A DNA stretch of 64,000 nucleotides from Blattabacterium sp. DPU (GTDB lineage: Bacteria; Bacteroidota; Bacteroidia; Flavobacteriales; Blattabacteriaceae): assembly GCF_011290385.1 (NCBI RefSeq), contig NZ_CP049785.1, positions 200,317 through 264,316 of the forward strand, in the 5' to 3' direction. The notes beneath the pieces are model-generated. The model saw only the letters and a list, made by a program, of their open reading frames with translations. It was not told where the DNA came from and made no database searches. A program made the position numbers and the translations under genes. This document shows positions 1 to 64,000 of this stretch, piece after piece (position 1 is the stretch's first letter; the number at the start of each line of letters is the position of its first letter).

Positions 1-100
1 TTTCAGTTTGTTTTTTAGAATCTTTGGAATCTTTTATTTGAATTTTTTCAGTTTGTTTTTTAGAATCTTTGGAATCTTTTATTTGAATTTTTTCAGTTTG
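1..100. repeat. 45-bp in-frame tandem repeat in the PASTA protein tail
   Basis: Bases 1-48, 46-93 and 91-100 repeat with an exact 45-base period; the landmark CAGTTTG occurs at 4, 49 and 94. The unit is 15 codons and reads QTEKIQIKDSKDSKK on the minus strand. At least 2.2 identical copies are visible and the array may continue to the left. Identical copies at the nucleotide level point to recent expansion or contraction. Confidence 0.9.
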
Positions 101-856
101 ATCTAACAATTCTATTGAACTTAACCAAAGTTCAATAGATTTATTTTTATCATAAAAAACTCCAGGTTCAGGTTTTTGACGGTATACTTTTGCATTTATA
201 TCAGGATTTGTGATTGTGTGATCATAGTAAAAATTAATAACATGAAATAATTGATTTTTAAAAATGCGAGTTGCGGAATGTAATGACATTCCAATAACAT
301 TAGGTACCACTACCAAATTATTTTTTTCATATTTTTTTCCAATAATCAAAGTGATTCCTTCTTGATTAGAAGTAAATTTGTATCCAGGTTGAATAGATTT
401 ATTTTTATATAAAACTTTTAAAACAGTGTTTTTATCTATATCATTAATATATCTGATTTCTTTAACAAAAATATGATTAGCATGAAGCAATTTTATAGCC
501 ATTCGTTTATCTTTATTTATGATATTAGGTAAAACAGATTGAGATGATTTAGAATTAACTTGTATATATATATGTCTTCCTTCTTTTACATGACCTCCCG
601 ATTCTGGAGAAAAGGAAATGATTTGATTAATTTTAAAATTAGGATCATAATGGGATGTATCTATCTCATATTTCAGCCCTAATTTTTTTAAAACAGATAT
701 AGATTTATGTATAGTAAAACCTTTTAAATCAGGGACTACAACATAAGATCCATGTTTCGTATAAACATCTACCCATTTCAATGCCAATTGAGCTATTTTA
801 TATAATATCAATATAGCAATTAAAAAATTAATGATGAATATTGCAAAATATTTCAT
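1..856 (-). CDS. PASTA-domain membrane protein (3' end outside window)
   Basis: An open frame runs from an ATG at 856 leftwards through the window edge, giving at least 285 residues. Residues about 4-25 are a hydrophobic N-terminal anchor. Three PASTA-like repeats follow, seen as VVVPDL near residue 39, a degenerate VLPNI in the middle, and VVVPNVIG further on, each with the usual proline/glycine-rich spacing. PASTA domains bind peptidoglycan or muropeptides in the periplasm. In Flavobacteriales a stand-alone PASTA protein commonly lies beside ddl, as here, where ddl diverges from it. There is no kinase or transpeptidase domain in the visible part. The C-terminal end is a charged, low-complexity tail made by a 45-bp tandem repeat and continues off the window. 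The family is sure; the exact role is not. Confidence 0.85.
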   Translation of the reverse strand, partial: MKYFAIFIINFLIAILILYKIAQLALKWVDVYTKHGSYVVVPDLKGFTIHKSISVLKKLGLKYEIDTSHYDPNFKINQIISFSPESGGHVKEGRHIYIQVNSKSSQSVLPNIINKDKRMAIKLLHANHIFVKEIRYINDIDKNTVLKVLYKNKSIQPGYKFTSNQEGITLIIGKKYEKNNLVVVPNVIGMSLHSATRIFKNQLFHVINFYYDHTITNPDINAKVYRQKPEPGVFYDKNKSIELWLSSIELLDQTEKIQIKDSKDSKKQTEKIQIKDSKDSKKQTE

Positions 857-905
857 AAAAAATATTTAAATAAAAATGTTTTTATATTAAAATTAAAAAT
901 AAATA

Positions 906-1889
906 ATGAAAAAAATAGCTGTTATTATGGGGGGATATTCAAAAGAATCTCTTATTTCAATACAAAGTGGAAAAGTTGTTTATGAAAATTTATGTAGAAA
1001 AGAATTTGATCCTTATAGGATATATCTTCTTAAAGAGAAATGGTTTTTGAAAAATGATGAAAATAAAGAATATTCTATAAATAAACAAGATTTTACTATT
1101 TTTGGTGGAATGAAAGGACTAAAATTTGACTGTATATTTAATGCTATACATGGTACTCCAGGAGAAGATGGAATATTACAAGCTTATTTTGAACTACTAA
1201 AAATACCTTATACAGGATGTAATTTTCATCATGCTAATGTTACTTTTAATAAAAAATATTGTTTAACTTTATTGAAGCATTTTGGCATTAATACAGCTGA
1301 ATCTTTTTTTTTAAACAAGAATCAGGTTTTTTGTACAAAAAAAATTATAGATAAAGTAGGGCTTCCTTGTTTTGTAAAACCCAATAGATCTGGATCTAGT
1401 TTAGGAATAAGTAAGGTTTATAAAGAAAAAGATTTGGATCATGCAATACAAAAAGCTTTTTTAGAAGATGAAGAAATTATTGTGGAATCTTATCTTGAAG
1501 GAAGAGAAGTATCCGTTGGCGTTTTTTCATTTAAAAATGAAGTCATTGTTTTACCAATAACAGAAATAATTAGTCAAAATGATTTTTTTGATTTTGAATC
1601 AAAATATTCCGGAAAATCTAAAGAAATCACTCCGGCAAAATTTGATCCAAATATAGAGAATAAAATACGAAAAATAGCAATGAAAGTATATAAGTTTCTT
1701 AATTTATCAGGAATATCTAGATCGGAATATATCATTGTAAATGAAGAACCCTTTTTTTTAGAAATAAACACAATTCCAGGTTTTTCAGAAGAAAGTATTT
1801 TTCCAAAACAATTGAAAGCAATTGGAATGTCTTTATCCGAAGTATTTAAAGATTCCATATTTACTTCTATTGATAAAATGAAAAAATAA
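906..1889 (+). CDS. ddl: D-alanine--D-alanine ligase
   Basis: Joins two D-alanines with ATP in the cytoplasm to make the terminal dipeptide of peptidoglycan. The 327 residues have the ATP-grasp layout: N-terminal VIMGGYSKES, HGTPGEDG at 82-89, the ATP-binding KPNRSGSSLG at about 158-167, and the metal-binding EINTIPGF at 286-293. Length is normal for the family. It starts at an ATG 49 bases from the divergent PASTA gene and is convergent with feoB. With murA and glmM elsewhere in the window it indicates that a peptidoglycan pathway is kept. No odd residues were seen. Confidence 0.96.
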   Translation: MKKIAVIMGGYSKESLISIQSGKVVYENLCRKEFDPYRIYLLKEKWFLKNDENKEYSINKQDFTIFGGMKGLKFDCIFNAIHGTPGEDGILQAYFELLKIPYTGCNFHHANVTFNKKYCLTLLKHFGINTAESFFLNKNQVFCTKKIIDKVGLPCFVKPNRSGSSLGISKVYKEKDLDHAIQKAFLEDEEIIVESYLEGREVSVGVFSFKNEVIVLPITEIISQNDFFDFESKYSGKSKEITPAKFDPNIENKIRKIAMKVYKFLNLSGISRSEYIIVNEEPFFLEINTIPGFSEESIFPKQLKAIGMSLSEVFKDSIFTSIDKMKK

Positions 1890-1906
1890 AAATTTTATAA
1901 TTTACA

Positions 1907-1955
1907 ATTGCATTTTTTTTTGCAAAAATTTTTTTTATATAAGAAAAAATGCAAT
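1907..1955. terminator. Probable bidirectional terminator between ddl and feoB
   Basis: A perfect 12-bp inverted repeat, 1907-1918 (ATTGCATTTTTT) and 1944-1955 (AAAAAATGCAAT), lies in the gap between the convergent ddl and feoB. The arms end in A/T runs, so a U-rich tract is available in either direction. The loop is about 25 nt, and the base composition lowers the significance. Confidence 0.4.
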
Positions 1956-2001
1956 AATTTTTTAAATAAACAAAAAATTGAATATAAAAAAAATAAACTT
2001 A

Positions 2002-4059
2002 TTATAATGTATTGCCACATAATATTTTAAATGTTTGATATGTTAATAATGAAGCTATATAAGCTAAAAAAGTCATAAAAATAAATTGTAATATTGGCCA
2101 TTTCCAAGATTTTGTTTCTTTTTTTATTATAGATAAAGTGCTCATACATTGCATAGAAAATGCATAAAAAAACAGTAGAGAAATTCCCGTTGCTAAATTA
2201 TAAATCGGTTTTTTAGTTTTATAGTATATCTCTTTTTTCATTTTTTCTTTTAAAAAATTTTCTTTTTTTTCTATGTTATATACAGAAGCCATGGTACTAA
2301 CAAAGACTTCTCGTGCTACAAGAGAAGATAGCAATCCTATTCCGATTTTCCAATCGTATCCTAATGGATGAATTATAGGTTCCATTTTTTTTCCTAATAA
2401 ACCTAAATAAGAGTTAGGTAATTCTTTTTTTTGTATATTGAGTATGTTTATTTTTGATGAATTTTTTGAAGGACCAAAAGTTCCTAAAACCCAAATCAAT
2501 ATATTAATTAGTAAAATCATTTTTCCTGCATTGATAATAAATGATTTAAGATTGATCCATAAAGTAATCAATACATTTTTTAACATAGGAATTTTGTAAG
2601 TAGGAATTTCCATTATAAGATGACTTTTATAATTTTTCTTTAAAAATTGATGTAAAATTATTGATACACTTAAAGCAGATATAACGCCTAAAATATACAT
2701 AGCCAAAAGAATTATTCCTCTTAATTGAATGAAATACCATTTTTTATCTGGTATAATTAAAGATATAATTAGAGTATAAATAGGTAATCTTGCAGAACAG
2801 GTCATAAAAGGAGTTACTAAAATAGTAATTAAACGATCTCTAGGATTATCTATATGTCTAGCGGATATAATTGCGGGAATAGCGCAAGCTATACCAGAAA
2901 TAAGAGGAACTACACTTTTTCCATTTAAACCAAAAGGTCGCATAATTCTATCCATTAGAAATATCACTCTGCTTATGTATCCACTTTCTTCCATTATAAG
3001 AAGAAAAAATAATAGAATAAAAATTTGTGGAATAAAAGAAATAATAACACTAATTGCTGGTAATATTCCTTCCAGAAAAAAATTATTTAAAGGCCCAGGA
3101 TAAACATTATAAAATTTTTTTTGTATAAAATAAAAAAAAAATTCTATAAATCGTTTTGGTATTTCAGACCATAAAAAAATACATTGAAAAATGAAAAATA
3201 GAAAAAATATAAAAATGAAATAACCCCAAAAAGGATGTACAAGTAGATAATTATCTATTTTTTTAGAAAATTCTAAATGTTTTTTTTCTTTTTCAGAAAT
3301 AAATTCTGAAACTGTTTTAGAGCAAATTTTTTTTATTTCTTCATATCTATCTAATGTTTCCTTAATTTGTAATCTTTTTGATATAATGTTGTATTTTTTT
3401 TTTATTTTATTTAAAAAATAGTCTTCTATTAAAAATTTTCTATTATAGGCTAAATAATACCAAGCTTTATAAGTATTTATTTTGTAATTATTTTTTACAT
3501 CATTAATAGCAAGAGAATAACGGATTCCTGGATTGAAAAAATAGGTTTTTTTCGTTTTTTTTAAGTTTTTTATTTTTATTTTAATTTTATTTAACCCAAT
3601 TCCTTTTCTTGCATTGATTAACACAATCTCTGTTAAAAGAAATTTTTTTAATTCTTCTATGTTAATGGATATTCCTTTTTTTTTTGCTTCATCTAGCATA
3701 TTTAATACAAAAAGAACAGGAAATCCTAAATCTTGTACTTGTCTAAGTAAAAGAAGACTTTTTTTTATATTGGAAGAATCTGCTACAACCATAATTTTAT
3801 CTGGATAATCTAAATCATTGATATTGTTTAGTAGTTTACAAACTACTTCTTCATCTTCAGATGAAGGATATATACTATAAGTACCAGGAAGATCTATAAT
3901 TTGATAGTGTGTATTTTCATGATAAAAATATCCTATTTTTTTGTCGACTGTTACACCTATATAATTTCCTACTTTTTGATTAAGTCCAGTTAATTTATTA
4001 AATAAAGAAGTTTTTCCTACATTTGGATTTCCAACCAGAGCTAATTTAATTTTTTGCAT
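2002..4059 (-). CDS. feoB: Ferrous iron transport protein B
   Basis: Inner-membrane Fe(II) importer with an N-terminal G domain: G1 GNPNVGKTS at residues 10-18, DLPG at 56-59 and NMLDE at about 120-124. A helical linker follows, then a large C-terminal membrane region with the two Gate repeats (for example GKSVVPLISG and a second GLLSSLVAREVF segment). At 685 residues it matches the shorter Bacteroidota FeoB proteins. feoA lies 2 bases upstream on the same strand, so the two form one transcript. It brings iron to the Fe-S enzymes encoded nearby (SdhB, ferredoxin). No FeoC is visible. Confidence 0.95.
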   Translation of the reverse strand: MQKIKLALVGNPNVGKTSLFNKLTGLNQKVGNYIGVTVDKKIGYFYHENTHYQIIDLPGTYSIYPSSEDEEVVCKLLNNINDLDYPDKIMVVADSSNIKKSLLLLRQVQDLGFPVLFVLNMLDEAKKKGISINIEELKKFLLTEIVLINARKGIGLNKIKIKIKNLKKTKKTYFFNPGIRYSLAINDVKNNYKINTYKAWYYLAYNRKFLIEDYFLNKIKKKYNIISKRLQIKETLDRYEEIKKICSKTVSEFISEKEKKHLEFSKKIDNYLLVHPFWGYFIFIFFLFFIFQCIFLWSEIPKRFIEFFFYFIQKKFYNVYPGPLNNFFLEGILPAISVIISFIPQIFILLFFLLIMEESGYISRVIFLMDRIMRPFGLNGKSVVPLISGIACAIPAIISARHIDNPRDRLITILVTPFMTCSARLPIYTLIISLIIPDKKWYFIQLRGIILLAMYILGVISALSVSIILHQFLKKNYKSHLIMEIPTYKIPMLKNVLITLWINLKSFIINAGKMILLINILIWVLGTFGPSKNSSKINILNIQKKELPNSYLGLLGKKMEPIIHPLGYDWKIGIGLLSSLVAREVFVSTMASVYNIEKKENFLKEKMKKEIYYKTKKPIYNLATGISLLFFYAFSMQCMSTLSIIKKETKSWKWPILQFIFMTFLAYIASLLTYQTFKILCGNTL

Positions 4060-4061
4060 TA

Positions 4062-4283
4062 TTAAATAAGTTCTATTATAATGTTTTCAGCTTCTTTTTT
4101 TCGTAAAGCTAAACAAGATTGATCATATCTTATACATAATGGATCATAAAAAATGGAAACAAAAAGTATTTCAAATTTTACTCCAGGTAAAACTCCTAAT
4201 TCTAACAATTTTATGGGAAAATTATCATTTTTATATCCTTTAATTATTCCTTTTTCTCCTTTTTTAAGATTAGATAAATTCAA
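4062..4283 (-). CDS. feoA: FeoA-domain protein, partner of FeoB
   Basis: A 73-residue SH3-like FeoA domain, opening with NLSNLKKGEKGIIKGY and carrying the family glycine pattern LLELGVLPG. FeoA is a small cytoplasmic protein needed for full FeoB activity. It ends 2 bases before feoB and is its first cistron. It starts at an ATG at 4283, divergent from rseP with 68 bases between. I saw no Fur-like box, but the AT-rich gap makes such a site hard to judge. Confidence 0.9.
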   Translation of the reverse strand: MNLSNLKKGEKGIIKGYKNDNFPIKLLELGVLPGVKFEILFVSIFYDPLCIRYDQSCLALRKKEAENIIIELI

Positions 4284-4351
4284 AATATATTTTTATTTTA
4301 TAATAAAGGTTTAAATTTATCTTTTTTATTTTTATTTAGAAATCTATAGGA

Positions 4352-5683
4352 ATGTCATCAATTTTAATTAGATCTATACAATTGTTACTTAGTATTTCTA
4401 TATTAGTTATCATTCATGAATTAGGTCATTTTATTATAGCTCAGATATTTAAAGTTAGAGTGGAAAGATTTTTTCTATTTTTTGACCCTTGGTTTTCTAT
4501 CTTAAAAAAAAAGATAGGACACACTATTTATGGAATCGGTTGGTTGCCTTTAGGAGGATATGTCAAAATATCTGGAATGATAATGGATGATAAAAATATT
4601 TCATCAAAAAATACAATTAATAATTGGGAATTTCGTTCTAAATCAGCAATAAAAAGACTATTAATTATTTCTGGAGGAATATTTTTCAATATATTGTTAT
4701 CTATTTTAATTTTTACTTTTTTATTATTTAAATATGGAGAAACTTATCTTCCTACAAAAAATGTTAAATATGGTATAGAAGTTGATGCTTTAGGAGAAAA
4801 AATAGGACTGAAAAATGGAGATAAAATTTTATTTGTAAACGGAAAATATATTCCCTATTTTAATGACATTCCTAAAGAAATTATTTTGGGAAATTCTATT
4901 ACTGTAGATCGTATGGGGAATATTATAAAATTATCATTAAATAATAACAAAAAAAAATTTTTTTTTGATAGAAAAGAACTGAATTTTTTTATTCAACCTC
5001 GTGTCCCTCCTATAATCAATTATGTAATCAAAAATTCTAAAGCAGAAAAGTATGGATTAAGAAATAATGATGAGATATTAGCCATTAATTCTGAATTTAT
5101 TCTTTTTTCTGATCAATTCAAAGATTTGTTATCAAAATATAAAAATGAAAACATATTAATGTCCATTAATAGAAATGGAAAACTTATTCAAAAAGAAATT
5201 TTTTTAGATTCAAAAGAAGTTTTGGGAATTTATTTAAAAAATTTTATAGATTTAGATCAAATTTTTTTATTTGAAAAAAAGAATTATTCTTTTTTTGAGA
5301 GTATACCACATGGTATAAAAAAAACTTGGAATGTTTTAAAAAATCAAATATTTTTTTTGAAAAATGTTTTTCATATAGAAACTAAAGCTTATAAACAAAT
5401 AGGTAGTTTTTTTTCCATAGCTAAAGAGTTTCCTTCTAAATGGAATTGGGATATTTTTTGGACTTTAACTGCTACATTATCCATTTGGTTAGCTTTTTTA
5501 AATTTATTTCCTATTCCATCATTAGATGGTGGTTATATATTATTTATCATGATAGAAATGATAACAAGAAAAAAAATCAATGAAGAAATAATGGAACGTT
5601 GTACTATTTGCGGATTTATAATAATTAGTTTAATTATGATGTTTATTATTATTTGGGATATTTTCAAAGTTTTTTTTTATTGA
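4352..5683 (+). CDS. rseP: RIP metalloprotease RseP (site-2 protease)
   Basis: Intramembrane zinc metalloprotease of the M50B family, 443 residues. The first membrane helix carries HELGH at 22-26, and the last part has the second active-site motif NLFPIPSLDGG. Between them lie two PDZ-like regions and further helices. In other bacteria RseP cleaves anti-sigma factors and cleared signal peptides. The substrates in this reduced genome are not visible here. The 3' end overlaps the convergent cyclo-ligase gene by 54 bases. Confidence 0.93.
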   Translation: MSSILIRSIQLLLSISILVIIHELGHFIIAQIFKVRVERFFLFFDPWFSILKKKIGHTIYGIGWLPLGGYVKISGMIMDDKNISSKNTINNWEFRSKSAIKRLLIISGGIFFNILLSILIFTFLLFKYGETYLPTKNVKYGIEVDALGEKIGLKNGDKILFVNGKYIPYFNDIPKEIILGNSITVDRMGNIIKLSLNNNKKKFFFDRKELNFFIQPRVPPIINYVIKNSKAEKYGLRNNDEILAINSEFILFSDQFKDLLSKYKNENILMSINRNGKLIQKEIFLDSKEVLGIYLKNFIDLDQIFLFEKKNYSFFESIPHGIKKTWNVLKNQIFFLKNVFHIETKAYKQIGSFFSIAKEFPSKWNWDIFWTLTATLSIWLAFLNLFPIPSLDGGYILFIMIEMITRKKINEEIMERCTICGFIIISLIMMFIIIWDIFKVFFY

Positions 5684-6262
5684 ATTTTTTCTAAAGCAAT
5701 AAATATGATTTGGAGTAATTCCTATATCTAGAAATAAATCATTTTTATGTACTCTTTCAATTTTTTTTATGGGAGGGAAAATACTTAAACCTATTTTAAT
5801 AACATTTTTTTTGCATAAAGTAATAAATCTATCATAAAAACCTTTTCCATAACCTATTCTATGACCTTTAAAATCAAATATTAATAAAGGAATAAATATA
5901 ACTTCAATAAGAGAAATTGAAACAATAAATTTATGTCTCTGAATAGGTTCTAGAATTCCATATTTTTTCTTTGTTAAGATAGTTTTTTCATGAAAAAAAC
6001 AATTTTCTATAGATAATTCCTTAAAATTAGAACAAGGAATAGTTACACATTTTCCCATTTTTAGTAAAAAATTAATTATGATAAATGTATCTACTTCTTT
6101 ATATTCTCGTATAGGTAAAAAAATATGATAATATGTTTTTTCCCATATGAAAAACATTTTTTTTAAATGCAAAAAAATTTCATAACTCATTTTTATAATT
6201 TTATCTTGAGAAATAGACTTTCTCATATATAAATATTTTTTACGTAATTTTTTTTTATTCAT
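5630..6262 (-). CDS. fau: 5-formyltetrahydrofolate cyclo-ligase
   Basis: Converts 5-formyl-THF to 5,10-methenyl-THF with ATP, returning a stored folate to one-carbon metabolism. The 210 residues contain the signature GHRIGYGKGFYDRF and an N-terminal KKKLRKKYLYMRKSIS typical of the family. Its ATG overlaps the TGA of the upstream hydrolase by 4 bases, so the two are translationally coupled. The C-terminal tail of about 17 residues (rich in Asn, Lys and His) lies inside the end of the convergent rseP and looks like a read-through extension after loss of the original stop. With folC it serves folate metabolism. Confidence 0.9.
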   Translation of the reverse strand: MNKKKLRKKYLYMRKSISQDKIIKMSYEIFLHLKKMFFIWEKTYYHIFLPIREYKEVDTFIIINFLLKMGKCVTIPCSNFKELSIENCFFHEKTILTKKKYGILEPIQRHKFIVSISLIEVIFIPLLIFDFKGHRIGYGKGFYDRFITLCKKNVIKIGLSIFPPIKKIERVHKNDLFLDIGITPNHIYCFRKNSIKKNFENIPNNNKHHN

Positions 6263-7047
6263 TCTATAGAATAATCTATAAAATTTTCTAATATCTTTAT
6301 TATTTCTTTTGGTTGTTCTATGTGCCCCATATGACCCGTAGGTATTGCAAAAAAATAAATTTGATTTCCGTTTCTAGTTTCTTCATAAATTTTTTGAATA
6401 TCAAGAATTCGATCATATAAACCAGCTATATATAATTTTGGAAATTGAGTTGTTTTTAACAAAAATTTTCTATCTTTTCGAATAGACATTCCTTTTAAAA
6501 AGGAAATAATGCTATTAATATGAATATGCAAAGCCATTTTATTCACGAAACAAATTTCTTCTTGTAAAGAAGATAATTTTTTATTATAAAATAATTTTTT
6601 TATACTTGTGGATACAAATAATGGATAATTATTCATAGCTAATTGAATAGAACGAATACGATTTCTCTTTTTTTCAAGTGTATCTGATATCGTTGTAGAA
6701 TGAAGTAAACACAAACCTAAAAACATTTCTGGATATTTTTCTGCTATAGCTAAAGCTACATATCCTCCCATAGAATGACCTACAAAAACAGCTTTTTGTA
6801 CATTCTTTTTGTATACAATATTTTTTACAATTTCTGCAATTTTTTCCATTGTAAAAATGGAATCTTTTTCTAATTTTAAGCTACTTTTTCCGTGACCTGG
6901 AAGATCAATTGAAATAACTTTATATTTATTAGAAATACTATTATATATATAGTTCCATATTTCTATACTTTCCATGAATCCATGTAATAAAACTATAGGA
7001 ATTCCTTTTCCTTTTATTTTAAAATTTATTTTACAAATATTAGTCAT
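6259..7047 (-). CDS. Alpha/beta hydrolase
   Basis: A 262-residue alpha/beta-hydrolase fold protein. The oxyanion region LLHGFMES is near residue 21, the nucleophile elbow GHSMGG puts Ser at about 92, and the late His lies in TGHMGHIEQP near residue 245. An acidic residue (GLYDRILD) is in the usual place, so the triad appears complete. The substrate cannot be told from sequence; BioH-like, lactonase-like or general esterase roles are all possible. It is the first gene of a two-gene unit with fau and diverges from coaX with 33 bases between. Confidence 0.85.
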   Translation of the reverse strand: MTNICKINFKIKGKGIPIVLLHGFMESIEIWNYIYNSISNKYKVISIDLPGHGKSSLKLEKDSIFTMEKIAEIVKNIVYKKNVQKAVFVGHSMGGYVALAIAEKYPEMFLGLCLLHSTTISDTLEKKRNRIRSIQLAMNNYPLFVSTSIKKLFYNKKLSSLQEEICFVNKMALHIHINSIISFLKGMSIRKDRKFLLKTTQFPKLYIAGLYDRILDIQKIYEETRNGNQIYFFAIPTGHMGHIEQPKEIIKILENFIDYSIE

Positions 7048-7080
7048 ATATTATACTATTTTAATATAATGAAGTGAATC

Positions 7081-7854
7081 ATGTTGTTAACAATAAATAT
7101 TGGAAATTCCAGTCTTCGTTTTGGATTATTTAATAATAATTATAATTTGAAATGTAATTGTTCATGGATCATCAATAGTAACCCACAAAGATCGTTAGAT
7201 GAATATATTTTATTATTTAGAAATATATATCAACAGTATGGCATCCTCTACAAATTTATACAAAATATAGTAATAGGATCAGTCGTTCCTACTCTTACAA
7301 AGAAAGTGGAACAATCCTTATATGAAATACATAAAATTAAACCTATTCTAGTTGATATAAATTCATCTTCTCCTATAAAACATTATTCTCATCAATTAGG
7401 CACAGATTTATATGCTAACGCTATAGCTGCATATACATTATACAAAGATCAAAATACTACTTTAGTAGTAGATTTTGGAACTGCACTAAGTTTCACCTGT
7501 ATAGATAATAAATATGGTAATATTAAAGGTATTATTATTGCTCCTGGAATAAATAGTTCTTTAACCGCATTAATTGGTAATACAGCTCAATTATCTAAAA
7601 TTAAATTAAAAAAACCTCCTAGTATATTAGGAAAGGATACAGAAACGTGTATTCAAAGTGGAATTATATATGGATATTTAAGCATGATTGAAGGTTTAAT
7701 AAATAGAATCAATCAAGAATTGAAAACAAACTGTTTTGTTATTGCTACCGGAGGTCTTTCTCACATATATACACCTTTAACAAAAAAAATTCATATAAAA
7801 GATAAACTTCATACAATCAAAGGATTAAAGATATTATTTCATTGGAATCATTAA
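7081..7854 (+). CDS. coaX: Type III pantothenate kinase
   Basis: Phosphorylates pantothenate, the first step of CoA synthesis. The 257 residues show the type III (CoaX) pattern: phosphate-binding INIGNSSLRFGLF at the N terminus, LGTDLYANAIAA at about 106-117 and VVDFGTALSF at about 129-138. The start ATG is plain. Two positions differ from the pattern I know for the family. The first Asp (usually DxGN) is Asn6, and the Arg of the GxDR motif is Leu110. The central Asp131 is kept. Length is normal, so a working enzyme is still the best guess. Confidence 0.88.
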   Translation: MLLTINIGNSSLRFGLFNNNYNLKCNCSWIINSNPQRSLDEYILLFRNIYQQYGILYKFIQNIVIGSVVPTLTKKVEQSLYEIHKIKPILVDINSSSPIKHYSHQLGTDLYANAIAAYTLYKDQNTTLVVDFGTALSFTCIDNKYGNIKGIIIAPGINSSLTALIGNTAQLSKIKLKKPPSILGKDTETCIQSGIIYGYLSMIEGLINRINQELKTNCFVIATGGLSHIYTPLTKKIHIKDKLHTIKGLKILFHWNH

Positions 7855-7879
7855 ATATAAGTTAAAATTTGTACCATTT

Positions 7880-8290
7880 CTATTCTATTTTTTGAATAGA
7901 TTTTTTTATTTTTTCTGACAAAATTTCAAAATTTTTTGAAGATAAAATTATTCTTTTTTTTGAAAAATTTACATCACTTTCTTTATCCATAGGAATCAAA
8001 TGAATATGCACATGAGGAATTTCGAATCCCATAACAAATATGCCGACACGATTGCAAGGAATAATTCTTTCTATACCTATAGCAACTTTTCTTGTAAAAG
8101 ACATAATAGAGATAAATTCTTTTTCCGATAAAGAAAAAATTTTATCTCCATTACTTTTTTTTGATATTACCAAAGTATGTCCTATTTTCATAGGATGAAT
8201 ATCTAAAAAGGCTAAATGATCAAAATTTTCTGCTACTTTATAAGCTATAATTTCGTTATTAATTATTTTTTGAAATATATTGTTATTCAC
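7880..8290 (-). CDS. HIT family nucleotide-binding protein
   Basis: A 136-residue histidine-triad protein with the catalytic string PHVHIHLIP (His93, His95, His97) and the N-terminal IFQKIINNEI typical of HinT/HIT hydrolases, which cleave nucleoside phosphoramidates or AMP-lysine. It starts with GTG at 8290 inside the end of greA (8-base overlap), giving a greA-HIT unit, an arrangement usual in Flavobacteriales. It converges with coaX with 25 bases between and no clear terminator. Confidence 0.93.
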   Translation of the reverse strand: MNNNIFQKIINNEIIAYKVAENFDHLAFLDIHPMKIGHTLVISKKSNGDKIFSLSEKEFISIMSFTRKVAIGIERIIPCNRVGIFVMGFEIPHVHIHLIPMDKESDVNFSKKRIILSSKNFEILSEKIKKSIQKIE

Positions 8291-8765
8291 TAAATGCTAT
8301 TTCTAAAATCTCATAATCAAGTATCATTTTATTAGGCAATCTGATATGGGCAATTTGTCCTACTTGTTTTCCAAGAAGACCTGTCGATATAGGAGTATTT
8401 ATGGATATTTTACCTGATTTTAAATCGGCTTCTCCTTCTGGAACTAAAGTATATATTTGTTCTCCTCCATAGGTTAAATTTTTAACTCTTACTGTAGAAA
8501 GAATAGAAACTCTAGTTCTGTTAATTTGTGATCCATCTATGATTCGTGCATTAGATCGTTTTTTTTTTAATTTAGCTATATTCATTTCTAAAAAAGCTTG
8601 AGCTTCTTTTATTGCATCGTATTCCGCATTCTCTGATAAATCTCCTTTATCTCTAGCTTCTGCTATTTGCATGGATATTTTGGGTCGTTCTATGTTTTCT
8701 AATCTTTCTATTTCTTTTTGCAATTTTTCTAATCCTTCTTTAGTTATATATTCAAATTTTTCCAT
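8283..8765 (-). CDS. greA: Transcription elongation factor GreA
   Basis: Rescues backtracked RNA polymerase by stimulating transcript cleavage in the secondary channel. The 160 residues show the N-terminal coiled coil with the acidic tip (DKGDLSENAEYDAIKEAQ) and the C-terminal FKBP-like half ending in STGLLGKQVGQIAHI. Length is standard. It is the first gene of a pair with the HIT gene and is preceded by the longest empty stretch of the window. Confidence 0.95.
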   Translation of the reverse strand: MEKFEYITKEGLEKLQKEIERLENIERPKISMQIAEARDKGDLSENAEYDAIKEAQAFLEMNIAKLKKKRSNARIIDGSQINRTRVSILSTVRVKNLTYGGEQIYTLVPEGEADLKSGKISINTPISTGLLGKQVGQIAHIRLPNKMILDYEILEIAFSE

Positions 8766-9077
8766 AATTTTTCATTATTATTTTTTTTTATCTTTTTCAT
8801 TTAATTTATTTATTAAAATGACATGTAAAGTTATATAAGTTATATGATTTTGAAATAATACACATGCTTCATCCCTAACAAAAAATATTTCATTTTTTAT
8901 TTAAAAACATTAAAATTGATTGAATTAAAATTACGAATTTTTGTGTTTTTGTTTTATTTATTTTTATAACTATTCGAGTTTTAATGAAAACGATTAAAAC
9001 ATAGTTTATGAGGTAAATATTTTCAAATGCATATTTTGTTTCTATGAAATTTTTGATTCAATATAATTTCTATTTAT
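8766..9077. other. 312-bp intergenic region between murA and greA
   Basis: No reading frame of useful length, tRNA fold or clear gene remnant was seen on either strand. It holds an inverted repeat at 8978-9000. On the minus strand, roughly 90-120 bases before greA, a stretch TTTTTTG...TATTATTTC only weakly resembles the Bacteroidota promoter pattern. It probably carries the greA leader and the end of the murA transcript. Confidence 0.5.
8978..9000. terminator. Inverted repeat downstream of murA, possible terminator
   Basis: A perfect 8-bp inverted repeat, GTTTTAAT at 8978-8985 and ATTAAAAC at 8993-9000, with a 7-nt loop. It lies 78 bases past the murA stop and could end that transcript or act as a protein-binding site ahead of greA. 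There is no clean U-run, so the call is weak. Confidence 0.25.
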
Positions 9078-10391
9078 CTATTCCATTCTTAAAATATCTG
9101 CTCCTAAAAGACGTAATCTTGTATCTATATTTTCATATCCTCTATCTATTTGTTCTATATTTTTAATCATACTAGTTCCTCTAGCAGAAAGTGCTGCTAT
9201 AAGAAGGGATATTCCTGCTCTTATATCTGGAGAATTTAATATCGCTCCTCTAAGATAGGATTTATGATTCAGTCCTATAACAGTTGCTCTATGAGGATCA
9301 CACAATATAATTTGTGCTCCCATTTCAATGAGTTTGTCTACAAAAAATAATCTACTTTCAAACATTTTTTGATGAATTAAAACACTTCCTTTAGCTTGAG
9401 TAGCTACCACCGTTAAAATACTTAATAAATCTGGAGTTAATCCAGGCCATGGCGCATCAGATATTGTTAGTATTGCGTTATTAAATGATTTTTTAATTTG
9501 GTAAGATTTTTGTGATGGAATATAAATATTATCTTCCTCTTTTTCTAATTTAATCCCCATTTTTTGAAATGTGTAAGGAACAATTCCTAAATTTTTCCAG
9601 CTAACATTTTTGATTTTAACTTCAGAACAAGTAATAGCAGCTAATCCTATCCAACTTCCTATTTCTACCATATCAGGTAATATAGTGTGGCCCCCCCCTC
9701 CTAACTCTTTTACTCCAGTTATATGAATTAAATTGGATCCTATTCCCTTAATTTTTGCCCCCATTTTGTTTAACAATTTGCATAATTGTTGAATATAAGG
9801 TTCGCAAGCGGCATTATAAATAGTTGTTTTTCCTTTAGCTAAAGTAGCCGCCATAATGACATTAGCTGTTCCCGTAACAGAAGCTTCTTCCATTAAAATA
9901 TATTCTCCAATTAAATTATTTTTAGGAATACGTAAATCAAAACACTTAGATTCATTATGATAATGTATATTACTTCCCAATAATCTTAATCCTGTTAAAT
10001 GAGCATCTAAACGTCGTCTTCCTATTCTATCCCCACCAGGAATAGGAATACAAACTTTTCCGAATCTAGCAAGTATAGGACCTGCAATCATAATTGATCC
10101 TCTGATCGATCTACCATATTCACGAAATCTTTTTGTATTGAAATATTCAGTGTTTATATTTTTGGCTTGAAAAGTATAATCTCCAATTCCATTTTTTTTA
10201 ATAAAAACTCCTAATTCTTTAAGAATTTGCATTAAACATTTAACATCTCCTATTTCTGGAATATTCTTAATTCTTAATTTTTCTGAAGTCAATAATACGG
10301 CACATAATACCTGTAAAGATTCATTTTTAGCTCCTTGTGGTTGAATTTCTCCTTTTAAAGGTAATCCTCCTTTTATTTTGAAAGTTCCCAT
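9078..10391 (-). CDS. murA: UDP-N-acetylglucosamine 1-carboxyvinyltransferase
   Basis: First committed step of peptidoglycan synthesis: adds enolpyruvate from PEP to UDP-GlcNAc. The 437 residues include the N-terminal GEIQPQGAKNESL (Lys22 and Asn23 of the active site) and the active loop IPGGDRIGRRRLDAH. In that loop Asp121 stands where Escherichia coli MurA has Cys115, the residue alkylated by fosfomycin. Asp at this position is known from naturally resistant MurA enzymes such as that of Mycobacterium. The family match is otherwise full length. It is followed 21 bases upstream by the DUF4290 gene, its likely operon partner, as in other Flavobacteriales. Confidence 0.96.
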   Translation of the reverse strand: MGTFKIKGGLPLKGEIQPQGAKNESLQVLCAVLLTSEKLRIKNIPEIGDVKCLMQILKELGVFIKKNGIGDYTFQAKNINTEYFNTKRFREYGRSIRGSIMIAGPILARFGKVCIPIPGGDRIGRRRLDAHLTGLRLLGSNIHYHNESKCFDLRIPKNNLIGEYILMEEASVTGTANVIMAATLAKGKTTIYNAACEPYIQQLCKLLNKMGAKIKGIGSNLIHITGVKELGGGGHTILPDMVEIGSWIGLAAITCSEVKIKNVSWKNLGIVPYTFQKMGIKLEKEEDNIYIPSQKSYQIKKSFNNAILTISDAPWPGLTPDLLSILTVVATQAKGSVLIHQKMFESRLFFVDKLIEMGAQIILCDPHRATVIGLNHKSYLRGAILNSPDIRAGISLLIAALSARGTSMIKNIEQIDRGYENIDTRLRLLGADILRME

Positions 10392-10412
10392 TATAAAGAT
10401 TTATAACTAATT

Positions 10413-10994
10413 TTATTTCTTTTTTTTTAAAATATGAGAACATTGTAATAATGAATCTGTATTGTTCATTAAACATATCTTTCCTTTTGAAAGTTTTTTT
10501 AAATCTTCAAATATAACATCGTCTTCCACTATATTTTTATTCCATCTCAAATAGTTTTTTTTCATTGTATTAGCAATCGCATAAAATAATCCTTCTTTTT
10601 TTTTCGTATTTTTACAACGTATTGCTACATGGATCATATTTCTTATTATTTTTCCATAATATCTAAAGCTAGTTAAGTATTCAGGATACACTACTTTTTT
10701 ATTATATAAACTCATTTTATAGGGTTCTCTTGGATTCGGTTTAGGAAAAGGAGTGTCAATGTCTAATTTATATTTAGACATAATAAATAATTGATTCCAT
10801 AATTTATGTTGAAAATAATAAATAGACTTGTGATATTTAGGATGAATAGAGCCCGTCATTAACTTAATAATACACCATGCACAACGATTTCTTTTTTTTC
10901 TATTTTTTATTTGTATAGCATAGTCTATCATTTTATGAATATTCCTTCCATATTCTGGTATCACCAATTTGAAACGATTAGTGTTGTATTCCAT
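10413..10994 (-). CDS. DUF4290-family protein
   Basis: A 193-residue protein that I recognise as the Bacteroidota-specific DUF4290 family from its opening EYNTNRFKLVIPEYGRN and the central HKLWNQLFIMSKYKLD. No function is established. No membrane segment or signal peptide is visible, and it is basic. It sits immediately upstream of murA, and the two are also neighbours in free-living relatives, which hints at a cell-wall or growth-related role, but this is inference. Its retention in a reduced genome argues that it matters. Confidence 0.85.
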   Translation of the reverse strand: MEYNTNRFKLVIPEYGRNIHKMIDYAIQIKNRKKRNRCAWCIIKLMTGSIHPKYHKSIYYFQHKLWNQLFIMSKYKLDIDTPFPKPNPREPYKMSLYNKKVVYPEYLTSFRYYGKIIRNMIHVAIRCKNTKKKEGLFYAIANTMKKNYLRWNKNIVEDDVIFEDLKKLSKGKICLMNNTDSLLQCSHILKKKK

Positions 10995-11004
10995 AATATC
11001 TATT

Positions 11005-12000
11005 TTAAGTTTTATTATAATAAGATGTTTTATCTAAAGTCCAAAGAATTTTTTTTTTAAAAAAATGTTTTCTTACTTTACAAAAATGGTTTAAACAAAA
11101 TGGACAATGATTCTTAGAACAAGCTTCTACGTGAACTGATAGTTCAACTTTAGATCCAAATTCATTTTTAGTTAATTGAGTTAACTTTTTTACTTCTTGA
11201 TTGGCTTTTTTTATATTGAAAAACCATGGAACAATTAGATGACAATCTATATGTAAAGCACTTCCATATTTAATAATTTTTAAATGGTGAAGATCGATCC
11301 AATGAACATCTCTTTTTTCATTTAGAGAAAATGACAATTTTATTAAAAGTTTTTTGTCAGATTCATCCATAATTCCAGCTGTAGCTTTTCTTAATAATTT
11401 GAATCCTGTATACAAAATTACGGATGAAAAAATAATAGAAATAATAGGATCTATCCATGTACATTTGGTAATATTTAATAAAATTAATCCTATAACTATA
11501 CCAAAAGTGGAATAAGTATCTATTTGAAGGTGCTTTCCACTAGCTATTAATGTTAAAGCTTTATTTTTCTGTCCTATATTACAGGCTAATAATCCTAAAA
11601 AATAGTTAATAATTCCGGTAAAAGACATCAAAAATACACCATAATCTAATTTGGATAAATTAATTTTATGTATATTATATTTAATACGTATAAAAGTATT
11701 TATAAAAATAGTAATTCCTACTATAGAAATTATAACTCCTTCTATAGCTGTTGATATAAATTCTACTTTACCATGTCCATATGGATGATTTTGATCTTTA
11801 GGTAAAGATGATATATAAAGACTACATAATCCAACAAGTCCACTAATGATATTAGTCAAACTTTCCATAGCATCACTAAATATTGAAAGGGAAGAAGTAA
11901 TCCGCCAAGTAATCAATTTTATGAAAAAGAAAATAATTGCCACAAAAAAAATTATTTTTTGAAAATAAAAGTTTAATTTAATTTTTTTTGAATCATTCAT
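11005..12000 (-). CDS. Cation diffusion facilitator (metal efflux) protein
   Basis: A 331-residue CDF transporter with about six membrane helices and a C-terminal cytoplasmic domain. Diagnostic parts are FSDAMESLTNIISGL in helix 2, DQNHPYGHGKVEF in the loop after helix 2, and the metal-site HLQID in helix 5. CDF proteins export Zn(II), Fe(II) or Mn(II) against protons. The metal cannot be told here. The C-terminal end carries several Cys and His (SKNHCPFCLNHFCK), an extra possible metal-binding tail. It ends 10 bases before the DUF4290 gene on the same strand. Confidence 0.9.
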   Translation of the reverse strand: MNDSKKIKLNFYFQKIIFFVAIIFFFIKLITWRITSSLSIFSDAMESLTNIISGLVGLCSLYISSLPKDQNHPYGHGKVEFISTAIEGVIISIVGITIFINTFIRIKYNIHKINLSKLDYGVFLMSFTGIINYFLGLLACNIGQKNKALTLIASGKHLQIDTYSTFGIVIGLILLNITKCTWIDPIISIIFSSVILYTGFKLLRKATAGIMDESDKKLLIKLSFSLNEKRDVHWIDLHHLKIIKYGSALHIDCHLIVPWFFNIKKANQEVKKLTQLTKNEFGSKVELSVHVEACSKNHCPFCLNHFCKVRKHFFKKKILWTLDKTSYYNKT

Positions 12001-12009
12001 AAATTGTTT

Positions 12010-14148
12010 TTATGAGTAAATAATAAGTTTTTTCAATTTCAATAAAATTCTTTTTTCTCCATATTTTTTAAATTTTATTAAAGCTATTTGATTTTTATTT
12101 TGCAATTCTACAATGATTCCTAATCCAAAATCTTTATGAAAAACTTTTACTCCTTTTTTAATTTCTAAATATTTAGAATCTTTATTTTCATAATTAAAAT
12201 GATTCAAATAATGAATTTTATCTTTTTCTTTTTCTGATATATATTTATGATTTTCTAAGTCAACAAAATTTGTATTAATTTCGTCAATGAAACGACTGGG
12301 ACTATTTTTTTTTTTCTCACCCCATATAAATCTATATTTTGTGTAAGTGAGTATTGCTTTTTTTTGAGCTCGAGTTAAAGCTACATAAAATAAACGACGT
12401 TCTTCCTCCATTTTAAACTGATTTTCTAAACTTGATTTTGATGGAAACAAATTTTCTTCTAATCCTGCAATAAAAACAATGGAAAATTCTAATCCTTTTG
12501 ATAAATGAACAGTCATTAATGAAACTTTATTTTTTTCATGATTAATATTTTCATTTTTTTCTAAATAAAAAGATTGTAAAAAACCAATAAGACTTGTATC
12601 TCCATTATTTTTTAATTCTTTTTGTTCTTTGACATATTGAAATATATTATCAAGTATAGATTTAAAATCTTCATGACTATAATTTTTCGAGTTTTCTTTT
12701 AACAAAAAATTTTCCACATTTTTTGCTATTATATATGCATTCTCTTGTATTATATGAATATGTAACTTTTTTATTGTATTAATTAAATTTATAAATCTAT
12801 TTTTTGTTTTATTGTTTATTTTTAATAAAGATTGATAATTTTCAATATTTTCTATTATATTAGAAACTGTAATCTTTTTTTTTTTAGATAAACATAATAT
12901 GTTTTTTCCTATTTTTGGATTTCCTCTTTTTATAATACGGAGTAAGGATTCTTGATCATTTGGATTGACGATAACTCTAAGATAAGCTAAAAAATCTCGA
13001 ATTTCTTTTCTATTTTCAAATGAAATCGATCCATATATATGATATGGAATATTTTTTTTTTTAAGTGAATATTCAATAATATTTGATTGTATATTTGCTC
13101 TGTAAAGAATTGCAAAATTTTCAAATTGAAAATTTGTTTTCTTTTTTATTGAAAGAATAGAAGAAGCGATATATTGAGCTTCTTCTACCTCAGTAGTAGC
13201 ACTATATATTTTTATTTTCTCTCCTTTTTCATTATTGGTCCATATTTTTTTATAGATCTGATTTTTATTAAAAGAAATAATGTTATTAGAGGCTTGTACT
13301 ATATGATTAGTGGAACGATAATTTTGATCAAGACGAAAAGTTATAGCGTTTTTATAATCAAGATGAAAATTTAAAATGTTTGATATATTAGCTCCACGAA
13401 AAGCATAAATACTTTGAGCGTCATCTCCTACTACAAAAAGATTTTTGTGTTTATAAACTAAATTTTTTATAATAGTATATTGGGATAAATTGGTATCTTG
13501 ATATTCGTCAACTAATACGTATTTAAATTTTTTTTGATATTTTTCTAGAATATTTGGAAAATAAAGAAATAAATAATTGGTATAAAGTAATATATCATCA
13601 AAATCCAACGCATTTGCTTGAAAACAACGCTCTGTATAAGAATCATAAATTTTAGTAAAAAATTTTGATTTTTTATTTATTGATTTTTTTTTATTTAAAA
13701 AGTATAAATTATTTTTATATTCGGAAATTTTTTTTATTGTTTCTTTATAATTCATAGATATATCCATACTTATATCTTTGAATATTTGTTTTATTATGTT
13801 TTCTGAATCTTTACGATCATAAATGGTATAATTAGATTTTAATCCTAACCAATGAGATTCTTTTCTTAGAATGTTTGAAAATATAGAATGAAAAGTTCCC
13901 AATGTTATTTGATCAAAATCTGTTTGATTCATTAACATACTCAAAATACGACATTTCATTTCTTTAGCTGCTTTTTTCGTAAAAGTAAGAGCCAATATAT
14001 TATAAGGAGATATTCCTATATTTTTAATCATATGCACAATACGATGTGTAATAACACGAGTTTTTCCTGATCCTGCTCCAGCAAGAACTAATATAGGACC
14101 ATTCATGTTCTCTATTATCTTACGTTGATTATTATTTAGAGAATTCAT
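12010..14148 (-). CDS. UvrD/PcrA-family ATP-dependent DNA helicase
   Basis: A superfamily 1 3'-5' helicase of 712 residues: Q motif LNNNQRKII, Walker A GAGSGKT at 24-30, Walker B VDEYQDTN, motif III GDDAQSIYAFRGA and motif VI VALTRAQKKA. It acts in repair and in clearing replication obstacles. It is of normal length with a short C-terminal Tudor-like end (VFHKDFGLGIIVE). Two 11-base A runs (12305-12315 and 13052-13062 as T on the plus strand) are read in frame as KKKN. It lies 6 bases after recG and 9 bases before the CDF gene. UvrD versus PcrA cannot be settled. Confidence 0.92.
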   Translation of the reverse strand: MNSLNNNQRKIIENMNGPILVLAGAGSGKTRVITHRIVHMIKNIGISPYNILALTFTKKAAKEMKCRILSMLMNQTDFDQITLGTFHSIFSNILRKESHWLGLKSNYTIYDRKDSENIIKQIFKDISMDISMNYKETIKKISEYKNNLYFLNKKKSINKKSKFFTKIYDSYTERCFQANALDFDDILLYTNYLFLYFPNILEKYQKKFKYVLVDEYQDTNLSQYTIIKNLVYKHKNLFVVGDDAQSIYAFRGANISNILNFHLDYKNAITFRLDQNYRSTNHIVQASNNIISFNKNQIYKKIWTNNEKGEKIKIYSATTEVEEAQYIASSILSIKKKTNFQFENFAILYRANIQSNIIEYSLKKKNIPYHIYGSISFENRKEIRDFLAYLRVIVNPNDQESLLRIIKRGNPKIGKNILCLSKKKKITVSNIIENIENYQSLLKINNKTKNRFINLINTIKKLHIHIIQENAYIIAKNVENFLLKENSKNYSHEDFKSILDNIFQYVKEQKELKNNGDTSLIGFLQSFYLEKNENINHEKNKVSLMTVHLSKGLEFSIVFIAGLEENLFPSKSSLENQFKMEEERRLFYVALTRAQKKAILTYTKYRFIWGEKKKNSPSRFIDEINTNFVDLENHKYISEKEKDKIHYLNHFNYENKDSKYLEIKKGVKVFHKDFGLGIIVELQNKNQIALIKFKKYGEKRILLKLKKLIIYS

Positions 14149-14154
14149 ATATAC

Positions 14155-16212
14155 TCATTTTTTTTTGTAGTATTCAAAAAAAATATTTTTTGTCTCATTT
14201 AAAAAATTAGGATGTTTTTTGAAAAAAACATTAGCAATTGGAAAAACTTCTTTTATTAATTTATAATCCTTTATCAGATTTATAATACGAAAACAATTTT
14301 TTCCACTTTGTTGTGTACCTATTAAATCTCCACATCCACGTAATTTTAGATCTTCTTTAGCTATTTCTAGTCCTTTATTTGTTTCACACATTTTTTTAAT
14401 TCTAAGAAAACTTTCTTTGCTAATTTTATAATCAGTAATAAGAATACAATAACTTTGATGAATTCCTCTTCCTACTCTTCCTCTTAACTGATGCAATTGA
14501 GATAATCCGAAAAAATCTGCATTTTCTATTAAAATAACTGATGCATTAGGAACGTTAACACCTACTTCTATAACTGTGGTTGCTATTAAAATTTTAGTTT
14601 TTCCACGTAAAAATCGGTTAATTTGTATATTTTTTTCTTGAAAATTCATTTCACCATGCAAAATTCCAATTTCATTTTTAAAATCTTTAAATTTATCTCT
14701 GATTTCTTGATATCCTTTCATTAAATTTTTATACTTTATAGAAGTATTTATAGTGGGATATATTACATAAATTTGACGACCTCTTAAAATTTGATTTTTT
14801 ATTATTTGAAAAGCTTGATCTCGGTTATTGTTCCAATAATGAATAGTTTTAATAGGCTTTCTTCCTGAAGGTAATTCTTTTATAATCGAAATATTTAAAT
14901 CATGATAAATAATTTTAGCTAAAGTTCTAGGAATAGGAGTCGCTGTCATAATCAAAATATGAGGAGTTTTATCATCTTTTTTCCAAATTTTATCTCTTTG
15001 TTCTACTCCAAAACGTTGTTCTTCATCTATTATCGCTAATCCAAGATTTTGAAATTGAACTTTTTCTTGAATTAAGGAATGAGTTCCTATTACAATCGAA
15101 ATTTTTCCTGTCAATATTCCATGATATATTGATTTACGTTTAGAATCAGAAATAGAACTTGTTAATAAGGCTATTTTGATTCCAATTTTTGTAAACATTT
15201 TACTTATAGAATAATAATGTTGTATGGCTAAAACTTCAGTAGGGGCCATCAAACAAGATTGAAATCCATTATCTAAAGCTACAAGCATTGACAACATAGC
15301 TATGATCGTTTTCCCACTCCCTACTTCTCCTTGTAATAATCTATTCATTTGAATAGGTTTTTTCAAATCATTCCATATTTCTTTAAAGACTTTTTTTTGT
15401 TCTACTGTTAGAGTAAAAGGGATAAAATATTTGTAAAAATTATGAAAATAATGACCTATCCTTGTAAAAGGATTACTATTTGTTTCTTTTTTCTTGCATA
15501 ATAAAAATAATTTTAATAGGAATAACTCTTCAAATTTTAAAGAATGTTGTGCTTGTAATAAAGAATTTAAAGATTCTGGAAAATGAATTTGAATTAAAGC
15601 TTTTTTCCTTGACATTAGTTTTTTTTTAAGAAAACTATGAAAAAAAAATTCGTTTATGTCATTTTTTAATTCTTCTATAAGATTTTGTAATAAATCAATC
15701 ATAAAAAAATTATTGATTCCTTTTTTTTTTAAATTTTTAGGAATAGGATATATAGGAAATATAGAATAATTCATTCTTGATAAATGGAATTCCTTAATAT
15801 TGGGATGAATGATTTGTATTTTTTCTTGAAAATATTTAACTACGCCATATACTATTACTGGAATATTTCTTGTAATATTTTTTGTGAAATTATTTTTTTG
15901 AAACCAAACTAACTCAATAACACCTGTTGTATCTTCCAAATACGCTATTAACATTTTTCCTTTTTTATTTTTATAATTTATTTCTTCAACTTGAGTTATT
16001 TTACCTAATATCTGTACTAAATTATTATTTAGATTATTGTTTGATAATTCTGATATATTTTTCAATATATGTAAATACTTATATCCTTTAGGATAAAAAA
16101 GAAGTAAATCTTCATATGTATAAAGATTTAATTCCATATTCAGTAAATATGATTTTTTAAAATTTAATCCTTTTAAATATTTTATAGATTTTTTTAGAAT
16201 ACTAGAGGACAT
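14155..16212 (-). CDS. recG: ATP-dependent DNA helicase RecG
   Basis: Branch-migration helicase acting on stalled forks and recombination intermediates. The 685 residues hold the N-terminal wedge/OB domain (VQILGKITQVEEI), Walker A GEVGSGKT at about 295-302, the DEEQ box (IDEEQRFGVEQR) and the C-terminal helicase motifs GRVGRG and LKLRGCGDLIGTQQSG that mark RecG. Length is typical. The first gene on the minus strand of a repair pair with the UvrD-type helicase. A 10-base homopolymer (15721-15730) is read in frame. Confidence 0.95.
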   Translation of the reverse strand: MSSSILKKSIKYLKGLNFKKSYLLNMELNLYTYEDLLLFYPKGYKYLHILKNISELSNNNLNNNLVQILGKITQVEEINYKNKKGKMLIAYLEDTTGVIELVWFQKNNFTKNITRNIPVIVYGVVKYFQEKIQIIHPNIKEFHLSRMNYSIFPIYPIPKNLKKKGINNFFMIDLLQNLIEELKNDINEFFFHSFLKKKLMSRKKALIQIHFPESLNSLLQAQHSLKFEELFLLKLFLLCKKKETNSNPFTRIGHYFHNFYKYFIPFTLTVEQKKVFKEIWNDLKKPIQMNRLLQGEVGSGKTIIAMLSMLVALDNGFQSCLMAPTEVLAIQHYYSISKMFTKIGIKIALLTSSISDSKRKSIYHGILTGKISIVIGTHSLIQEKVQFQNLGLAIIDEEQRFGVEQRDKIWKKDDKTPHILIMTATPIPRTLAKIIYHDLNISIIKELPSGRKPIKTIHYWNNNRDQAFQIIKNQILRGRQIYVIYPTINTSIKYKNLMKGYQEIRDKFKDFKNEIGILHGEMNFQEKNIQINRFLRGKTKILIATTVIEVGVNVPNASVILIENADFFGLSQLHQLRGRVGRGIHQSYCILITDYKISKESFLRIKKMCETNKGLEIAKEDLKLRGCGDLIGTQQSGKNCFRIINLIKDYKLIKEVFPIANVFFKKHPNFLNETKNIFFEYYKKK

Positions 16213-16252
16213 AAAAAAGTAAATTATAATCCATTATATATCAAAAAATACT

Positions 16253-16260
16253 TAATTTTG
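16253..16260 (+). promoter_or_regulatory. Candidate -7 element ahead of tRNA-Val and rpsU
   Basis: TAATTTTG fits the Bacteroidota -7 consensus TAnnTTTG exactly and ends 12 bases before the tRNA. No TTTG is seen at the expected -33 spacing, so support is partial. Confidence 0.3.
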
Positions 16261-16272
16261 TTTGATTTAAAA

Positions 16273-16347
16273 GGACATTTAGCTCAGCAGGTTTAGAGCA
16301 CTACTTTGACAGAGTAGAGGGCATCGGTTCAAATCCGATAGTGTCCA
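16273..16347 (+). tRNA. tRNA-Val (anticodon GAC)
   Basis: Full cloverleaf: acceptor GGACATT/AGTGTCC (one G-T), D stem GCTC/GAGC, anticodon stem CTACT/AGTAG with loop TTGACAG, and T stem ATCGG/CCGAT. The anticodon GAC reads GUC and GUU. The 3' CCA is not encoded. It lies 20 bases ahead of rpsU, probably on one transcript. Confidence 0.95.
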
Positions 16348-16367
16348 CTAAAATTTATTAAGTTTTT

Positions 16368-16565
16368 ATGATTTTAATTACCACTGTTAGAGAAGGAGAA
16401 TCAATTGATAAAGCTTTAAAAAAATGCAAAAAAAAATTTGATAAAACTCGTATTTTGAAAGAGTTTAGAGAAAAGCAACAATATATAAAACGTTCTGAAG
16501 GAAGAAGAAATGAAATATTAAGAGCAAAATATAGGGAACTTATGAAATTGAAAAAAGAAGAATAG
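16368..16565 (+). CDS. rpsU: 30S ribosomal protein S21
   Basis: A 65-residue basic protein with the bS21 pattern ITTVREGESIDKALKKCKKK and EGRRNEILRAKYRE. It belongs to the small subunit near the anti-Shine-Dalgarno end of 16S rRNA, where bS21 together with bS6 and bS18 helps Bacteroidota ribosomes hide the anti-SD. The plain ATG start lacks an SD. It lies between tRNA-Val and aroE on the plus strand. Confidence 0.95.
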   Translation: MILITTVREGESIDKALKKCKKKFDKTRILKEFREKQQYIKRSEGRRNEILRAKYRELMKLKKEE

Positions 16566-16577
16566 ATTTCATATTTT

Positions 16578-17333
16578 ATGACATATGATAACCCCATAAT
16601 TTATGGACTAATAGGAAAAAATATTCAATATTCTTTTTCTAGAAAATTTTTTTTAGAAAAATTTGAAAAAGAATCTATCATCAACGTAGATTATAAAATA
16701 TTTGATCTTCCAAAAATAGAAGATATTCCATGTATATTTCAAAATCCTTATTTGAAAGGATGTAATGTTACAATCCCTTACAAAACAAGTATTATTCCTT
16801 TTTTAAATGAGATCACGTCTGAAGCAAAATATATAGGATCTGTGAATGTTATAAAAATAAACAATAAATGTAAAATGGGTTTTAATACAGATGTTTTAGG
16901 CTTTGAAAATTCTTTTAAAAAAAATTTAAATCAATTTACAAATAAAAAAAATTTAAAAGCATTAATTTTAGGAACTGGAAGTGTTTCTAAAACAATTTCA
17001 TTTGTTTTAAATAAATTACAAATTCCATATCAATATGTTTCTAGAAAAAAAAATATAGGTTTTTTGTCATATGAAGATATCAATAAAAATTTATTGGAAG
17101 AATATAAGATTATCATCAATTCTACTCCTGTAGGAACATATCCTAATGTAAATTTATGTCCATCTTTACCTTATCGATATATTTCTAATGAACATTATTT
17201 CTATGATTTAGTTTACAATCCTAATAAAACTTTATTTCTAAAGAAGGCAGAAGAAAAAGGTGCATTTATAAAAAATGGATTAGAAATGTTATATCTTCAA
17301 GCTGAAGAATCTTGGAAGATATGGCAAATATAA
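16578..17333 (+). CDS. aroE: Shikimate dehydrogenase
   Basis: Reduces 3-dehydroshikimate to shikimate with NADPH in aromatic amino-acid synthesis. The 251 residues carry the substrate-binding SFSRKF (the S-x-S of the family), catalytic NVTIPYK with Lys69, and GFNTDVLGF with Asp105. The nucleotide-binding GTGSVSK sits in the middle. Length is slightly short but complete. It follows rpsU by 12 bases and precedes ribD by 5. With aroC at the other end of the window it supports aromatic amino-acid supply, an expected service of a nutritional symbiont. Confidence 0.94.
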   Translation: MTYDNPIIYGLIGKNIQYSFSRKFFLEKFEKESIINVDYKIFDLPKIEDIPCIFQNPYLKGCNVTIPYKTSIIPFLNEITSEAKYIGSVNVIKINNKCKMGFNTDVLGFENSFKKNLNQFTNKKNLKALILGTGSVSKTISFVLNKLQIPYQYVSRKKNIGFLSYEDINKNLLEEYKIIINSTPVGTYPNVNLCPSLPYRYISNEHYFYDLVYNPNKTLFLKKAEEKGAFIKNGLEMLYLQAEESWKIWQI

Positions 17334-17338
17334 AATTC

Positions 17339-18367
17339 ATGATATATAAAGAAATTTTTATGGAAAGAGCTATACAATTAGCTAAAAATGGATTAGGATT
17401 TACTTCTCCAAATCCTATGGTTGGATGTGTGATAGAAAGAAATGGCATAGTTTTATCGGAAGGATGGCATTATAAAAAAGGAATGTATCATGCTGAATTT
17501 TTGGCTATTAATAATATAAAAAATGAATATTTATTTTTGGATAGCACTTTATATGTAACATTGGAACCCTGTGTTCATTTTGGAGAAACTCCTCCTTGTG
17601 TAGATTTAATAATAAGAAAAAATATACCAAGAGTAGTAATAGGAATACAAGACCCTTGTGATAAAGTAAAAGGATTAGGAATACAAAAATTAAAAAAGTA
17701 TGGAATTGAAGTTATAGAAAATGTTTTAATAAACCAATGTCGTATTTTAAATAAACGTTTTTTTACTTTCTATGAAAAAAAACGTCCTTATATTATATTA
17801 AAATGGGCACAGAGTGATGATGGTTTTATATATTCAGAAAATAAAAAAGATAATTGGATTAGTGGAATACACGCTAGACAATTAAATCATAAATGGAGAT
17901 CTGAAGAAGATGGTATTTTGGTAGGAAGTAAAACTGTATTAAATGATAATCCAAAATTAAATGTTAGAAAATGGTTTGGAAAAAATCCTATTAGAATTTT
18001 TTTTGATAAAAAACTAAAAATCTCTAATACTCATTTTGTTTTGGATGGAACTCAACAAACCATTGTGTTTACAGAAAAAAATAAAGAAAATCAAAAAAAT
18101 ATAGAATTTATTCAAATTTCTTTTGAAGAAAAAATTATCAATCAAATATTGAATTTTTTGCATCAAAAAAAAATACTATCTCTAATAGTGGAAGGAGGAA
18201 AAAAAACTCTGGAAAATTTTATCAAAGAAAATATTTGGGATGAATGTCGTATTTTCACTTGTGATGTGATATTAAAAAGTGGATTAAAAGCTCCTAAAAT
18301 AGGAGGAATAATATCAAAAAGAATGAATTTAGATAAAGATCAACTTATTATAAAATTATCAATTTAA
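17339..18367 (+). CDS. ribD: Riboflavin biosynthesis deaminase/reductase
   Basis: Two-domain enzyme for the second and third steps of riboflavin synthesis from GTP. The N-terminal deaminase binds zinc through HAE (His51, Glu53) and PCVHFGETPPC (Cys78, Cys87), counted from the chosen start. The C-terminal reductase includes KWAQSDDG and VEGGKKTLENF. I chose the ATG at 17339, 5 bases past the aroE stop, because its MIYKEIFMERAIQLAKNG matches the family N terminus. Earlier in-frame TTG and ATG codons (17312, 17321) would overlap aroE. It converges on the acyl-CoA reductase gene with a 9-base overlap. Confidence 0.92.
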   Translation: MIYKEIFMERAIQLAKNGLGFTSPNPMVGCVIERNGIVLSEGWHYKKGMYHAEFLAINNIKNEYLFLDSTLYVTLEPCVHFGETPPCVDLIIRKNIPRVVIGIQDPCDKVKGLGIQKLKKYGIEVIENVLINQCRILNKRFFTFYEKKRPYIILKWAQSDDGFIYSENKKDNWISGIHARQLNHKWRSEEDGILVGSKTVLNDNPKLNVRKWFGKNPIRIFFDKKLKISNTHFVLDGTQQTIVFTEKNKENQKNIEFIQISFEEKIINQILNFLHQKKILSLIVEGGKKTLENFIKENIWDECRIFTCDVILKSGLKAPKIGGIISKRMNLDKDQLIIKLSI

Positions 18368-19396
18368 AAATTGAATTGTATTGATTTCATCTGCATAGTC
18401 TTCCAATTTTGGATATTGTGTTTTTCCAAAAAATATTTCTTTGTCCCAAAAATTTTTTGATACTACACATTGTATCTGTTGGTTGTTTTCTAATATTTTT
18501 TTTTTTAATTGACTTAAATTATTATAAAATTCATAATAAACTACAGATATTGGACTATGATAATTTTTTTCTTCTTTTAAAATAACAAAATGATTTTTTT
18601 GAAAATCAAATTTATTCATAGTGTATATAGATAGATAATATTTATAGTTATCTGTATACTTATAATTTTTTGTAATATATTCGGAAATAAATGATTTTTC
18701 TAAAATCAAATGAACATTATAATTATGAGGTATAAATATTTTTCCTACATTTCTACATCCTCTTCCTGAATAAGTTAACATATCTTGATTTAAAGAAATT
18801 AATTCTTTCTCTGTTTCATTCCCTCGTAATATAGCGACAGAAGTTCTACTTTTTCTAAGTAAAATAGGATATTTTCTAAAATAATATTCAAAATAACGAG
18901 CCGTATTATTATTTCCCGTAGCTATAACATAATCAAATTTTTCATAAAAAATATTATTTGTAAATTTTATTTTATTTTTTAATATAGGATTTTCATATAT
19001 TATTATTTTACATAAAAATGGAAGTAATAAATTATCTTCTTCAGATAATTTAATGATGATCTTATGTCCTGATAAAATGACACACAAAAAATCATGAAAT
19101 CCTACCATCGGTATATTTCCAGGCATAATAACAAGAATTTTTTTATTTTTTTTTGTAAAATAATATTTATTCATCCAACACTCTAACTTATCTTTTTTAA
19201 GATTATTTCCCCATTGATCAAAAGTTATTAATAAATCCTCTATTCTAAACCATTTATTTATAATAGTTACTTTATCAATAATTTTTTTAAAATGAGGGAA
19301 AAACATTTTATAATTTTTGGATAAATATTTGTTGTATGTATAAAATTTATTAACTTCTCTTAGAAAAGATCCTAACTTATCAAAAGTTTTAATCAT
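18359..19396 (-). CDS. LuxC-like acyl-CoA reductase of Bacteroidota
   Basis: A protein of 345 residues when started at the ATG at 19396. An upstream frame extension to 19483 would cross the start of the divergent ferredoxin gene. MPGNIPMVGFHDFLCVILSGH and YVIATGNNNTARYFEYYF are characteristic of the acyl-CoA reductase (LuxC) branch of the aldehyde dehydrogenase fold. GRGC near residue 214 is the candidate catalytic cysteine. LuxC enzymes reduce acyl-CoA or acyl-protein to aldehyde. The Bacteroidota homologues, usually beside a ferredoxin gene as here, have no proven substrate that I know of. The family assignment is good, the function unknown. Confidence 0.8.
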   Translation of the reverse strand: MIKTFDKLGSFLREVNKFYTYNKYLSKNYKMFFPHFKKIIDKVTIINKWFRIEDLLITFDQWGNNLKKDKLECWMNKYYFTKKNKKILVIMPGNIPMVGFHDFLCVILSGHKIIIKLSEEDNLLLPFLCKIIIYENPILKNKIKFTNNIFYEKFDYVIATGNNNTARYFEYYFRKYPILLRKSRTSVAILRGNETEKELISLNQDMLTYSGRGCRNVGKIFIPHNYNVHLILEKSFISEYITKNYKYTDNYKYYLSIYTMNKFDFQKNHFVILKEEKNYHSPISVVYYEFYNNLSQLKKKILENNQQIQCVVSKNFWDKEIFFGKTQYPKLEDYADEINTIQFLN

Positions 19397-19417
19397 TATT
19401 TTAATTTTTAAAATTAA

Positions 19418-19756
19418 ATGTCTATAAAAATTACAGAAAAATGTATAAATTGTGGAGCTTGTGAACCTGAATGTCCTAATCAAGCCATTTATGAAGGAGG
19501 AAAAAAATGGAGAATGTCAGATGGAACTTCTCTAAAAAAAAATAAAGTATGGGATCCCACTCTATTTCAACAACCCAAAAAAAAAGATATATATTTTATT
19601 GTTCCGGAAAAATGTACAGAATGTGTAGGATTTTATGATGAACCACAATGTATTATGGTTTGTCCAGTTCAATGTTGTATTCTAGATCAAAAAAATATTG
19701 AAAATGAAGAGAAACTTTTAAAAAAGAAAAATTTTTTACATGAAAATTGGAGTTGA
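19418..19756 (+). CDS. 4Fe-4S dicluster ferredoxin
   Basis: A 112-residue ferredoxin. The first cluster ligands are in [17 protein letters not shown], and the second set is a spaced form, [21 protein letters not shown], with an insertion between the second and third Cys, as in YfhL/FdxA-type alternative ferredoxins. It is a soluble electron carrier. It starts 21 bases from the divergent LuxC-like reductase, so both share one control region. That suggests it may feed electrons to the reductase or to another redox enzyme, which is inference. ung follows 9 bases later. Confidence 0.92.
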
Positions 19757-19765
19757 TTTTCGATA

Positions 19766-20455
19766 ATGATACTAAAAATGATAATGTTAGAAAAACAGTT
19801 TAATAATTGGAATTCATTTTTAGTAAATGAATATCATAAACCTTATTTTAAAGAATTATTAAAAATTCTGAGAATTGAATATAATCGATTTATTTGTTTT
19901 CCTAAAAAGGAAAACATATTTTCTTGTTTAAAACATTGTTCTTTTCAAAAATTAAAAGTAGTAATTATAGGACAAGATCCTTATCACAAAGAAAATCAAT
20001 CTGATGGTCTTTGTTTTTCTGTTCCTAATGGAGTCTCTTTTCCACCTTCATTGAAGAACATATTTAAAGAAGTGAATAATTGTTTTAGTTTTAAAAAAAA
20101 TTTTATCAATGGATCTTTAATTCATTGGGCAGAACAAGGAGTATTATTATTAAATTCAATATTAACAGTGAGAAAAAATTTTCCTTTATCTCATAAAAAT
20201 ATAGGATGGGAATTTTTAACAAATCAAATAATACGAACTATTTCTGATCAAAAAGAAAATATTGTTTTCCTGTTGTGGGGAAAATATGCACAAAAAAAAA
20301 TATCTTTAATTAATTCTTTTCACAATCATTACGTTTTAAAAACATCTCATCCATCTCCTTTATCTGCTCATATGGGTTTTTTGGGCTCCAGACATTTTAA
20401 AAAAACAAACATTTTTTTAAAAAAAATAGGGAAAAAAACTATTTCTTGGAGTTAA
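19766..20455 (+). CDS. ung: Uracil-DNA glycosylase
   Basis: Removes uracil from DNA as the first step of base-excision repair. Of 229 residues, GQDPYH (Asp71 the catalytic base side), the uracil-pocket VLLLNSILTV and the DNA-intercalating HPSPLSAHMGF with catalytic His are all present, defining family 1 UDG. The start could be the ATG at 19766 or in-frame ATGs at 19778 and 19784. Nothing in the sequence decides. Cytosine deamination drives GC loss, so keeping ung in such an AT-rich genome is notable. It meets lpd head-on with 3 bases between. Confidence 0.95.
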   Translation: MILKMIMLEKQFNNWNSFLVNEYHKPYFKELLKILRIEYNRFICFPKKENIFSCLKHCSFQKLKVVIIGQDPYHKENQSDGLCFSVPNGVSFPPSLKNIFKEVNNCFSFKKNFINGSLIHWAEQGVLLLNSILTVRKNFPLSHKNIGWEFLTNQIIRTISDQKENIVFLLWGKYAQKKISLINSFHNHYVLKTSHPSPLSAHMGFLGSRHFKKTNIFLKKIGKKTISWS

Positions 20456-20458
20456 ATT

Positions 20459-21892
20459 TTACATATGTATAGAACGGTTTTCAAAATTTAGGAGAGCAGC
20501 TTCTTTGAATGCTTCACTAAAAGTAGGATGAGGATGACATATTCTATATATATCCTCTGAAGAGGATCTAAATTCCATAGCAATAGATGCTTCCATAATC
20601 ATATCTCCTGCATGATCTCCAATTATATGAACTCCTAATATTTCATCTGTTTTTTTATCAGAAATCATTTTTAAAAAACCGTCTGTACAGCCACTTGTAT
20701 GAGCTCTTCCTAGTATTTTCATAGGAAAAATGCCTATATTATACTCTATGTTATCTTTCTGAATTTCATTTTCTGATAGACCAACACTAGCTACTTCAGG
20801 ATAGGTATAAATTATTGATGGAATTAAATCATAATTTAATTTTGGTGGTTTTTTACCCACTATATGTTCCACAGCATACAATCCTTCTTCTTCAGCTTTA
20901 TGAGCTAACATTTTTCCTCCTATAACATCTCCTATGGCATATATATTTTTTACAGAAGTTTGTAGATTATCGTTTACAAATATAAATCCTTTTTTATCCA
21001 TCTTAATATTTAGATTTTCTAAATCTAGATTTTTTGTATACGGAGTTCTTCCTATTGATAATAAACAATAATTTCCTATAAAATTAACTTTTTTTCCATT
21101 ATGATATTTTGCATGAACTGATATTTCTTTATGATTTTCTTTAAATATATTGATAACGGATAAAGAGGTTTCTATTTGTATGGAAGATTTTTCTAATATT
21201 TTTTTCATTTCTTGACTTAAAGAATGATCCATGTTTGATATAATCTTATCCTTTGATTCTATAATAATGATTTTACTTCCTAATCTATTAAAAATAGAAC
21301 CTAACTCTAATCCAATTATTCCTCCTCCAATTATGATTAATTTTTTTGGAATTTCTTTTAAATTCAGAATTTCTGTAGAAGAACAAATTCTATTTTTTAT
21401 ATCAAAGCTTAAATGAGGGGGACATAAAGGTTTAGATCCTGTAGATATGATACAATATTGAAATTGTATTTCATTTTTTTTTTGTAGAGATTGTTTATCT
21501 TTTACAAATAAAAGATTTTCAGTTTGAAATGAACCTATTCCTTGATATAAATCAATTTTATTTTTTTTCATTAGATATTTTATTCCATTATTTATGCTGT
21601 TGACTATTTCATTTTTTCTACTCATCATTTTTGAAAAATCAAAAGATAATTTTTCAAAAAAAATTCCATGTGAAGAATAATTATTTTTAGCTAATAAAAA
21701 ATATTTGGAAGAGTCTAAAAGAGATTTAGAAGGAATGCACCCTACATTTAAACATGTTCCTCCTAATTCTTGATATTTTTCTATAATAGCAGTACGAAGA
21801 CCTAATTGACTTGCTCTAATAGCAGATATATATCCTCCTGGTCCAGAACCAATAATAACAAGATCATATAAATTATTTATTTTATTCATCAA
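20459..21892 (-). CDS. lpd: Dihydrolipoyl dehydrogenase (E3)
   Basis: FAD enzyme that reoxidises dihydrolipoamide of 2-oxoacid dehydrogenase complexes or the glycine cleavage system, giving NADH. The 477 residues have the FAD motif IGSGPGGYISA, the redox disulfide GGTCLNVGCIPSK (Cys47 and Cys52), the NAD site IIGGGIIGLELGS, and the C-terminal base HPHPTFSEAF. Length is standard. The E1 and E2 partners are not in the window. It is the last of a minus-strand trio after rny and the deoxyhypusine-synthase-like gene. Confidence 0.96.
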   Translation of the reverse strand: MMNKINNLYDLVIIGSGPGGYISAIRASQLGLRTAIIEKYQELGGTCLNVGCIPSKSLLDSSKYFLLAKNNYSSHGIFFEKLSFDFSKMMSRKNEIVNSINNGIKYLMKKNKIDLYQGIGSFQTENLLFVKDKQSLQKKNEIQFQYCIISTGSKPLCPPHLSFDIKNRICSSTEILNLKEIPKKLIIIGGGIIGLELGSIFNRLGSKIIIIESKDKIISNMDHSLSQEMKKILEKSSIQIETSLSVINIFKENHKEISVHAKYHNGKKVNFIGNYCLLSIGRTPYTKNLDLENLNIKMDKKGFIFVNDNLQTSVKNIYAIGDVIGGKMLAHKAEEEGLYAVEHIVGKKPPKLNYDLIPSIIYTYPEVASVGLSENEIQKDNIEYNIGIFPMKILGRAHTSGCTDGFLKMISDKKTDEILGVHIIGDHAGDMIMEASIAMEFRSSSEDIYRICHPHPTFSEAFKEAALLNFENRSIHM

Positions 21893-21920
21893 AAAAATAT
21901 TTTATTTTGACAAAGTTACA

Positions 21921-22895
21921 TTACATATTTAATATATATGCAAAAATAAGCGGAGCAACTATAGTTGCATCTGATTCAATGATAAATTTTGGAGTGTCCT
22001 TATCCAGTTTTCCCCAAGTAATTTTTTCATTAGGAACAGCTCCGGAATAAGAACCATAACTTGTTGTTGAATCAGAAATTTGACAAAAATAAGACCAAAA
22101 TGGAGTCGGAGAAAATCCTATGTCTTGAGATAACATAGGAACTACACAAATAGGAAAATCACCTGATATTCCTCCTCCGATTTGAAAAAAACCTATTTTA
22201 TGTTTAATGGACTCTTTTTGATACCATTTTGCCAAATATATCATATATTCAATTCCGTTTTTTACGATAAAAGGTTGAAATTGTTTTTTCATACAAAATG
22301 AAGCAAAAATATTTCCTATAGTGCTATCTTCCCATCCTGGAACTATTAATGGAATATTCTTTTTTGCTGCAGCTAATACCCAACTATCTGATGAATCTAT
22401 GTTATAATAAGGCTCTAAAATATTTTCTAATAACAGTTGATAAATATATTCATGAGGAAAATAACGTTCTGATTTTTTTTTAGCTCTTATCCATACTTTT
22501 AAAATATGTTTTTGCAATTCTTTAAAGGCTTGTTCTTCTGGAATACAAGTATCTGTTACTCTGTAATATCCTTCTTTTAAAAATTTTTTTTCTTCATCAG
22601 GAGTTAAATCTCTATAGTTAGGAATCTTTTTATAATGAGAATGTGCTATTAAATTTAATACATCTTCTTCTAAATTAGCTCCTGTACAAGAAATAATATG
22701 AACTTGATCTTTTCGTATCATTTCAGATAAAATTTTTCCTAATTCTGCAGTACTCATAGCTCCTGCTAGTGTTATCATCATTTTTCCATTATTTTTAATA
22801 TGGTATTTATATGCTTGAGCTGCTTCTGATAAAGTTAAAGCATTAAAATGAAGAAAATATTTTTTAATAAAAGAAGTAATAGGAGAGTCTTTCAT
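21921..22895 (-). CDS. Deoxyhypusine synthase-like protein
   Basis: A 324-residue protein of the deoxyhypusine synthase fold. It shows MITLAGAMSTAELG, SCTGANLEEDVLNL, VPGWEDSTIGN and GGGISGDFPIC, all known NAD and spermidine-site blocks of the family. The reactive lysine is kept as WGKL (Lys about 296). Eukaryotic and archaeal enzymes modify eIF5A, which bacteria lack; some bacterial relatives make homospermidine or have no known substrate. Polyamine genes are not seen in this window. It lies between lpd and rny (28 and 14 bases), probably in one transcript. The fold is sure, the reaction is not. Confidence 0.85.
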   Translation of the reverse strand: MKDSPITSFIKKYFLHFNALTLSEAAQAYKYHIKNNGKMMITLAGAMSTAELGKILSEMIRKDQVHIISCTGANLEEDVLNLIAHSHYKKIPNYRDLTPDEEKKFLKEGYYRVTDTCIPEEQAFKELQKHILKVWIRAKKKSERYFPHEYIYQLLLENILEPYYNIDSSDSWVLAAAKKNIPLIVPGWEDSTIGNIFASFCMKKQFQPFIVKNGIEYMIYLAKWYQKESIKHKIGFFQIGGGISGDFPICVVPMLSQDIGFSPTPFWSYFCQISDSTTSYGSYSGAVPNEKITWGKLDKDTPKFIIESDATIVAPLIFAYILNM

Positions 22896-22909
22896 AATTT
22901 TTATTAATT

Positions 22910-24487
22910 TTATCTAGCTATTTGTACAGCTCGAGTTTCTCTAATCACTGTTACTTTAATTTGTCCAGGATAAGTCATTTCATTTTTTATTTTTTCTGTT
23001 ATATCACAAGATAATTGAAAAGCTTTTTTATCATCAATTTTATCACTTTCAACCAATACACGTAATTCTCTTCCTGCCTGTATGGCAAAAGCTTTTTTAA
23101 CTCCATCAAAACTAAATGCTATATCTTCCAAATTTTTAAGCCTTTTTGAATAAGATTCAAAAGAATTTCTTCTTACTCCAGGACGAGCTCCACTAATAGA
23201 ATCTGAAATTTGGATTATAGGAGATAGTAACACTTTCATTTCTATTTCGTCATGATGTGACCCTATAGCATTACAAATCTCCATATTTTCTCCATATTTT
23301 TCGGCCCATTGCATTCCTAAAATTGCGTGAGGTAGTTCTGATTCATTTTCAGGTACTTTTCCTATATCATGTAATAATCCGGCTCTTTTTGCTAATTTTG
23401 AATTTAATCCTAATTCGGAAGCTAATATTCCTGATAAATGAGCAACTTCGCGAGAATGCTGTAAAAGATTTTGTCCATAAGAAGAACGATATTTCATTCT
23501 TCCTACCATTCTAATTAATTCAGGATGGATTCCATGAATTCCTAAATCTATAATGTTTTTTTTTCCTATTTCTATTATTTCTTCTTCAATTTGTTTTTCT
23601 GTTTTTGCTACTATTTCTTCAATTCTAGCTGGATGTATCCGTCCATCTATAACTAATTTATGAAGAGATAATCGGGCTATTTCTCTTCGTATAGGATTGA
23701 AACAGGACAAAAGAATTGCTTCTGGAGTATCATCTACAATAATTTCTACTCCTGTTGCTTTTTCTAAAGTCCTGATATTTCTTCCTTCTCTACCTATTAT
23801 TCTTCCTTTAACATCATCTGATTCTATGTGAAAAACAGATACAGCATTTTCAACTGCTTGTTCTGTCCCAATTCTTTGAATAGCTTGAATAACAATTTTT
23901 TTAGCCTCTATTTTTGCAGTTAATTGTGATTCTTCTATAATATTTTGTATATAAGTTTGAGCTTTTGCTTTTGCTTCTCCCTTAAGAATTTCAATTAATT
24001 CATTTTTAGCTTCCTCAGAAGAATAATTGGATATTTTTTCAAGTAATTCTACTTGTTGAATATGCATATTTTCAAATTCTTTTTCTTTTTTTTGAAGAAT
24101 TTTATATTTTTTTTCATAATCGTGTATTTGTGTTTCTAAACGATTATTTTTTCTAAAATAAATTTCTATTTCTTTAGATAATCTATTTTCTTTTTCTCTT
24201 GTTTTATCTTCTATATCAATTATTCTTTTTTCTCTTAAATAAATGTCTTTTTCATGTTTAGACTTAAGTTCTATAAATTTTTCTCTTGCTTGAAGCATTT
24301 TATTTTTTCTTATAGATTCTCCTTCTTTTTCTGCATTTTTTATAATTTTTTTTGCCTGAAATTTAGCTTTTTCTAATAATTGAATATATTTTGTTAATAT
24401 AGTTTTTTTTCCAAAAAAATAACATGTAATAATTCCAATCAAAAACCCCATTAATACCGAAAATCCAACATTTATTTTCATATTCAC
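22910..24487 (-). CDS. rny: Ribonuclease Y
   Basis: Membrane-anchored endoribonuclease that begins mRNA decay. The 525 residues show an N-terminal membrane helix (about 5-25), a long coiled coil to about residue 215, a KH domain ([12 protein letters not shown] at 228-239) and an HD domain (LLHDIGK, His373 and Asp374) near the centre of the C-terminal half. Length matches the family. It is the first gene of the minus-strand trio ending in lpd and diverges from the cysteine desulfurase gene with a 222-base gap. Confidence 0.96.
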
Positions 24488-24566
24488 TCAATTTAAATAA
24501 AAATAAAATAGTCATTTTAATGACATTGTTAAAAAAACAAATATTTAACTTTTAACTCATGAATGC

Positions 24567-24582
24567 TTTAAAATATTTTAAA
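24567..24582. repeat. 16-bp perfect palindrome between rny and the cysteine desulfurase gene
   Basis: TTTAAAATATTTTAAA reads the same on both strands and lies in the shared upstream region of the two divergent genes. It could be an operator half-way between two promoters, but palindromes made only of A and T arise easily in this composition. Confidence 0.25.
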
Positions 24583-24646
24583 TTAATCTTAATATAATTA
24601 GGATAAATATACAAAATTAAAAATGAGATTTTTTATTAAAATGTAT

Positions 24647-24681
24647 TTTAACAAACAGAATTTGAATAGATTATATATTTG
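24647..24681 (+). promoter_or_regulatory. Candidate promoter of the cysteine desulfurase gene
   Basis: TATATTTG at 24674-24681 matches the Bacteroidota -7 consensus TAnnTTTG exactly. A weak -33 (TTTA at 24647-24650) lies 23 bases before it. The predicted transcription start falls about 20 bases ahead of the ATG at 24710. Confidence 0.35.
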
Positions 24682-24709
24682 TATGTATATGTAAAATTTT
24701 CAATAGTAA

Positions 24710-25861
24710 ATGAAACGAGCATATTTAGATAACGCAGCCTCTACGCCTATAAGAAAGGAAGTTATTAAAGTTATGATGAATACATTAAAATCCTCATTAG
24801 GAAATCCTTCTTCTGTACAACATAGTTATGGAAGAGAAGCTTATTCAATTTTAGAAGAATCTAGAATTTGTATCGCGAAAAATATTAAAGCATCTCCTTC
24901 CGAAATTATTTTTACTTCAGGAGGCACTGAAGCAAATAATCTTGTATTAAGATCTTCAGTATTAGATTTAGGAATACAATATATTATAAGTTCACAGTTA
25001 GAACATCCATCTGTATTAAAAACGATTTTAGATTTATCCATGAGATATAAAATTTCAGTAGATTTCATATCCTTTTATGATAAAGGAATATTAGATTTGA
25101 ATCATATGGAAGAAATGTTAAAAAAAAATATGGATAAAAAAAAACTTGTGAGTTTAATGTATGCTAATAACGAAATCGGAAATTTTTTAGAAGTAGATCC
25201 AGTAATTTTTTTATGTAAAAAATATAATGCTTATTTTCATTCAGATGCTATACAAGTTATAGGAAATATTCCCATTAATATGAAAAAATTATCTTTTGAT
25301 TTTGTGACTGCGAGTGCACACAAATTTTATGGACCAAAAGGAATTGGTTTTGCTTTTATAAGAAAAAGTATTTTAAAAAAGATGAAACCTTTTATTACTG
25401 GTGGAATTCAAGAGTATGGAATCCGTTCAGGAACAGAAAATATTCATGGAATTGCAGGATTATCAGAAGCTTTACGATTATCTTATTGTAGTTTCTCAAG
25501 TCACATAAAAAAAATGAAAGATTTGAAATCTTATTGTATTTTAGAATTAAAAAAAATAATTCCAGACATTGTTTTCAACGGATTATCATCTCATCCAGAA
25601 AAAAGTATTCCCTCTATATTAAATTTTTTATATCCTACTAAAAAAGATCATTTATTATATTTTCATTTAGATTTAATGGGGGTTGCCGTTTCTCATGGAA
25701 GTTCTTGTAATAGTAGCATTAAAATATCTCATGTGATTCAATCTATAACTGATAGATATTTGTTAAATAAAACAATGCCTATTAGAATTTCTTTTGGTAT
25801 TTTCAACGAAAAAAAAGATGTAGATTTGCTTGTATCGGCTCTTCAGAAAATTAGAAAATAA
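24710..25861 (+). CDS. Cysteine desulfurase (NifS/IscS family)
   Basis: PLP enzyme that takes sulfur from cysteine for Fe-S clusters and thio-modified tRNA. The 383 residues include ATP-independent fold marks LDNAASTP at the N terminus, FTSGGTEANN, the PLP-binding SAHKFYGPKG (Lys205) and the catalytic loop SHGSSCNSS (Cys333). The short loop and SSC motif place it with the IscS/NifS group I proteins. No iscU or iscA neighbour is present. It supplies clusters for SdhB and the ferredoxin in the window. IscS versus NifS naming is not decided by sequence alone. Confidence 0.93.
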   Translation: MKRAYLDNAASTPIRKEVIKVMMNTLKSSLGNPSSVQHSYGREAYSILEESRICIAKNIKASPSEIIFTSGGTEANNLVLRSSVLDLGIQYIISSQLEHPSVLKTILDLSMRYKISVDFISFYDKGILDLNHMEEMLKKNMDKKKLVSLMYANNEIGNFLEVDPVIFLCKKYNAYFHSDAIQVIGNIPINMKKLSFDFVTASAHKFYGPKGIGFAFIRKSILKKMKPFITGGIQEYGIRSGTENIHGIAGLSEALRLSYCSFSSHIKKMKDLKSYCILELKKIIPDIVFNGLSSHPEKSIPSILNFLYPTKKDHLLYFHLDLMGVAVSHGSSCNSSIKISHVIQSITDRYLLNKTMPIRISFGIFNEKKDVDLLVSALQKIRK

Positions 25862-25928
25862 AACATACTAAATAAAATATTTCAAATATCTTATTTATAT
25901 TTACCCAAAATAAACATGTAAATTATCA

Positions 25929-26579
25929 TTGGTGAATCATTGTAATTTTTTTCGATCCTCTGTTGGAAAAAAAGTGGTTATGGCCACAACAGGAGTTTTT
26001 TTAATGATTTTTTTGCTGTTACATTTAAGTGTTAATTTATTTCTTTTTTCAGGAGAAAAAGCTTTTAACGAAGCTGTTTTTTTTATGAGAGGAAATATAT
26101 TTGTTAGAATTATGGAATATGTTTTAGCTGTAGGTTTTATAATTCATATTTTATTAGGAGTTAAATTACATTTAGAGAATCAAAAAATAAAAGGAAAAGT
26201 TGATTATGCTATGAATTTTTATTTTACTACTTCGTTTAGTAGTCGTACAATGATATATACAGGAATTTTAATTTTATGTTTTTTAGTTTTACATCTTATA
26301 AATTTCATGATTCCTATGAAGTATTCAAATCATTCAATTTCTGATTACAATATAGTTGTTTCTCTATTTAAAAATCCTTTTTATACATTTATATATGTGT
26401 TTTCATTTTTGATTCTAGGAATTCATTTAAATCATGGATTTCAATCTTCTTTTCAATCTTTAGGTCTATCTAATAAAAGAAGATTATTTTGGATACAAAA
26501 ATTGGGTTTTTTATACCTATGGTTTATTTGTTCTGGATTTTCTATTATTGCTATTTGGTTTTTCTTTAATGAAAACTAA
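25929..26579 (+). CDS. sdhC: Succinate dehydrogenase cytochrome b subunit
   Basis: Membrane anchor of respiratory complex II or fumarate reductase. The 216 residues form five membrane helices with histidines at about 32, 73/81, 122 and 166/169 that suit the two haems of the B-type (b558) single-subunit anchor of Bacteroidota. No separate SdhD is present, as expected for this type. The start is unsure: TTG at 25929 or GTG at 25932, giving (V)[13 protein letters not shown]. First gene of sdhC-sdhA-sdhB, with 5 bases to sdhA. Confidence 0.9.
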
Positions 26580-26584
26580 TATTA

Positions 26585-28609
26585 ATGAAAAATACCTTTA
26601 AGCTCAATTCAAAAATTCCATTGAGTTCACTAACTCACAAATGGGAAGATCATAAATCGACTTTAAAATTAGTATCTCCTAACAACAGATCCAATATAGA
26701 AATTATTGTTGTTGGAACAGGACTTTCTGGAGGTTCAGCCGCTGCTTCTCTGTCAGAATTAGGATATCAAGTAAAGGCCTTTTGTTACCAAGATTCTCCA
26801 AGAAGAGCTCATTCTGTAGCTGCACAAGGAGGAATTAATGCATCTAAAAATTATAAGGGAGATAATGATTCTGTTTATCAACTATTCTATGATACAATTA
26901 AAGGAGGAGATTATAGATCTAGAGAAGCAAATGTTTATCGTTTAGCAGAGATATCTTCTAATATTATAGATCAATGTGTAGCACAAGGAGTTCCATTTGC
27001 TCGTGATTATGCAGGATATTTGGATACTAGATCTTTTGGAGGAACAAAAGTATCCAGAACTTTTTATGCTAAAGGACAAACAGGACAACAACTTTTATTG
27101 GCCTGTTATTCTTCTATATCTAGACAAATTGGAATAGGAAGAATTAAAATGTATAATCGTCATGAAATGTTAGATTTAGTTATTGTGGATGGAGTAGCTA
27201 AAGGCATTATTGCTAGAAATCTTATTTCTGGAAAAATAGAAAGACATGCCGCACATGCTGTAGTTATAGCTTCAGGAGGTTATGGAAATGTATTTTTTTT
27301 ATCAACTAATGCAATGGGATCTAATGCAAGTGCTATATGGAAAGTCCATAAAAAAGGAGGATTTTTTGCGAATCCTTGTTTCACTCAAATACATCCCACT
27401 TGTATTCCAGTACATGGAAACTATCAATCTAAATTAACATTAATGTCTGAGTCATTAAGAAACGATGGAAGAATATGGGTTCCCAAAAAATTAGAAGATG
27501 CTATTTCCATACGTAATGGGTATAAAAAACCTGAGAATATAAATGAAGAAGATAGAGATTATTATCTTGAAAGACGTTATCCTTCATTTGGAAATCTTGT
27601 ACCAAGAGATGTTGCTTCTAGAGCGGCAAAAGAACGTTGTGATAAAGGGTTTGGAATAGAAAATAATGAAACTAAAGAAGGTGTATTTTTAGATTTCCGT
27701 TTTTCTATAGAAAAATATGGAAAAGAAAAAGAAAATGAATTAGGAATTCAACAATCTAGTTTATTACACAATAATAAATTAGGAAAAGAAATAATGGAGT
27801 CTAAATATGGTAATTTATTTCATATGTATGAAAAAATAACTAATGACAATCCTTACCACACTCCTATGAAAATATATCCAGCAGTACATTATAGCATGGG
27901 AGGATTGTGGGTAGATTATAATTTAATGTCTTCTATTCCGGGATGTTATATTATAGGAGAGGCTAATTTCTCTGATCATGGAGCAAATCGACTTGGAGCT
28001 TCTGCATTAATGCAAGGATTAGCTGATGGTTATTTTATTTTACCATATACTATAGCAGATTATTTATCTGAATGTATTACAGAAAAAATATCTACAAAAC
28101 ATATAGCTTTTCAATTATCAGAAAAAAATGTAAAAAATAGAATTCAAAAACTTATTAAAAATAATGGAAATATGCCTGTTGATTTTTTTCATAAAAAACT
28201 TGGAAATATTATGTGGAAATATGTGGGAATGAGTAGAAATCATATAGGTCTGTGTAAAGCTATAAAAAGGATACAAGAACTCCGATATGAATTTTGGAAA
28301 AATATTTTTGTTCCTGGAAATATTGATGATGGATTAAACTCTGAATTAGAGAAAGCTGGACGTGTTGCAGATTTTTTAGAACTAGGAGAATTAATGGCTA
28401 TGGATGCTTTAAATAGAAAAGAATCTTGTGGAAGTCATTTTCGTGAAGAATATCAAACAAAAGAAGGAGAAGCTCTTCGTGATGATGTTCATTATAAATA
28501 TGTTTCTCTATGGGAATATAAAGAAAATCATCCTGTAAGTGATGAAATTATGCATAAAGAAAATTTAAATTTTACTTTTGTAAAAGTACAGTCACGTTCT
28601 TATAAATAA
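26585..28609 (+). CDS. sdhA: Succinate dehydrogenase/fumarate reductase flavoprotein subunit
   Basis: Catalytic subunit that oxidises succinate or reduces fumarate with covalently bound FAD. In the 674 residues the FAD motif [15 protein letters not shown] lies near residue 42, the flavin-linking histidine in [11 protein letters not shown], and the dicarboxylate site in HPTCIPVHG and the later [12 protein letters not shown]. Length and the C-terminal [14 protein letters not shown] region are those of the Bacteroidota enzyme. The direction of the reaction in vivo cannot be told from sequence. It lies between sdhC and sdhB. Confidence 0.96.
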
Positions 28610-28636
28610 TATAAAAAAAATATAATAAAAGATTGT

Positions 28637-29398
28637 ATGGAAAAACTTATGAATTTTAAGTTAAAAATATGGAGACAGAAAAATTGTGAGGAAAGAGGTT
28701 ATTTTAAAACTTATCAAATCCATAACATATCTCCTAACAGTTCATTCTTAGAAATGTTAGATATTTTAAATAATAAAATTATATGTGAAAAAAAAGATTC
28801 TTCTCCAATATCATTTGATCATGATTGTCGTGAAGGTATTTGTGGAATGTGTTCTCTATATATTAATGGAAGAGCTCATGGGCCAGATAATTTAATTACT
28901 ACTTGTCAACTTCATATGCGTCATTTTCATGAAGGAGAAACTATATATGTAGAACCTTGGAGAGCTAAACCTTTTCCTATAATTAAAGATCTTGTCGTTG
29001 ATAGATCTTCTTTTGATAGAATTATTATATCAGGTGGATATATATCTGTGAATACATTTGGAAAAACAATAGATGGTAATATGATTCCAATTCCAAAAGA
29101 TCAAGTAGATAAAGCTTTTGATGCTGCTACATGTATAGGTTGTGGAGCGTGTGTTGCGGCATGTAAAAATAGATCGGCAATGTTATTTGTTTCGGCAAAA
29201 GTTTCACAATTTGCTTTATTACCTCAAGGAAAGATAGAAAGAAAAAAAAGAGTTATAAATATGATCAATAAAATGGATGAAGAAGGATTTGGAAGTTGTA
29301 CTAATACTAGAGCATGTGAAATTGAATGTCCAAAAGGAATATCCACGGAATATATTTCTTTAATGAATCGTGAATACATTCAATCATTTACCTTTTAA
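28637..29398 (+). CDS. sdhB: Succinate dehydrogenase/fumarate reductase iron-sulfur subunit
   Basis: Carries electrons from SdhA to the quinone site through three Fe-S clusters. The 253 residues have a [2Fe-2S] set in CREGICGMC with a later Cys, the 4Fe-4S set [11 protein letters not shown] and the last set with [14 protein letters not shown]. The start may be the ATG at 28637 or the one at 28649; the second gives NFKLKIWRQ, nearer to relatives. It closes the sdhCAB operon and is followed 17 bases later by accA. Confidence 0.95.
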
Positions 29399-29415
29399 AT
29401 TCTATTTTTTTTAAT

Positions 29416-30372
29416 ATGGAATATTTAGATTTTGAAAAACCAATACAAGAAATTCAAGATCAGTATATTAACTGTGTATTAATAGAAAAAAAAAGTGGAA
29501 TAAATATGAAAGAGGTTTGCAATCAATTGCAATTTAAATTGGAAGAAACCATAAAAAAATTACACAGTAATCTTACTCCTTGGCAAAGAGTACAATTATC
29601 TAGACATCCAAATAGACCTTATACTTTAGATTATATACATTTCATAACAAAAAAAGGTTCTTTTATAGAATTACATGGAGATCGTCATTTTGGTGACGAT
29701 AAAGCTATTGTAGGAGGATTTGGAAAAATAGAGGATTATACTTTTATGTTAATTGGAACTCAAAAAGGAAAAAATACTAAGGATAGACAGTATAGAAGAT
29801 TTGGGATGCCTAATCCAGAAGGATATAGAAAAGCTTTGCGTCTTATGAAATTAGCAGAAAAATTTGAAAAACCTATTGTTACTTTTATTGACACGCCTGG
29901 AGCTTTTCCTGGAATTGAAGCCGAAGAAAGGGGGCAAGGAGAAGCTATTGGTAAAAATATCTATGAAATGATGTGTTTAAAAGTACCTATTATTGTTTTA
30001 ATTATAGGAGAGGGAGCTAGTGGAGGAGCTTTAGGATTAGGAATAGGAGATAAGATTTCAATGATGGAAAATTCCTGGTTTTCTGTTATTTCTCCTGAAA
30101 GTTGTTCTACAATCCTTTGGGGAAATCGTGAAAATAAAGAAAAATCAGCAGAATCATTGAAATTAACAGCAGAAAATATGTATAAATTAAATCTTGTAGA
30201 TGATGTAATTAAAGAACCTTTAGGAGGAGCTCATTTTTTTCCTGAAAAAGCTTACAAAATTGTAAAAAAACAAATTATTAAACATTATAAACAATTATCT
30301 GAAATTAATATCGAATCTCTTATTGAAGAGAGAAAAAATAAGTATATTTCTATTGGTTTTTTTGATGAATAA
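29416..30372 (+). CDS. accA: Acetyl-CoA carboxylase carboxyltransferase subunit alpha
   Basis: Makes malonyl-CoA together with AccD by moving CO2 from biotin to acetyl-CoA, the first step of fatty-acid synthesis. The 318 residues show the crotonase-like core with [33 protein letters not shown] and [16 protein letters not shown], which hold the oxyanion glycines. Length is standard. The partner subunits are not in the window. It probably belongs to the transcript of sdhCAB or its own, and a small hairpin follows at 30397. Confidence 0.96.
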
Positions 30373-30396
30373 ATTTTTAGCAACTCTATTCTAATT

Positions 30397-30411
30397 AACA
30401 GATTTTCTGTT
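30397..30411 (+). terminator. Small hairpin after accA
   Basis: A perfect 6-bp stem AACAGA/TCTGTT with a 3-nt loop, 25 bases past the accA stop and 35 before dnaB. No U-run follows, so it is at most a weak terminator or a processing site. Confidence 0.25.
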
Positions 30412-30445
30412 TACTTCATCATATCACGTTTATTAAAATGATTTT

Positions 30446-31987
30446 ATGAGTAATATTATACAGGAAAAAACAAAAAAATTTTGTTTTGATTCCATGAAAA
30501 AAAAAGGAAAAATTCCTCCTCAAGCATTAGATTTAGAAGAAGCTATAATAGGGGGAATTATGATTGATAAAAAAGGGTTAGATGAAGTTATTGATATACT
30601 TTTTCCCGAATTTTTTTATAAAAAAGAACATCAAGAAATATTTTTTGCAATACAAAAATTATATCACGATTCTAATCCTATAGATATATACACTGTTTTA
30701 AATGAACTCAAAAGAATAGGAAAACTGGAATCAATAGGAGGAGAATTATATTTGATTGAGTTAACACAAAAAGTTATTTCTTCTGCACATATAGAATATC
30801 ATAGTCGTATCGTAATACAAAAATTTATTTTAAGAAAACTAATTAGTATATTTTCTAATGTTATTCAAGAATGTTATGAGGAAAATACAGATGTTTTTGA
30901 TCTTTTAGATTATGCAGAATCAAAATTATTTGAAATTCATCAAAAATATTTAATAGAAAAAAAATATGAAACAACTCAATCTATAATACAAAAAGCTATC
31001 GATAAAATTAAAAAAACAGAAAAAGAAGGATTAAGTGGAATTTCTTCTGGATTTCATCAGTTGGATCATATTACTTCTGGATGGCAAAATTCTGATTTAA
31101 TTATATTGGCTTCTAGACCTGGAATGGGAAAAACAACTTTTATGTTATCTATGGTAAAAAACATAGTTGTAGATCAAAAAATTCCAATTACAATTTTTTC
31201 ATTAGAAATGTCTTCAATTCAGTTAATTACAAAATTAATCTCATCAGAAACTGGAATTTCTTCAGAAAAAATTAGAAAAGCTAATTTATCTCAATTAGAC
31301 TGGAAACATTTATTACATAAAACAAAAAATTTGAAGAATGTCCCCTTATTGATAGATGATACTCCTTCTTTATCTATATTTAGTTTACGTGCAAAATGTC
31401 GGCGTTTAATATCTCAACATGGAATTAAATTGATATTTATAGATTATATGCAATTAATGGGGATTAATGATCATAATTATAAATTACAAAATAGAGAGCA
31501 AGAGATATCAGTTATTTCTAGAAGTTTAAAATCTATAGCTAAAGAATTAGATATTCCAATTATAGCTTTATCTCAACTATCTAGAGCAGTAGAAACAAGA
31601 GGAGGAAGCAAACGACCTATATTATCTGATTTACGGGAATCAGGAGCTATTGAACAAGATGCAGATATAGTTTTATTTATTTATAGACCTGAATATTATG
31701 GATTTAAAATTTGGGATTCGGATGAAAATAATGATTCTTGTATAGGACAAGCAGAAATTATAATAGCTAAGCATAGAAATGGGGGACTAGATAAATTTCG
31801 TATAAAATTTATAAGTGATCAGGCTAAATTTGCAAATTTAGAAGAAAAAAAAACTATTTCTTTATCTTGTGAAGAAGATTATAAAAAAAATTTTTTTATG
31901 TCTTCTCCTTATAATGATTTCGAAAATTCAGAATATAATAATGAAATCAATTTCAATAACGGAAATTATTTAGATGAAGATATTTAA
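30446..31987 (+). CDS. dnaB: Replicative DNA helicase DnaB
   Basis: Hexameric 5'-3' helicase of the replication fork. The 513 residues have the N-terminal domain from PPQALDLEEAIIGG, and the RecA-like domain with Walker A RPGMGKTTF (Lys229, Thr230), IFIDYMQLM as Walker B, and SQLSRAVETRG and SDLRESGAIEQDAD near the end. There is no intein. Length is typical for Flavobacteriales. The low-complexity Asn-rich C-terminal tail (after about residue 480) is outside the conserved fold. It precedes the permease gene by 15 bases. Confidence 0.96.
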   Translation: MSNIIQEKTKKFCFDSMKKKGKIPPQALDLEEAIIGGIMIDKKGLDEVIDILFPEFFYKKEHQEIFFAIQKLYHDSNPIDIYTVLNELKRIGKLESIGGELYLIELTQKVISSAHIEYHSRIVIQKFILRKLISIFSNVIQECYEENTDVFDLLDYAESKLFEIHQKYLIEKKYETTQSIIQKAIDKIKKTEKEGLSGISSGFHQLDHITSGWQNSDLIILASRPGMGKTTFMLSMVKNIVVDQKIPITIFSLEMSSIQLITKLISSETGISSEKIRKANLSQLDWKHLLHKTKNLKNVPLLIDDTPSLSIFSLRAKCRRLISQHGIKLIFIDYMQLMGINDHNYKLQNREQEISVISRSLKSIAKELDIPIIALSQLSRAVETRGGSKRPILSDLRESGAIEQDADIVLFIYRPEYYGFKIWDSDENNDSCIGQAEIIIAKHRNGGLDKFRIKFISDQAKFANLEEKKTISLSCEEDYKKNFFMSSPYNDFENSEYNNEINFNNGNYLDEDI

Positions 31988-32002
31988 AATAAAAAAGTAA
32001 AA

Positions 32003-33222
32003 TTGAATTTTGAATGGTTTTTTTACAAAAAAACGATTTGGGAGGATTGTAGAAAAAATAAAACTCTTCGTATTATAGTCATAATAACACAAATAACAAT
32101 AATTATTGCTTTAATTATTACGTTTTTAACTTTTTCTATAGGGTTTGGATTTAAAGAAATTATAAAAGAAAAACTATTAAATATAAGAGGACAAATTATA
32201 ATACAAAAAAATACTCTAACAACAAATAATCGTTATTTTTCTGTAACGGAAAAAAATTTGTTACTCAGAAAATTTAGTAAAAAAAATTTAATTCAACAAA
32301 TTCATGGAATTATAGAAAGTGACGTAATTGTTTCTACAAGTAGAAAAATAGATAGATATATATTTAAAGGTTTATATGAAGATTATAATCCTATTTTTTT
32401 TAAGTATTTTTTAATTACTGAAAATTTTTTTCGAAAAAAACTTCTATCTCATAAAAATGTTTTGTTATCTAAAAAAGTATCCTTATCATTAGGATTAAAT
32501 GTTGGTTCCAACATCAGAATTGATTTTATTTCTTTTGATAAAAAAAAAATCCTATTATCATTTCTAAAAAATTTATAATTTCTGGTTTATATGAAACTGG
32601 AATACCAGAATTTGATGATGTATATATTATTGGAAATATAAAATCTATTCAAAAAATTTATGGATATGAAAAAAATTTAGTAGAAAAATTTGAAATTTTT
32701 GTATCCTATGATAATATCAAAAAAAGAATTTTTAATAAAGAATCCAAAGAACTTTTCTTTAATATTAATAATCATGATTTTGTAAAATGGATAAATATTT
32801 TTGACATAAATATTATTGTCATTAGCTTGATTATTTTTGCATCCGTAACCATCAACATGATTGTATTTATTCTGATGCTTCTTTTAGAAAGAATTAAAAC
32901 TATAGGTATTTTAAAAACTTTAGGAGCGAAAAACCAAGTTATACTTAAAATATTTTTATTGTATATCATACAAATATTAATACCTTCATTAATTATAGGA
33001 AATAGTATTGGAATTACTTTATTAGTATTACTAAAAAAATTTCATTTAATATTTTTGAATAAAATACAATATTTTATTGATTTTGTTCCTATTTATATTA
33101 ATATACAACATATTATCATTATCAATTTATCTCTTATTTTTATTTGTTTTATAACAATACTTTTTCCTGCATTATTTTTTATTAAAAAAATTTCTCCTAT
33201 AAAAGTTATAGAATTTGAATAA
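32003..33222 (+). pseudogene. FtsX/LolE-type ABC permease split by a poly(A) frameshift
   Basis: Two frames together make one permease. The first (32003-32578, TTG start) has the N-terminal helix ITQITIIIALIITF and periplasmic segment, then breaks. The second frame continues with KKFIISGLYETGIPEFDD, three further helices and the FtsX-type ERIKTIGILKTLGAKN, and ends at 33222. The break lies at ten A's (32540-32549). With one A more the gene would be an uninterrupted 407-codon frame reading DKKKNPIIIS, the normal length of lipoprotein-release permeases. Either the gene is decaying or RNA polymerase slippage on the A run restores some full protein, as reported in Buchnera and Blochmannia. The ATPase partner is not in the window. 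Confidence 0.85.
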
Positions 33223-33269
33223 TCCAAAAAATTTAATTTCGTATTTTTGTAAAAAAATTCAATAAGTTT

Positions 33270-34664
33270 TTGACACTTGTAAAATCTTCATCTGGAATAA
33301 GAGGAACATTGGGAGGAAAGGTAGGAAAAGGATTTTCTCCCATAGATATCATTCAATTTTCCGCAGGATATGTTTCCTGGATGAAAAAAAAACATAATAA
33401 TAAGAAAAAATTTGTTATAATATTAGGTAGAGATGGAAGAATTTCTTCTGTTTTGTTTCAACAATTTTTAATAATTACTTTTCAAAGTCTTGGTGTAGAT
33501 GTAATCAACATAGGTTTGTCTACTACTCCTACTGTTGGAATTGCTGTAATCAACGAAAGAGCGGATGGAGGAGTTATGTTGACGGCAAGTCACAATCCTA
33601 AAAATTGGAATGGATTAAAAATGTTCAATTCTTATGGAGAATTCTTATCTGAAGAAGATTTTCAAAAATTGTTCTATATAACAGAAAAAAAATATTTTAA
33701 TTTTTCTTCATACAAAAAATTAGGGAATCTTATTTATAAAAAAAATTATATTCAAAAACATATAGAAAAAATTATTTCATTACCTATTATAGATAAAGAT
33801 CTTATCCAGAAGGCGAAATTAAAAGTTGTGGTAGATGGAATTAATTCTACAGGAGGAATAGCGGTCCCTATTTTGTTAAAATATTTGGGAGTTCATGTTA
33901 TTAAAATGTATTGTGATCCTCATGGAGATTTTGCTCATAATCCTGAGCCTATTGAAAAAAATTTAAAAGAAATATGTAAAAAAGTACCGGATTTTAAGGC
34001 CAATTTGGGAATATCTGTAGATCCCGATGTAGATCGTGTAGTGTTTATTTGCGAAAACGGAGATTTTTTTGGAGAAGAATATACCTTAGTGTCTATAGCT
34101 GATTATATATTAGAAAATAAATTAGGGCCTATTGTATCAACTTTGTCTTCTTCTCATGCATTAAAAGATCTATCTATCAAAAAAAAAGTACCATATTATT
34201 CTTCTCCTGTTGGAGAAGTACACGTCGTAAAAAAAATGAAAGAGGTTCATGCTGTTATTGGGGGTGAAGGAAATGGAGGAGTTATTTATCCTAATTTGCG
34301 TTATGGAAGAGATGCATTGATTGGAATTGCATTGTTTTTAACTCAAATAGCTAAACTTGCTAATATACCGTTATCTAAATTAAAAAAAAGATATTCCAAT
34401 TATTTTATGTCGAAAAAAAAAATTCGATTTTTTTCTCATAATAATGACAAAATTAAAATTTTATTAAAAATAATAAAGAAAAAATATAAAGGAGAAAAAA
34501 TGGATTTCAAGGATGGAATTAAAATCTATTTAAAATCTAATGAATGGATCCATATCAGAAAATCAAATACTGAAAATATCATTAGAATACATACAGAAAG
34601 TACTTCAAAGGAAAGAGCTAATTTTTTAGCTAAGAAAATTATATATGAAATAAAAGAATTATGA
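33270..34664 (+). CDS. glmM: Phosphoglucosamine mutase-type phosphohexomutase
   Basis: Interconverts glucosamine-6- and -1-phosphate for UDP-GlcNAc, the substrate of MurA. The 464 residues carry the phosphoserine loop MLTASHNP (Ser107), the metal loop DPDVDRV, the sugar-binding GEGNGG and the C-terminal phosphate site IRIHTESTS. The TTG start at 33270 gives TLVKSSSGIRGTLGGKVG, the usual N terminus of Bacteroidota phosphoglucosamine mutases. Related phosphomannomutase activity cannot be excluded. Its TGA overlaps the rplS ATG by four bases. Confidence 0.88.
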   Translation: MTLVKSSSGIRGTLGGKVGKGFSPIDIIQFSAGYVSWMKKKHNNKKKFVIILGRDGRISSVLFQQFLIITFQSLGVDVINIGLSTTPTVGIAVINERADGGVMLTASHNPKNWNGLKMFNSYGEFLSEEDFQKLFYITEKKYFNFSSYKKLGNLIYKKNYIQKHIEKIISLPIIDKDLIQKAKLKVVVDGINSTGGIAVPILLKYLGVHVIKMYCDPHGDFAHNPEPIEKNLKEICKKVPDFKANLGISVDPDVDRVVFICENGDFFGEEYTLVSIADYILENKLGPIVSTLSSSHALKDLSIKKKVPYYSSPVGEVHVVKKMKEVHAVIGGEGNGGVIYPNLRYGRDALIGIALFLTQIAKLANIPLSKLKKRYSNYFMSKKKIRFFSHNNDKIKILLKIIKKKYKGEKMDFKDGIKIYLKSNEWIHIRKSNTENIIRIHTESTSKERANFLAKKIIYEIKEL

Positions 34665-35002
34665 TGAATTATATAAAATATATAGAAGATAAATGTTCTT
34701 CTAGAAATGATTTTCCATTATTTCATTCAGGAGATACAGTGACTGTTTTTTTTGAAATTAAAGAAGGAGAAAAAAAAAGAATTCAATCTTTTAAAGGAGT
34801 TGTTATAAAAAAACAAGGAAAAGGATTAACTAAAACATTTACAATTCGTAAAATCAGTACAGGAATTGGAATAGAACGTATATTTATTTTCAATCAACCT
34901 AACATACAAAAGATAGAAATAAACAAAAAAGGAAAAGTTAGGAGATCTAAAATTTATTATTTTAGAGCTTTAAAAGGAAAAAAAGCTAGAGTAAAAAGTT
35001 GA
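34661..35002 (+). CDS. rplS: 50S ribosomal protein L19
   Basis: A 113-residue bL19 of the large subunit, at the interface with the small subunit. FHSGDTVTVFFEIKEGEKKRIQSFKGVV and TFTIRKISTGIGIERIF are the family signature. It is translationally coupled to glmM through ATGA. A strong hairpin begins at its stop codon. Basic C terminus (FRALKGKKARVKS) is normal. Confidence 0.96.
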   Translation: MMNYIKYIEDKCSSRNDFPLFHSGDTVTVFFEIKEGEKKRIQSFKGVVIKKQGKGLTKTFTIRKISTGIGIERIFIFNQPNIQKIEINKKGKVRRSKIYYFRALKGKKARVKS

Positions 35003-35050
35003 AAAGCGAAAAAAAATAAAGTGAAATAGTGCACCGCTTTTTTCGCTTTT
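35002..35050. terminator. Bidirectional terminator between rplS and the lipoprotein gene
   Basis: Perfect 13-bp inverted repeat AAAAGCGAAAAAA (35002-35014) and TTTTTTCGCTTTT (35038-35050) around a 23-nt loop that itself contains GTG/CAC pairing. It sits between the ends of two convergent genes and offers a U-run to both. It is one of the few GC-containing hairpins in the window. Confidence 0.65.
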
Positions 35051-35071
35051 ACTTAGACTCTATACTCTTAT

Positions 35072-35356
35072 TTATTTATTATTTTTATCGTTTTCTTCAG
35101 TTGTTCCTTTTTCTTTTTCAGTTGTATTGTTATTATTTTCCTCATTATTATTATTGTTTTTTGAGGAGTCCTCACTAGGAGTTGTAGGAGGGGTACTATT
35201 GTTTGAATCGGTCTGATTCTCATTGTTATTAGCTGTTTTTTCCTCTTCTGTTGTAGTAGAGTTATTTTCATTTTTATTTTTGTTGTTGCAACTAATTGTA
35301 AATAAAAATATTGCTAACAAAATTGTAGTGACCGTAATTCTTAATTTTTTCATCAT
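35072..35356 (-). CDS. Small low-complexity lipoprotein, unknown function
   Basis: A 94-residue protein not recognised as any family. Residues 1-22 form a signal peptide (two Lys, then a hydrophobic stretch TTILLAIFLFTIS) ending in a lipobox-like TISC with Cys23, so processing by LspA (encoded at 43.7 kb) is likely. The mature 72 residues hold only Asn, Glu, Thr, Lys, Ser, Asp, Pro, Gln, Gly and one Ala, with no aliphatic or aromatic residue, so they should be disordered and probably face the periplasm or surface. A terminator faces its end, and a -7-like TAAATTTG lies 35 bases upstream. That supports a real gene over a chance frame. Confidence 0.6.
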   Translation of the reverse strand: MMKKLRITVTTILLAIFLFTISCNNKNKNENNSTTTEEEKTANNNENQTDSNNSTPPTTPSEDSSKNNNNNEENNNNTTEKEKGTTEENDKNNK

Positions 35357-35390
35357 AATCGATAGTATTTCAGTTATTACATATTCTGGG

Positions 35391-35398
35391 CAAATTTA
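35391..35398 (-). promoter_or_regulatory. Candidate -7 element for the small lipoprotein gene
   Basis: On the minus strand the bases read TAAATTTG, an exact TAnnTTTG, 35 bases before the ATG at 35356. No -33 TTTG is found at the proper distance. Confidence 0.25.
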
Positions 35399-35487
35399 TA
35401 TAAAAATTTGGAAAATATATCATTATTTGTATTTTTTTTAAAATAGAGAACAAAATTAGATTTTTTTTTCTTTAGTTTGAAAATAAG

Positions 35488-35537
35488 AATATTATGTCTT
35501 TATACAAAATTTTATAAAAAAAAATATTATGTCTTTA
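35488..35537 (+). repeat. Duplicated guaB start region with a 7-codon upstream frame
   Basis: The 15 bases AATATTATGTCTTTA occur at 35488-35502 and again at 35523-35537, 35 bases apart. The second copy contains the guaB ATG (35529). The first copy opens a short frame, MSLYKIL then stop at 35517, just ahead of guaB. This looks like a duplication of the initiation region. Confidence 0.6.
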
Positions 35538-36995
35538 AATAAAAAGATTTTAAAAGAAGCTCTTACTTTTGATGATGTTTTACTTATTCCTTCTTATTCA
35601 TCAATTCTTCCATCAGAAGTTTCTCTTAAAACTTCTCTTACACATGATATTACTATGAATATTCCTATATTAAGTGCTGCTATGGATACAGTTACAGAGT
35701 CATCTTTAGCTATATCTATAGCTAGAGAAGGAGGAATAGGAATTATTCATAAAAATATGAATATAGAAAATCAATCAGAAGAGGTTTATCGAGTTAAAAG
35801 GAGTGAAAGCGGAATGATAGATGATCCTATTACTCTTTCTAGAAATTCCACATTAAAATATGCTAAATATCTTATGGAAAAATTTAAAATTTCTGGGTTA
35901 CCTGTTATAGAAGATAATCATTCATTAGTAGGAATTATTACTAAAAGAGATATAAAATACCGTACAGATTTAGATTCTTTAGTTGAAGAAGTGATGACAA
36001 AAGAAAAATTAATTACATCTAAACAAAATATAACTCTAGAAAAAGCTAAAAATATTTTGTTGGAAGAAAGAATAGAAAAATTGCCAATCGTGGATGATTG
36101 TAATAAATTAGTGGGATTGATTACGATTCGTGATATTGATAATTTGATTGAATATCCTAATGCTTGTAAAGATTCTAGAGGACGTTTACGTGTAGGTGCT
36201 GCTGTTGGCATAGATAAAAGAACTTTAGAAAGAGTAGAAGCTTTAGTTAAAGTAGGAGTAGATATTATAGCTATAGATTCGGCACATGGTCATTCTTATA
36301 AAATTTTGGAAACAATAAAATCTATCAGAAATTCTTTTACAAAAATCACACTATTAACAGGAAATGTAGTTACTATGGAAGGCGCCAAAGATTTGATAAA
36401 TGCCGGTTCGACTATTTTAAAAGTAGGAATCGGATCTGGATCTATCTGTACAACGCGAGTTATAGCTGGAGTAGGTATGCCACAAATAACAGCTATTAAT
36501 GATGTATATGAATATGCTAAAAAAAGAAATGTTAACGTAATTTCTGATGGAGGAATTAGATATTCAGGAGATGTAGTAAAAGCTATTGCTGCCGGAGCAA
36601 GTTCTGTAATGATTGGAAGTTTATTTGCTGGAACAGATGAGGCTCCAGGAGAAGAAGTTATTTTTCAAGGAAGAAAATTTAAAACTTATGTAGGAATGGG
36701 GTCATTAATAGCTATGAAAAGAGGAAGTAGAGATCGGTATTTTCAATTTACCGAAAAATCTGTTCCGGAAGGAATAGAAGCTATAGTTCCTTATAAAGGA
36801 AAAATGAGAGATGTTATTTATCAAATTTGTGGAGGATTACGTTCTGGAATGGGATATTGTGGAGTTTCCACTATTGTGGAACTTATGAAGAAAGGAAGAT
36901 TTGTAAGAATTACCAATTCAGGATTAAAAGAAAATCATCCTCACAGTGTAAATATTACAAAAGAATCTCCTAACTATTTTAATTATAAAACATAA
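35529..36995 (+). CDS. guaB: Inosine-5'-monophosphate dehydrogenase
   Basis: Oxidises IMP to XMP with NAD, the entry to guanine nucleotides. The 488 residues show the TIM-barrel start [13 protein letters not shown], a pair of CBS domains (about 95-205), the catalytic loop GSGSICTTR with Cys307, and the flap region [17 protein letters not shown]. Full length. Its own leader has a duplicated start region and a tiny upstream frame, which may affect translation. tRNA-Leu and tRNA-Gly genes lie beyond on the other strand. Confidence 0.97.
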
Positions 36996-37011
36996 AATAA
37001 GTTTCCAAAAA

Positions 37012-37096
37012 TACCCGGAACGGGATTTGAACCCGTACGATCACAATGATCACAGGATTTTAAGTCCTGTGTGTCTACCTATTCCACCATCCGGGT
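37012..37096 (-). tRNA. tRNA-Leu (anticodon TAA)
   Basis: On the minus strand the acceptor ACCCGGA pairs with TCCGGGT, the anticodon stem CAGGA/TCCTG carries loop CTTAAAA (anticodon TAA), and a long variable arm with GATCA/TGATC marks the class II tRNA. T stem ACGGG/CCCGT. CCA is not encoded. It is 9 bases after tRNA-Gly on the same strand. Confidence 0.95.
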
Positions 37097-37105
37097 TATT
37101 TAGGA

Positions 37106-37178
<73 letters not shown>

Positions 37179-37225
37179 ATACATACTCATACTAATTTAA
37201 ATACACTTTATATATATAGCAAATT

Positions 37226-39796
37226 TTAATAATCTAATAAATTTTTAATTTCATGAATTTTTATAATTGCATATTTTAATGATAAAGAATCAACATTTTT
37301 AATTGTTTTTAAATAAAAAATTATTTTTTGTAATGAATGCAAAACTTTTCTTTTATTAATTTCCGTTTTATTTTTTTTTGGTTTTAATGTATTTAATATT
37401 TTTTTTGCTCTTTTTATGATTTCTATGGGCATACCTGATATTTTAGCTACATAAATTCCAAAACTGTGTTCACTTCCTCCAGCTATTAATTTCCTCATAA
37501 AAATAATGTTATCATTGATTTTTTTTACGGAAATATGATAGTTTTTTATTCTTTTTAAAAAAAAACTCATTTCATTCAATTCATGATAATGTGTAGCAAA
37601 CAAGGTTAGAGGACGTATATTTTTTTTATGTAAGAATTCTATAATAGATTTTGCAATTGAAATTCCATCATAAGTACTTGTTCCTCTTCCTATTTCATCT
37701 AAAATGATAAAGCTTCTTTTGGAAAGATTATTTAATATACTTGCTGTTTCATTCATTTCTACCATGAAAGTAGATTCTCCTAAAGAAATATTATCGGAAG
37801 CTCCAACTCTACTGAATATTTTATCTATTAATCCTATTTCTGCATATTTAGCAGGAACAAAACTTCCAATATGAGACATTAATATAATGATAGCAGTTTG
37901 ACGTAAAACGGCAGATTTTCCTGACATATTAGGTCCTGTTATGATCAATATTTGTTGATTCGATTTATTTAAAATAATATCATTAGGGATGTAAGAGGTT
38001 TTATCTATAAATTGTCTTTCAATAACTGGATGTCTGCCTTTTATGATAGATATTTTTAAGGAATTATTTACTTGAGGTTTTACATAATTATTTTCTAATG
38101 CTAAACTAGCAAAAGAATAGAGGACATCTAATTTTGCAATTATTTTCGAATTTTTTTGTAAGAAGTTTATTTTTTCTAATATTTGATTGATTAAATTATT
38201 AAATATTTTTTTTTCCAAATAAAATATTTTTTGTTCTGCATTAAAAATTTTAGATTCATAATTTTTTAATTTTTCAGTAAAATATCGAATAGAATTTGTA
38301 AGTGTTTGTTTTTGTATCCAATGAGATGGTACTTTTTCTTTTTTAGAAATTTTAACTTCAAAAAAATATCCAAAAAGATTGTTATATCCAATTTTTAAAT
38401 TATTAATTCCTGTTTTTAATCGTTCTATTGAACAGAGTTTTTCTAAATATTCTTTTTGAGAAAAGTACATTACACGAATTTCATCTAATTCTTTAGAAAA
38501 TCCTTTAATTATAACATTTCCTTTTCCTTTTTCAATTTGATGTGGGGGATCTTTTTGTATAGTATTAGCAATTTTTTCACATATAAAATTACAGTTTTGA
38601 AAAGAATTTCCAATACTTATAAAAATTTTAGATTTTTGAGATAAGAATTCTTTTTGTATTTCTATTATGGAAATCAAAGATTTATACAATGCATACATTT
38701 CACGTGGGGAAATTTTTCCAATGGCTATTTTAGAAGTAATTCTTTCTATATCATAAACATTTTTAAGTTTCGTTTTTATAAAAAGACGTATCATATTATT
38801 GTTGCATAATTCTTGTACTATTTGATGACGTTTTTTTATATGAAATAAATTTTTTAAAGGAAAAAGAATCCAATTTTTTAATAATCTTCCTCCCATAGGA
38901 GTAATAGTATGATCCAATACATTTATTAAAGAAATTCCTTCTTTATTTAAAGGAGAAAATATTTCTAAATTACGAAAAGTAAAATCATCAATCCACATAT
39001 GTTCTTCCTTTTTTATTCTTTTTATATTAAAAATGTGTTTTATATTGAAGTGTAAAGTATTATGTAAATAGGATAAAATGACTCCACAAGAAATAATTCC
39101 TAATTTTAAATCATTTATTCCAAATCCTTTTAAAGAATTAATTTGAAAATGTGATGTTAGTTTTTCATATGCAAATGAATAATCAAACATATAGTCTTCC
39201 ATTAAAAATGTATAATATTTTCCTTTTAGAAGTTGATCAAAAAATTTTTTTTCCTTTTTTTGAAAAATAATTTCACTAGGATGAAAGTGTTTCAAGTATT
39301 GTAAAATATTATTTTTCGTATCTTCTGTTACAAAAAATTCTCCAGTGGAAATATCTAAAAAACTTAAACCTAAATTTTTATTTTTTCCTATATGAATGGA
39401 AGCTAAAAAATTATTTGATTTAGGATATATAATATTTTCATCTATAGCTATTCCTGGAGTTACAAGTTCTATTACTCCTCTTTTAACTATATTTTTTCCT
39501 TTTTTGGGTTCTTCTAATTGATCACAAATAGCAACACGAAATCCTGAACGTATTAATTTTGGTAAATAAGTACTCAAAGAATGGTAAGGAAAACCTGCTA
39601 AATGTATATGAGATCGTTTAGTTAGAACAATATTTAATGTTTGAGAACATTTAATGGCATCTTCTCCAAAAGTTTCATAAAAATCTCCAACTTGAAATAA
39701 TAGAATAGTATCTGGATATTTAGTTTTTATATTATTATATTGTTTAATTAATGGAGTTTCTTCTTTTTTGTAAGAAAAAGTTTTGTTTTTATTCAT
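37226..39796 (-). CDS. mutS: DNA mismatch repair protein MutS
   Basis: Recognises mismatches and small loops. The 856 residues contain the mismatch-contacting GDFYETFG (Phe39 and Glu41 of the F-x-E motif), the clamp and lever regions, Walker A GPNMSGKSAVLRQ, Walker B FIILDEIGRGTSTYDG, and a C-terminal dimerisation part. It is MutS1 and not the MutS2 type, since the N-terminal mismatch domain is present. Full length and apparently intact. It has an ATG at 39796, divergent from ileS by 55 bases. MutL is not in the window. Confidence 0.96.
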   Translation of the reverse strand: MNKNKTFSYKKEETPLIKQYNNIKTKYPDTILLFQVGDFYETFGEDAIKCSQTLNIVLTKRSHIHLAGFPYHSLSTYLPKLIRSGFRVAICDQLEEPKKGKNIVKRGVIELVTPGIAIDENIIYPKSNNFLASIHIGKNKNLGLSFLDISTGEFFVTEDTKNNILQYLKHFHPSEIIFQKKEKKFFDQLLKGKYYTFLMEDYMFDYSFAYEKLTSHFQINSLKGFGINDLKLGIISCGVILSYLHNTLHFNIKHIFNIKRIKKEEHMWIDDFTFRNLEIFSPLNKEGISLINVLDHTITPMGGRLLKNWILFPLKNLFHIKKRHQIVQELCNNNMIRLFIKTKLKNVYDIERITSKIAIGKISPREMYALYKSLISIIEIQKEFLSQKSKIFISIGNSFQNCNFICEKIANTIQKDPPHQIEKGKGNVIIKGFSKELDEIRVMYFSQKEYLEKLCSIERLKTGINNLKIGYNNLFGYFFEVKISKKEKVPSHWIQKQTLTNSIRYFTEKLKNYESKIFNAEQKIFYLEKKIFNNLINQILEKINFLQKNSKIIAKLDVLYSFASLALENNYVKPQVNNSLKISIIKGRHPVIERQFIDKTSYIPNDIILNKSNQQILIITGPNMSGKSAVLRQTAIIILMSHIGSFVPAKYAEIGLIDKIFSRVGASDNISLGESTFMVEMNETASILNNLSKRSFIILDEIGRGTSTYDGISIAKSIIEFLHKKNIRPLTLFATHYHELNEMSFFLKRIKNYHISVKKINDNIIFMRKLIAGGSEHSFGIYVAKISGMPIEIIKRAKKILNTLKPKKNKTEINKRKVLHSLQKIIFYLKTIKNVDSLSLKYAIIKIHEIKNLLDY

Positions 39797-39851
39797 ATCA
39801 AATTAAAATAGAAGATTATTAATTTAATTTATTATTATAGATTATAGCCTT

Positions 39852-42800
39852 ATGTCAAGAATATTCAAAGAATATAAAAAATTGAATCTTAGTCAGATAA
39901 CCATAGAAATATCTCAGTACTGGAAAAAACATAAGATTTTTCAAAATAATTCTAATTTTCATAATAAAAAAAATATTCCTTCATATATTTTATATGAAGG
40001 GCCTCCATCTTTAAATGGAAATCCTGGGGTTCATCATATTTTAAGTAGAACCATAAAGGATATTTTATGTAGATATCATATGATGAAAGGTAAAAAAGTT
40101 TTTAGAAAAGCCGGTTGGGATGCTCATGGACTTCCAGTAGAGTTAAATGTAGAAAAAAATATAGGAATTACTAAAAATGATATAGGAAAAAAAATTAGTG
40201 TAAAAGAATATAATAATTTTTGTAAAAACTTTGTTAATGCATCATTAAATAAATGGAAATTATTTACAGATAAAATAGGTTTTTTCGTCGATTTAGATAA
40301 TTCGTTTATTACCTATAATGCAAAATATATAGAAAGTATATGGTGGTTGATTAAAAAATTATATAATAAAAATCTTATTTATAAAGGCTTTACCATTCAA
40401 CCTTATTCTCCTGCTGCAGGAACAGGATTAAGTTATCATGAATTGAATATGCCGGGAACTTATAAAAAAGTAGAACAATTATCTCCATTTTTAAAATTTA
40501 AAGCAATTAAAAATACTTTACCCGATAAATTTAAAAATATATCAGGGGATATATATTTTATATCATGGACTACTTCTCCTTGGACTCTTCCTTCTAATAC
40601 AGCGTTAGCTTTCGGTTATGATATAGATTATGTTTTAGTACAAACTTATAATACATATACTTTTTTAAAAGAAAATATTGTTTTTTCTGAAAAATTAATT
40701 CATAAAATATTATTACCGAGTCAATTTTATTCTGTTTCAAATAATATTTTGTTAGATTATGATGTAAAAAATATAAAAAAAAACAAAAAAATACCTTATT
40801 TAATAATAAAAAAATTTAAAGGAAAAGAAATTATACACAGCAAATATGAGCAATTATTGCCTTGGTTTAAACCTTATCGTAACGAAGAAAACGCATTTCA
40901 AATTATAACAGGAAATTTTGTGAATGTTAATGAAGGATCAGGAATTGTTCATATTTCTCCTACATTTGGAATGGATGATTTTTCAGCATCTAAAAAATAC
41001 AATATTCCTCTTATGTTAGTTTTAAATGAAGAAAATATACCCGTTCCTTTAGTTGATTTTCAAGGAAAATTTATAAAAAATTTTCCTCATGGATTTTCTG
41101 AAAAATATGTTAAAAATGAATTTTATACAAATCAAAAAAAAGTTTTTTCAGTAGATCAAGAAATAATTCTTTTTTTAGAAAAAGAAAAAAAAATATTTAG
41201 AACGGAAAAACATATTCACTTTTATCCGCATTGTTGGAGAACAGAAAAACCAATACTTTACTATCTATTAAATTCATGGTTTGTAAAAACTACAGAAATA
41301 AAAGATAAAATGATTAGTTTGAATAAAAAAATTCAATGGTATCCTGATTTTACAGGTAAAAAACGTTTTGATTCTTGGTTAAGAAATACAAAAGATTGGA
41401 ATCTTTCACGTTCTAGATATTGGGGAACACCTATTCCTATTTGGAGAACGGAAAAAGGAGATGAAGAAATCGTGGTAGGATCAATTAAAGAGTTATTTTT
41501 TGAAATTCAAAAATCTATTAAATATGGTTTTATGTCATATAACATATTTGAAGATTTTCTATTAGATGATATGAGTGATGATAATTATAATAAAATAGAT
41601 TTGCATAAACATATTTTAGATAAAATCATATTGGTTTCTTCTAAAGGACAACCTATGAAAAGAGAATCCGATTTAATTGATGTATGGTTTGATTCTGGAG
41701 CAATGCCATATGCTCAATTTCATTATCCATTTGAAAATAAAGAATATATAGATAAAAATTTATTATTTCCTGCTGATTTTATTTCGGAAGGAATAGATCA
41801 AATAAGAGGATGGTTTTTTACTTTACATGCTATTAGCAGTTTATTATTTGATTCTATAGCATATAAAAATGTAGTATCAACAGGATTGGTTTTGGATCAA
41901 AATGGTCGTAAAATGTCAAAAAGTAAAGGAAATACTATAAATCCTTTTGATTTAATAGATAATTATGGTCCTGATGCTATACGTTGGTATATTATATTCA
42001 ATTCCGAACCTTGGGAAAACTTAAAATTTAATATAAATGAAATTCATACCATTATAAACAAATTTTTTGGAACATTGTACAATATCTATTCTTTTTTTGT
42101 TTTATATGCAAATATTGATGGTTTTTCTTACAAAGAAAAAGAAAACTTCAATGAGTACATTGAATTAGATTTTTGGATTCTTTCTGAATTAAATACTCTT
42201 ATTCAAAAAACAGATAATTATTATGCTAACTACAATCCAACTAAAGTATCACGTTTGATTTCATCTTTTGTTTTAGATAAATTAAGTAATTGGTATGTTA
42301 GATTATGTAGAAGAAGATTTTGGAAAGAAAAATATACAAAAAACAAAATTTCTGCATATCAAATTCTTTATAAATGTTTAACTGTTGTTGCTAAATTAAT
42401 TTCTCCTATTGCTCCATTTTTTTCTGAAAAATTATATGTGGATTTAAATTCTGTAACTAAAAAAGACAATTTTAAAAGCATTCATTTTACAAGTTTTCCT
42501 AATTATGATTCTAATTTAATTAATAAAAAATTAGAGAATAAAATGCTTTTGATTCAGAAAATAGTGGCAATGGTTTTTTCGATAAGAAAAAAAAATAAAA
42601 TTAAAATTCGTCAACCTTTGCAGAAATTGCTTATTCTTATTTCTGATAAAAAAATACGTTTTCAATTAAAACAATCATCTGATATTTTATTTCAAGAAGC
42701 TAATGTCAAAGAAATAGAATTTCCGTCTTCTTATAAAAGTCTTGAATACACTAAACATATTAAACCTAATTATCAATTTTTGGGGCCTAAATATGGAAAT

Positions 42801-43316
42801 GAAACTCAAAAAATTTCCGAAATTATAAAAAAATTTAATCAAAATAAAATTAGAGAAATAGAAAAAAATAAAAAATACGTTTTTTTTATGGGAGAAAAAA
42901 AAATAGTACTCTCTTTAGAAGATGTTAAAATTACTACTGAATATATTAAAGGTTGGTCTGTTTTATTTGATTCTAAATTTACAATAGCATTAGACTTACG
43001 AATTACAGATCTTCTTTGGGAAGAAGGTTTTGTTCGAGAATTAATTAGACATATACAAAAATTAAGAAAAGATCGTAAATATAATGTTATTGAAAAAATA
43101 TTTGTATATATCAGTGTAAAAGGAGATTATTTATCTCAAAATAAAACACAAATTATTTTACAAAGAAATAAGGATTTTATTTGTAAAGAAACGCTTTCTG
43201 TAGATATTTTTTTACAAGAAAAAAAAACAGAACATGAAGAAGAAGAAGAGATCTATTTCGAAGAAAAATTCATATTATATATGCGGATTTTAAAAGTGGA
43301 AAATATAAAAAAATGA
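39852..43316 (+). CDS. ileS: Isoleucine--tRNA ligase (type 2)
   Basis: Charges tRNA-Ile. The 1154 residues show the class I HIGH equivalent as GNPGVHH at 56-62, the editing domain with SWTTSPWTLPSNTALA, and the KMSKS loop GRKMSKSKGN in the last third. The HIGH variant, the extra length and the absence of a C-terminal zinc-finger pattern place it in the type 2 (eukaryote-like) group that is naturally little affected by mupirocin, which is usual in Flavobacteriia. Its TGA overlaps the start of the dksA-like gene (ATGA). Confidence 0.95.
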   Translation: MSRIFKEYKKLNLSQITIEISQYWKKHKIFQNNSNFHNKKNIPSYILYEGPPSLNGNPGVHHILSRTIKDILCRYHMMKGKKVFRKAGWDAHGLPVELNVEKNIGITKNDIGKKISVKEYNNFCKNFVNASLNKWKLFTDKIGFFVDLDNSFITYNAKYIESIWWLIKKLYNKNLIYKGFTIQPYSPAAGTGLSYHELNMPGTYKKVEQLSPFLKFKAIKNTLPDKFKNISGDIYFISWTTSPWTLPSNTALAFGYDIDYVLVQTYNTYTFLKENIVFSEKLIHKILLPSQFYSVSNNILLDYDVKNIKKNKKIPYLIIKKFKGKEIIHSKYEQLLPWFKPYRNEENAFQIITGNFVNVNEGSGIVHISPTFGMDDFSASKKYNIPLMLVLNEENIPVPLVDFQGKFIKNFPHGFSEKYVKNEFYTNQKKVFSVDQEIILFLEKEKKIFRTEKHIHFYPHCWRTEKPILYYLLNSWFVKTTEIKDKMISLNKKIQWYPDFTGKKRFDSWLRNTKDWNLSRSRYWGTPIPIWRTEKGDEEIVVGSIKELFFEIQKSIKYGFMSYNIFEDFLLDDMSDDNYNKIDLHKHILDKIILVSSKGQPMKRESDLIDVWFDSGAMPYAQFHYPFENKEYIDKNLLFPADFISEGIDQIRGWFFTLHAISSLLFDSIAYKNVVSTGLVLDQNGRKMSKSKGNTINPFDLIDNYGPDAIRWYIIFNSEPWENLKFNINEIHTIINKFFGTLYNIYSFFVLYANIDGFSYKEKENFNEYIELDFWILSELNTLIQKTDNYYANYNPTKVSRLISSFVLDKLSNWYVRLCRRRFWKEKYTKNKISAYQILYKCLTVVAKLISPIAPFFSEKLYVDLNSVTKKDNFKSIHFTSFPNYDSNLINKKLENKMLLIQKIVAMVFSIRKKNKIKIRQPLQKLLILISDKKIRFQLKQSSDILFQEANVKEIEFPSSYKSLEYTKHIKPNYQFLGPKYGNETQKISEIIKKFNQNKIREIEKNKKYVFFMGEKKIVLSLEDVKITTEYIKGWSVLFDSKFTIALDLRITDLLWEEGFVRELIRHIQKLRKDRKYNVIEKIFVYISVKGDYLSQNKTQIILQRNKDFICKETLSVDIFLQEKKTEHEEEEEIYFEEKFILYMRILKVENIKK

Positions 43317-43708
43317 AAGGACAAGGGAAACAAAGATATTCTATGGAAGAAAGAAAAGAATTTCGTAAACTTATACTTGAAAAATTGAAAAAAGCAAAAA
43401 AGGATTTATCAATTTTTAAAAAATCTTTTTATAATGATCAAAATAATGGAACAGACGATACTTATCCTACTTTTAAAGCTTTTGAAGAAGGATCAGAAAC
43501 TTTAAGCAAAGAACAAAATGCTCAAATTGTGGAACATTTACAAAAATTTATAAAAAGTTTAAATGCGGCATTAATTAGAGTAGATAATAAAGATTATGGA
43601 ATATGTCGTATTACTAACAAATTAATACCAAAAGAACGTCTTATGGCAGTCCCTCACACTACTTTAAGTATTGAAGGAAAAAGACATCTAGAAAAAATAA
43701 ATAAATAA
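43313..43708 (+). CDS. TraR/DksA-family protein
   Basis: A 131-residue protein of the DksA/TraR group. An N-terminal coiled-coil part (RKLILEKLKKAKKDL) is followed by GTDDTYPTFKAFEEG and the C-terminal YGICRITNKLIPKERLMAVPHTTLS. Classical DksA has four zinc-binding Cys; here only one Cys is left at the finger, as in other Bacteroidota relatives, so metal binding is doubtful. The family acts in the secondary channel of RNA polymerase. It is coupled to ileS by overlap and precedes lspA by 11 bases, a usual flavobacterial order. Confidence 0.85.
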   Translation: MKGQGKQRYSMEERKEFRKLILEKLKKAKKDLSIFKKSFYNDQNNGTDDTYPTFKAFEEGSETLSKEQNAQIVEHLQKFIKSLNAALIRVDNKDYGICRITNKLIPKERLMAVPHTTLSIEGKRHLEKINK

Positions 43709-43719
43709 ATTTTATTTTT

Positions 43720-44370
43720 TTGAAAAAATTTTTTGTAATTATTTTTTCTATTTTATTAATAGATCAAGTTTTAAAAATTTATATTAAAACTCATTTTAAA
43801 TTAGGAGATGGTGTTTTTATATTTTCTTTTTTTCGTATTCTTTTTGTTGAAAATCCGGGAATGGCTTATGGTATTAGTTTTAATGAAGGATATCATGGAA
43901 AAATAATATTGAGCATATTACGATTTTTTTTAGTTTTTTTTATTTCTATTTTTCTTTATAGAAATATAAAAAAGGATTCTTCTAAATATTTTACTATTCC
44001 TATAAGTTTAATTTTATCTGGAGCTATAGGAAATTTTTTAGATAGTGCATTATATGGATTATTATTTAATACAGGAACAATTTATAATCAAGAATATAAA
44101 AAATGGATTCCTTATATTGGAATATCTAAAATAAATTATGATTTTTTTGAAAAAAATAGGGGATATGCTTCTATTATGGAAGGATGTGTTGTAGATATGT
44201 TTTATTTTCCTATAATAGATACCTATATTCCTTACTGGATTCCATTTTTTGGAGGTTATAATTTTCAATTTTTTAAACCTATTTTTAATTTATCAGATGT
44301 TATGATATCTATTGGGATGTTTTTATTGATCATATTTAAATCTAAAATTAGAAATGTAAAAATATTATAA
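43720..44370 (+). CDS. lspA: Lipoprotein signal peptidase (signal peptidase II)
   Basis: Inner-membrane aspartyl protease that removes signal peptides from diacylglyceryl-prolipoproteins. The 216 residues have four membrane helices, the family NPGMAYG near residue 46, and the two catalytic aspartates in GNFLDSA (Asp108) and VVDMFYF (Asp159). The insertion between those motifs makes it longer than the 160-residue Escherichia coli enzyme, as is common in Bacteroidota. It starts with TTG at 43720. The small lipoprotein at 35 kb is a possible client. Confidence 0.94.
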   Translation: MKKFFVIIFSILLIDQVLKIYIKTHFKLGDGVFIFSFFRILFVENPGMAYGISFNEGYHGKIILSILRFFLVFFISIFLYRNIKKDSSKYFTIPISLILSGAIGNFLDSALYGLLFNTGTIYNQEYKKWIPYIGISKINYDFFEKNRGYASIMEGCVVDMFYFPIIDTYIPYWIPFFGGYNFQFFKPIFNLSDVMISIGMFLLIIFKSKIRNVKIL

Positions 44371-44383
44371 CATTTATTATTTT

Positions 44384-44414
44384 TTTGAGATTTATAAAAA
44401 TCTCCATAGATTTG
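44384..44414 (+). promoter_or_regulatory. Bacteroidota-type promoter of the tRNA-tuf-secE-nusG-rpl-rpoBC block
   Basis: TTTG at 44384-44387, a 19-base spacer and TAGATTTG at 44407-44414 fit the Bacteroidota primary sigma-factor consensus (TTTG, 19-21 bases, TAnnTTTG) without mismatch. Transcription should begin near 44421, about 34 bases before tRNA-Thr. The spacer holds a 7-bp inverted repeat GAGATTT/AAATCTC (44387-44404), which may be the lspA terminator or a regulatory site. Confidence 0.6.
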
Positions 44415-44454
44415 TATCGTCCTGATTTTCATTATTACGAATAAAATTTGAATA

Positions 44455-44528
44455 GCCGGTGTAGCTCAGTTGGTCAGAGCACGTGATTTGTAATCTCGGG
44501 GTCGTGGGTTCGAATCCCTCCATCGGCT
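44455..44528 (+). tRNA. tRNA-Thr (anticodon TGT)
   Basis: Acceptor GCCGGTG/CATCGGC (one G-T), D stem GCTC/GAGC, loop TTTGTAA giving anticodon TGT. Both the anticodon stem (CGTGA/TCTCG) and the T stem (GTGGG/CCCTC) carry a T-T mismatch, which is unusual. It is the first gene of the tRNA-tuf-rpo block. CCA is not encoded. Confidence 0.9.
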
Positions 44529-44537
44529 TTTTTTTTT

Positions 44538-44621
44538 GGGGAGATACTCAAGTATGGTTAACGAGGACAGACTGTAAATCTGTTGGCTTTGCCTTCGCAG
44601 GTTCGAATCCTGCTCTCCCCA
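44538..44621 (+). tRNA. tRNA-Tyr (anticodon GTA)
   Basis: Class II tRNA with long variable arm. Acceptor GGGGAGA/TCTCCCC, anticodon stem ACAGA/TCTGT with loop CTGTAAA, T stem GCAGG/CCTGC. It is 9 bases after tRNA-Thr, a T-rich spacer between. Confidence 0.96.
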
Positions 44622-44628
44622 TCACATA

Positions 44629-44701
44629 GCGGAAGTAGCTCAGTTGGTAGAGCATCAGCCTTCCAAGTTGAATGTCGCGGGTTCGAATCCCGTCTTCCGC
44701 T
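44629..44701 (+). tRNA. tRNA-Gly (anticodon TCC)
   Basis: Acceptor GCGGAAG/CTTCCGC, D stem GCTC/GAGC, anticodon stem TCAGC/GTTGA (one G-T) with loop CTTCCAA, T stem GCGGG/CCCGT. With tRNA-Gly(GCC) at 37.1 kb it covers the glycine codons. Confidence 0.96.
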
Positions 44702-44729
44702 CTATTATATGAGAATAATTAATGATATG

Positions 44730-44801
<72 letters not shown>

Positions 44802-44832
44802 TTTTAAAACTCAATATTTTAATAATTTTATC

Positions 44833-46020
44833 ATGGCAAAAGAAAAATTTAAACGAGACAAACCACACGTAAATATAGGTACCACAGGTCATGTAGACCA
44901 TGGTAAAACAACTTTGACTGCTGCAATTACAAAAGTTTTATCAGAGATTGGTTTAGCAGAAGAAAAAAGTTTTGATGCAATAGATAATGCTCCTGAAGAA
45001 AAGGCTAGAGGAATTACTATTAATACATCTCATGTAGAATATGAAACAGAAAATAGACATTATGCACATGTTGATTGTCCGGGACATGCAGATTATGTAA
45101 AAAATATGATTACAGGAGCAGCTCAAATGGATGGGGCAATTCTAGTTGTAGCAGCTACAGACGGACCTATGCCCCAAACCAGAGAACATATATTATTATC
45201 TCGTCAAGTAGGTGTTCCAAAAATTATTGTATTTATGAATAAAGTAGATCAAGTAGATGATCCAGAATTACTAGAATTAGTAGAAATGGAAATTCGAGAA
45301 TTACTTTCTAAATATGAGTATGATGGAGAAAATATTCCTATAATACAAGGGTCTGCTTTAGGAGCTTTAAATGGAGAAAAAAAATGGATAGAAAAAATAA
45401 AAGATTTAATGAAAGTATTAGATGATTATATTCCTGAACCTATTCGTGAAATGGATAAACCATTTTTGATGCCTGTAGAAGATGTTTTTACTATAACAGG
45501 AAGAGGAACAGTAGCAACAGGTCGTATTGAAAGTGGAATTATTAATACAGGAGATTTAGTTGATATAATTGGAATGGGAGAAAATAAATTATCGTCCACA
45601 GTAACAGGAGTTGAGATGTTTAGAAAAATATTAGACAGAGGTCAAGCAGGAGATAATGTGGGGTTATTATTACGCGGAATAGAAAAAAAAGATATAAAAA
45701 GAGGAATGGTAGTTGGAACTCCGGGATCTATAAACCCTCACAAAAAATTTAAAGCAGAAGTTTATATTCTTACAAAAGAAGAAGGTGGAAGACATACTCC
45801 TTTTCATAATAAGTATCGTCCTCAATTTTATTTAAGAACGACAGATGTAACAGGAGAAATTCATCTTCCAAATGGCGTAGAAATGGTTATGCCTGGAGAT
45901 AACGTTTCTATGGAGGTAGAATTGCATCATCCCATAGCCTTAAGTGAAAATTTACGTTTTGCTATTCGTGAAGGCGGAAAAACGGTAGGAGCGGGACAAG
46001 TTATTCATATAATGGATTAA
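44833..46020 (+). CDS. tuf: Elongation factor Tu
   Basis: GTPase that brings aminoacyl-tRNA to the ribosome. The 395 residues have GHVDHGKT at 19-26, the switch I region with [25 protein letters not shown], and NKVD. Domains 2 and 3 are complete up to [10 protein letters not shown]. Length matches bacterial EF-Tu. It is embedded in the classical order tRNAs, tuf, tRNA-Trp, secE and nusG and is probably read from the promoter at 44384. The ATG at 44833 has only an A/T-rich leader, with no Shine-Dalgarno. Confidence 0.98.
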
Positions 46021-46046
46021 TTTAATGAATAAATAAAAATATATCT

Positions 46047-46119
46047 ACGGATGTAGCTTAGTTGGTAGAGCATCGGTCTCCAAAACCGAAGGTCGTAAGT
46101 TCGATTCTTACCGTCCGTG
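46047..46119 (+). tRNA. tRNA-Trp (anticodon CCA)
   Basis: Acceptor ACGGATG/CGTCCGT, anticodon stem TCGGT/ACCGA with loop CTCCAAA, T stem GTAAG/CTTAC, all paired. It lies between tuf and secE, its usual place in Bacteroidota. CCA end is not encoded. Confidence 0.97.
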
Positions 46120-46137
46120 CATTGACTAAATATATAC

Positions 46138-46323
46138 ATGAAAAAAAATAATTTTTTTTTAGAAATTTATAATGAATTTTTTCATTGTATTACATGGCCT
46201 AAATGGGAAAATTTACAAAAAACAACAATGATTGTATCTTTTTTTTCCATATTTCTATCCATATTTTTATATGGAGTAGATGGTTTTTTTATTTTTTTGA
46301 TTAAAAAATTATTTTCTTTATAA
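46138..46323 (+). CDS. secE: Preprotein translocase subunit SecE
   Basis: A 61-residue single-helix SecE, the small essential clamp of the SecYEG channel. The amphipathic N-terminal part EIYNEFFHCITWPKWENLQKT shows the conserved W-P, followed by the membrane helix from about residue 28. Its position between tRNA-Trp and nusG confirms the call. The family is weakly conserved, so context carries much weight. Confidence 0.93.
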   Translation: MKKNNFFLEIYNEFFHCITWPKWENLQKTTMIVSFFSIFLSIFLYGVDGFFIFLIKKLFSL

Positions 46324-46336
46324 AAATTATATATTA

Positions 46337-46891
46337 ATGAGTGATTTGGAAAGGAAATGGTATGTAATAAAAACCATGAGTGGACAAGAAAACAAGGTGA
46401 AATCATATATTGAAAATGAAGTTAGAGATAATGGATTTCAGGAACATATAGGAAAAGTGTTAGTCCCTATTGAAAAAGTTATACAAATGAGAAAAGGAAA
46501 AAAAATTCATAGAGAGAAAGTTCATTATCCTGGATATGTTATGGTAGAAGCAAATTTAGAAGGAGAAGCGGCTCATGCAATAAAAAATGTTCCGGGTGTT
46601 ATAAATTTTTTAAGTGAAGGGAAAGGTTCTTCAGCAGTTCCTATTCCTATGAGGAATGAAGAAGTTAATAAAATGTTAGGAAAAATAGATCAATTATCTG
46701 AAAGTTATGAAAATATTCGTATTCCTTTTGTAGTAGGAGAAACTATTAAAGTGATAGATGGGCCTTTTACAGGTTTTAATGGAACAATTGAAAAAATAAA
46801 TGAAGAAAAAAAAAAATTAGAATTAGCTGTTTTAATTTTTGGAAGAAAAACTCCATTAGAATTGAACTTTACACAAATAGAAAAAATTTAA
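46337..46891 (+). CDS. nusG: Transcription termination/antitermination protein NusG
   Basis: Binds RNA polymerase and the ribosome or Rho. The 184 residues begin with KWYVIKTMSGQENKVKSYIE, the NGN domain, and end with the KOW domain VGETIKVIDGPFTGFNGTIEKI. The ordinary length excludes a specialised long paralogue. It lies 13 bases after secE and 7 before rplK, within the block that ends at rpoC. Confidence 0.97.
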   Translation: MSDLERKWYVIKTMSGQENKVKSYIENEVRDNGFQEHIGKVLVPIEKVIQMRKGKKIHREKVHYPGYVMVEANLEGEAAHAIKNVPGVINFLSEGKGSSAVPIPMRNEEVNKMLGKIDQLSESYENIRIPFVVGETIKVIDGPFTGFNGTIEKINEEKKKLELAVLIFGRKTPLELNFTQIEKI

Positions 46892-46898
46892 TGGAATC

Positions 46899-47327
46899 AT
46901 GAAAAAAAAAGTAATGAAAAGAATTAGAATACAGAAAATCAATGGAGGAAAAGCAAGTCCAGCCCCTCCTATTGGTCCTATTTTGGGAAGTTCTGGAGTT
47001 AATATTATGGAATTTTGTAAACAATATAATTCTCTTACTCAAAATAAAATGGGAGAAATATGTCCAGTTATAATAACTGTATATGAAGACAAATCATTTT
47101 CTTTTGTTATTAAAAAACCTCCAGTTTCTATTCAGTTATTAGCTGTAGTAAAAAAAGAAAAAGGATCTAAAGAATCTAATCGTTTTAAAATAGGAAAAAT
47201 TAGTTTAAACAAAATTAAAATAATTGCAAAGAATAAAATGGAAGATTTTAATTGTTTTTCGATTGAATCCGCTATATCTATGATTTCCGGTACAGCTAGA
47301 TCTATGGGAATAGAAATTGATAGTTAG
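46899..47327 (+). CDS. rplK: 50S ribosomal protein L11
   Basis: A 142-residue uL11 of the GTPase-associated centre. RIQKINGGKASPAPPIGPILGSSGVNIMEFC and the C-terminal IESAISMISGTARSMGIEID are the family signature. It starts 7 bases past nusG. First of the four ribosomal genes before rpoB. Confidence 0.97.
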   Translation: MKKKVMKRIRIQKINGGKASPAPPIGPILGSSGVNIMEFCKQYNSLTQNKMGEICPVIITVYEDKSFSFVIKKPPVSIQLLAVVKKEKGSKESNRFKIGKISLNKIKIIAKNKMEDFNCFSIESAISMISGTARSMGIEIDS

Positions 47328-47357
47328 ATTATAAAATTTCATTCATTTTATCATAGT

Positions 47358-48053
47358 ATGTCAAAAAGATTAACCAAAAATAAAAAGAAAATTCTAGAAA
47401 AAGTTTCTAGTAGAAAGTATTCTCTAAAAGAAGCAATATTTCTTGTTCAAGAAATTGATTTTGTAAAATTTGATGCATCTGTTGATATTTCTGTACATCT
47501 TAATGTAGATGTTCGTATTCCTAATCAAATGGTAAGAGGGACAGTTTTATTACCTCATGGTACGGGTAAAAATATTAGTATTTTAGCTTTGGTTCCTAAA
47601 GAAAAAGAGTTAGAATCAAAAAAAGCAGGAGCAGATTATGTTGGATTAAATTATATTGAAAAAATTAAACATGGATGGACTCATGTTGATGTTATTGTTG
47701 CTACTCCTTCTGTTATGAATCAATTGGGTCCTATAGGAAAAATTCTGGGTCCTAAAGGATTAATGCCCAATCCAAAAATGGAGACCGTTTCTGCCAATCC
47801 AGAAAAATCTATTAAAGAAATTAAATCTGGAAAGATTTCTTTTAAGGCAGATCGTTATGGAATTATTCATGCTTCGGTAGGAAAAATTTCGTTTTCATAT
47901 CAATATTTATTGGAAAATATCGAAGAATTTATGAAAGTAATTATTCGGCATAAACCTTCTACATCTAAAGGTTTTTATATAAAAAGTATTTATTTATCTA
48001 GCACTATGAGTATTGGTATTCCATTGGATTTAAGAAATATTGTGAATAAATGA
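47358..48053 (+). CDS. rplA: 50S ribosomal protein L1
   Basis: A 231-residue uL1, the mobile L1 stalk protein and in many bacteria the repressor of its own operon. Key blocks are FDASVDISVHLNVDVR, LGKILGPKGLMPNPKMETV and GKISFKADRYGIIHASVGK. No L1 operator hairpin was recognised before rplK. Its TGA overlaps the rplJ ATG. Confidence 0.97.
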   Translation: MSKRLTKNKKKILEKVSSRKYSLKEAIFLVQEIDFVKFDASVDISVHLNVDVRIPNQMVRGTVLLPHGTGKNISILALVPKEKELESKKAGADYVGLNYIEKIKHGWTHVDVIVATPSVMNQLGPIGKILGPKGLMPNPKMETVSANPEKSIKEIKSGKISFKADRYGIIHASVGKISFSYQYLLENIEEFMKVIIRHKPSTSKGFYIKSIYLSSTMSIGIPLDLRNIVNK

Positions 48054-48592
48054 ATAAAAAAAATAAAAAAAAAGAAGTATTAAAATTAGTTTCTATATTA
48101 GAAAATAATGAAATGATATATTTAGTTGATATATCCAATTTAGATTCTCATAAAATATCTATTCTTAGAAAAAATTTCCATGAACATGGTATTAAAATGA
48201 AAATGGCAAAAAATACTTTATTGAAAAAAGCTATACATGAAATTTATAATAAAAAATTTGATTCTTTTTTTTCTATTTTAAATGGAAATACAACTATATT
48301 ATTTTCAAATTTCAACATTGCAAATATAACTTCAAAAATTATCAAGGATTTTCATATTAAGGAAAAAATTGAAAAACCTTATTTAAAAGGAGTTTATGCT
48401 CAAGAATCTTTTTATTTTGGAGGAAACAAAGATTTGGATTTATTGTTACATCTTAAATCAAAAGAAGATATGATCATTGAAATTTTAAATATACTTCAAT
48501 TATCAGTAAAGAATATAGTTTCATCTTTTTTAAATTCAACAAAATATCAGATATGTGGACTTTTAGAAGTTTTATCTTCTAAAAAAAAGTGA
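48050..48592 (+). CDS. rplJ: 50S ribosomal protein L10
   Basis: A 180-residue uL10, the stalk base that carries L7/L12 dimers. MYLVDISNL, the KNTLLKKAI block and the end ILNILQLSVKNIVSSFLNSTKYQICGLLEVLS are recognisable, though it is one of the more diverged ribosomal proteins here. The start is coupled to rplA. A hairpin separates it from rplL. Confidence 0.94.
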   Translation: MNKKNKKKEVLKLVSILENNEMIYLVDISNLDSHKISILRKNFHEHGIKMKMAKNTLLKKAIHEIYNKKFDSFFSILNGNTTILFSNFNIANITSKIIKDFHIKEKIEKPYLKGVYAQESFYFGGNKDLDLLLHLKSKEDMIIEILNILQLSVKNIVSSFLNSTKYQICGLLEVLSSKKK

Positions 48593-48604
48593 AAAAATGA
48601 AAAA

Positions 48605-48623
48605 GTAAGTATTCTATACTTAC
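48605..48623 (+). promoter_or_regulatory. Hairpin between rplJ and rplL
   Basis: Perfect 8-bp stem GTAAGTAT/ATACTTAC with a 3-nt loop, 12 bases after rplJ and 28 before rplL. There is no U-run, so it is not a terminator; a processing or stability element is possible. L7/L12 is needed in several copies per ribosome against one L10. Confidence 0.5.
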
Positions 48624-48651
48624 AATATTTAATAATATAAAAATTAATAAA

Positions 48652-49029
48652 ATGATAGAAAAGTTAGCAGAACAATTAGTAAATCTAACCGTAAAACAAG
48701 TTAATGAATTAGCTACTATATTAAAAAAAAAATATGGAATAGAACCATCTACTTCAGTTCAAATAAAAAATACTTCATCTCAAGATCAAAAAGAGAAAAT
48801 TTCTGAAAAAGAGGAAAAAAGTATTTTTAACATAATTTTAAAATCATCTGGAAATTCTAAATTATCTGTAGTGAAATTAGTAAAAGAAATAACTGGAAAA
48901 GGTCTTAAAGAATCTAAAGATTTAGTAGATAACATTCCCAGTGTTCTTAAAGAATCTGTAAATAAAAAAGAAGCAGAAGATTTTAAAAATAAATTTGAAG
49001 AAATAGGTGCTGAAGTGGAACTCAAATAA
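48652..49029 (+). CDS. rplL: 50S ribosomal protein L7/L12
   Basis: A 125-residue bL12: N-terminal dimer domain IEKLAEQLVNLTVKQVNELATILKKKYG, a short hinge, and the C-terminal domain KLSVVKLVKEITGKGLKESKDLVDNIP that recruits translation factors. Length and charge are normal. A 59-base gap with a hairpin precedes it, and rpoB follows after 36 bases. Confidence 0.96.
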   Translation: MIEKLAEQLVNLTVKQVNELATILKKKYGIEPSTSVQIKNTSSQDQKEKISEKEEKSIFNIILKSSGNSKLSVVKLVKEITGKGLKESKDLVDNIPSVLKESVNKKEAEDFKNKFEEIGAEVELK

Positions 49030-49065
49030 TAAGTTTACATTTTTTTTAAATCCATTAAATTAAAA

Positions 49066-52000
49066 TTGGTGAATTTGGTGAATATAGAAAAAAAAAGAAT
49101 CACTTTTGCTTCAGTAGCAAAACAAGTAGAATATCCAGATTTTTTGGGTATTCAAATCAAATCATTTAAAGAGTTTTTTCAATTAGATGCAAAACCAGAA
49201 GATAAAAAAAATGAGGGGTTATTCAAAGCTTTTACAGAAAATTTTCCAATTTCTGATGCTAGAAATTCTTTTGTTTTAGAATTTAAAGGGTATTCGATAG
49301 ATTCTCCTAGATATTCAATAGAAGAATGTATAGAAAGAGGTTTAACTTATAGTGTTCCTTTAAAAGCTAAATTAAAATTGTATTGTACTGATCCTGAACA
49401 CGAAGATTTTGAAACAGTGTATCAAGATGTTTATTTAGGAACATGTCCTTATATGACTCCATCTGGTTCATTTATTTTTAATGGATCGGAAAGAGTAATT
49501 GTATCTCAATTACATCGTTCTCCTGGTGTTTTTTTCGGTCAATCCCATCATGCTAATGGAACAAAACTTTATTCTGCTAGAATTATTCCATTTAAAGGAT
49601 CATGGATAGAATTTGCTACAGATATTAATAATGTTATGTATGCATATATTGATAGAAAGAAAAAATTGCCTATGACAACTTTATTACGTGCCATAGGATA
49701 TGAAAGAGATAAAGATATATTGGAAATATTTGATTTAGCTGAAGAAATAAAAATAGAAAATAATGAAAAAAATATTTTAAATAAAACTCTAGCAGCTAGA
49801 GTTTTAAAAATTTGGCATGAAGATTTTGTTGACGAAGATACAGGTGAAGTTTTGTCTGTAGAAAAAAATGAAATTCTTATAGATAGAAATGTTTTTTTAA
49901 AAGAAGAACATATTGATATTTTAATTCATCATGAAATAAAAACTATTTTAGTGCATAAAGAAGGAGAAAGAAAGAAAGATTATTCTATTATTTATAATAC
50001 TTTACATAAGGATCCCACTAATTCTGAAAAAGAAGCTGTAGAATATATTTATAGACAACTTAGAAATACTGAACCTCCAGATGAAGAAACTGCTAGAGGA
50101 GTTATAGATAAACTTTTTTTTTCCGATGCTAGATATAGTTTAGGACCTGTAGGTAGATATCGGTTAAATAAACGTCTAGGTCTAAATATAGATCCTGATT
50201 ATCTAGTTTTAACTAAAAAAGATATTATTGCAATAGTAGAACATTTAAATGCTTTGTTTAATTCTAAAAGAGAAGTAGATGATATTGATCATTTATCTAA
50301 TAGAAGAGTAAGAACAGTAGGAGAACAATTGTATACTCAATTTAGTATTGGTTTAGCTAGAATGGCTAGAACCATAAGAGAAAGAATGAATGTTCGTGAT
50401 AATGAAGTTTTTATGCCAGTAGATCTGATTAATGCTAAAACTTTATCATCCGTAATAAATACTTTTTTTGGAACAAACCAGTTATCTCAATTTATGGATC
50501 AAACAAATCCTTTATCTGAAATTACTCATAAAAGAAGACTTTCAGCATTAGGTCCTGGTGGATTATCCAGAGAAAGAGCAGGTTTTGAGGTAAGAGATGT
50601 TAATTATTCTCATTATGGAAGATTATGTCCTATAGAAACTCCAGAAGGACCAAATATAGGTTTAATATCTTCTCTATCTGTATTTGCGAAAATTAATAAT
50701 ATGGGATTTGTTGAAACTCCTTATAGAATTGTATATAATGGAAAAGTAGATTTAAAATCTAAAGTAAAATATTTAAGTGCAGAAGAGGAAGAAGGTAAAA
50801 TTATAGCACAAGCTAATGCTATTGATGAATATGGAAATTTTTTATATGATAGAATTATAGTTCGTGAAGATGGAGATTTTCCTATAGTTAATCCCAATCA
50901 AGTAAATTATATAGATGTAGCTCCAAATCAAATTGCTTCTATATCTGCTTCTCTAATTCCTTTTTTAGAACATGATGATGCAAATAGAGCTTTGATGGGA
51001 TCTAATATGATGCGCCAAGCCGTTCCTTTATTAAAACCTGAAACACCTATTGTAGGAACTGGTTTAGAAGAACAAGTCGCAAGAGATTCACGTATATTAA
51101 TTAATGCAAAAAAAAATGGATTAGTGGAATATGTTGATGCCAATAAAATTATTATTCGTTATGATAAAACAGATAAAGAAAATTTAGTAAATTTTGATTT
51201 TCAAGTTCAAGTATATGATTTGATAAAATTTAGAAAAACAAATCAAAATACATGTATAAATTTAAAGCCTATTGTAAGAAAAGGAACGAGAGTAATTCAG
51301 GGACAAATTTTATGTGAAGGTTATGCTACAGAAAATGGCGAATTATCTTTAGGAAGGAATTTAAAAGCCGCTTTTATTCCATGTAATGGATATAACTTCG
51401 AAGATGCTGTTTTAATTTCAGAAAAAGTGGTAAGTGAAGATTGGTTTACTTCTATACATATAGATGAATACTCTTTAGATGTTCGTGATACAAAATTAGG
51501 AATGGAAGAATTAACTAATGATATACCTAATGTTAGTGAAGAAGCAACCAAAAATTTAGATGAAAATGGAATAATAAGAGTAGGAGCAGAAGTTAAACCT
51601 GGAGATATTCTTATTGGAAAAATAACTCCAAAAGGAGAATCTGATCCTACTCCAGAAGAAAAATTATTAAGAGCTATTTTTGGAGATAAAGCTGGAAATG
51701 TAAAGGATGCTTCTCTAAGAGCAGAACCGTCATTATTTGGAGTTGTTATAGATACAAAACTTTTCACTAGAAGTATAAAAGATAAAGTATCTAGAGCTCA
51801 GGATAAAATAAAGATAACACATCTAGAAAAAGAATATGAAAAAAAATTTTCAAATTTAAAAAACTTATTAATTAAAAAATTGCAATCTATTTTAGATGGA
51901 AAGTTATGTCTCAATTCTGTTTTCAATGAAAAAAAACAGGAAATAATAAAAAAAGGAACAAAATTTACAATAAAAATACTGAGTAGTATACATGATTATA

Positions 52001-52884
52001 TAGATATTCATTATAGTGATTGGACTGATAATATTGAAATTAATAATTTAATATCAGAAATTTTACATAATTATAAAATCGCAGTGAGTGATTTAAATGG
52101 AACTTTTAAACATCAAAAATTCTCTATTACTGTTGGGGATGAATTACCTTCAGGAATAATCAAAATGGCAAAAGTATATATTGCGAAAAAAAGAAAACTA
52201 AAAGTAGGAGATAAAATGGCAGGAAGACATGGAAATAAAGGTGTAGTAGCTAGAATATTGAGAGAAGAAGATATGCCTTTTTTAGAAGATGGAAGTCCTG
52301 TCGATATTGTTTTAAATCCTTTAGGCGTTCCCTCTAGAATGAATATAGGACAAATATATGAGACGGTATTGGGTTGGGCTGGAAAAAAATTAAATGTTAA
52401 ATTTTCAACACCTATATTTGATGGAGCAACAATAGAAGAAATTAGTAAATATACAGACAAAGCTCAAATTCCTCGTTTTGGTACTACCTATTTGTTTGAT
52501 GGAGGAACAGGAGAAAGGTTTGATCAACCTGCCACTGTAGGAGTGATATATATGTTGAAATTAGGTCATATGGTAGATGATAAAATGCATGCACGTTCAA
52601 TAGGTCCTTATTCTTTAATTACTCAACAACCTTTAGGAGGTAAAGCTCAATTTGGAGGACAACGTTTTGGTGAAATGGAAGTTTGGGCTTTAGAAGCTTT
52701 TGGTGCTTCTAATATTTTACGTGAAATTTTAACTGTTAAATCAGATGATGTTCCTGGAAGAGCTAAAACTTATGAATCTATAGTAAAAGGAGAAACCATG
52801 CCTGAACCTAATAATCCAGAATCTTTTAATGTTCTTTGTTATGAATTAAAAGGATTAGGATTAGATATACGTTTAGAAGAATAG
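49066..52884 (+). CDS. rpoB: DNA-directed RNA polymerase subunit beta
   Basis: Catalytic-core subunit of 1272 residues with the usual domains. [11 protein letters not shown] lies in the N-terminal part, the rifampicin-region stretch [21 protein letters not shown] and [20 protein letters not shown] in the middle, and the C-terminal [21 protein letters not shown]. The rifampicin-pocket residues look wild type (Asp, His and Ser of [17 protein letters not shown] present). The start is unsure because TTG 49066, GTG 49069, TTG 49075 and GTG 49078 are all in frame. rpoC follows 29 bases later. Confidence 0.97.
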
Positions 52885-52913
52885 AGTGAATTTTTGTTAT
52901 TCCATTAAAAAAA

Positions 52914-55900
52914 ATGAATAGAAAAAGAAACAATAAATTTAATAAAATAATTATTCGATTAGCTTCTCCAGAAGTTATATTGAAAGAATCACATGGAGAA
53001 GTATTAAAACCGGAAACAATTAATTACCGTACTCATAAACCAGAAAGAGATGGTCTTTTTTGTGAACGAATTTTTGGTCCAGTAAAAGATTATGAATGTG
53101 CTTGTGGAAAATATAAAAGAATTCGTTATAAAGGGATTATTTGTGATCGATGTGGAGTTGAAGTTACCGAAAAAAAAGTAAGAAGAGAACGTATGGGACA
53201 TATAAGTCTTGTAGTTCCTATTGTTCATATTTGGTGTTTTCGATCATCTCCTAATAAAATTGGATATTTATTAGGCTTATCTTCTAAAAAACTTGAAATG
53301 ATTATTTATTATGAACGATATGTTGTGATTCAAGGAGGATTAGGTTTACGTTCGGATGGATCTATTTTTAATAAAGGAGATTTTCTTACTGAAGAAGAAT
53401 ATTTACAAGTTTTAAACAAACTCCCAAAAGGAAATCAACAATTAGAAGATTCCGATCCCAATAAATTTATTGCTAAAATGGGAGCAGAATGTATAGAAGA
53501 TCTTTTAAATAGAGTAGATTTGGATCTTTTATCAATGGAATTAAGAAATCAAGCTAATAATGAAACTTCTAAACAAAGACGTACAGAAGCATTAAAACGT
53601 TTACAGATTGTTGAATCTTTTAGAGAAGGAAAAAAAAATGGAGGAAATCCATCTTGGATGATTATTCATGTATTAGCAGTGATTCCTCCTGAATTACGTC
53701 CTTTAGTTCCTTTAGATGGAGGAAGATATGCTGCTTCTGATATGACTGATTTATATCGTCGTGTACTTATAAGAAATAATCGTTTGAAAAGACTTATAGA
53801 AATCAAAGCTCCTGAAGTCATTTTACGAAATGAAAAAAGAATGCTTCAAGAAGCTGTTGATTCTCTTTTTGATAATTCAAGAAAAGTTTCTGCTGTAAAA
53901 TCAGAAGGAAATCGTCCTTTAAAATCTTTATCTGATGCATTAAAAGGGAAACAAGGTCGTTTTAGACAGAATCTTCTTGGAAAAAGAGTAGATTATTCAG
54001 CGCGATCTGTTATTGTAGTAGGCCCCCATTTGAAATTACATGAGTGCGGATTGCCTAAAGATATGGCCGCAGAACTTTATAAACCTTTTATTATCAGAAA
54101 GTTAATTGAAAGAGGAATAGTAAAAACAGTAAAGTCTTCCAAAAAAATTATTGATAAAAGAGATCCCATGATATGGGATATTTTAGAAAATGTTTTAAAA
54201 GGACATCCTGTTTTATTGAATCGAGCTCCTACATTACATAGATTAGGAATTCAAGCTTTTCAACCTAAATTGATAGAAGGAAAAGCTATTCAATTACATC
54301 CTTTAGTTTGTGCTGCTTTCAATGCAGATTTTGATGGAGATCAAATGGCTGTTCATTTACCTTTATCTCATGGAGCCATATTAGAAGCTCAACTTCTGAT
54401 GTTAGCTTCTCAAAATATATTAAATCCTGCAAATGGGTCTCCTATTACAGTCCCTTCTCAAGATATGGTATTAGGACTATATTATATGACTAAACCTTTA
54501 GTATCAGATTCTGAAAGAAAAGTGAAGGGAGAAGGACTTATTTTTTATTCTCCAGAAGAAGTTGAAATAGCATATAATCAAAATGTAGTAGATTTACATG
54601 CTTTGATTAAAGTTAAAGTTTTTATCCGTGAAGAAGAAAAATTTATATCCAAAATAATAGAAACAACTGTAGGAAGAGTTTTATTTAATCAAGTAGTACC
54701 CAAAAAAGTAGGATTCATTAATGAATCTCTTACAAAAAAGTCTTTGAGAGAAATTATAGGTAAAATATTACATATTACAGATGTTCCTACTACTGCTAAC
54801 TTTTTAGATGATATTAAAGAATTAGGTTTCTATAATGCATTTAAAGGGGGATTATCTTTTGGGTTGGGAGACATTATTATTCCTGACAATAAAAAAAAGA
54901 TGGTTTTTCATGCTATTAAACAAGTAGATAATGTAAAAATGAATTATAATATGGGATTGATCACGAATAATGAACGATATAACCAAGTAATTGATATATG
55001 GACAAATACTAATGCTATGCTTACTGAAAAAGTAATGAAATATATGCGTGAAGATAGAAATGGATTTAATCCCGTATATATGATGTTAGATTCTGGAGCA
55101 AGAGGTTCTAAAGAACAAATACGTCAACTTTCAGGAATGCGTGGTTTAATGGCTAAACCTCAAAAAGCAGGATCTTCTGGAGGAGAAATTATTGAAAATC
55201 CTATTTTATCTAATTTTAGAGAAGGTCTTTCTATTTTAGAATATTTTATATCTACTCATGGAGCTAGAAAAGGATTAGCTGATACTGCATTAAAAACTGC
55301 AGATGCGGGATATCTCACAAGACGTTTAGTTGATGCAGCTCAAGATGTTATCATTAAAATAGATGATTGTAAAACTTTACGAGGATTAGAAATTTCTGCA
55401 TTAAAAAAAAATGAAGAGGTTGTAGAAACTTTATTTGATAGAATTTTAGGGCGTATATCTTTAAATGATATTTATAAAAAAAATGAATTGATAATTTCTT
55501 CAGGAGAGATGATTAATGAAAAAATTGCAGAAATAATTGATAAATCTGGAATTGAAATAGTAGAAGTTAGATCTCCTTTGACTTGTGAAGCAAAAATGGG
55601 AATTTGTTCTAAATGTTATGGTCGTAATTTATCTACAGGAAAAATAGCTCAAAAAGGAGAAGCAGTTGGAGTTCTTGCGGCACAATCAATTGGAGAACCA
55701 GGAACACAATTGACTTTACGAACTTTTCATGTTGGAGGAACAGCAGGAAATATTACGGAATCTTCACAAATAAAAGCAAAATATGAAGGAATCATAGAAT
55801 TCGAAGATTTAAAATTGGTGGAAACAAAACAAAATTCTAATCAAATAGGAATAGTAGTTTCTCGAACTACGGAAATGAAACTATTCAATTTAAAAAAGTC

Positions 55901-57143
55901 ATCTGTTTTAATGGCAAATAATATTCCTTATGGTGCTTGTTTGTATGTGAAACATGGAGCTCAATTAAAAATAGGAGACACAATTTGCAAATGGGATTTG
56001 TATAATGCAGTTATTGTTGCAGAATTTTCTGGAACAATATCTTACCAACATTTAGAGAAAGGAGTAACATATCAAGTAGAAATAGATGAACAAACTGGAT
56101 TTCAAGAAAAAGTTATAACGGAAGTAAGAAATAAAAATTTGATCCCAACATTAAAAATTCTTAATGAAAAAAACGAGGAACTAAAAGTGTATAATCTTCC
56201 AGTTGGAGCTCATTTAATGGTAGAAAATGAAGAAAAAATAGATATAGGAAAAATATTAGTAAAGGTTCCAAGAAAAACAGCTAAATCAGGAGATATCACA
56301 GGAGGGTTACCTCGTTTATCTGAATTATTTGAAGCACGTAATCCATCTAATCCAGCTGTAGTATCAGAAATGGATGGAATAGTTAGTCATGGAAAAATAA
56401 AAAGAGGAAATAGAGAAATCATTGTAGAATCTAAAACAGGAGAAATTAGAAAATATTTAGTAAAATTATCTAATCAAATACTTGTACAGGAAAATGATTA
56501 TGTAAAAGCAGGAATGCCATTATCAGATGGAGCAATCACCCCTAATGATATTTTAAATATAAGAGGCCCTAGAGCTGTTCAAGAATATTTAGTGAAAGAA
56601 ATACAAGAAGTGTATCGTTTGCAAGGTGTAAAAATTAATGATAAACATTTTGAGGTTATTGTTTTACAAATGATGAGAAAAGTAGAAGTAATAGATGTAG
56701 GAGATAGCAAATTTTTAGAAGGGAATATAGAATATAAAGATGATTTTATAGAAGAAAATGATAGAATTTCTCAAATGAGAGTAGTAGAAGATTCCGGAGA
56801 TTCTGAAACATTTAAAAATGGAGATATTATTAGTTACAGAGATTTAATAAATGAAAATACAGTTATAAAATATAAAAATAAAAAATTAATCAAAACTAGA
56901 AATGCAATTCCTGCTACGGCAAGGCCTATTTTACAAGGAATCACAAGAGCTGCATTACAAACCAAATCTTTTATTTCTGCAGCTTCATTTCAAGAAACAA
57001 CAAAAGTTTTGAGTGAAGCAGCTATAAGTAGCAAAATTGATCATTTACATGGATTAAAGGAAAATGTTATTGTAGGACATAAAATTCCCGCCGGAACTGG
57101 ATTGAGAGAATATGAATCCATTTTTACAGATATTTCGCAATGA
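52914..57143 (+). CDS. rpoC: DNA-directed RNA polymerase subunit beta'
   Basis: The other catalytic subunit, 1409 residues. The N-terminal zinc site reads [11 protein letters not shown]...CDRCGVEV, the Mg-binding loop [12 protein letters not shown] is intact, and the second zinc site is [14 protein letters not shown]. The bridge helix and trigger loop region ([16 protein letters not shown]) is complete, and the C terminus ends in PAGTGLREY. There are no large insertions or frameshifts. Its stop codon lies within the terminator stem that ends the block. Confidence 0.98.
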
Positions 57144-57170
57144 ATATAGCATGAATAATCATGCTATATT
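57143..57170 (+). terminator. rpoC terminator
   Basis: Perfect 11-bp stem AATATAGCATG/CATGCTATATT with a 6-nt loop (AATAAT), beginning at the last base of the rpoC stop codon and followed by TGACTTTTTG. It is the clearest hairpin after the block and probably ends its transcript. Confidence 0.6.
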
Positions 57171-57181
57171 TGACTTTTTGT

Positions 57182-57358
57182 TTAATGCATATATATCTTG
57201 TCTGGTTCATTCTCATTTAATATTTCAATAATTCTCCTCACACCGGGATTTTTACGCATGAAGATTTCCAAAGTTAGTGGTTCTTCTTCCTGATTTGTTG
57301 ATGCGACTTTTGGATTTTGATCGTTAGTATCACATTTATATTTTTTATAAAAATACAA
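57182..57358 (-). CDS. Possible 58-aa protein of unknown function
   Basis: An open frame from a TTG at 57358 to TAA at 57182, counted by me as 58 residues, downstream of glnS on the same strand. It has no ATG start and is not recognised. It contains NQEEEPLTLEIF, then MRKNPGVRRIIEILNENEPDK, with mixed hydrophobic and charged residues as in a real small helical protein. Its middle has more G+C than the flanks, which would suit coding or remnant-gene sequence. It could also be the 3' remnant of a lost gene. I do not propose a function. Confidence 0.35.
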   Translation of the reverse strand: MYFYKKYKCDTNDQNPKVASTNQEEEPLTLEIFMRKNPGVRRIIEILNENEPDKIYMH

Positions 57359-57412
57359 TATGTATGATTACATATTAATATTCAGATATATACAAAATTA
57401 TATTATATATAT

Positions 57413-59104
57413 TTATTTCATTATTTTTTTCCATTGATCTTTTATAGATACTGTTTGATTAAAAATAGTAGTATTTTTTTTATTGATAATTTTACTATCT
57501 ACATAAAAATAACCAATTCTTTGAAATTGGAAATGATCTCCTTTTTTTACTTTTTTTAAATAAGGTTCTGCGTAACCTGTAATTTCTTCTTTTGATTTAG
57601 GATTAATATGTTTATGAAAATTTATATTTGGATTTCTTTTTAAAAAAAGAGGATTGTATAAATTAATTTTTATGGGAAAAGAATGTTTTATAGAAACCCA
57701 ATGTAAAGTACTTTTCACTCTTCTTTTTTCTTCAATTTGATTTTTTTTTCCAGATTTACTTTTGGGATCATATGTACAATGTATTTCTTTTATTTCTCCT
57801 TTATAATTTTTTATTATAGAATTGGCTTTTATGATATAAGCATTTTTAAGCCTTACCTCTTTTCCAATACAAAGACGAAAAAAATTTTTTTCATTTTTTT
57901 CCAAAAAATCATTTTTTTCTATATATAGAAATTTTGAAAAAGGAACTTTTCTTCTTCCAAAATTAGAATCTTCGGGATTATTTTCTGCTTCTACCCATTC
58001 TGTAACATTTAAATAATTATCAATAACTAATTTAATCGGTTGTAATACCACCATAACTCTAGTTGATATTTTATTCAAATGTTTTCTAATCCAAAATTCA
58101 AGAAAGGATATATCTATTACATTATTTCTTTTTGTAATTCCTATTTTATGAACAAAATTTTTTAAAGCAACAGAAGTGTATCCTTTACGACGTAATCCCG
58201 ATATTGTTAGAATACGTGGATCATCCCAATATTGAATGATTTTCTTTTCAATCAAATATTGAATTTTTCTTTTACTAGTTATAGTATGACTTAAATTTAA
58301 TCTTGAAAATTCTATTTGTTTAGGTCTGATTCTATTATTATTTTCAATAAAAATTTGATCCAAATACCAATTATATAATGGGCGTCTATTTTCAAACTCT
58401 AAAGAACATAAAGAATGAGATATTTGTTCAATATAATCACATAAACCATGTGTCCAATCATAAGTAGGATAAACACACCATTGAGATCCTGTTCTATGAT
58501 GTTTTTTTCGTAAAATTCTATACATAATTGGATCTCTCATATTCATATTTGAAGAACTCATATTAATCTTAGCCCTTAAAACACAAGACCCTTCCCCAAA
58601 AAATCCATTTTTCATTTTTTCAAAAAGAAATAAATTTTCTTCTACAGATCGATTTCTATAATCGCTATCAATTCCCCTTTCAAAAGGATTTTTTCTTTGA
58701 AACTGTATAATATCTTGAGATTGATCATCTACATAAGCTTTATTTTCTTTTATTAATTTTATAGCCCATTTATAAAGTTGAGTAAAATAATCCGATGCAT
58801 AACTTTCATAATTCCAATGGAATCCTAAAAAAAGGATATCTTTTTTTATAGAATCTATAAAATTTTTGTTTTCTCCTATAGGGTTAGTATCATCAAATCT
58901 TAAATTAATTGGACACTTATATTTTTCACTTAACTCAAAATTTAAACATATAGCCTTCACATGCCCAATATGAAGAAATCCATTCGGTTCTGGAGGAAAA
59001 CGAAATTTTATTTTCTCGATAGGAAATCCATTTTTTATATCTTCTTCTATAATTTTTTCTATAAAATGTATATGTGATTCTATTTTTAGTACGAATATAA
59101 CCAA
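57413..59104 (-). CDS. glnS: Glutamine--tRNA ligase
   Basis: Charges tRNA-Gln directly, so a GatCAB route for glutamine is not required. The 563 residues have the class I HIGH motif PPEPNGFLHIGH (45-48), the Rossmann fold with RFDDTNP, the KMSKS equivalent as TITSKRK, and the anticodon-binding beta-barrels to the C terminus. The GlnRS type (rather than GltX) is marked by FIEKIIEEDIKNG and the YPTYDWTHGLCDYIE block. The start is a TTG at 59104. It diverges from folC. Confidence 0.95.
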   Translation of the reverse strand: MVIFVLKIESHIHFIEKIIEEDIKNGFPIEKIKFRFPPEPNGFLHIGHVKAICLNFELSEKYKCPINLRFDDTNPIGENKNFIDSIKKDILFLGFHWNYESYASDYFTQLYKWAIKLIKENKAYVDDQSQDIIQFQRKNPFERGIDSDYRNRSVEENLFLFEKMKNGFFGEGSCVLRAKINMSSSNMNMRDPIMYRILRKKHHRTGSQWCVYPTYDWTHGLCDYIEQISHSLCSLEFENRRPLYNWYLDQIFIENNNRIRPKQIEFSRLNLSHTITSKRKIQYLIEKKIIQYWDDPRILTISGLRRKGYTSVALKNFVHKIGITKRNNVIDISFLEFWIRKHLNKISTRVMVVLQPIKLVIDNYLNVTEWVEAENNPEDSNFGRRKVPFSKFLYIEKNDFLEKNEKNFFRLCIGKEVRLKNAYIIKANSIIKNYKGEIKEIHCTYDPKSKSGKKNQIEEKRRVKSTLHWVSIKHSFPIKINLYNPLFLKRNPNINFHKHINPKSKEEITGYAEPYLKKVKKGDHFQFQRIGYFYVDSKIINKKNTTIFNQTVSIKDQWKKIMK

Positions 59105-59120
59105 TTTTTTGAAAAAAATA

Positions 59121-59128
59121 TATTTTTG
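59121..59128 (+). promoter_or_regulatory. Candidate -7 element for folC
   Basis: TATTTTTG matches TAnnTTTG exactly, 27 bases before the chosen folC start. A -33 TTTG at the proper spacing is missing. It would rule out the earlier in-frame TTG at 59126 as the folC start. Confidence 0.25.
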
Positions 59129-59155
59129 CTATGTTATTTTAATAATAGTTGGGTT

Positions 59156-60415
59156 TTGAATTATACAGAAACAGTTCAATGGATTTTCAATCGTCTTCCA
59201 ATTTATCAAAATACAGGATTGAAATCATATAAACCAGGTTTAAAAAGAATACAAAATTTTTGTTATCATTTAGGAAATCCTCAAAATTTTTTTAAAAGTG
59301 TACATGTAGCAGGAACGAATGGAAAAGGATCTACAGTACACATGTTATCTTCTATTTTACAAGAAGAAAAATATAATATAGGTCTATTTACTTCTCCTCA
59401 TTTAATAGATTTTAGAGAGAGAATAACCTATAATGGAATTTTTATAGAAAAAGATTTTGTTATAGATTTTATAAATGAAAATAAAAAATTTATAGAAAAA
59501 GAAAAAATTTCTTTTTTTGAAATGAATACAGCTTTAGCTTTTCAATATTTTAAATATAAAAAAGTAAATATAGCAATTATTGAAGTAGGGATGGGAGGAC
59601 GATTGGATTCCACTAATTTAATTATTCCGGAAATATCTGTAATTACAAATATCAGTATAGATCATACAGAAACTCTTGGAAATAACCAATTAAAAATAGC
59701 CTCGGAAAAAGCTGGAATTATAAAAAAAAACGTATCAGTAATAATAGGGAGAAAAATATCGAAAGAAGTTCGATTCCTTTTTCTTAAAGAAGCTTTTAAA
59801 AAAAATGCTCCAATTTATTTCTCTACAAAATCTAGAAAAGATTATCAATATAAAATACCTTTTAAAGTAAATTATCAAGATTTTAATCGAAATATAGTAT
59901 TAAAAATAATAAGGATTCTACATTATAGAAAAAATATCATAGTATCTAATCAATCAATAAAAAAAGGATTAAAAAACGTTATAAAAAATACTCCTTTTAA
60001 AGGAAGATGGCACATATTGAAACAAAAAAATCCTAGAATTATTTGTGACATAGCTCATAATGAAAATGGTATATATATGATAAATAAACAGTTAAAAAAA
60101 GAATCATATGAAAAATTACATTTAGTATTGGGTTTTGTAAAAGAAAAAAAAGTAGATCAATTATTAAAACATTTTCCTATTGAATCTTTTTATTATTTCT
60201 GTCAACCTGATATAGATAGAAAATATTCTATTCATGATTTAACAATATTAGTTTACAAAATATTTAAACAACAAGATAAAATCACTTTTTTTTCTTCTGT
60301 AAAAAAAGCTTTTTTGTATGCCAAAAGTCAAGCTAATAAAAATGATTTAATTTTAATTAGTGGGAGTACGTTTGTTGTATCTGAAATCTTAAATTTTTTT
60401 CTTACATTTGAGTAA
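59156..60415 (+). CDS. folC: Dihydrofolate/folylpolyglutamate synthase
   Basis: ATP-dependent ligase that adds glutamate to dihydropteroate or folates. P-loop VAGTNGKGSTVHM is at about residue 50, then SPHLIDFRERI, the Mg-site GGRLDSTN, and the C-terminal DIAHNENG. I chose the TTG at 59156, giving MNYTETVQWIFNRLPIYQ, which matches the family N terminus and yields 419 residues. The frame also opens at a TTG at 59126, which would sit on a -7 like element. It diverges from glnS, and tRNA-Val follows. With fau it shows a kept folate route. Confidence 0.92.
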   Translation: MNYTETVQWIFNRLPIYQNTGLKSYKPGLKRIQNFCYHLGNPQNFFKSVHVAGTNGKGSTVHMLSSILQEEKYNIGLFTSPHLIDFRERITYNGIFIEKDFVIDFINENKKFIEKEKISFFEMNTALAFQYFKYKKVNIAIIEVGMGGRLDSTNLIIPEISVITNISIDHTETLGNNQLKIASEKAGIIKKNVSVIIGRKISKEVRFLFLKEAFKKNAPIYFSTKSRKDYQYKIPFKVNYQDFNRNIVLKIIRILHYRKNIIVSNQSIKKGLKNVIKNTPFKGRWHILKQKNPRIICDIAHNENGIYMINKQLKKESYEKLHLVLGFVKEKKVDQLLKHFPIESFYYFCQPDIDRKYSIHDLTILVYKIFKQQDKITFFSSVKKAFLYAKSQANKNDLILISGSTFVVSEILNFFLTFE

Positions 60416-60439
60416 ATTTTATTTTTTCAATTAAGGAAA

Positions 60440-60515
60440 GGGCAATTAGCTCAGTTTGGTTTAGAGCATCTGTTTTACAAGCAGGGGGTCACTGGTTCAA
60501 ATCCAGTATTGCCCA
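60440..60515 (+). tRNA. tRNA-Val (anticodon TAC)
   Basis: Acceptor GGGCAAT/ATTGCCC, D stem GCTC/GAGC, anticodon stem TCTGT/GCAGG (two wobble pairs) with loop TTTACAA, T stem ACTGG/CCAGT. The last 41 bases are overlapped on the other strand by the 3' end of miaA. CCA is not encoded. Confidence 0.95.
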
Positions 60516-61413
60516 CTATTTTTAATAGAATAAAATTTAATATTTCTTCTTTTTTTTTTGGGTCAAACCATATAATTGATGGATCCTTTTTATACCAAGT
60601 CAATTGTTTTTTAACATACTTTCGGGTATTATTTTTTATTTTTTCTCCTATTTTATTCAAATCCATTTCTCCTTTATGAATAAAATCAAATATTTCTTTA
60701 TATCCTATAGTTTGTAAACTATTTAAATTTCTATAATGATAATAGAGTTTAGCTTCATCTAATAAACCTATTTTCATCATATTATCTACTCTATTATTTA
60801 TTCTATAAAAAATTTTATATTTAGGCATTATTAATCCTATTTTCAATATTATAAAGTTTCTTTTCTTTTTTTTATGAAAAAAAAAAGAAGGATTTTTTCC
60901 TGTAGATAGAACTATTTCTAAATATCGAATTAAACGTCTAGGATTACAAATATCTATTGATTCTCCTGTTTTTTTAAATTTAAAAAATTCTTTTTGTAAA
61001 AAAGAAATTCCATTTTTTTTAAAATGATAAATTAAATAATCTCTAACATTAGGATTTATTTCAGGAAATTCAGATAAGCCTTCTGTTACTGCTTTTTCAT
61101 ATAAACTAGAACCTCCTACCATAATTAATATAGAATATTTAGTAAATAATTTTGATATTTTTTTTAAAGAATCTATTTCAAACAATTTAGCATTATAAGT
61201 ATTATGAATGCTTAAATGTCCAATAAAATGATGAGGAATCTGAGATAGTTCTTCCACAGTAGGTATAGATGTTCCTATTTTTAATTCCTTATAAAATTGT
61301 CTAGAATCACAGGATAAAATTTCAGTTTTTAATTTTTCAGCTAAAAATAAGGAAAGACGTGTTTTTCCCACACAAGTAGGCCCTATGATAAAAATAAGAA
61401 ATTTTTTATTCAA
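60475..61413 (-). CDS. miaA: tRNA dimethylallyltransferase
   Basis: Transfers a dimethylallyl group to A37 of tRNAs that read codons starting with U. The 312 residues include P-loop GPTCVGKT at 11-18, [30 protein letters not shown] and RRLIRYLEI, all family marks. The last 14 or so residues (ending [13 protein letters not shown]) are read from the antisense of tRNA-Val, a sequence type that usually appears only as a false antisense translation. The original stop seems lost, so the tail is probably decorative. Its ATG lies 8 bases inside the end of aroC. Confidence 0.92.
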
Positions 61414-62494
61414 TTGTAATTGAAGAAAATTTAGATAAATTATTATACATACAGTAATCTACTAAAACTAAAGCGGTCATAGATTCAACAATAGGAATAG
61501 CACGAGGTAAAACACAAGGGTCATGTCTTCCTTTTCCTTCTATAAAAACAATATTTCCATATTTATCTATGGTTTTTTGTTTTTTCATTATTGTAGCTAC
61601 AGGTTTAAACGCTATTCTAAAATAAATATCCATTCCATTTGAAATTCCTCCTTGTATTCCTCCGGATAAATTTGTTTTGGTTTTTCCATTTTTTAAAAAT
61701 AAATCATTATGTTGAGAACCAGTCAATTTAGTTCCATGAAATCCACTTCCATATTCAAATCCTTTTACAGCATTAATTGAAAGCATAGCTTTTCCTAATT
61801 CAGAATGTAATTTATCAAAAACAGGTTCTCCAATTCCTATTGGAATATTTTTAATTACACAAGTAATTATTCCTCCTATAGTATCTCCTTTATTTTTAAT
61901 TTCCTGAATCTTAGATATCATTTTTTTCGCAGTATCTGGATCAGGACATCTTATAGGATTTTTTTCTATTGATTCTCTGGAAAGATCTAATTCTTGATAA
62001 GATTTATTTAAAAATATATCTCCAACAGAAGAAACATAAGATATGATTTTAATATTTTTTATTAATTGTTTAGCAATGGCTCCAGCTACTACTCTACATA
62101 TTGTTTCTCTTGCAGAAGAACGTCCTCCTCCTCTGTAATCTCTGATTCCATATTTTTTTTCATATGTTAAATCTGAATGAGACGGGCGATAAACTTCTTG
62201 AATATGATCATAATCATCCGATTTATGATCTTTGTTATAAATAATAAAACCAATGGGAGTTCCTGTGGTTTTATTATTAAATATTCCAGATAAAAAATTT
62301 ATTTGATCAGGTTCATTTCTAGAAGTAACTATAGATGATTGTCCCGGTTTTCTTCTATTTAATTCATATTGAATTTCTTTGAAATTTAATTTTACTCCTG
62401 CTGGACATCCATCGATAACTCCACCTAATGCGATTCCATGGCTTTCTCCAAAAGTGCTAACTCTAAATAAATTTCCAAATATATTCCCTGCCAT
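61406..62494 (-). CDS. aroC: Chorismate synthase
   Basis: Last step of the shikimate pathway, making chorismate with reduced FMN. The 362 residues have the three family signatures: [18 protein letters not shown] near the start, the internal [20 protein letters not shown] and the late [21 protein letters not shown] with [15 protein letters not shown]. Complete and of normal length. It pairs with aroE at 16.6 kb in aromatic synthesis. miaA overlaps it by 8 bases, and the helicase gene lies 7 bases upstream on the same strand. Confidence 0.96.
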
Positions 62495-62501
62495 AAAAAT
62501 T

Positions 62502-64000
62502 CTAGTTTTTAATTTCTATAGAAAGAGGTCTTCCCATATGGTTTATTCTACTCATTCCTATTAATATTTTATTTCTATAACGTTTTTCTACTTCAAATAA
62601 CGAAGAATTTGATAAAATTTCTATGTGACCAATATTAATACGTGAATTATTAACTGCTTGATTGATTAAATTTATCAGTCCTAATTTTGTCAAATTGTCT
62701 TTAAATCCTATGTTTAAAAAAAGTTTTGAAAAGAATTTTTTTTTATTATACAAAAAATTACAATTTTTTTTGTTGTAAGAGATTGGATTTAAATCTTGAG
62801 AATTTTTATAAAAATTTATAAAATGATTGAATTCTATCCAAGAAAAACGTTTTATTAATTCTTTTTTATCAAAAAATTCTAAATTTTTTTGTATTTCAGG
62901 AAGAAATTTATTCATTAATTTTTCATCTACAACTGTTTTTTTTACTTTTTCTATAAAATAAAAAAGTTGTTTTTCACATATTTCTTTTCCGGTAGGAACC
63001 ATAACACGATCAAAACTTTTTCCAATTCTTTTTTCAAATTCTTTCAAATTTCTAATTTCTTTTTTTTGTATAATACAAACAGAAATTCCTACATTTCCAG
63101 CTCGACCAGTACGCCCACTTCTATGAACATAGATTTCACTTTCTTTTGGAAGATTATAATTAATAACATGAGTTATATTATTAATATCTAGTCCACGAGC
63201 AGCAACATCTGTTGCTACAAGAAATTGTAAATTTCTATTTCTAAATCTGTTCATAACAGATTCACGTTGTGTTTGTGAAAGATCTCCATATAAAGCATCT
63301 GCATTATAACCATCTTTAATTAAAAATTCTGCTATTTCTTTAGTTTCTTTTTTAGTACCACAAAATATAATCCCATAAATATCAGGATTTATGTCTACAA
63401 TTCTTTTCAGAGCTAAATATTTTTTTTTAAAATTTTCTATTATATAATAAATATGTTTGACATCATCTGAACCTATATTTTTTTTTCCTGTAATAATTTC
63501 TACAGGATCTATTAAATATTTATGAGCTATTACGTTCATATATTTAGACATTGTTGCTGAAAATAAGAGACTTTGTCTATTTTTTGGTAATTTTTCTATG
63601 ATAGAATCTAATTCATCTTTAAATCCCATATTTAACATTTCATCAGCTTCATCAAGTACTAAATATTGAATTTTATCAAAACATAATTTTTTTCTTTTCA
63701 TTAAATCAATAATTCTTCCCGGAGTTCCTACTATAATATGAGTTTTACTTTTCAAAGATTGAATTTGAGAATTAATATTAGCTCCTCCATATAAAGAAAC
63801 AATTTTTATAAATGATGAAAATTTTGAAAAACGACAAAGATCTCGTGTTATTTGTATACACAATTCTCTTGTAGGACATAAAATTAAAGCTTTAGGAAAA
63901 GTAGAATCAAAATCTATTTTTTGAATAATTGGAAGTCCAAAAGCAGCCGTTTTTCCTGTTCCAGTTTGAGCTAATGCTATAATATCTTTTTTTGAAGACA
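62502..64000 (-). CDS. DEAD-box ATP-dependent RNA helicase (5' end outside window)
   Basis: The frame is open to the right edge, so the N terminus is missing. The visible part begins with Walker A region [14 protein letters not shown] and PTREL, then [14 protein letters not shown], and [10 protein letters not shown] in the second RecA domain. The C terminus [19 protein letters not shown] to [11 protein letters not shown] resembles the DbpA-type RNA-binding domain, so it is probably a DbpA/CsdA-like helicase for ribosome assembly or mRNA unwinding. The TTG at 63863 is the Leu of PTREL and not a start. Confidence 0.92.

Follow-up and report, generated by a model that had tools for sequence, protein, structure and literature searches.

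A one-base frameshift at a ten-A run in a LolC/E-type permease gene of Blattabacterium, probably tolerated through slippage

A LolC/E-type permease gene of Blattabacterium is broken by a one-base frameshift that is restricted to a single genome; the second half of the gene is still open and constrained, and its partner genes are intact. In that genome tsaC has a lesion of the same kind, as has lolD in related species. On comparison of these sequences, the frameshift at the run of ten A's (A10) is probably real and tolerated through slippage, with the permease still yielding some full-length protein. The window analysed is a stretch of 64,000 nucleotides (200317-264316) of the 623,008 bp genome G000, genus Blattabacterium, and the coordinates of its relevant features are collected in Table 1.

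The ten A's reported by the initial annotation at this place are present in the window sequence, and the run does split an FtsX/LolE-type permease with a LolC/E-type match into 182 and 223 codons. The upstream ORF follows the family frame for 182 codons; its last 9 codons, past the run, are out of frame and lead to TAA at 32576-32578. Over residues 1-181 the first part is 72% identical to its counterpart in genome G034. Addition of one A would give 406 residues (182 + 1 + 223), exactly as annotated. Conserved sequence beyond the break was equally borne out, as evident from purifying selection on both halves and from a second part that has zero stops and no second frameshift up to the stop codon at 33220-33222, and carries the FtsX-like C-terminal permease domain together with TIGILKTLGAKN.

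Table 1. Location of the run, the two parts of the permease gene and the neighbouring genes (window positions)
Feature	Position	Strand	Basis
Ten-A run, frame lost (-1 against every intact relative)	32540..32549	+	window sequence, relatives' alignment
First part, LolC/E-like permease	32003..32578	+	TTG start, 191-codon ORF, TIGR02212 E 5e-10
Second part, permease family frame	32551..33222	+	223 codons, PF02687, 83% identity to G034
Mechanical TTG ORF, 131 aa, C-terminal membrane domain only	32827..33222	+	ORF list
dnaB (replicative helicase), intact upstream neighbour	30446..31987	+	ORF list; named from sequence
Phosphohexomutase (glmM-like), intact downstream neighbour	33270..34664	+	ORF list; named from sequence

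Conservation of both halves, with a complete C-terminal membrane domain in the second, is also what would be seen if the two halves were translated separately and assembled into a split permease. This arrangement is extremely improbable, as no ATG, GTG or TTG start occurs in the second frame upstream of 32827, due to which 92 conserved codons would go untranslated, and no relative is so organised. A split into two proteins was ruled out on the lack of a usable start in the second frame. The mechanical TTG ORF is likewise unlikely to be an independent gene, since conserved residues 5' of its start would stay untranslated.

The permease is taken as part of a LolCDE-like transporter on the basis of homology and co-occurrence, and not of a profile cut-off. 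The LolC/LolE family TIGR02212 is the best family match, and an intact relative matches it over nearly the full length (98.1 bits, E 5e-28); the curated cut-off of 362.45 is, however, reached in no Blattabacterium genome. The FtsX-like C-terminal permease domain (PF02687) scores 46.4 bits, above its cut-off of 25.5, and the MacB-like periplasmic core domain (PF12704) in the first half scores 22.4 bits against a cut-off of 27. All 36 permease-bearing genomes have a second permease of the same family and, at a conserved place, a LolD-like gene, whose matches are also under the curated cut-off. The two permeases are together present in 36 and together absent in 13 of the 49 genomes, and the 13 (L031-L043) have only ABC genes of other loci among the matches listed, the LolD-like gene being apparently missing. 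The system resembles LolCDE in its family match, its FtsX-like domain, its second permease with a LolD-like ATPase and its all-or-none occurrence, and differs from it in the score (98 vs 362 bits) and in having its three genes scattered rather than in one operon. In the window genome both partners are open (second permease, G000:C1:99621-100757; lolD, 30361-31020). On the minus strand of the window, at 35072-35356, a short ORF encodes a signal of lipoprotein type, with LFTISC at its end, and then a low-complexity tail rich in N, E, T and K; its product is a possible client of LolCDE.

The permease gene is open in 34 of the 36 genomes that bear it, as a single uninterrupted ORF of ~400-430 codons between dnaB and the phosphohexomutase gene. 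The one other split copy, in G013, is broken at a different A-run. At the homologous site the nearest relatives read GATAAAAAAGGAAATCCT or similar, with AAAAAAGGAAA in many of them, and their peptide is DKKGNP or DKKRNP, the A's being divided by a G; G064 reads GATAAAAAAAGAAATCCT / AAAAAAAGAAA. Since the nearest relatives have this G inside the run, the A10 run and the break are, in the sequences compared, specific to the window genome. Neither the 11 A's nor the DKKKNP peptide that the initial annotation proposed to look for in homologues was found in the 35 relatives. Its statement that the permease needs eleven A's therefore stands as frame arithmetic and not as an ancestral state, and an ancestral A11 was ruled out. 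The A10 run probably goes back to loss of the G that stands among the A's in relatives, either directly or after this G had mutated to A. By the one-step route, loss of a single G from the G064 form would give exactly A10; by the alternative route, a G to A substitution would be followed by loss of one A.

Runs of this length are ordinary here, as 18 A/T runs of at least 10 are seen in the window against ~13 expected from dinucleotide composition, and 37 lie well within open ORFs in the 164 kb of the window genome examined. The oddity is the frame, not the A10 run itself. With G034 as reference, the permease break is the sole frame break in 50 assessable genes of the window, and 2 of the 137 genes assessed in the 164 kb are frameshifted. 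The G034 homologue (L169 ~5190-5650) of the intact window ORF at 60478-61413 looks frameshifted near an A10 run.

These counts bear on the reading in which the run length is an assembly or sequencing error and the gene on the chromosome is intact. Such errors are most frequent at runs of 10-11 A's, and some assemblies of the genus are visibly poorer; that of G066 (L125-L129) includes an N as well as frame breaks at sites other than homopolymers, for which reason its single-gene lesions need care. Such an error is nevertheless improbable for the window permease. Because relatives carry a G inside the run, the error would have to remove that G or come in addition to a genuine substitution, and a systematic homopolymer miscall in this assembly is unlikely given the 37 long runs in open ORFs and the low number of broken genes. 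Moreover, breaks at homologous places of lolD are seen again in separate assemblies, and the Blattabacterium genomes from Periplaneta fuliginosa and P. japonica, which were sequenced elsewhere on the MiSeq, have lolD entered among their pseudogenes (PMC6039017).

Selection on the two halves was estimated with a codon model on 15 taxa, in which the terminal branch of the window genome was tested. The 3' half gave an own-branch omega of 0.198 against a background of 0.210, with omega = 1 rejected (2dlnL 21.6), and the 5' half gave 0.117 against 0.189, with omega = 1 again rejected (2dlnL 40.0); the absolute omega and branch values are rough owing to high synonymous divergence. The best estimate of a neutral stretch at the end of the branch is zero. 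Its 95% limit, a joint bound summed from the profiles of the two halves, is ~0.06 neutral codon substitutions, equal to a few percent of a branch of ~1-2. Signs of an eroded pseudogene (added stops, frameshifts, relaxed selection) were absent in the window permease. Purifying selection on both halves implies that the permease is either rescued or was broken very recently, and restriction of the break to one genome means that it may be very recent. The suggestion that the product is still needed or the break very young is hence upheld in so far as both fit the selection data, while need cannot be assumed for a gene that is dispensable in the genus and absent from 13 of the 49 genomes.

A very young loss of function would involve a real frameshift, no full-length protein and a decay too new to show, being the start of a loss that 13 genomes have completed. 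These 13 have neither Lol permease and apparently no lolD, and only 68-572 bp with no recognisable remnant are left between the dnaB and glmM matches, dnaB being found at the same place in every one of them and the phosphohexomutase matched in 49/49 genomes. The privacy of the lesion is also consistent with it, as is the room that the data leave for a neutral tail amounting to a few percent of the branch. It is unlikely all the same, and the evidence against it comes from other Lol genes and from tsaC.

A frameshifted member is found in 11 of the 36 Lol systems, mostly at A or T runs: lolC/E in G000 and G013, the second permease in G026 and G066, and lolD in G030, G066, G012, G060, G021, G065, G023 and G068. 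The other Lol members stay open; G066, whose assembly is poorer, is the one genome in which lolD and the second permease are both broken. Among the 36 genomes, none of the Lol genes was seen partway through decay. Frameshifts in 11 of 36 systems with none visibly eroded favour rescue; under a very young loss, ~11 of 36 systems would have to be caught just after breaking and none in mid-decay, the same coincidence each time. Most of the lesions are -1, and that of G021 is +1 in comparison with its neighbours. A -1 lesion would be put right by one added base in the RNA, and insertion is the direction that predominates among transcription errors at A/T runs of Buchnera (PMC5574713). In that study no transcription error that restored a frame was found, so rescue is not to be assumed.

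In lolD, an A9 run, one base short, is common to G030, G066, G012, G060, G071 and G006 (L055-L058, L063, L064). The six species form a clade with SH-aLRT 99, and independent proteins set four of them apart from G026 (88/91). By parsimony, the lesion predates the split of the six species. It is uncompensated in G030, G066 and G012, is accompanied by an extra base upstream in G006 and G060, and by two further downstream losses in G071. In the three uncompensated genes the ABC signature and the Walker B and switch motifs are retained 3' of the break. For the uncompensated lineages, omega past the break is 0.11-0.16, with omega = 1 rejected in a test that masked the part carrying the second G060 frameshift; the values are slightly above background, so rescue may be partial. 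Between G030 and G066, 10 of the codon differences in lolD are synonymous and 9 are nonsynonymous, as compared to a neutral expectation of ~4 nonsynonymous to 1 (P 0.002). The simplest course of events would be a single ancestral loss, after which the frameshifted gene would still have been useful, and two different repairs at the DNA level; recurrent independent loss at a hotspot is the alternative. Presence of the A9 lesion across a six-species clade, uncompensated in three, favours rescue, and a very young loss in the window genome leaves unexplained a lesion that on parsimony is older than the split. Two more lolD sites are broken in more than one species, one at a long T run (L058, L059) and the other at a long A run (L060, L061, L062).

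The pseudogene list of the two Periplaneta symbionts (PMC6039017) concerns the same genus and transporter, and also includes metG, gltX, atpG and dnaN; a number of the entries are normally essential genes, which is what tolerance of such frameshifts would lead one to expect. In contrast to the reading given here, that work calls the genes pseudogenes, and the searched portion of its text mentions no lesion, rescue mechanism, frame or homopolymer. The lolC/E genes are missing from the pseudogene list as given there.

The single tsaC/Sua5 (YrdC) gene of the window genome (G000:C1:526998-527533, L130) is split by a -1 frameshift at an A11 run (527217-527227), which is interrupted in relatives. 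The family (PF01300) is present in 49/49 genomes, the one of 511 kb included, and the gene is apparently indispensable. Own-branch omega is 0.09 and 0.17 for its two halves, with omega = 1 rejected. In G009, tsaC is likewise split near the same place, beside a run of ~15 A's. The same kind of -1 lesion in a sole, constrained tsaC that every genome has kept favours rescue through slippage, and is left unexplained by a very young loss.

These observations suggest that the broken genes are still read, probably through slippage of RNA polymerase on the runs. While copying the run, the polymerase would sometimes add one A, bringing the two halves back into one frame, and a fraction of the transcripts would then encode the whole permease. 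The ribosome could bring about the same by slipping -1 on A_AAA_AAA, and may play a part: a slippery heptamer of the form X_XXY_YYZ lies in frame as A_AAA_AAA in the permease run and as A_AAA_AAG in the broken lolD of G030 and G066, and ribosomal slippage on either, as an alternative to that of the polymerase, would act in the same direction. A structured (programmed) ribosomal frameshift site was not supported, because the 81 nt 3' of the permease run contain no unusual fold that could serve as a stimulatory structure (z = -1.0 against shuffles).

Rescue by slippage in other insect endosymbionts, invoked in the initial annotation, is on record for Buchnera and Blochmannia. As related in passages of PMC3017870 and PMC3971599, Tamas et al. 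(2008) described frameshifts in poly(A) tracts rescued by transcriptional slippage, and Wernegreen et al. (2010) ancient frameshifts kept by selection. According to these passages, the likeness includes an AT-rich insect endosymbiont, a single indel, an A run of ~9-11 and two halves that are open and constrained; some of the frameshifts are common to several species, erfK and ytfM have independent frameshifts or reversion, and essential genes (dnaX, dnaG, pth) are hit too. For genes of this sort, PMC3017870 quotes a figure of ~30% full-length transcripts. The window permease agrees in having its indel (-1) in an A/T run of at least ~9, namely A10, and in both parts being otherwise open and constrained. 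As for retention across strains or species, its A10 break is private to one of the 36 genomes. Blattabacterium further differs in belonging to another phylum (Bacteroidota), in being studied here at the level of the DNA sequence, and in the repeated hits on LolCDE across the genus.

A wider reading, in which the genus depends on repair of the frame after transcription, by slips of polymerase or ribosome, with LolCDE, tsaC and other genes frameshifted for whole host radiations, is conceivable and is put forward tentatively. With similar reserve, selection may keep both halves of such genes, a second indel may sometimes restore the frame in the DNA, and the lolD lesion may be an ancient one that six species inherited and some have yet to repair. 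Since rescue through slippage is already known from Buchnera and Blochmannia, the repeated hits on one transporter across Blattabacterium are the part worth following. If transcription repairs the frames of Blattabacterium genes, the phenomenon would reach the Bacteroidota and a genus of which dozens of species have been sequenced, and in which repeated hits on a transporter and compensating indels make the balance of decay and rescue testable. Such genes are routinely labelled pseudogenes, which distorts the inventories of what reduced symbionts are able to do.
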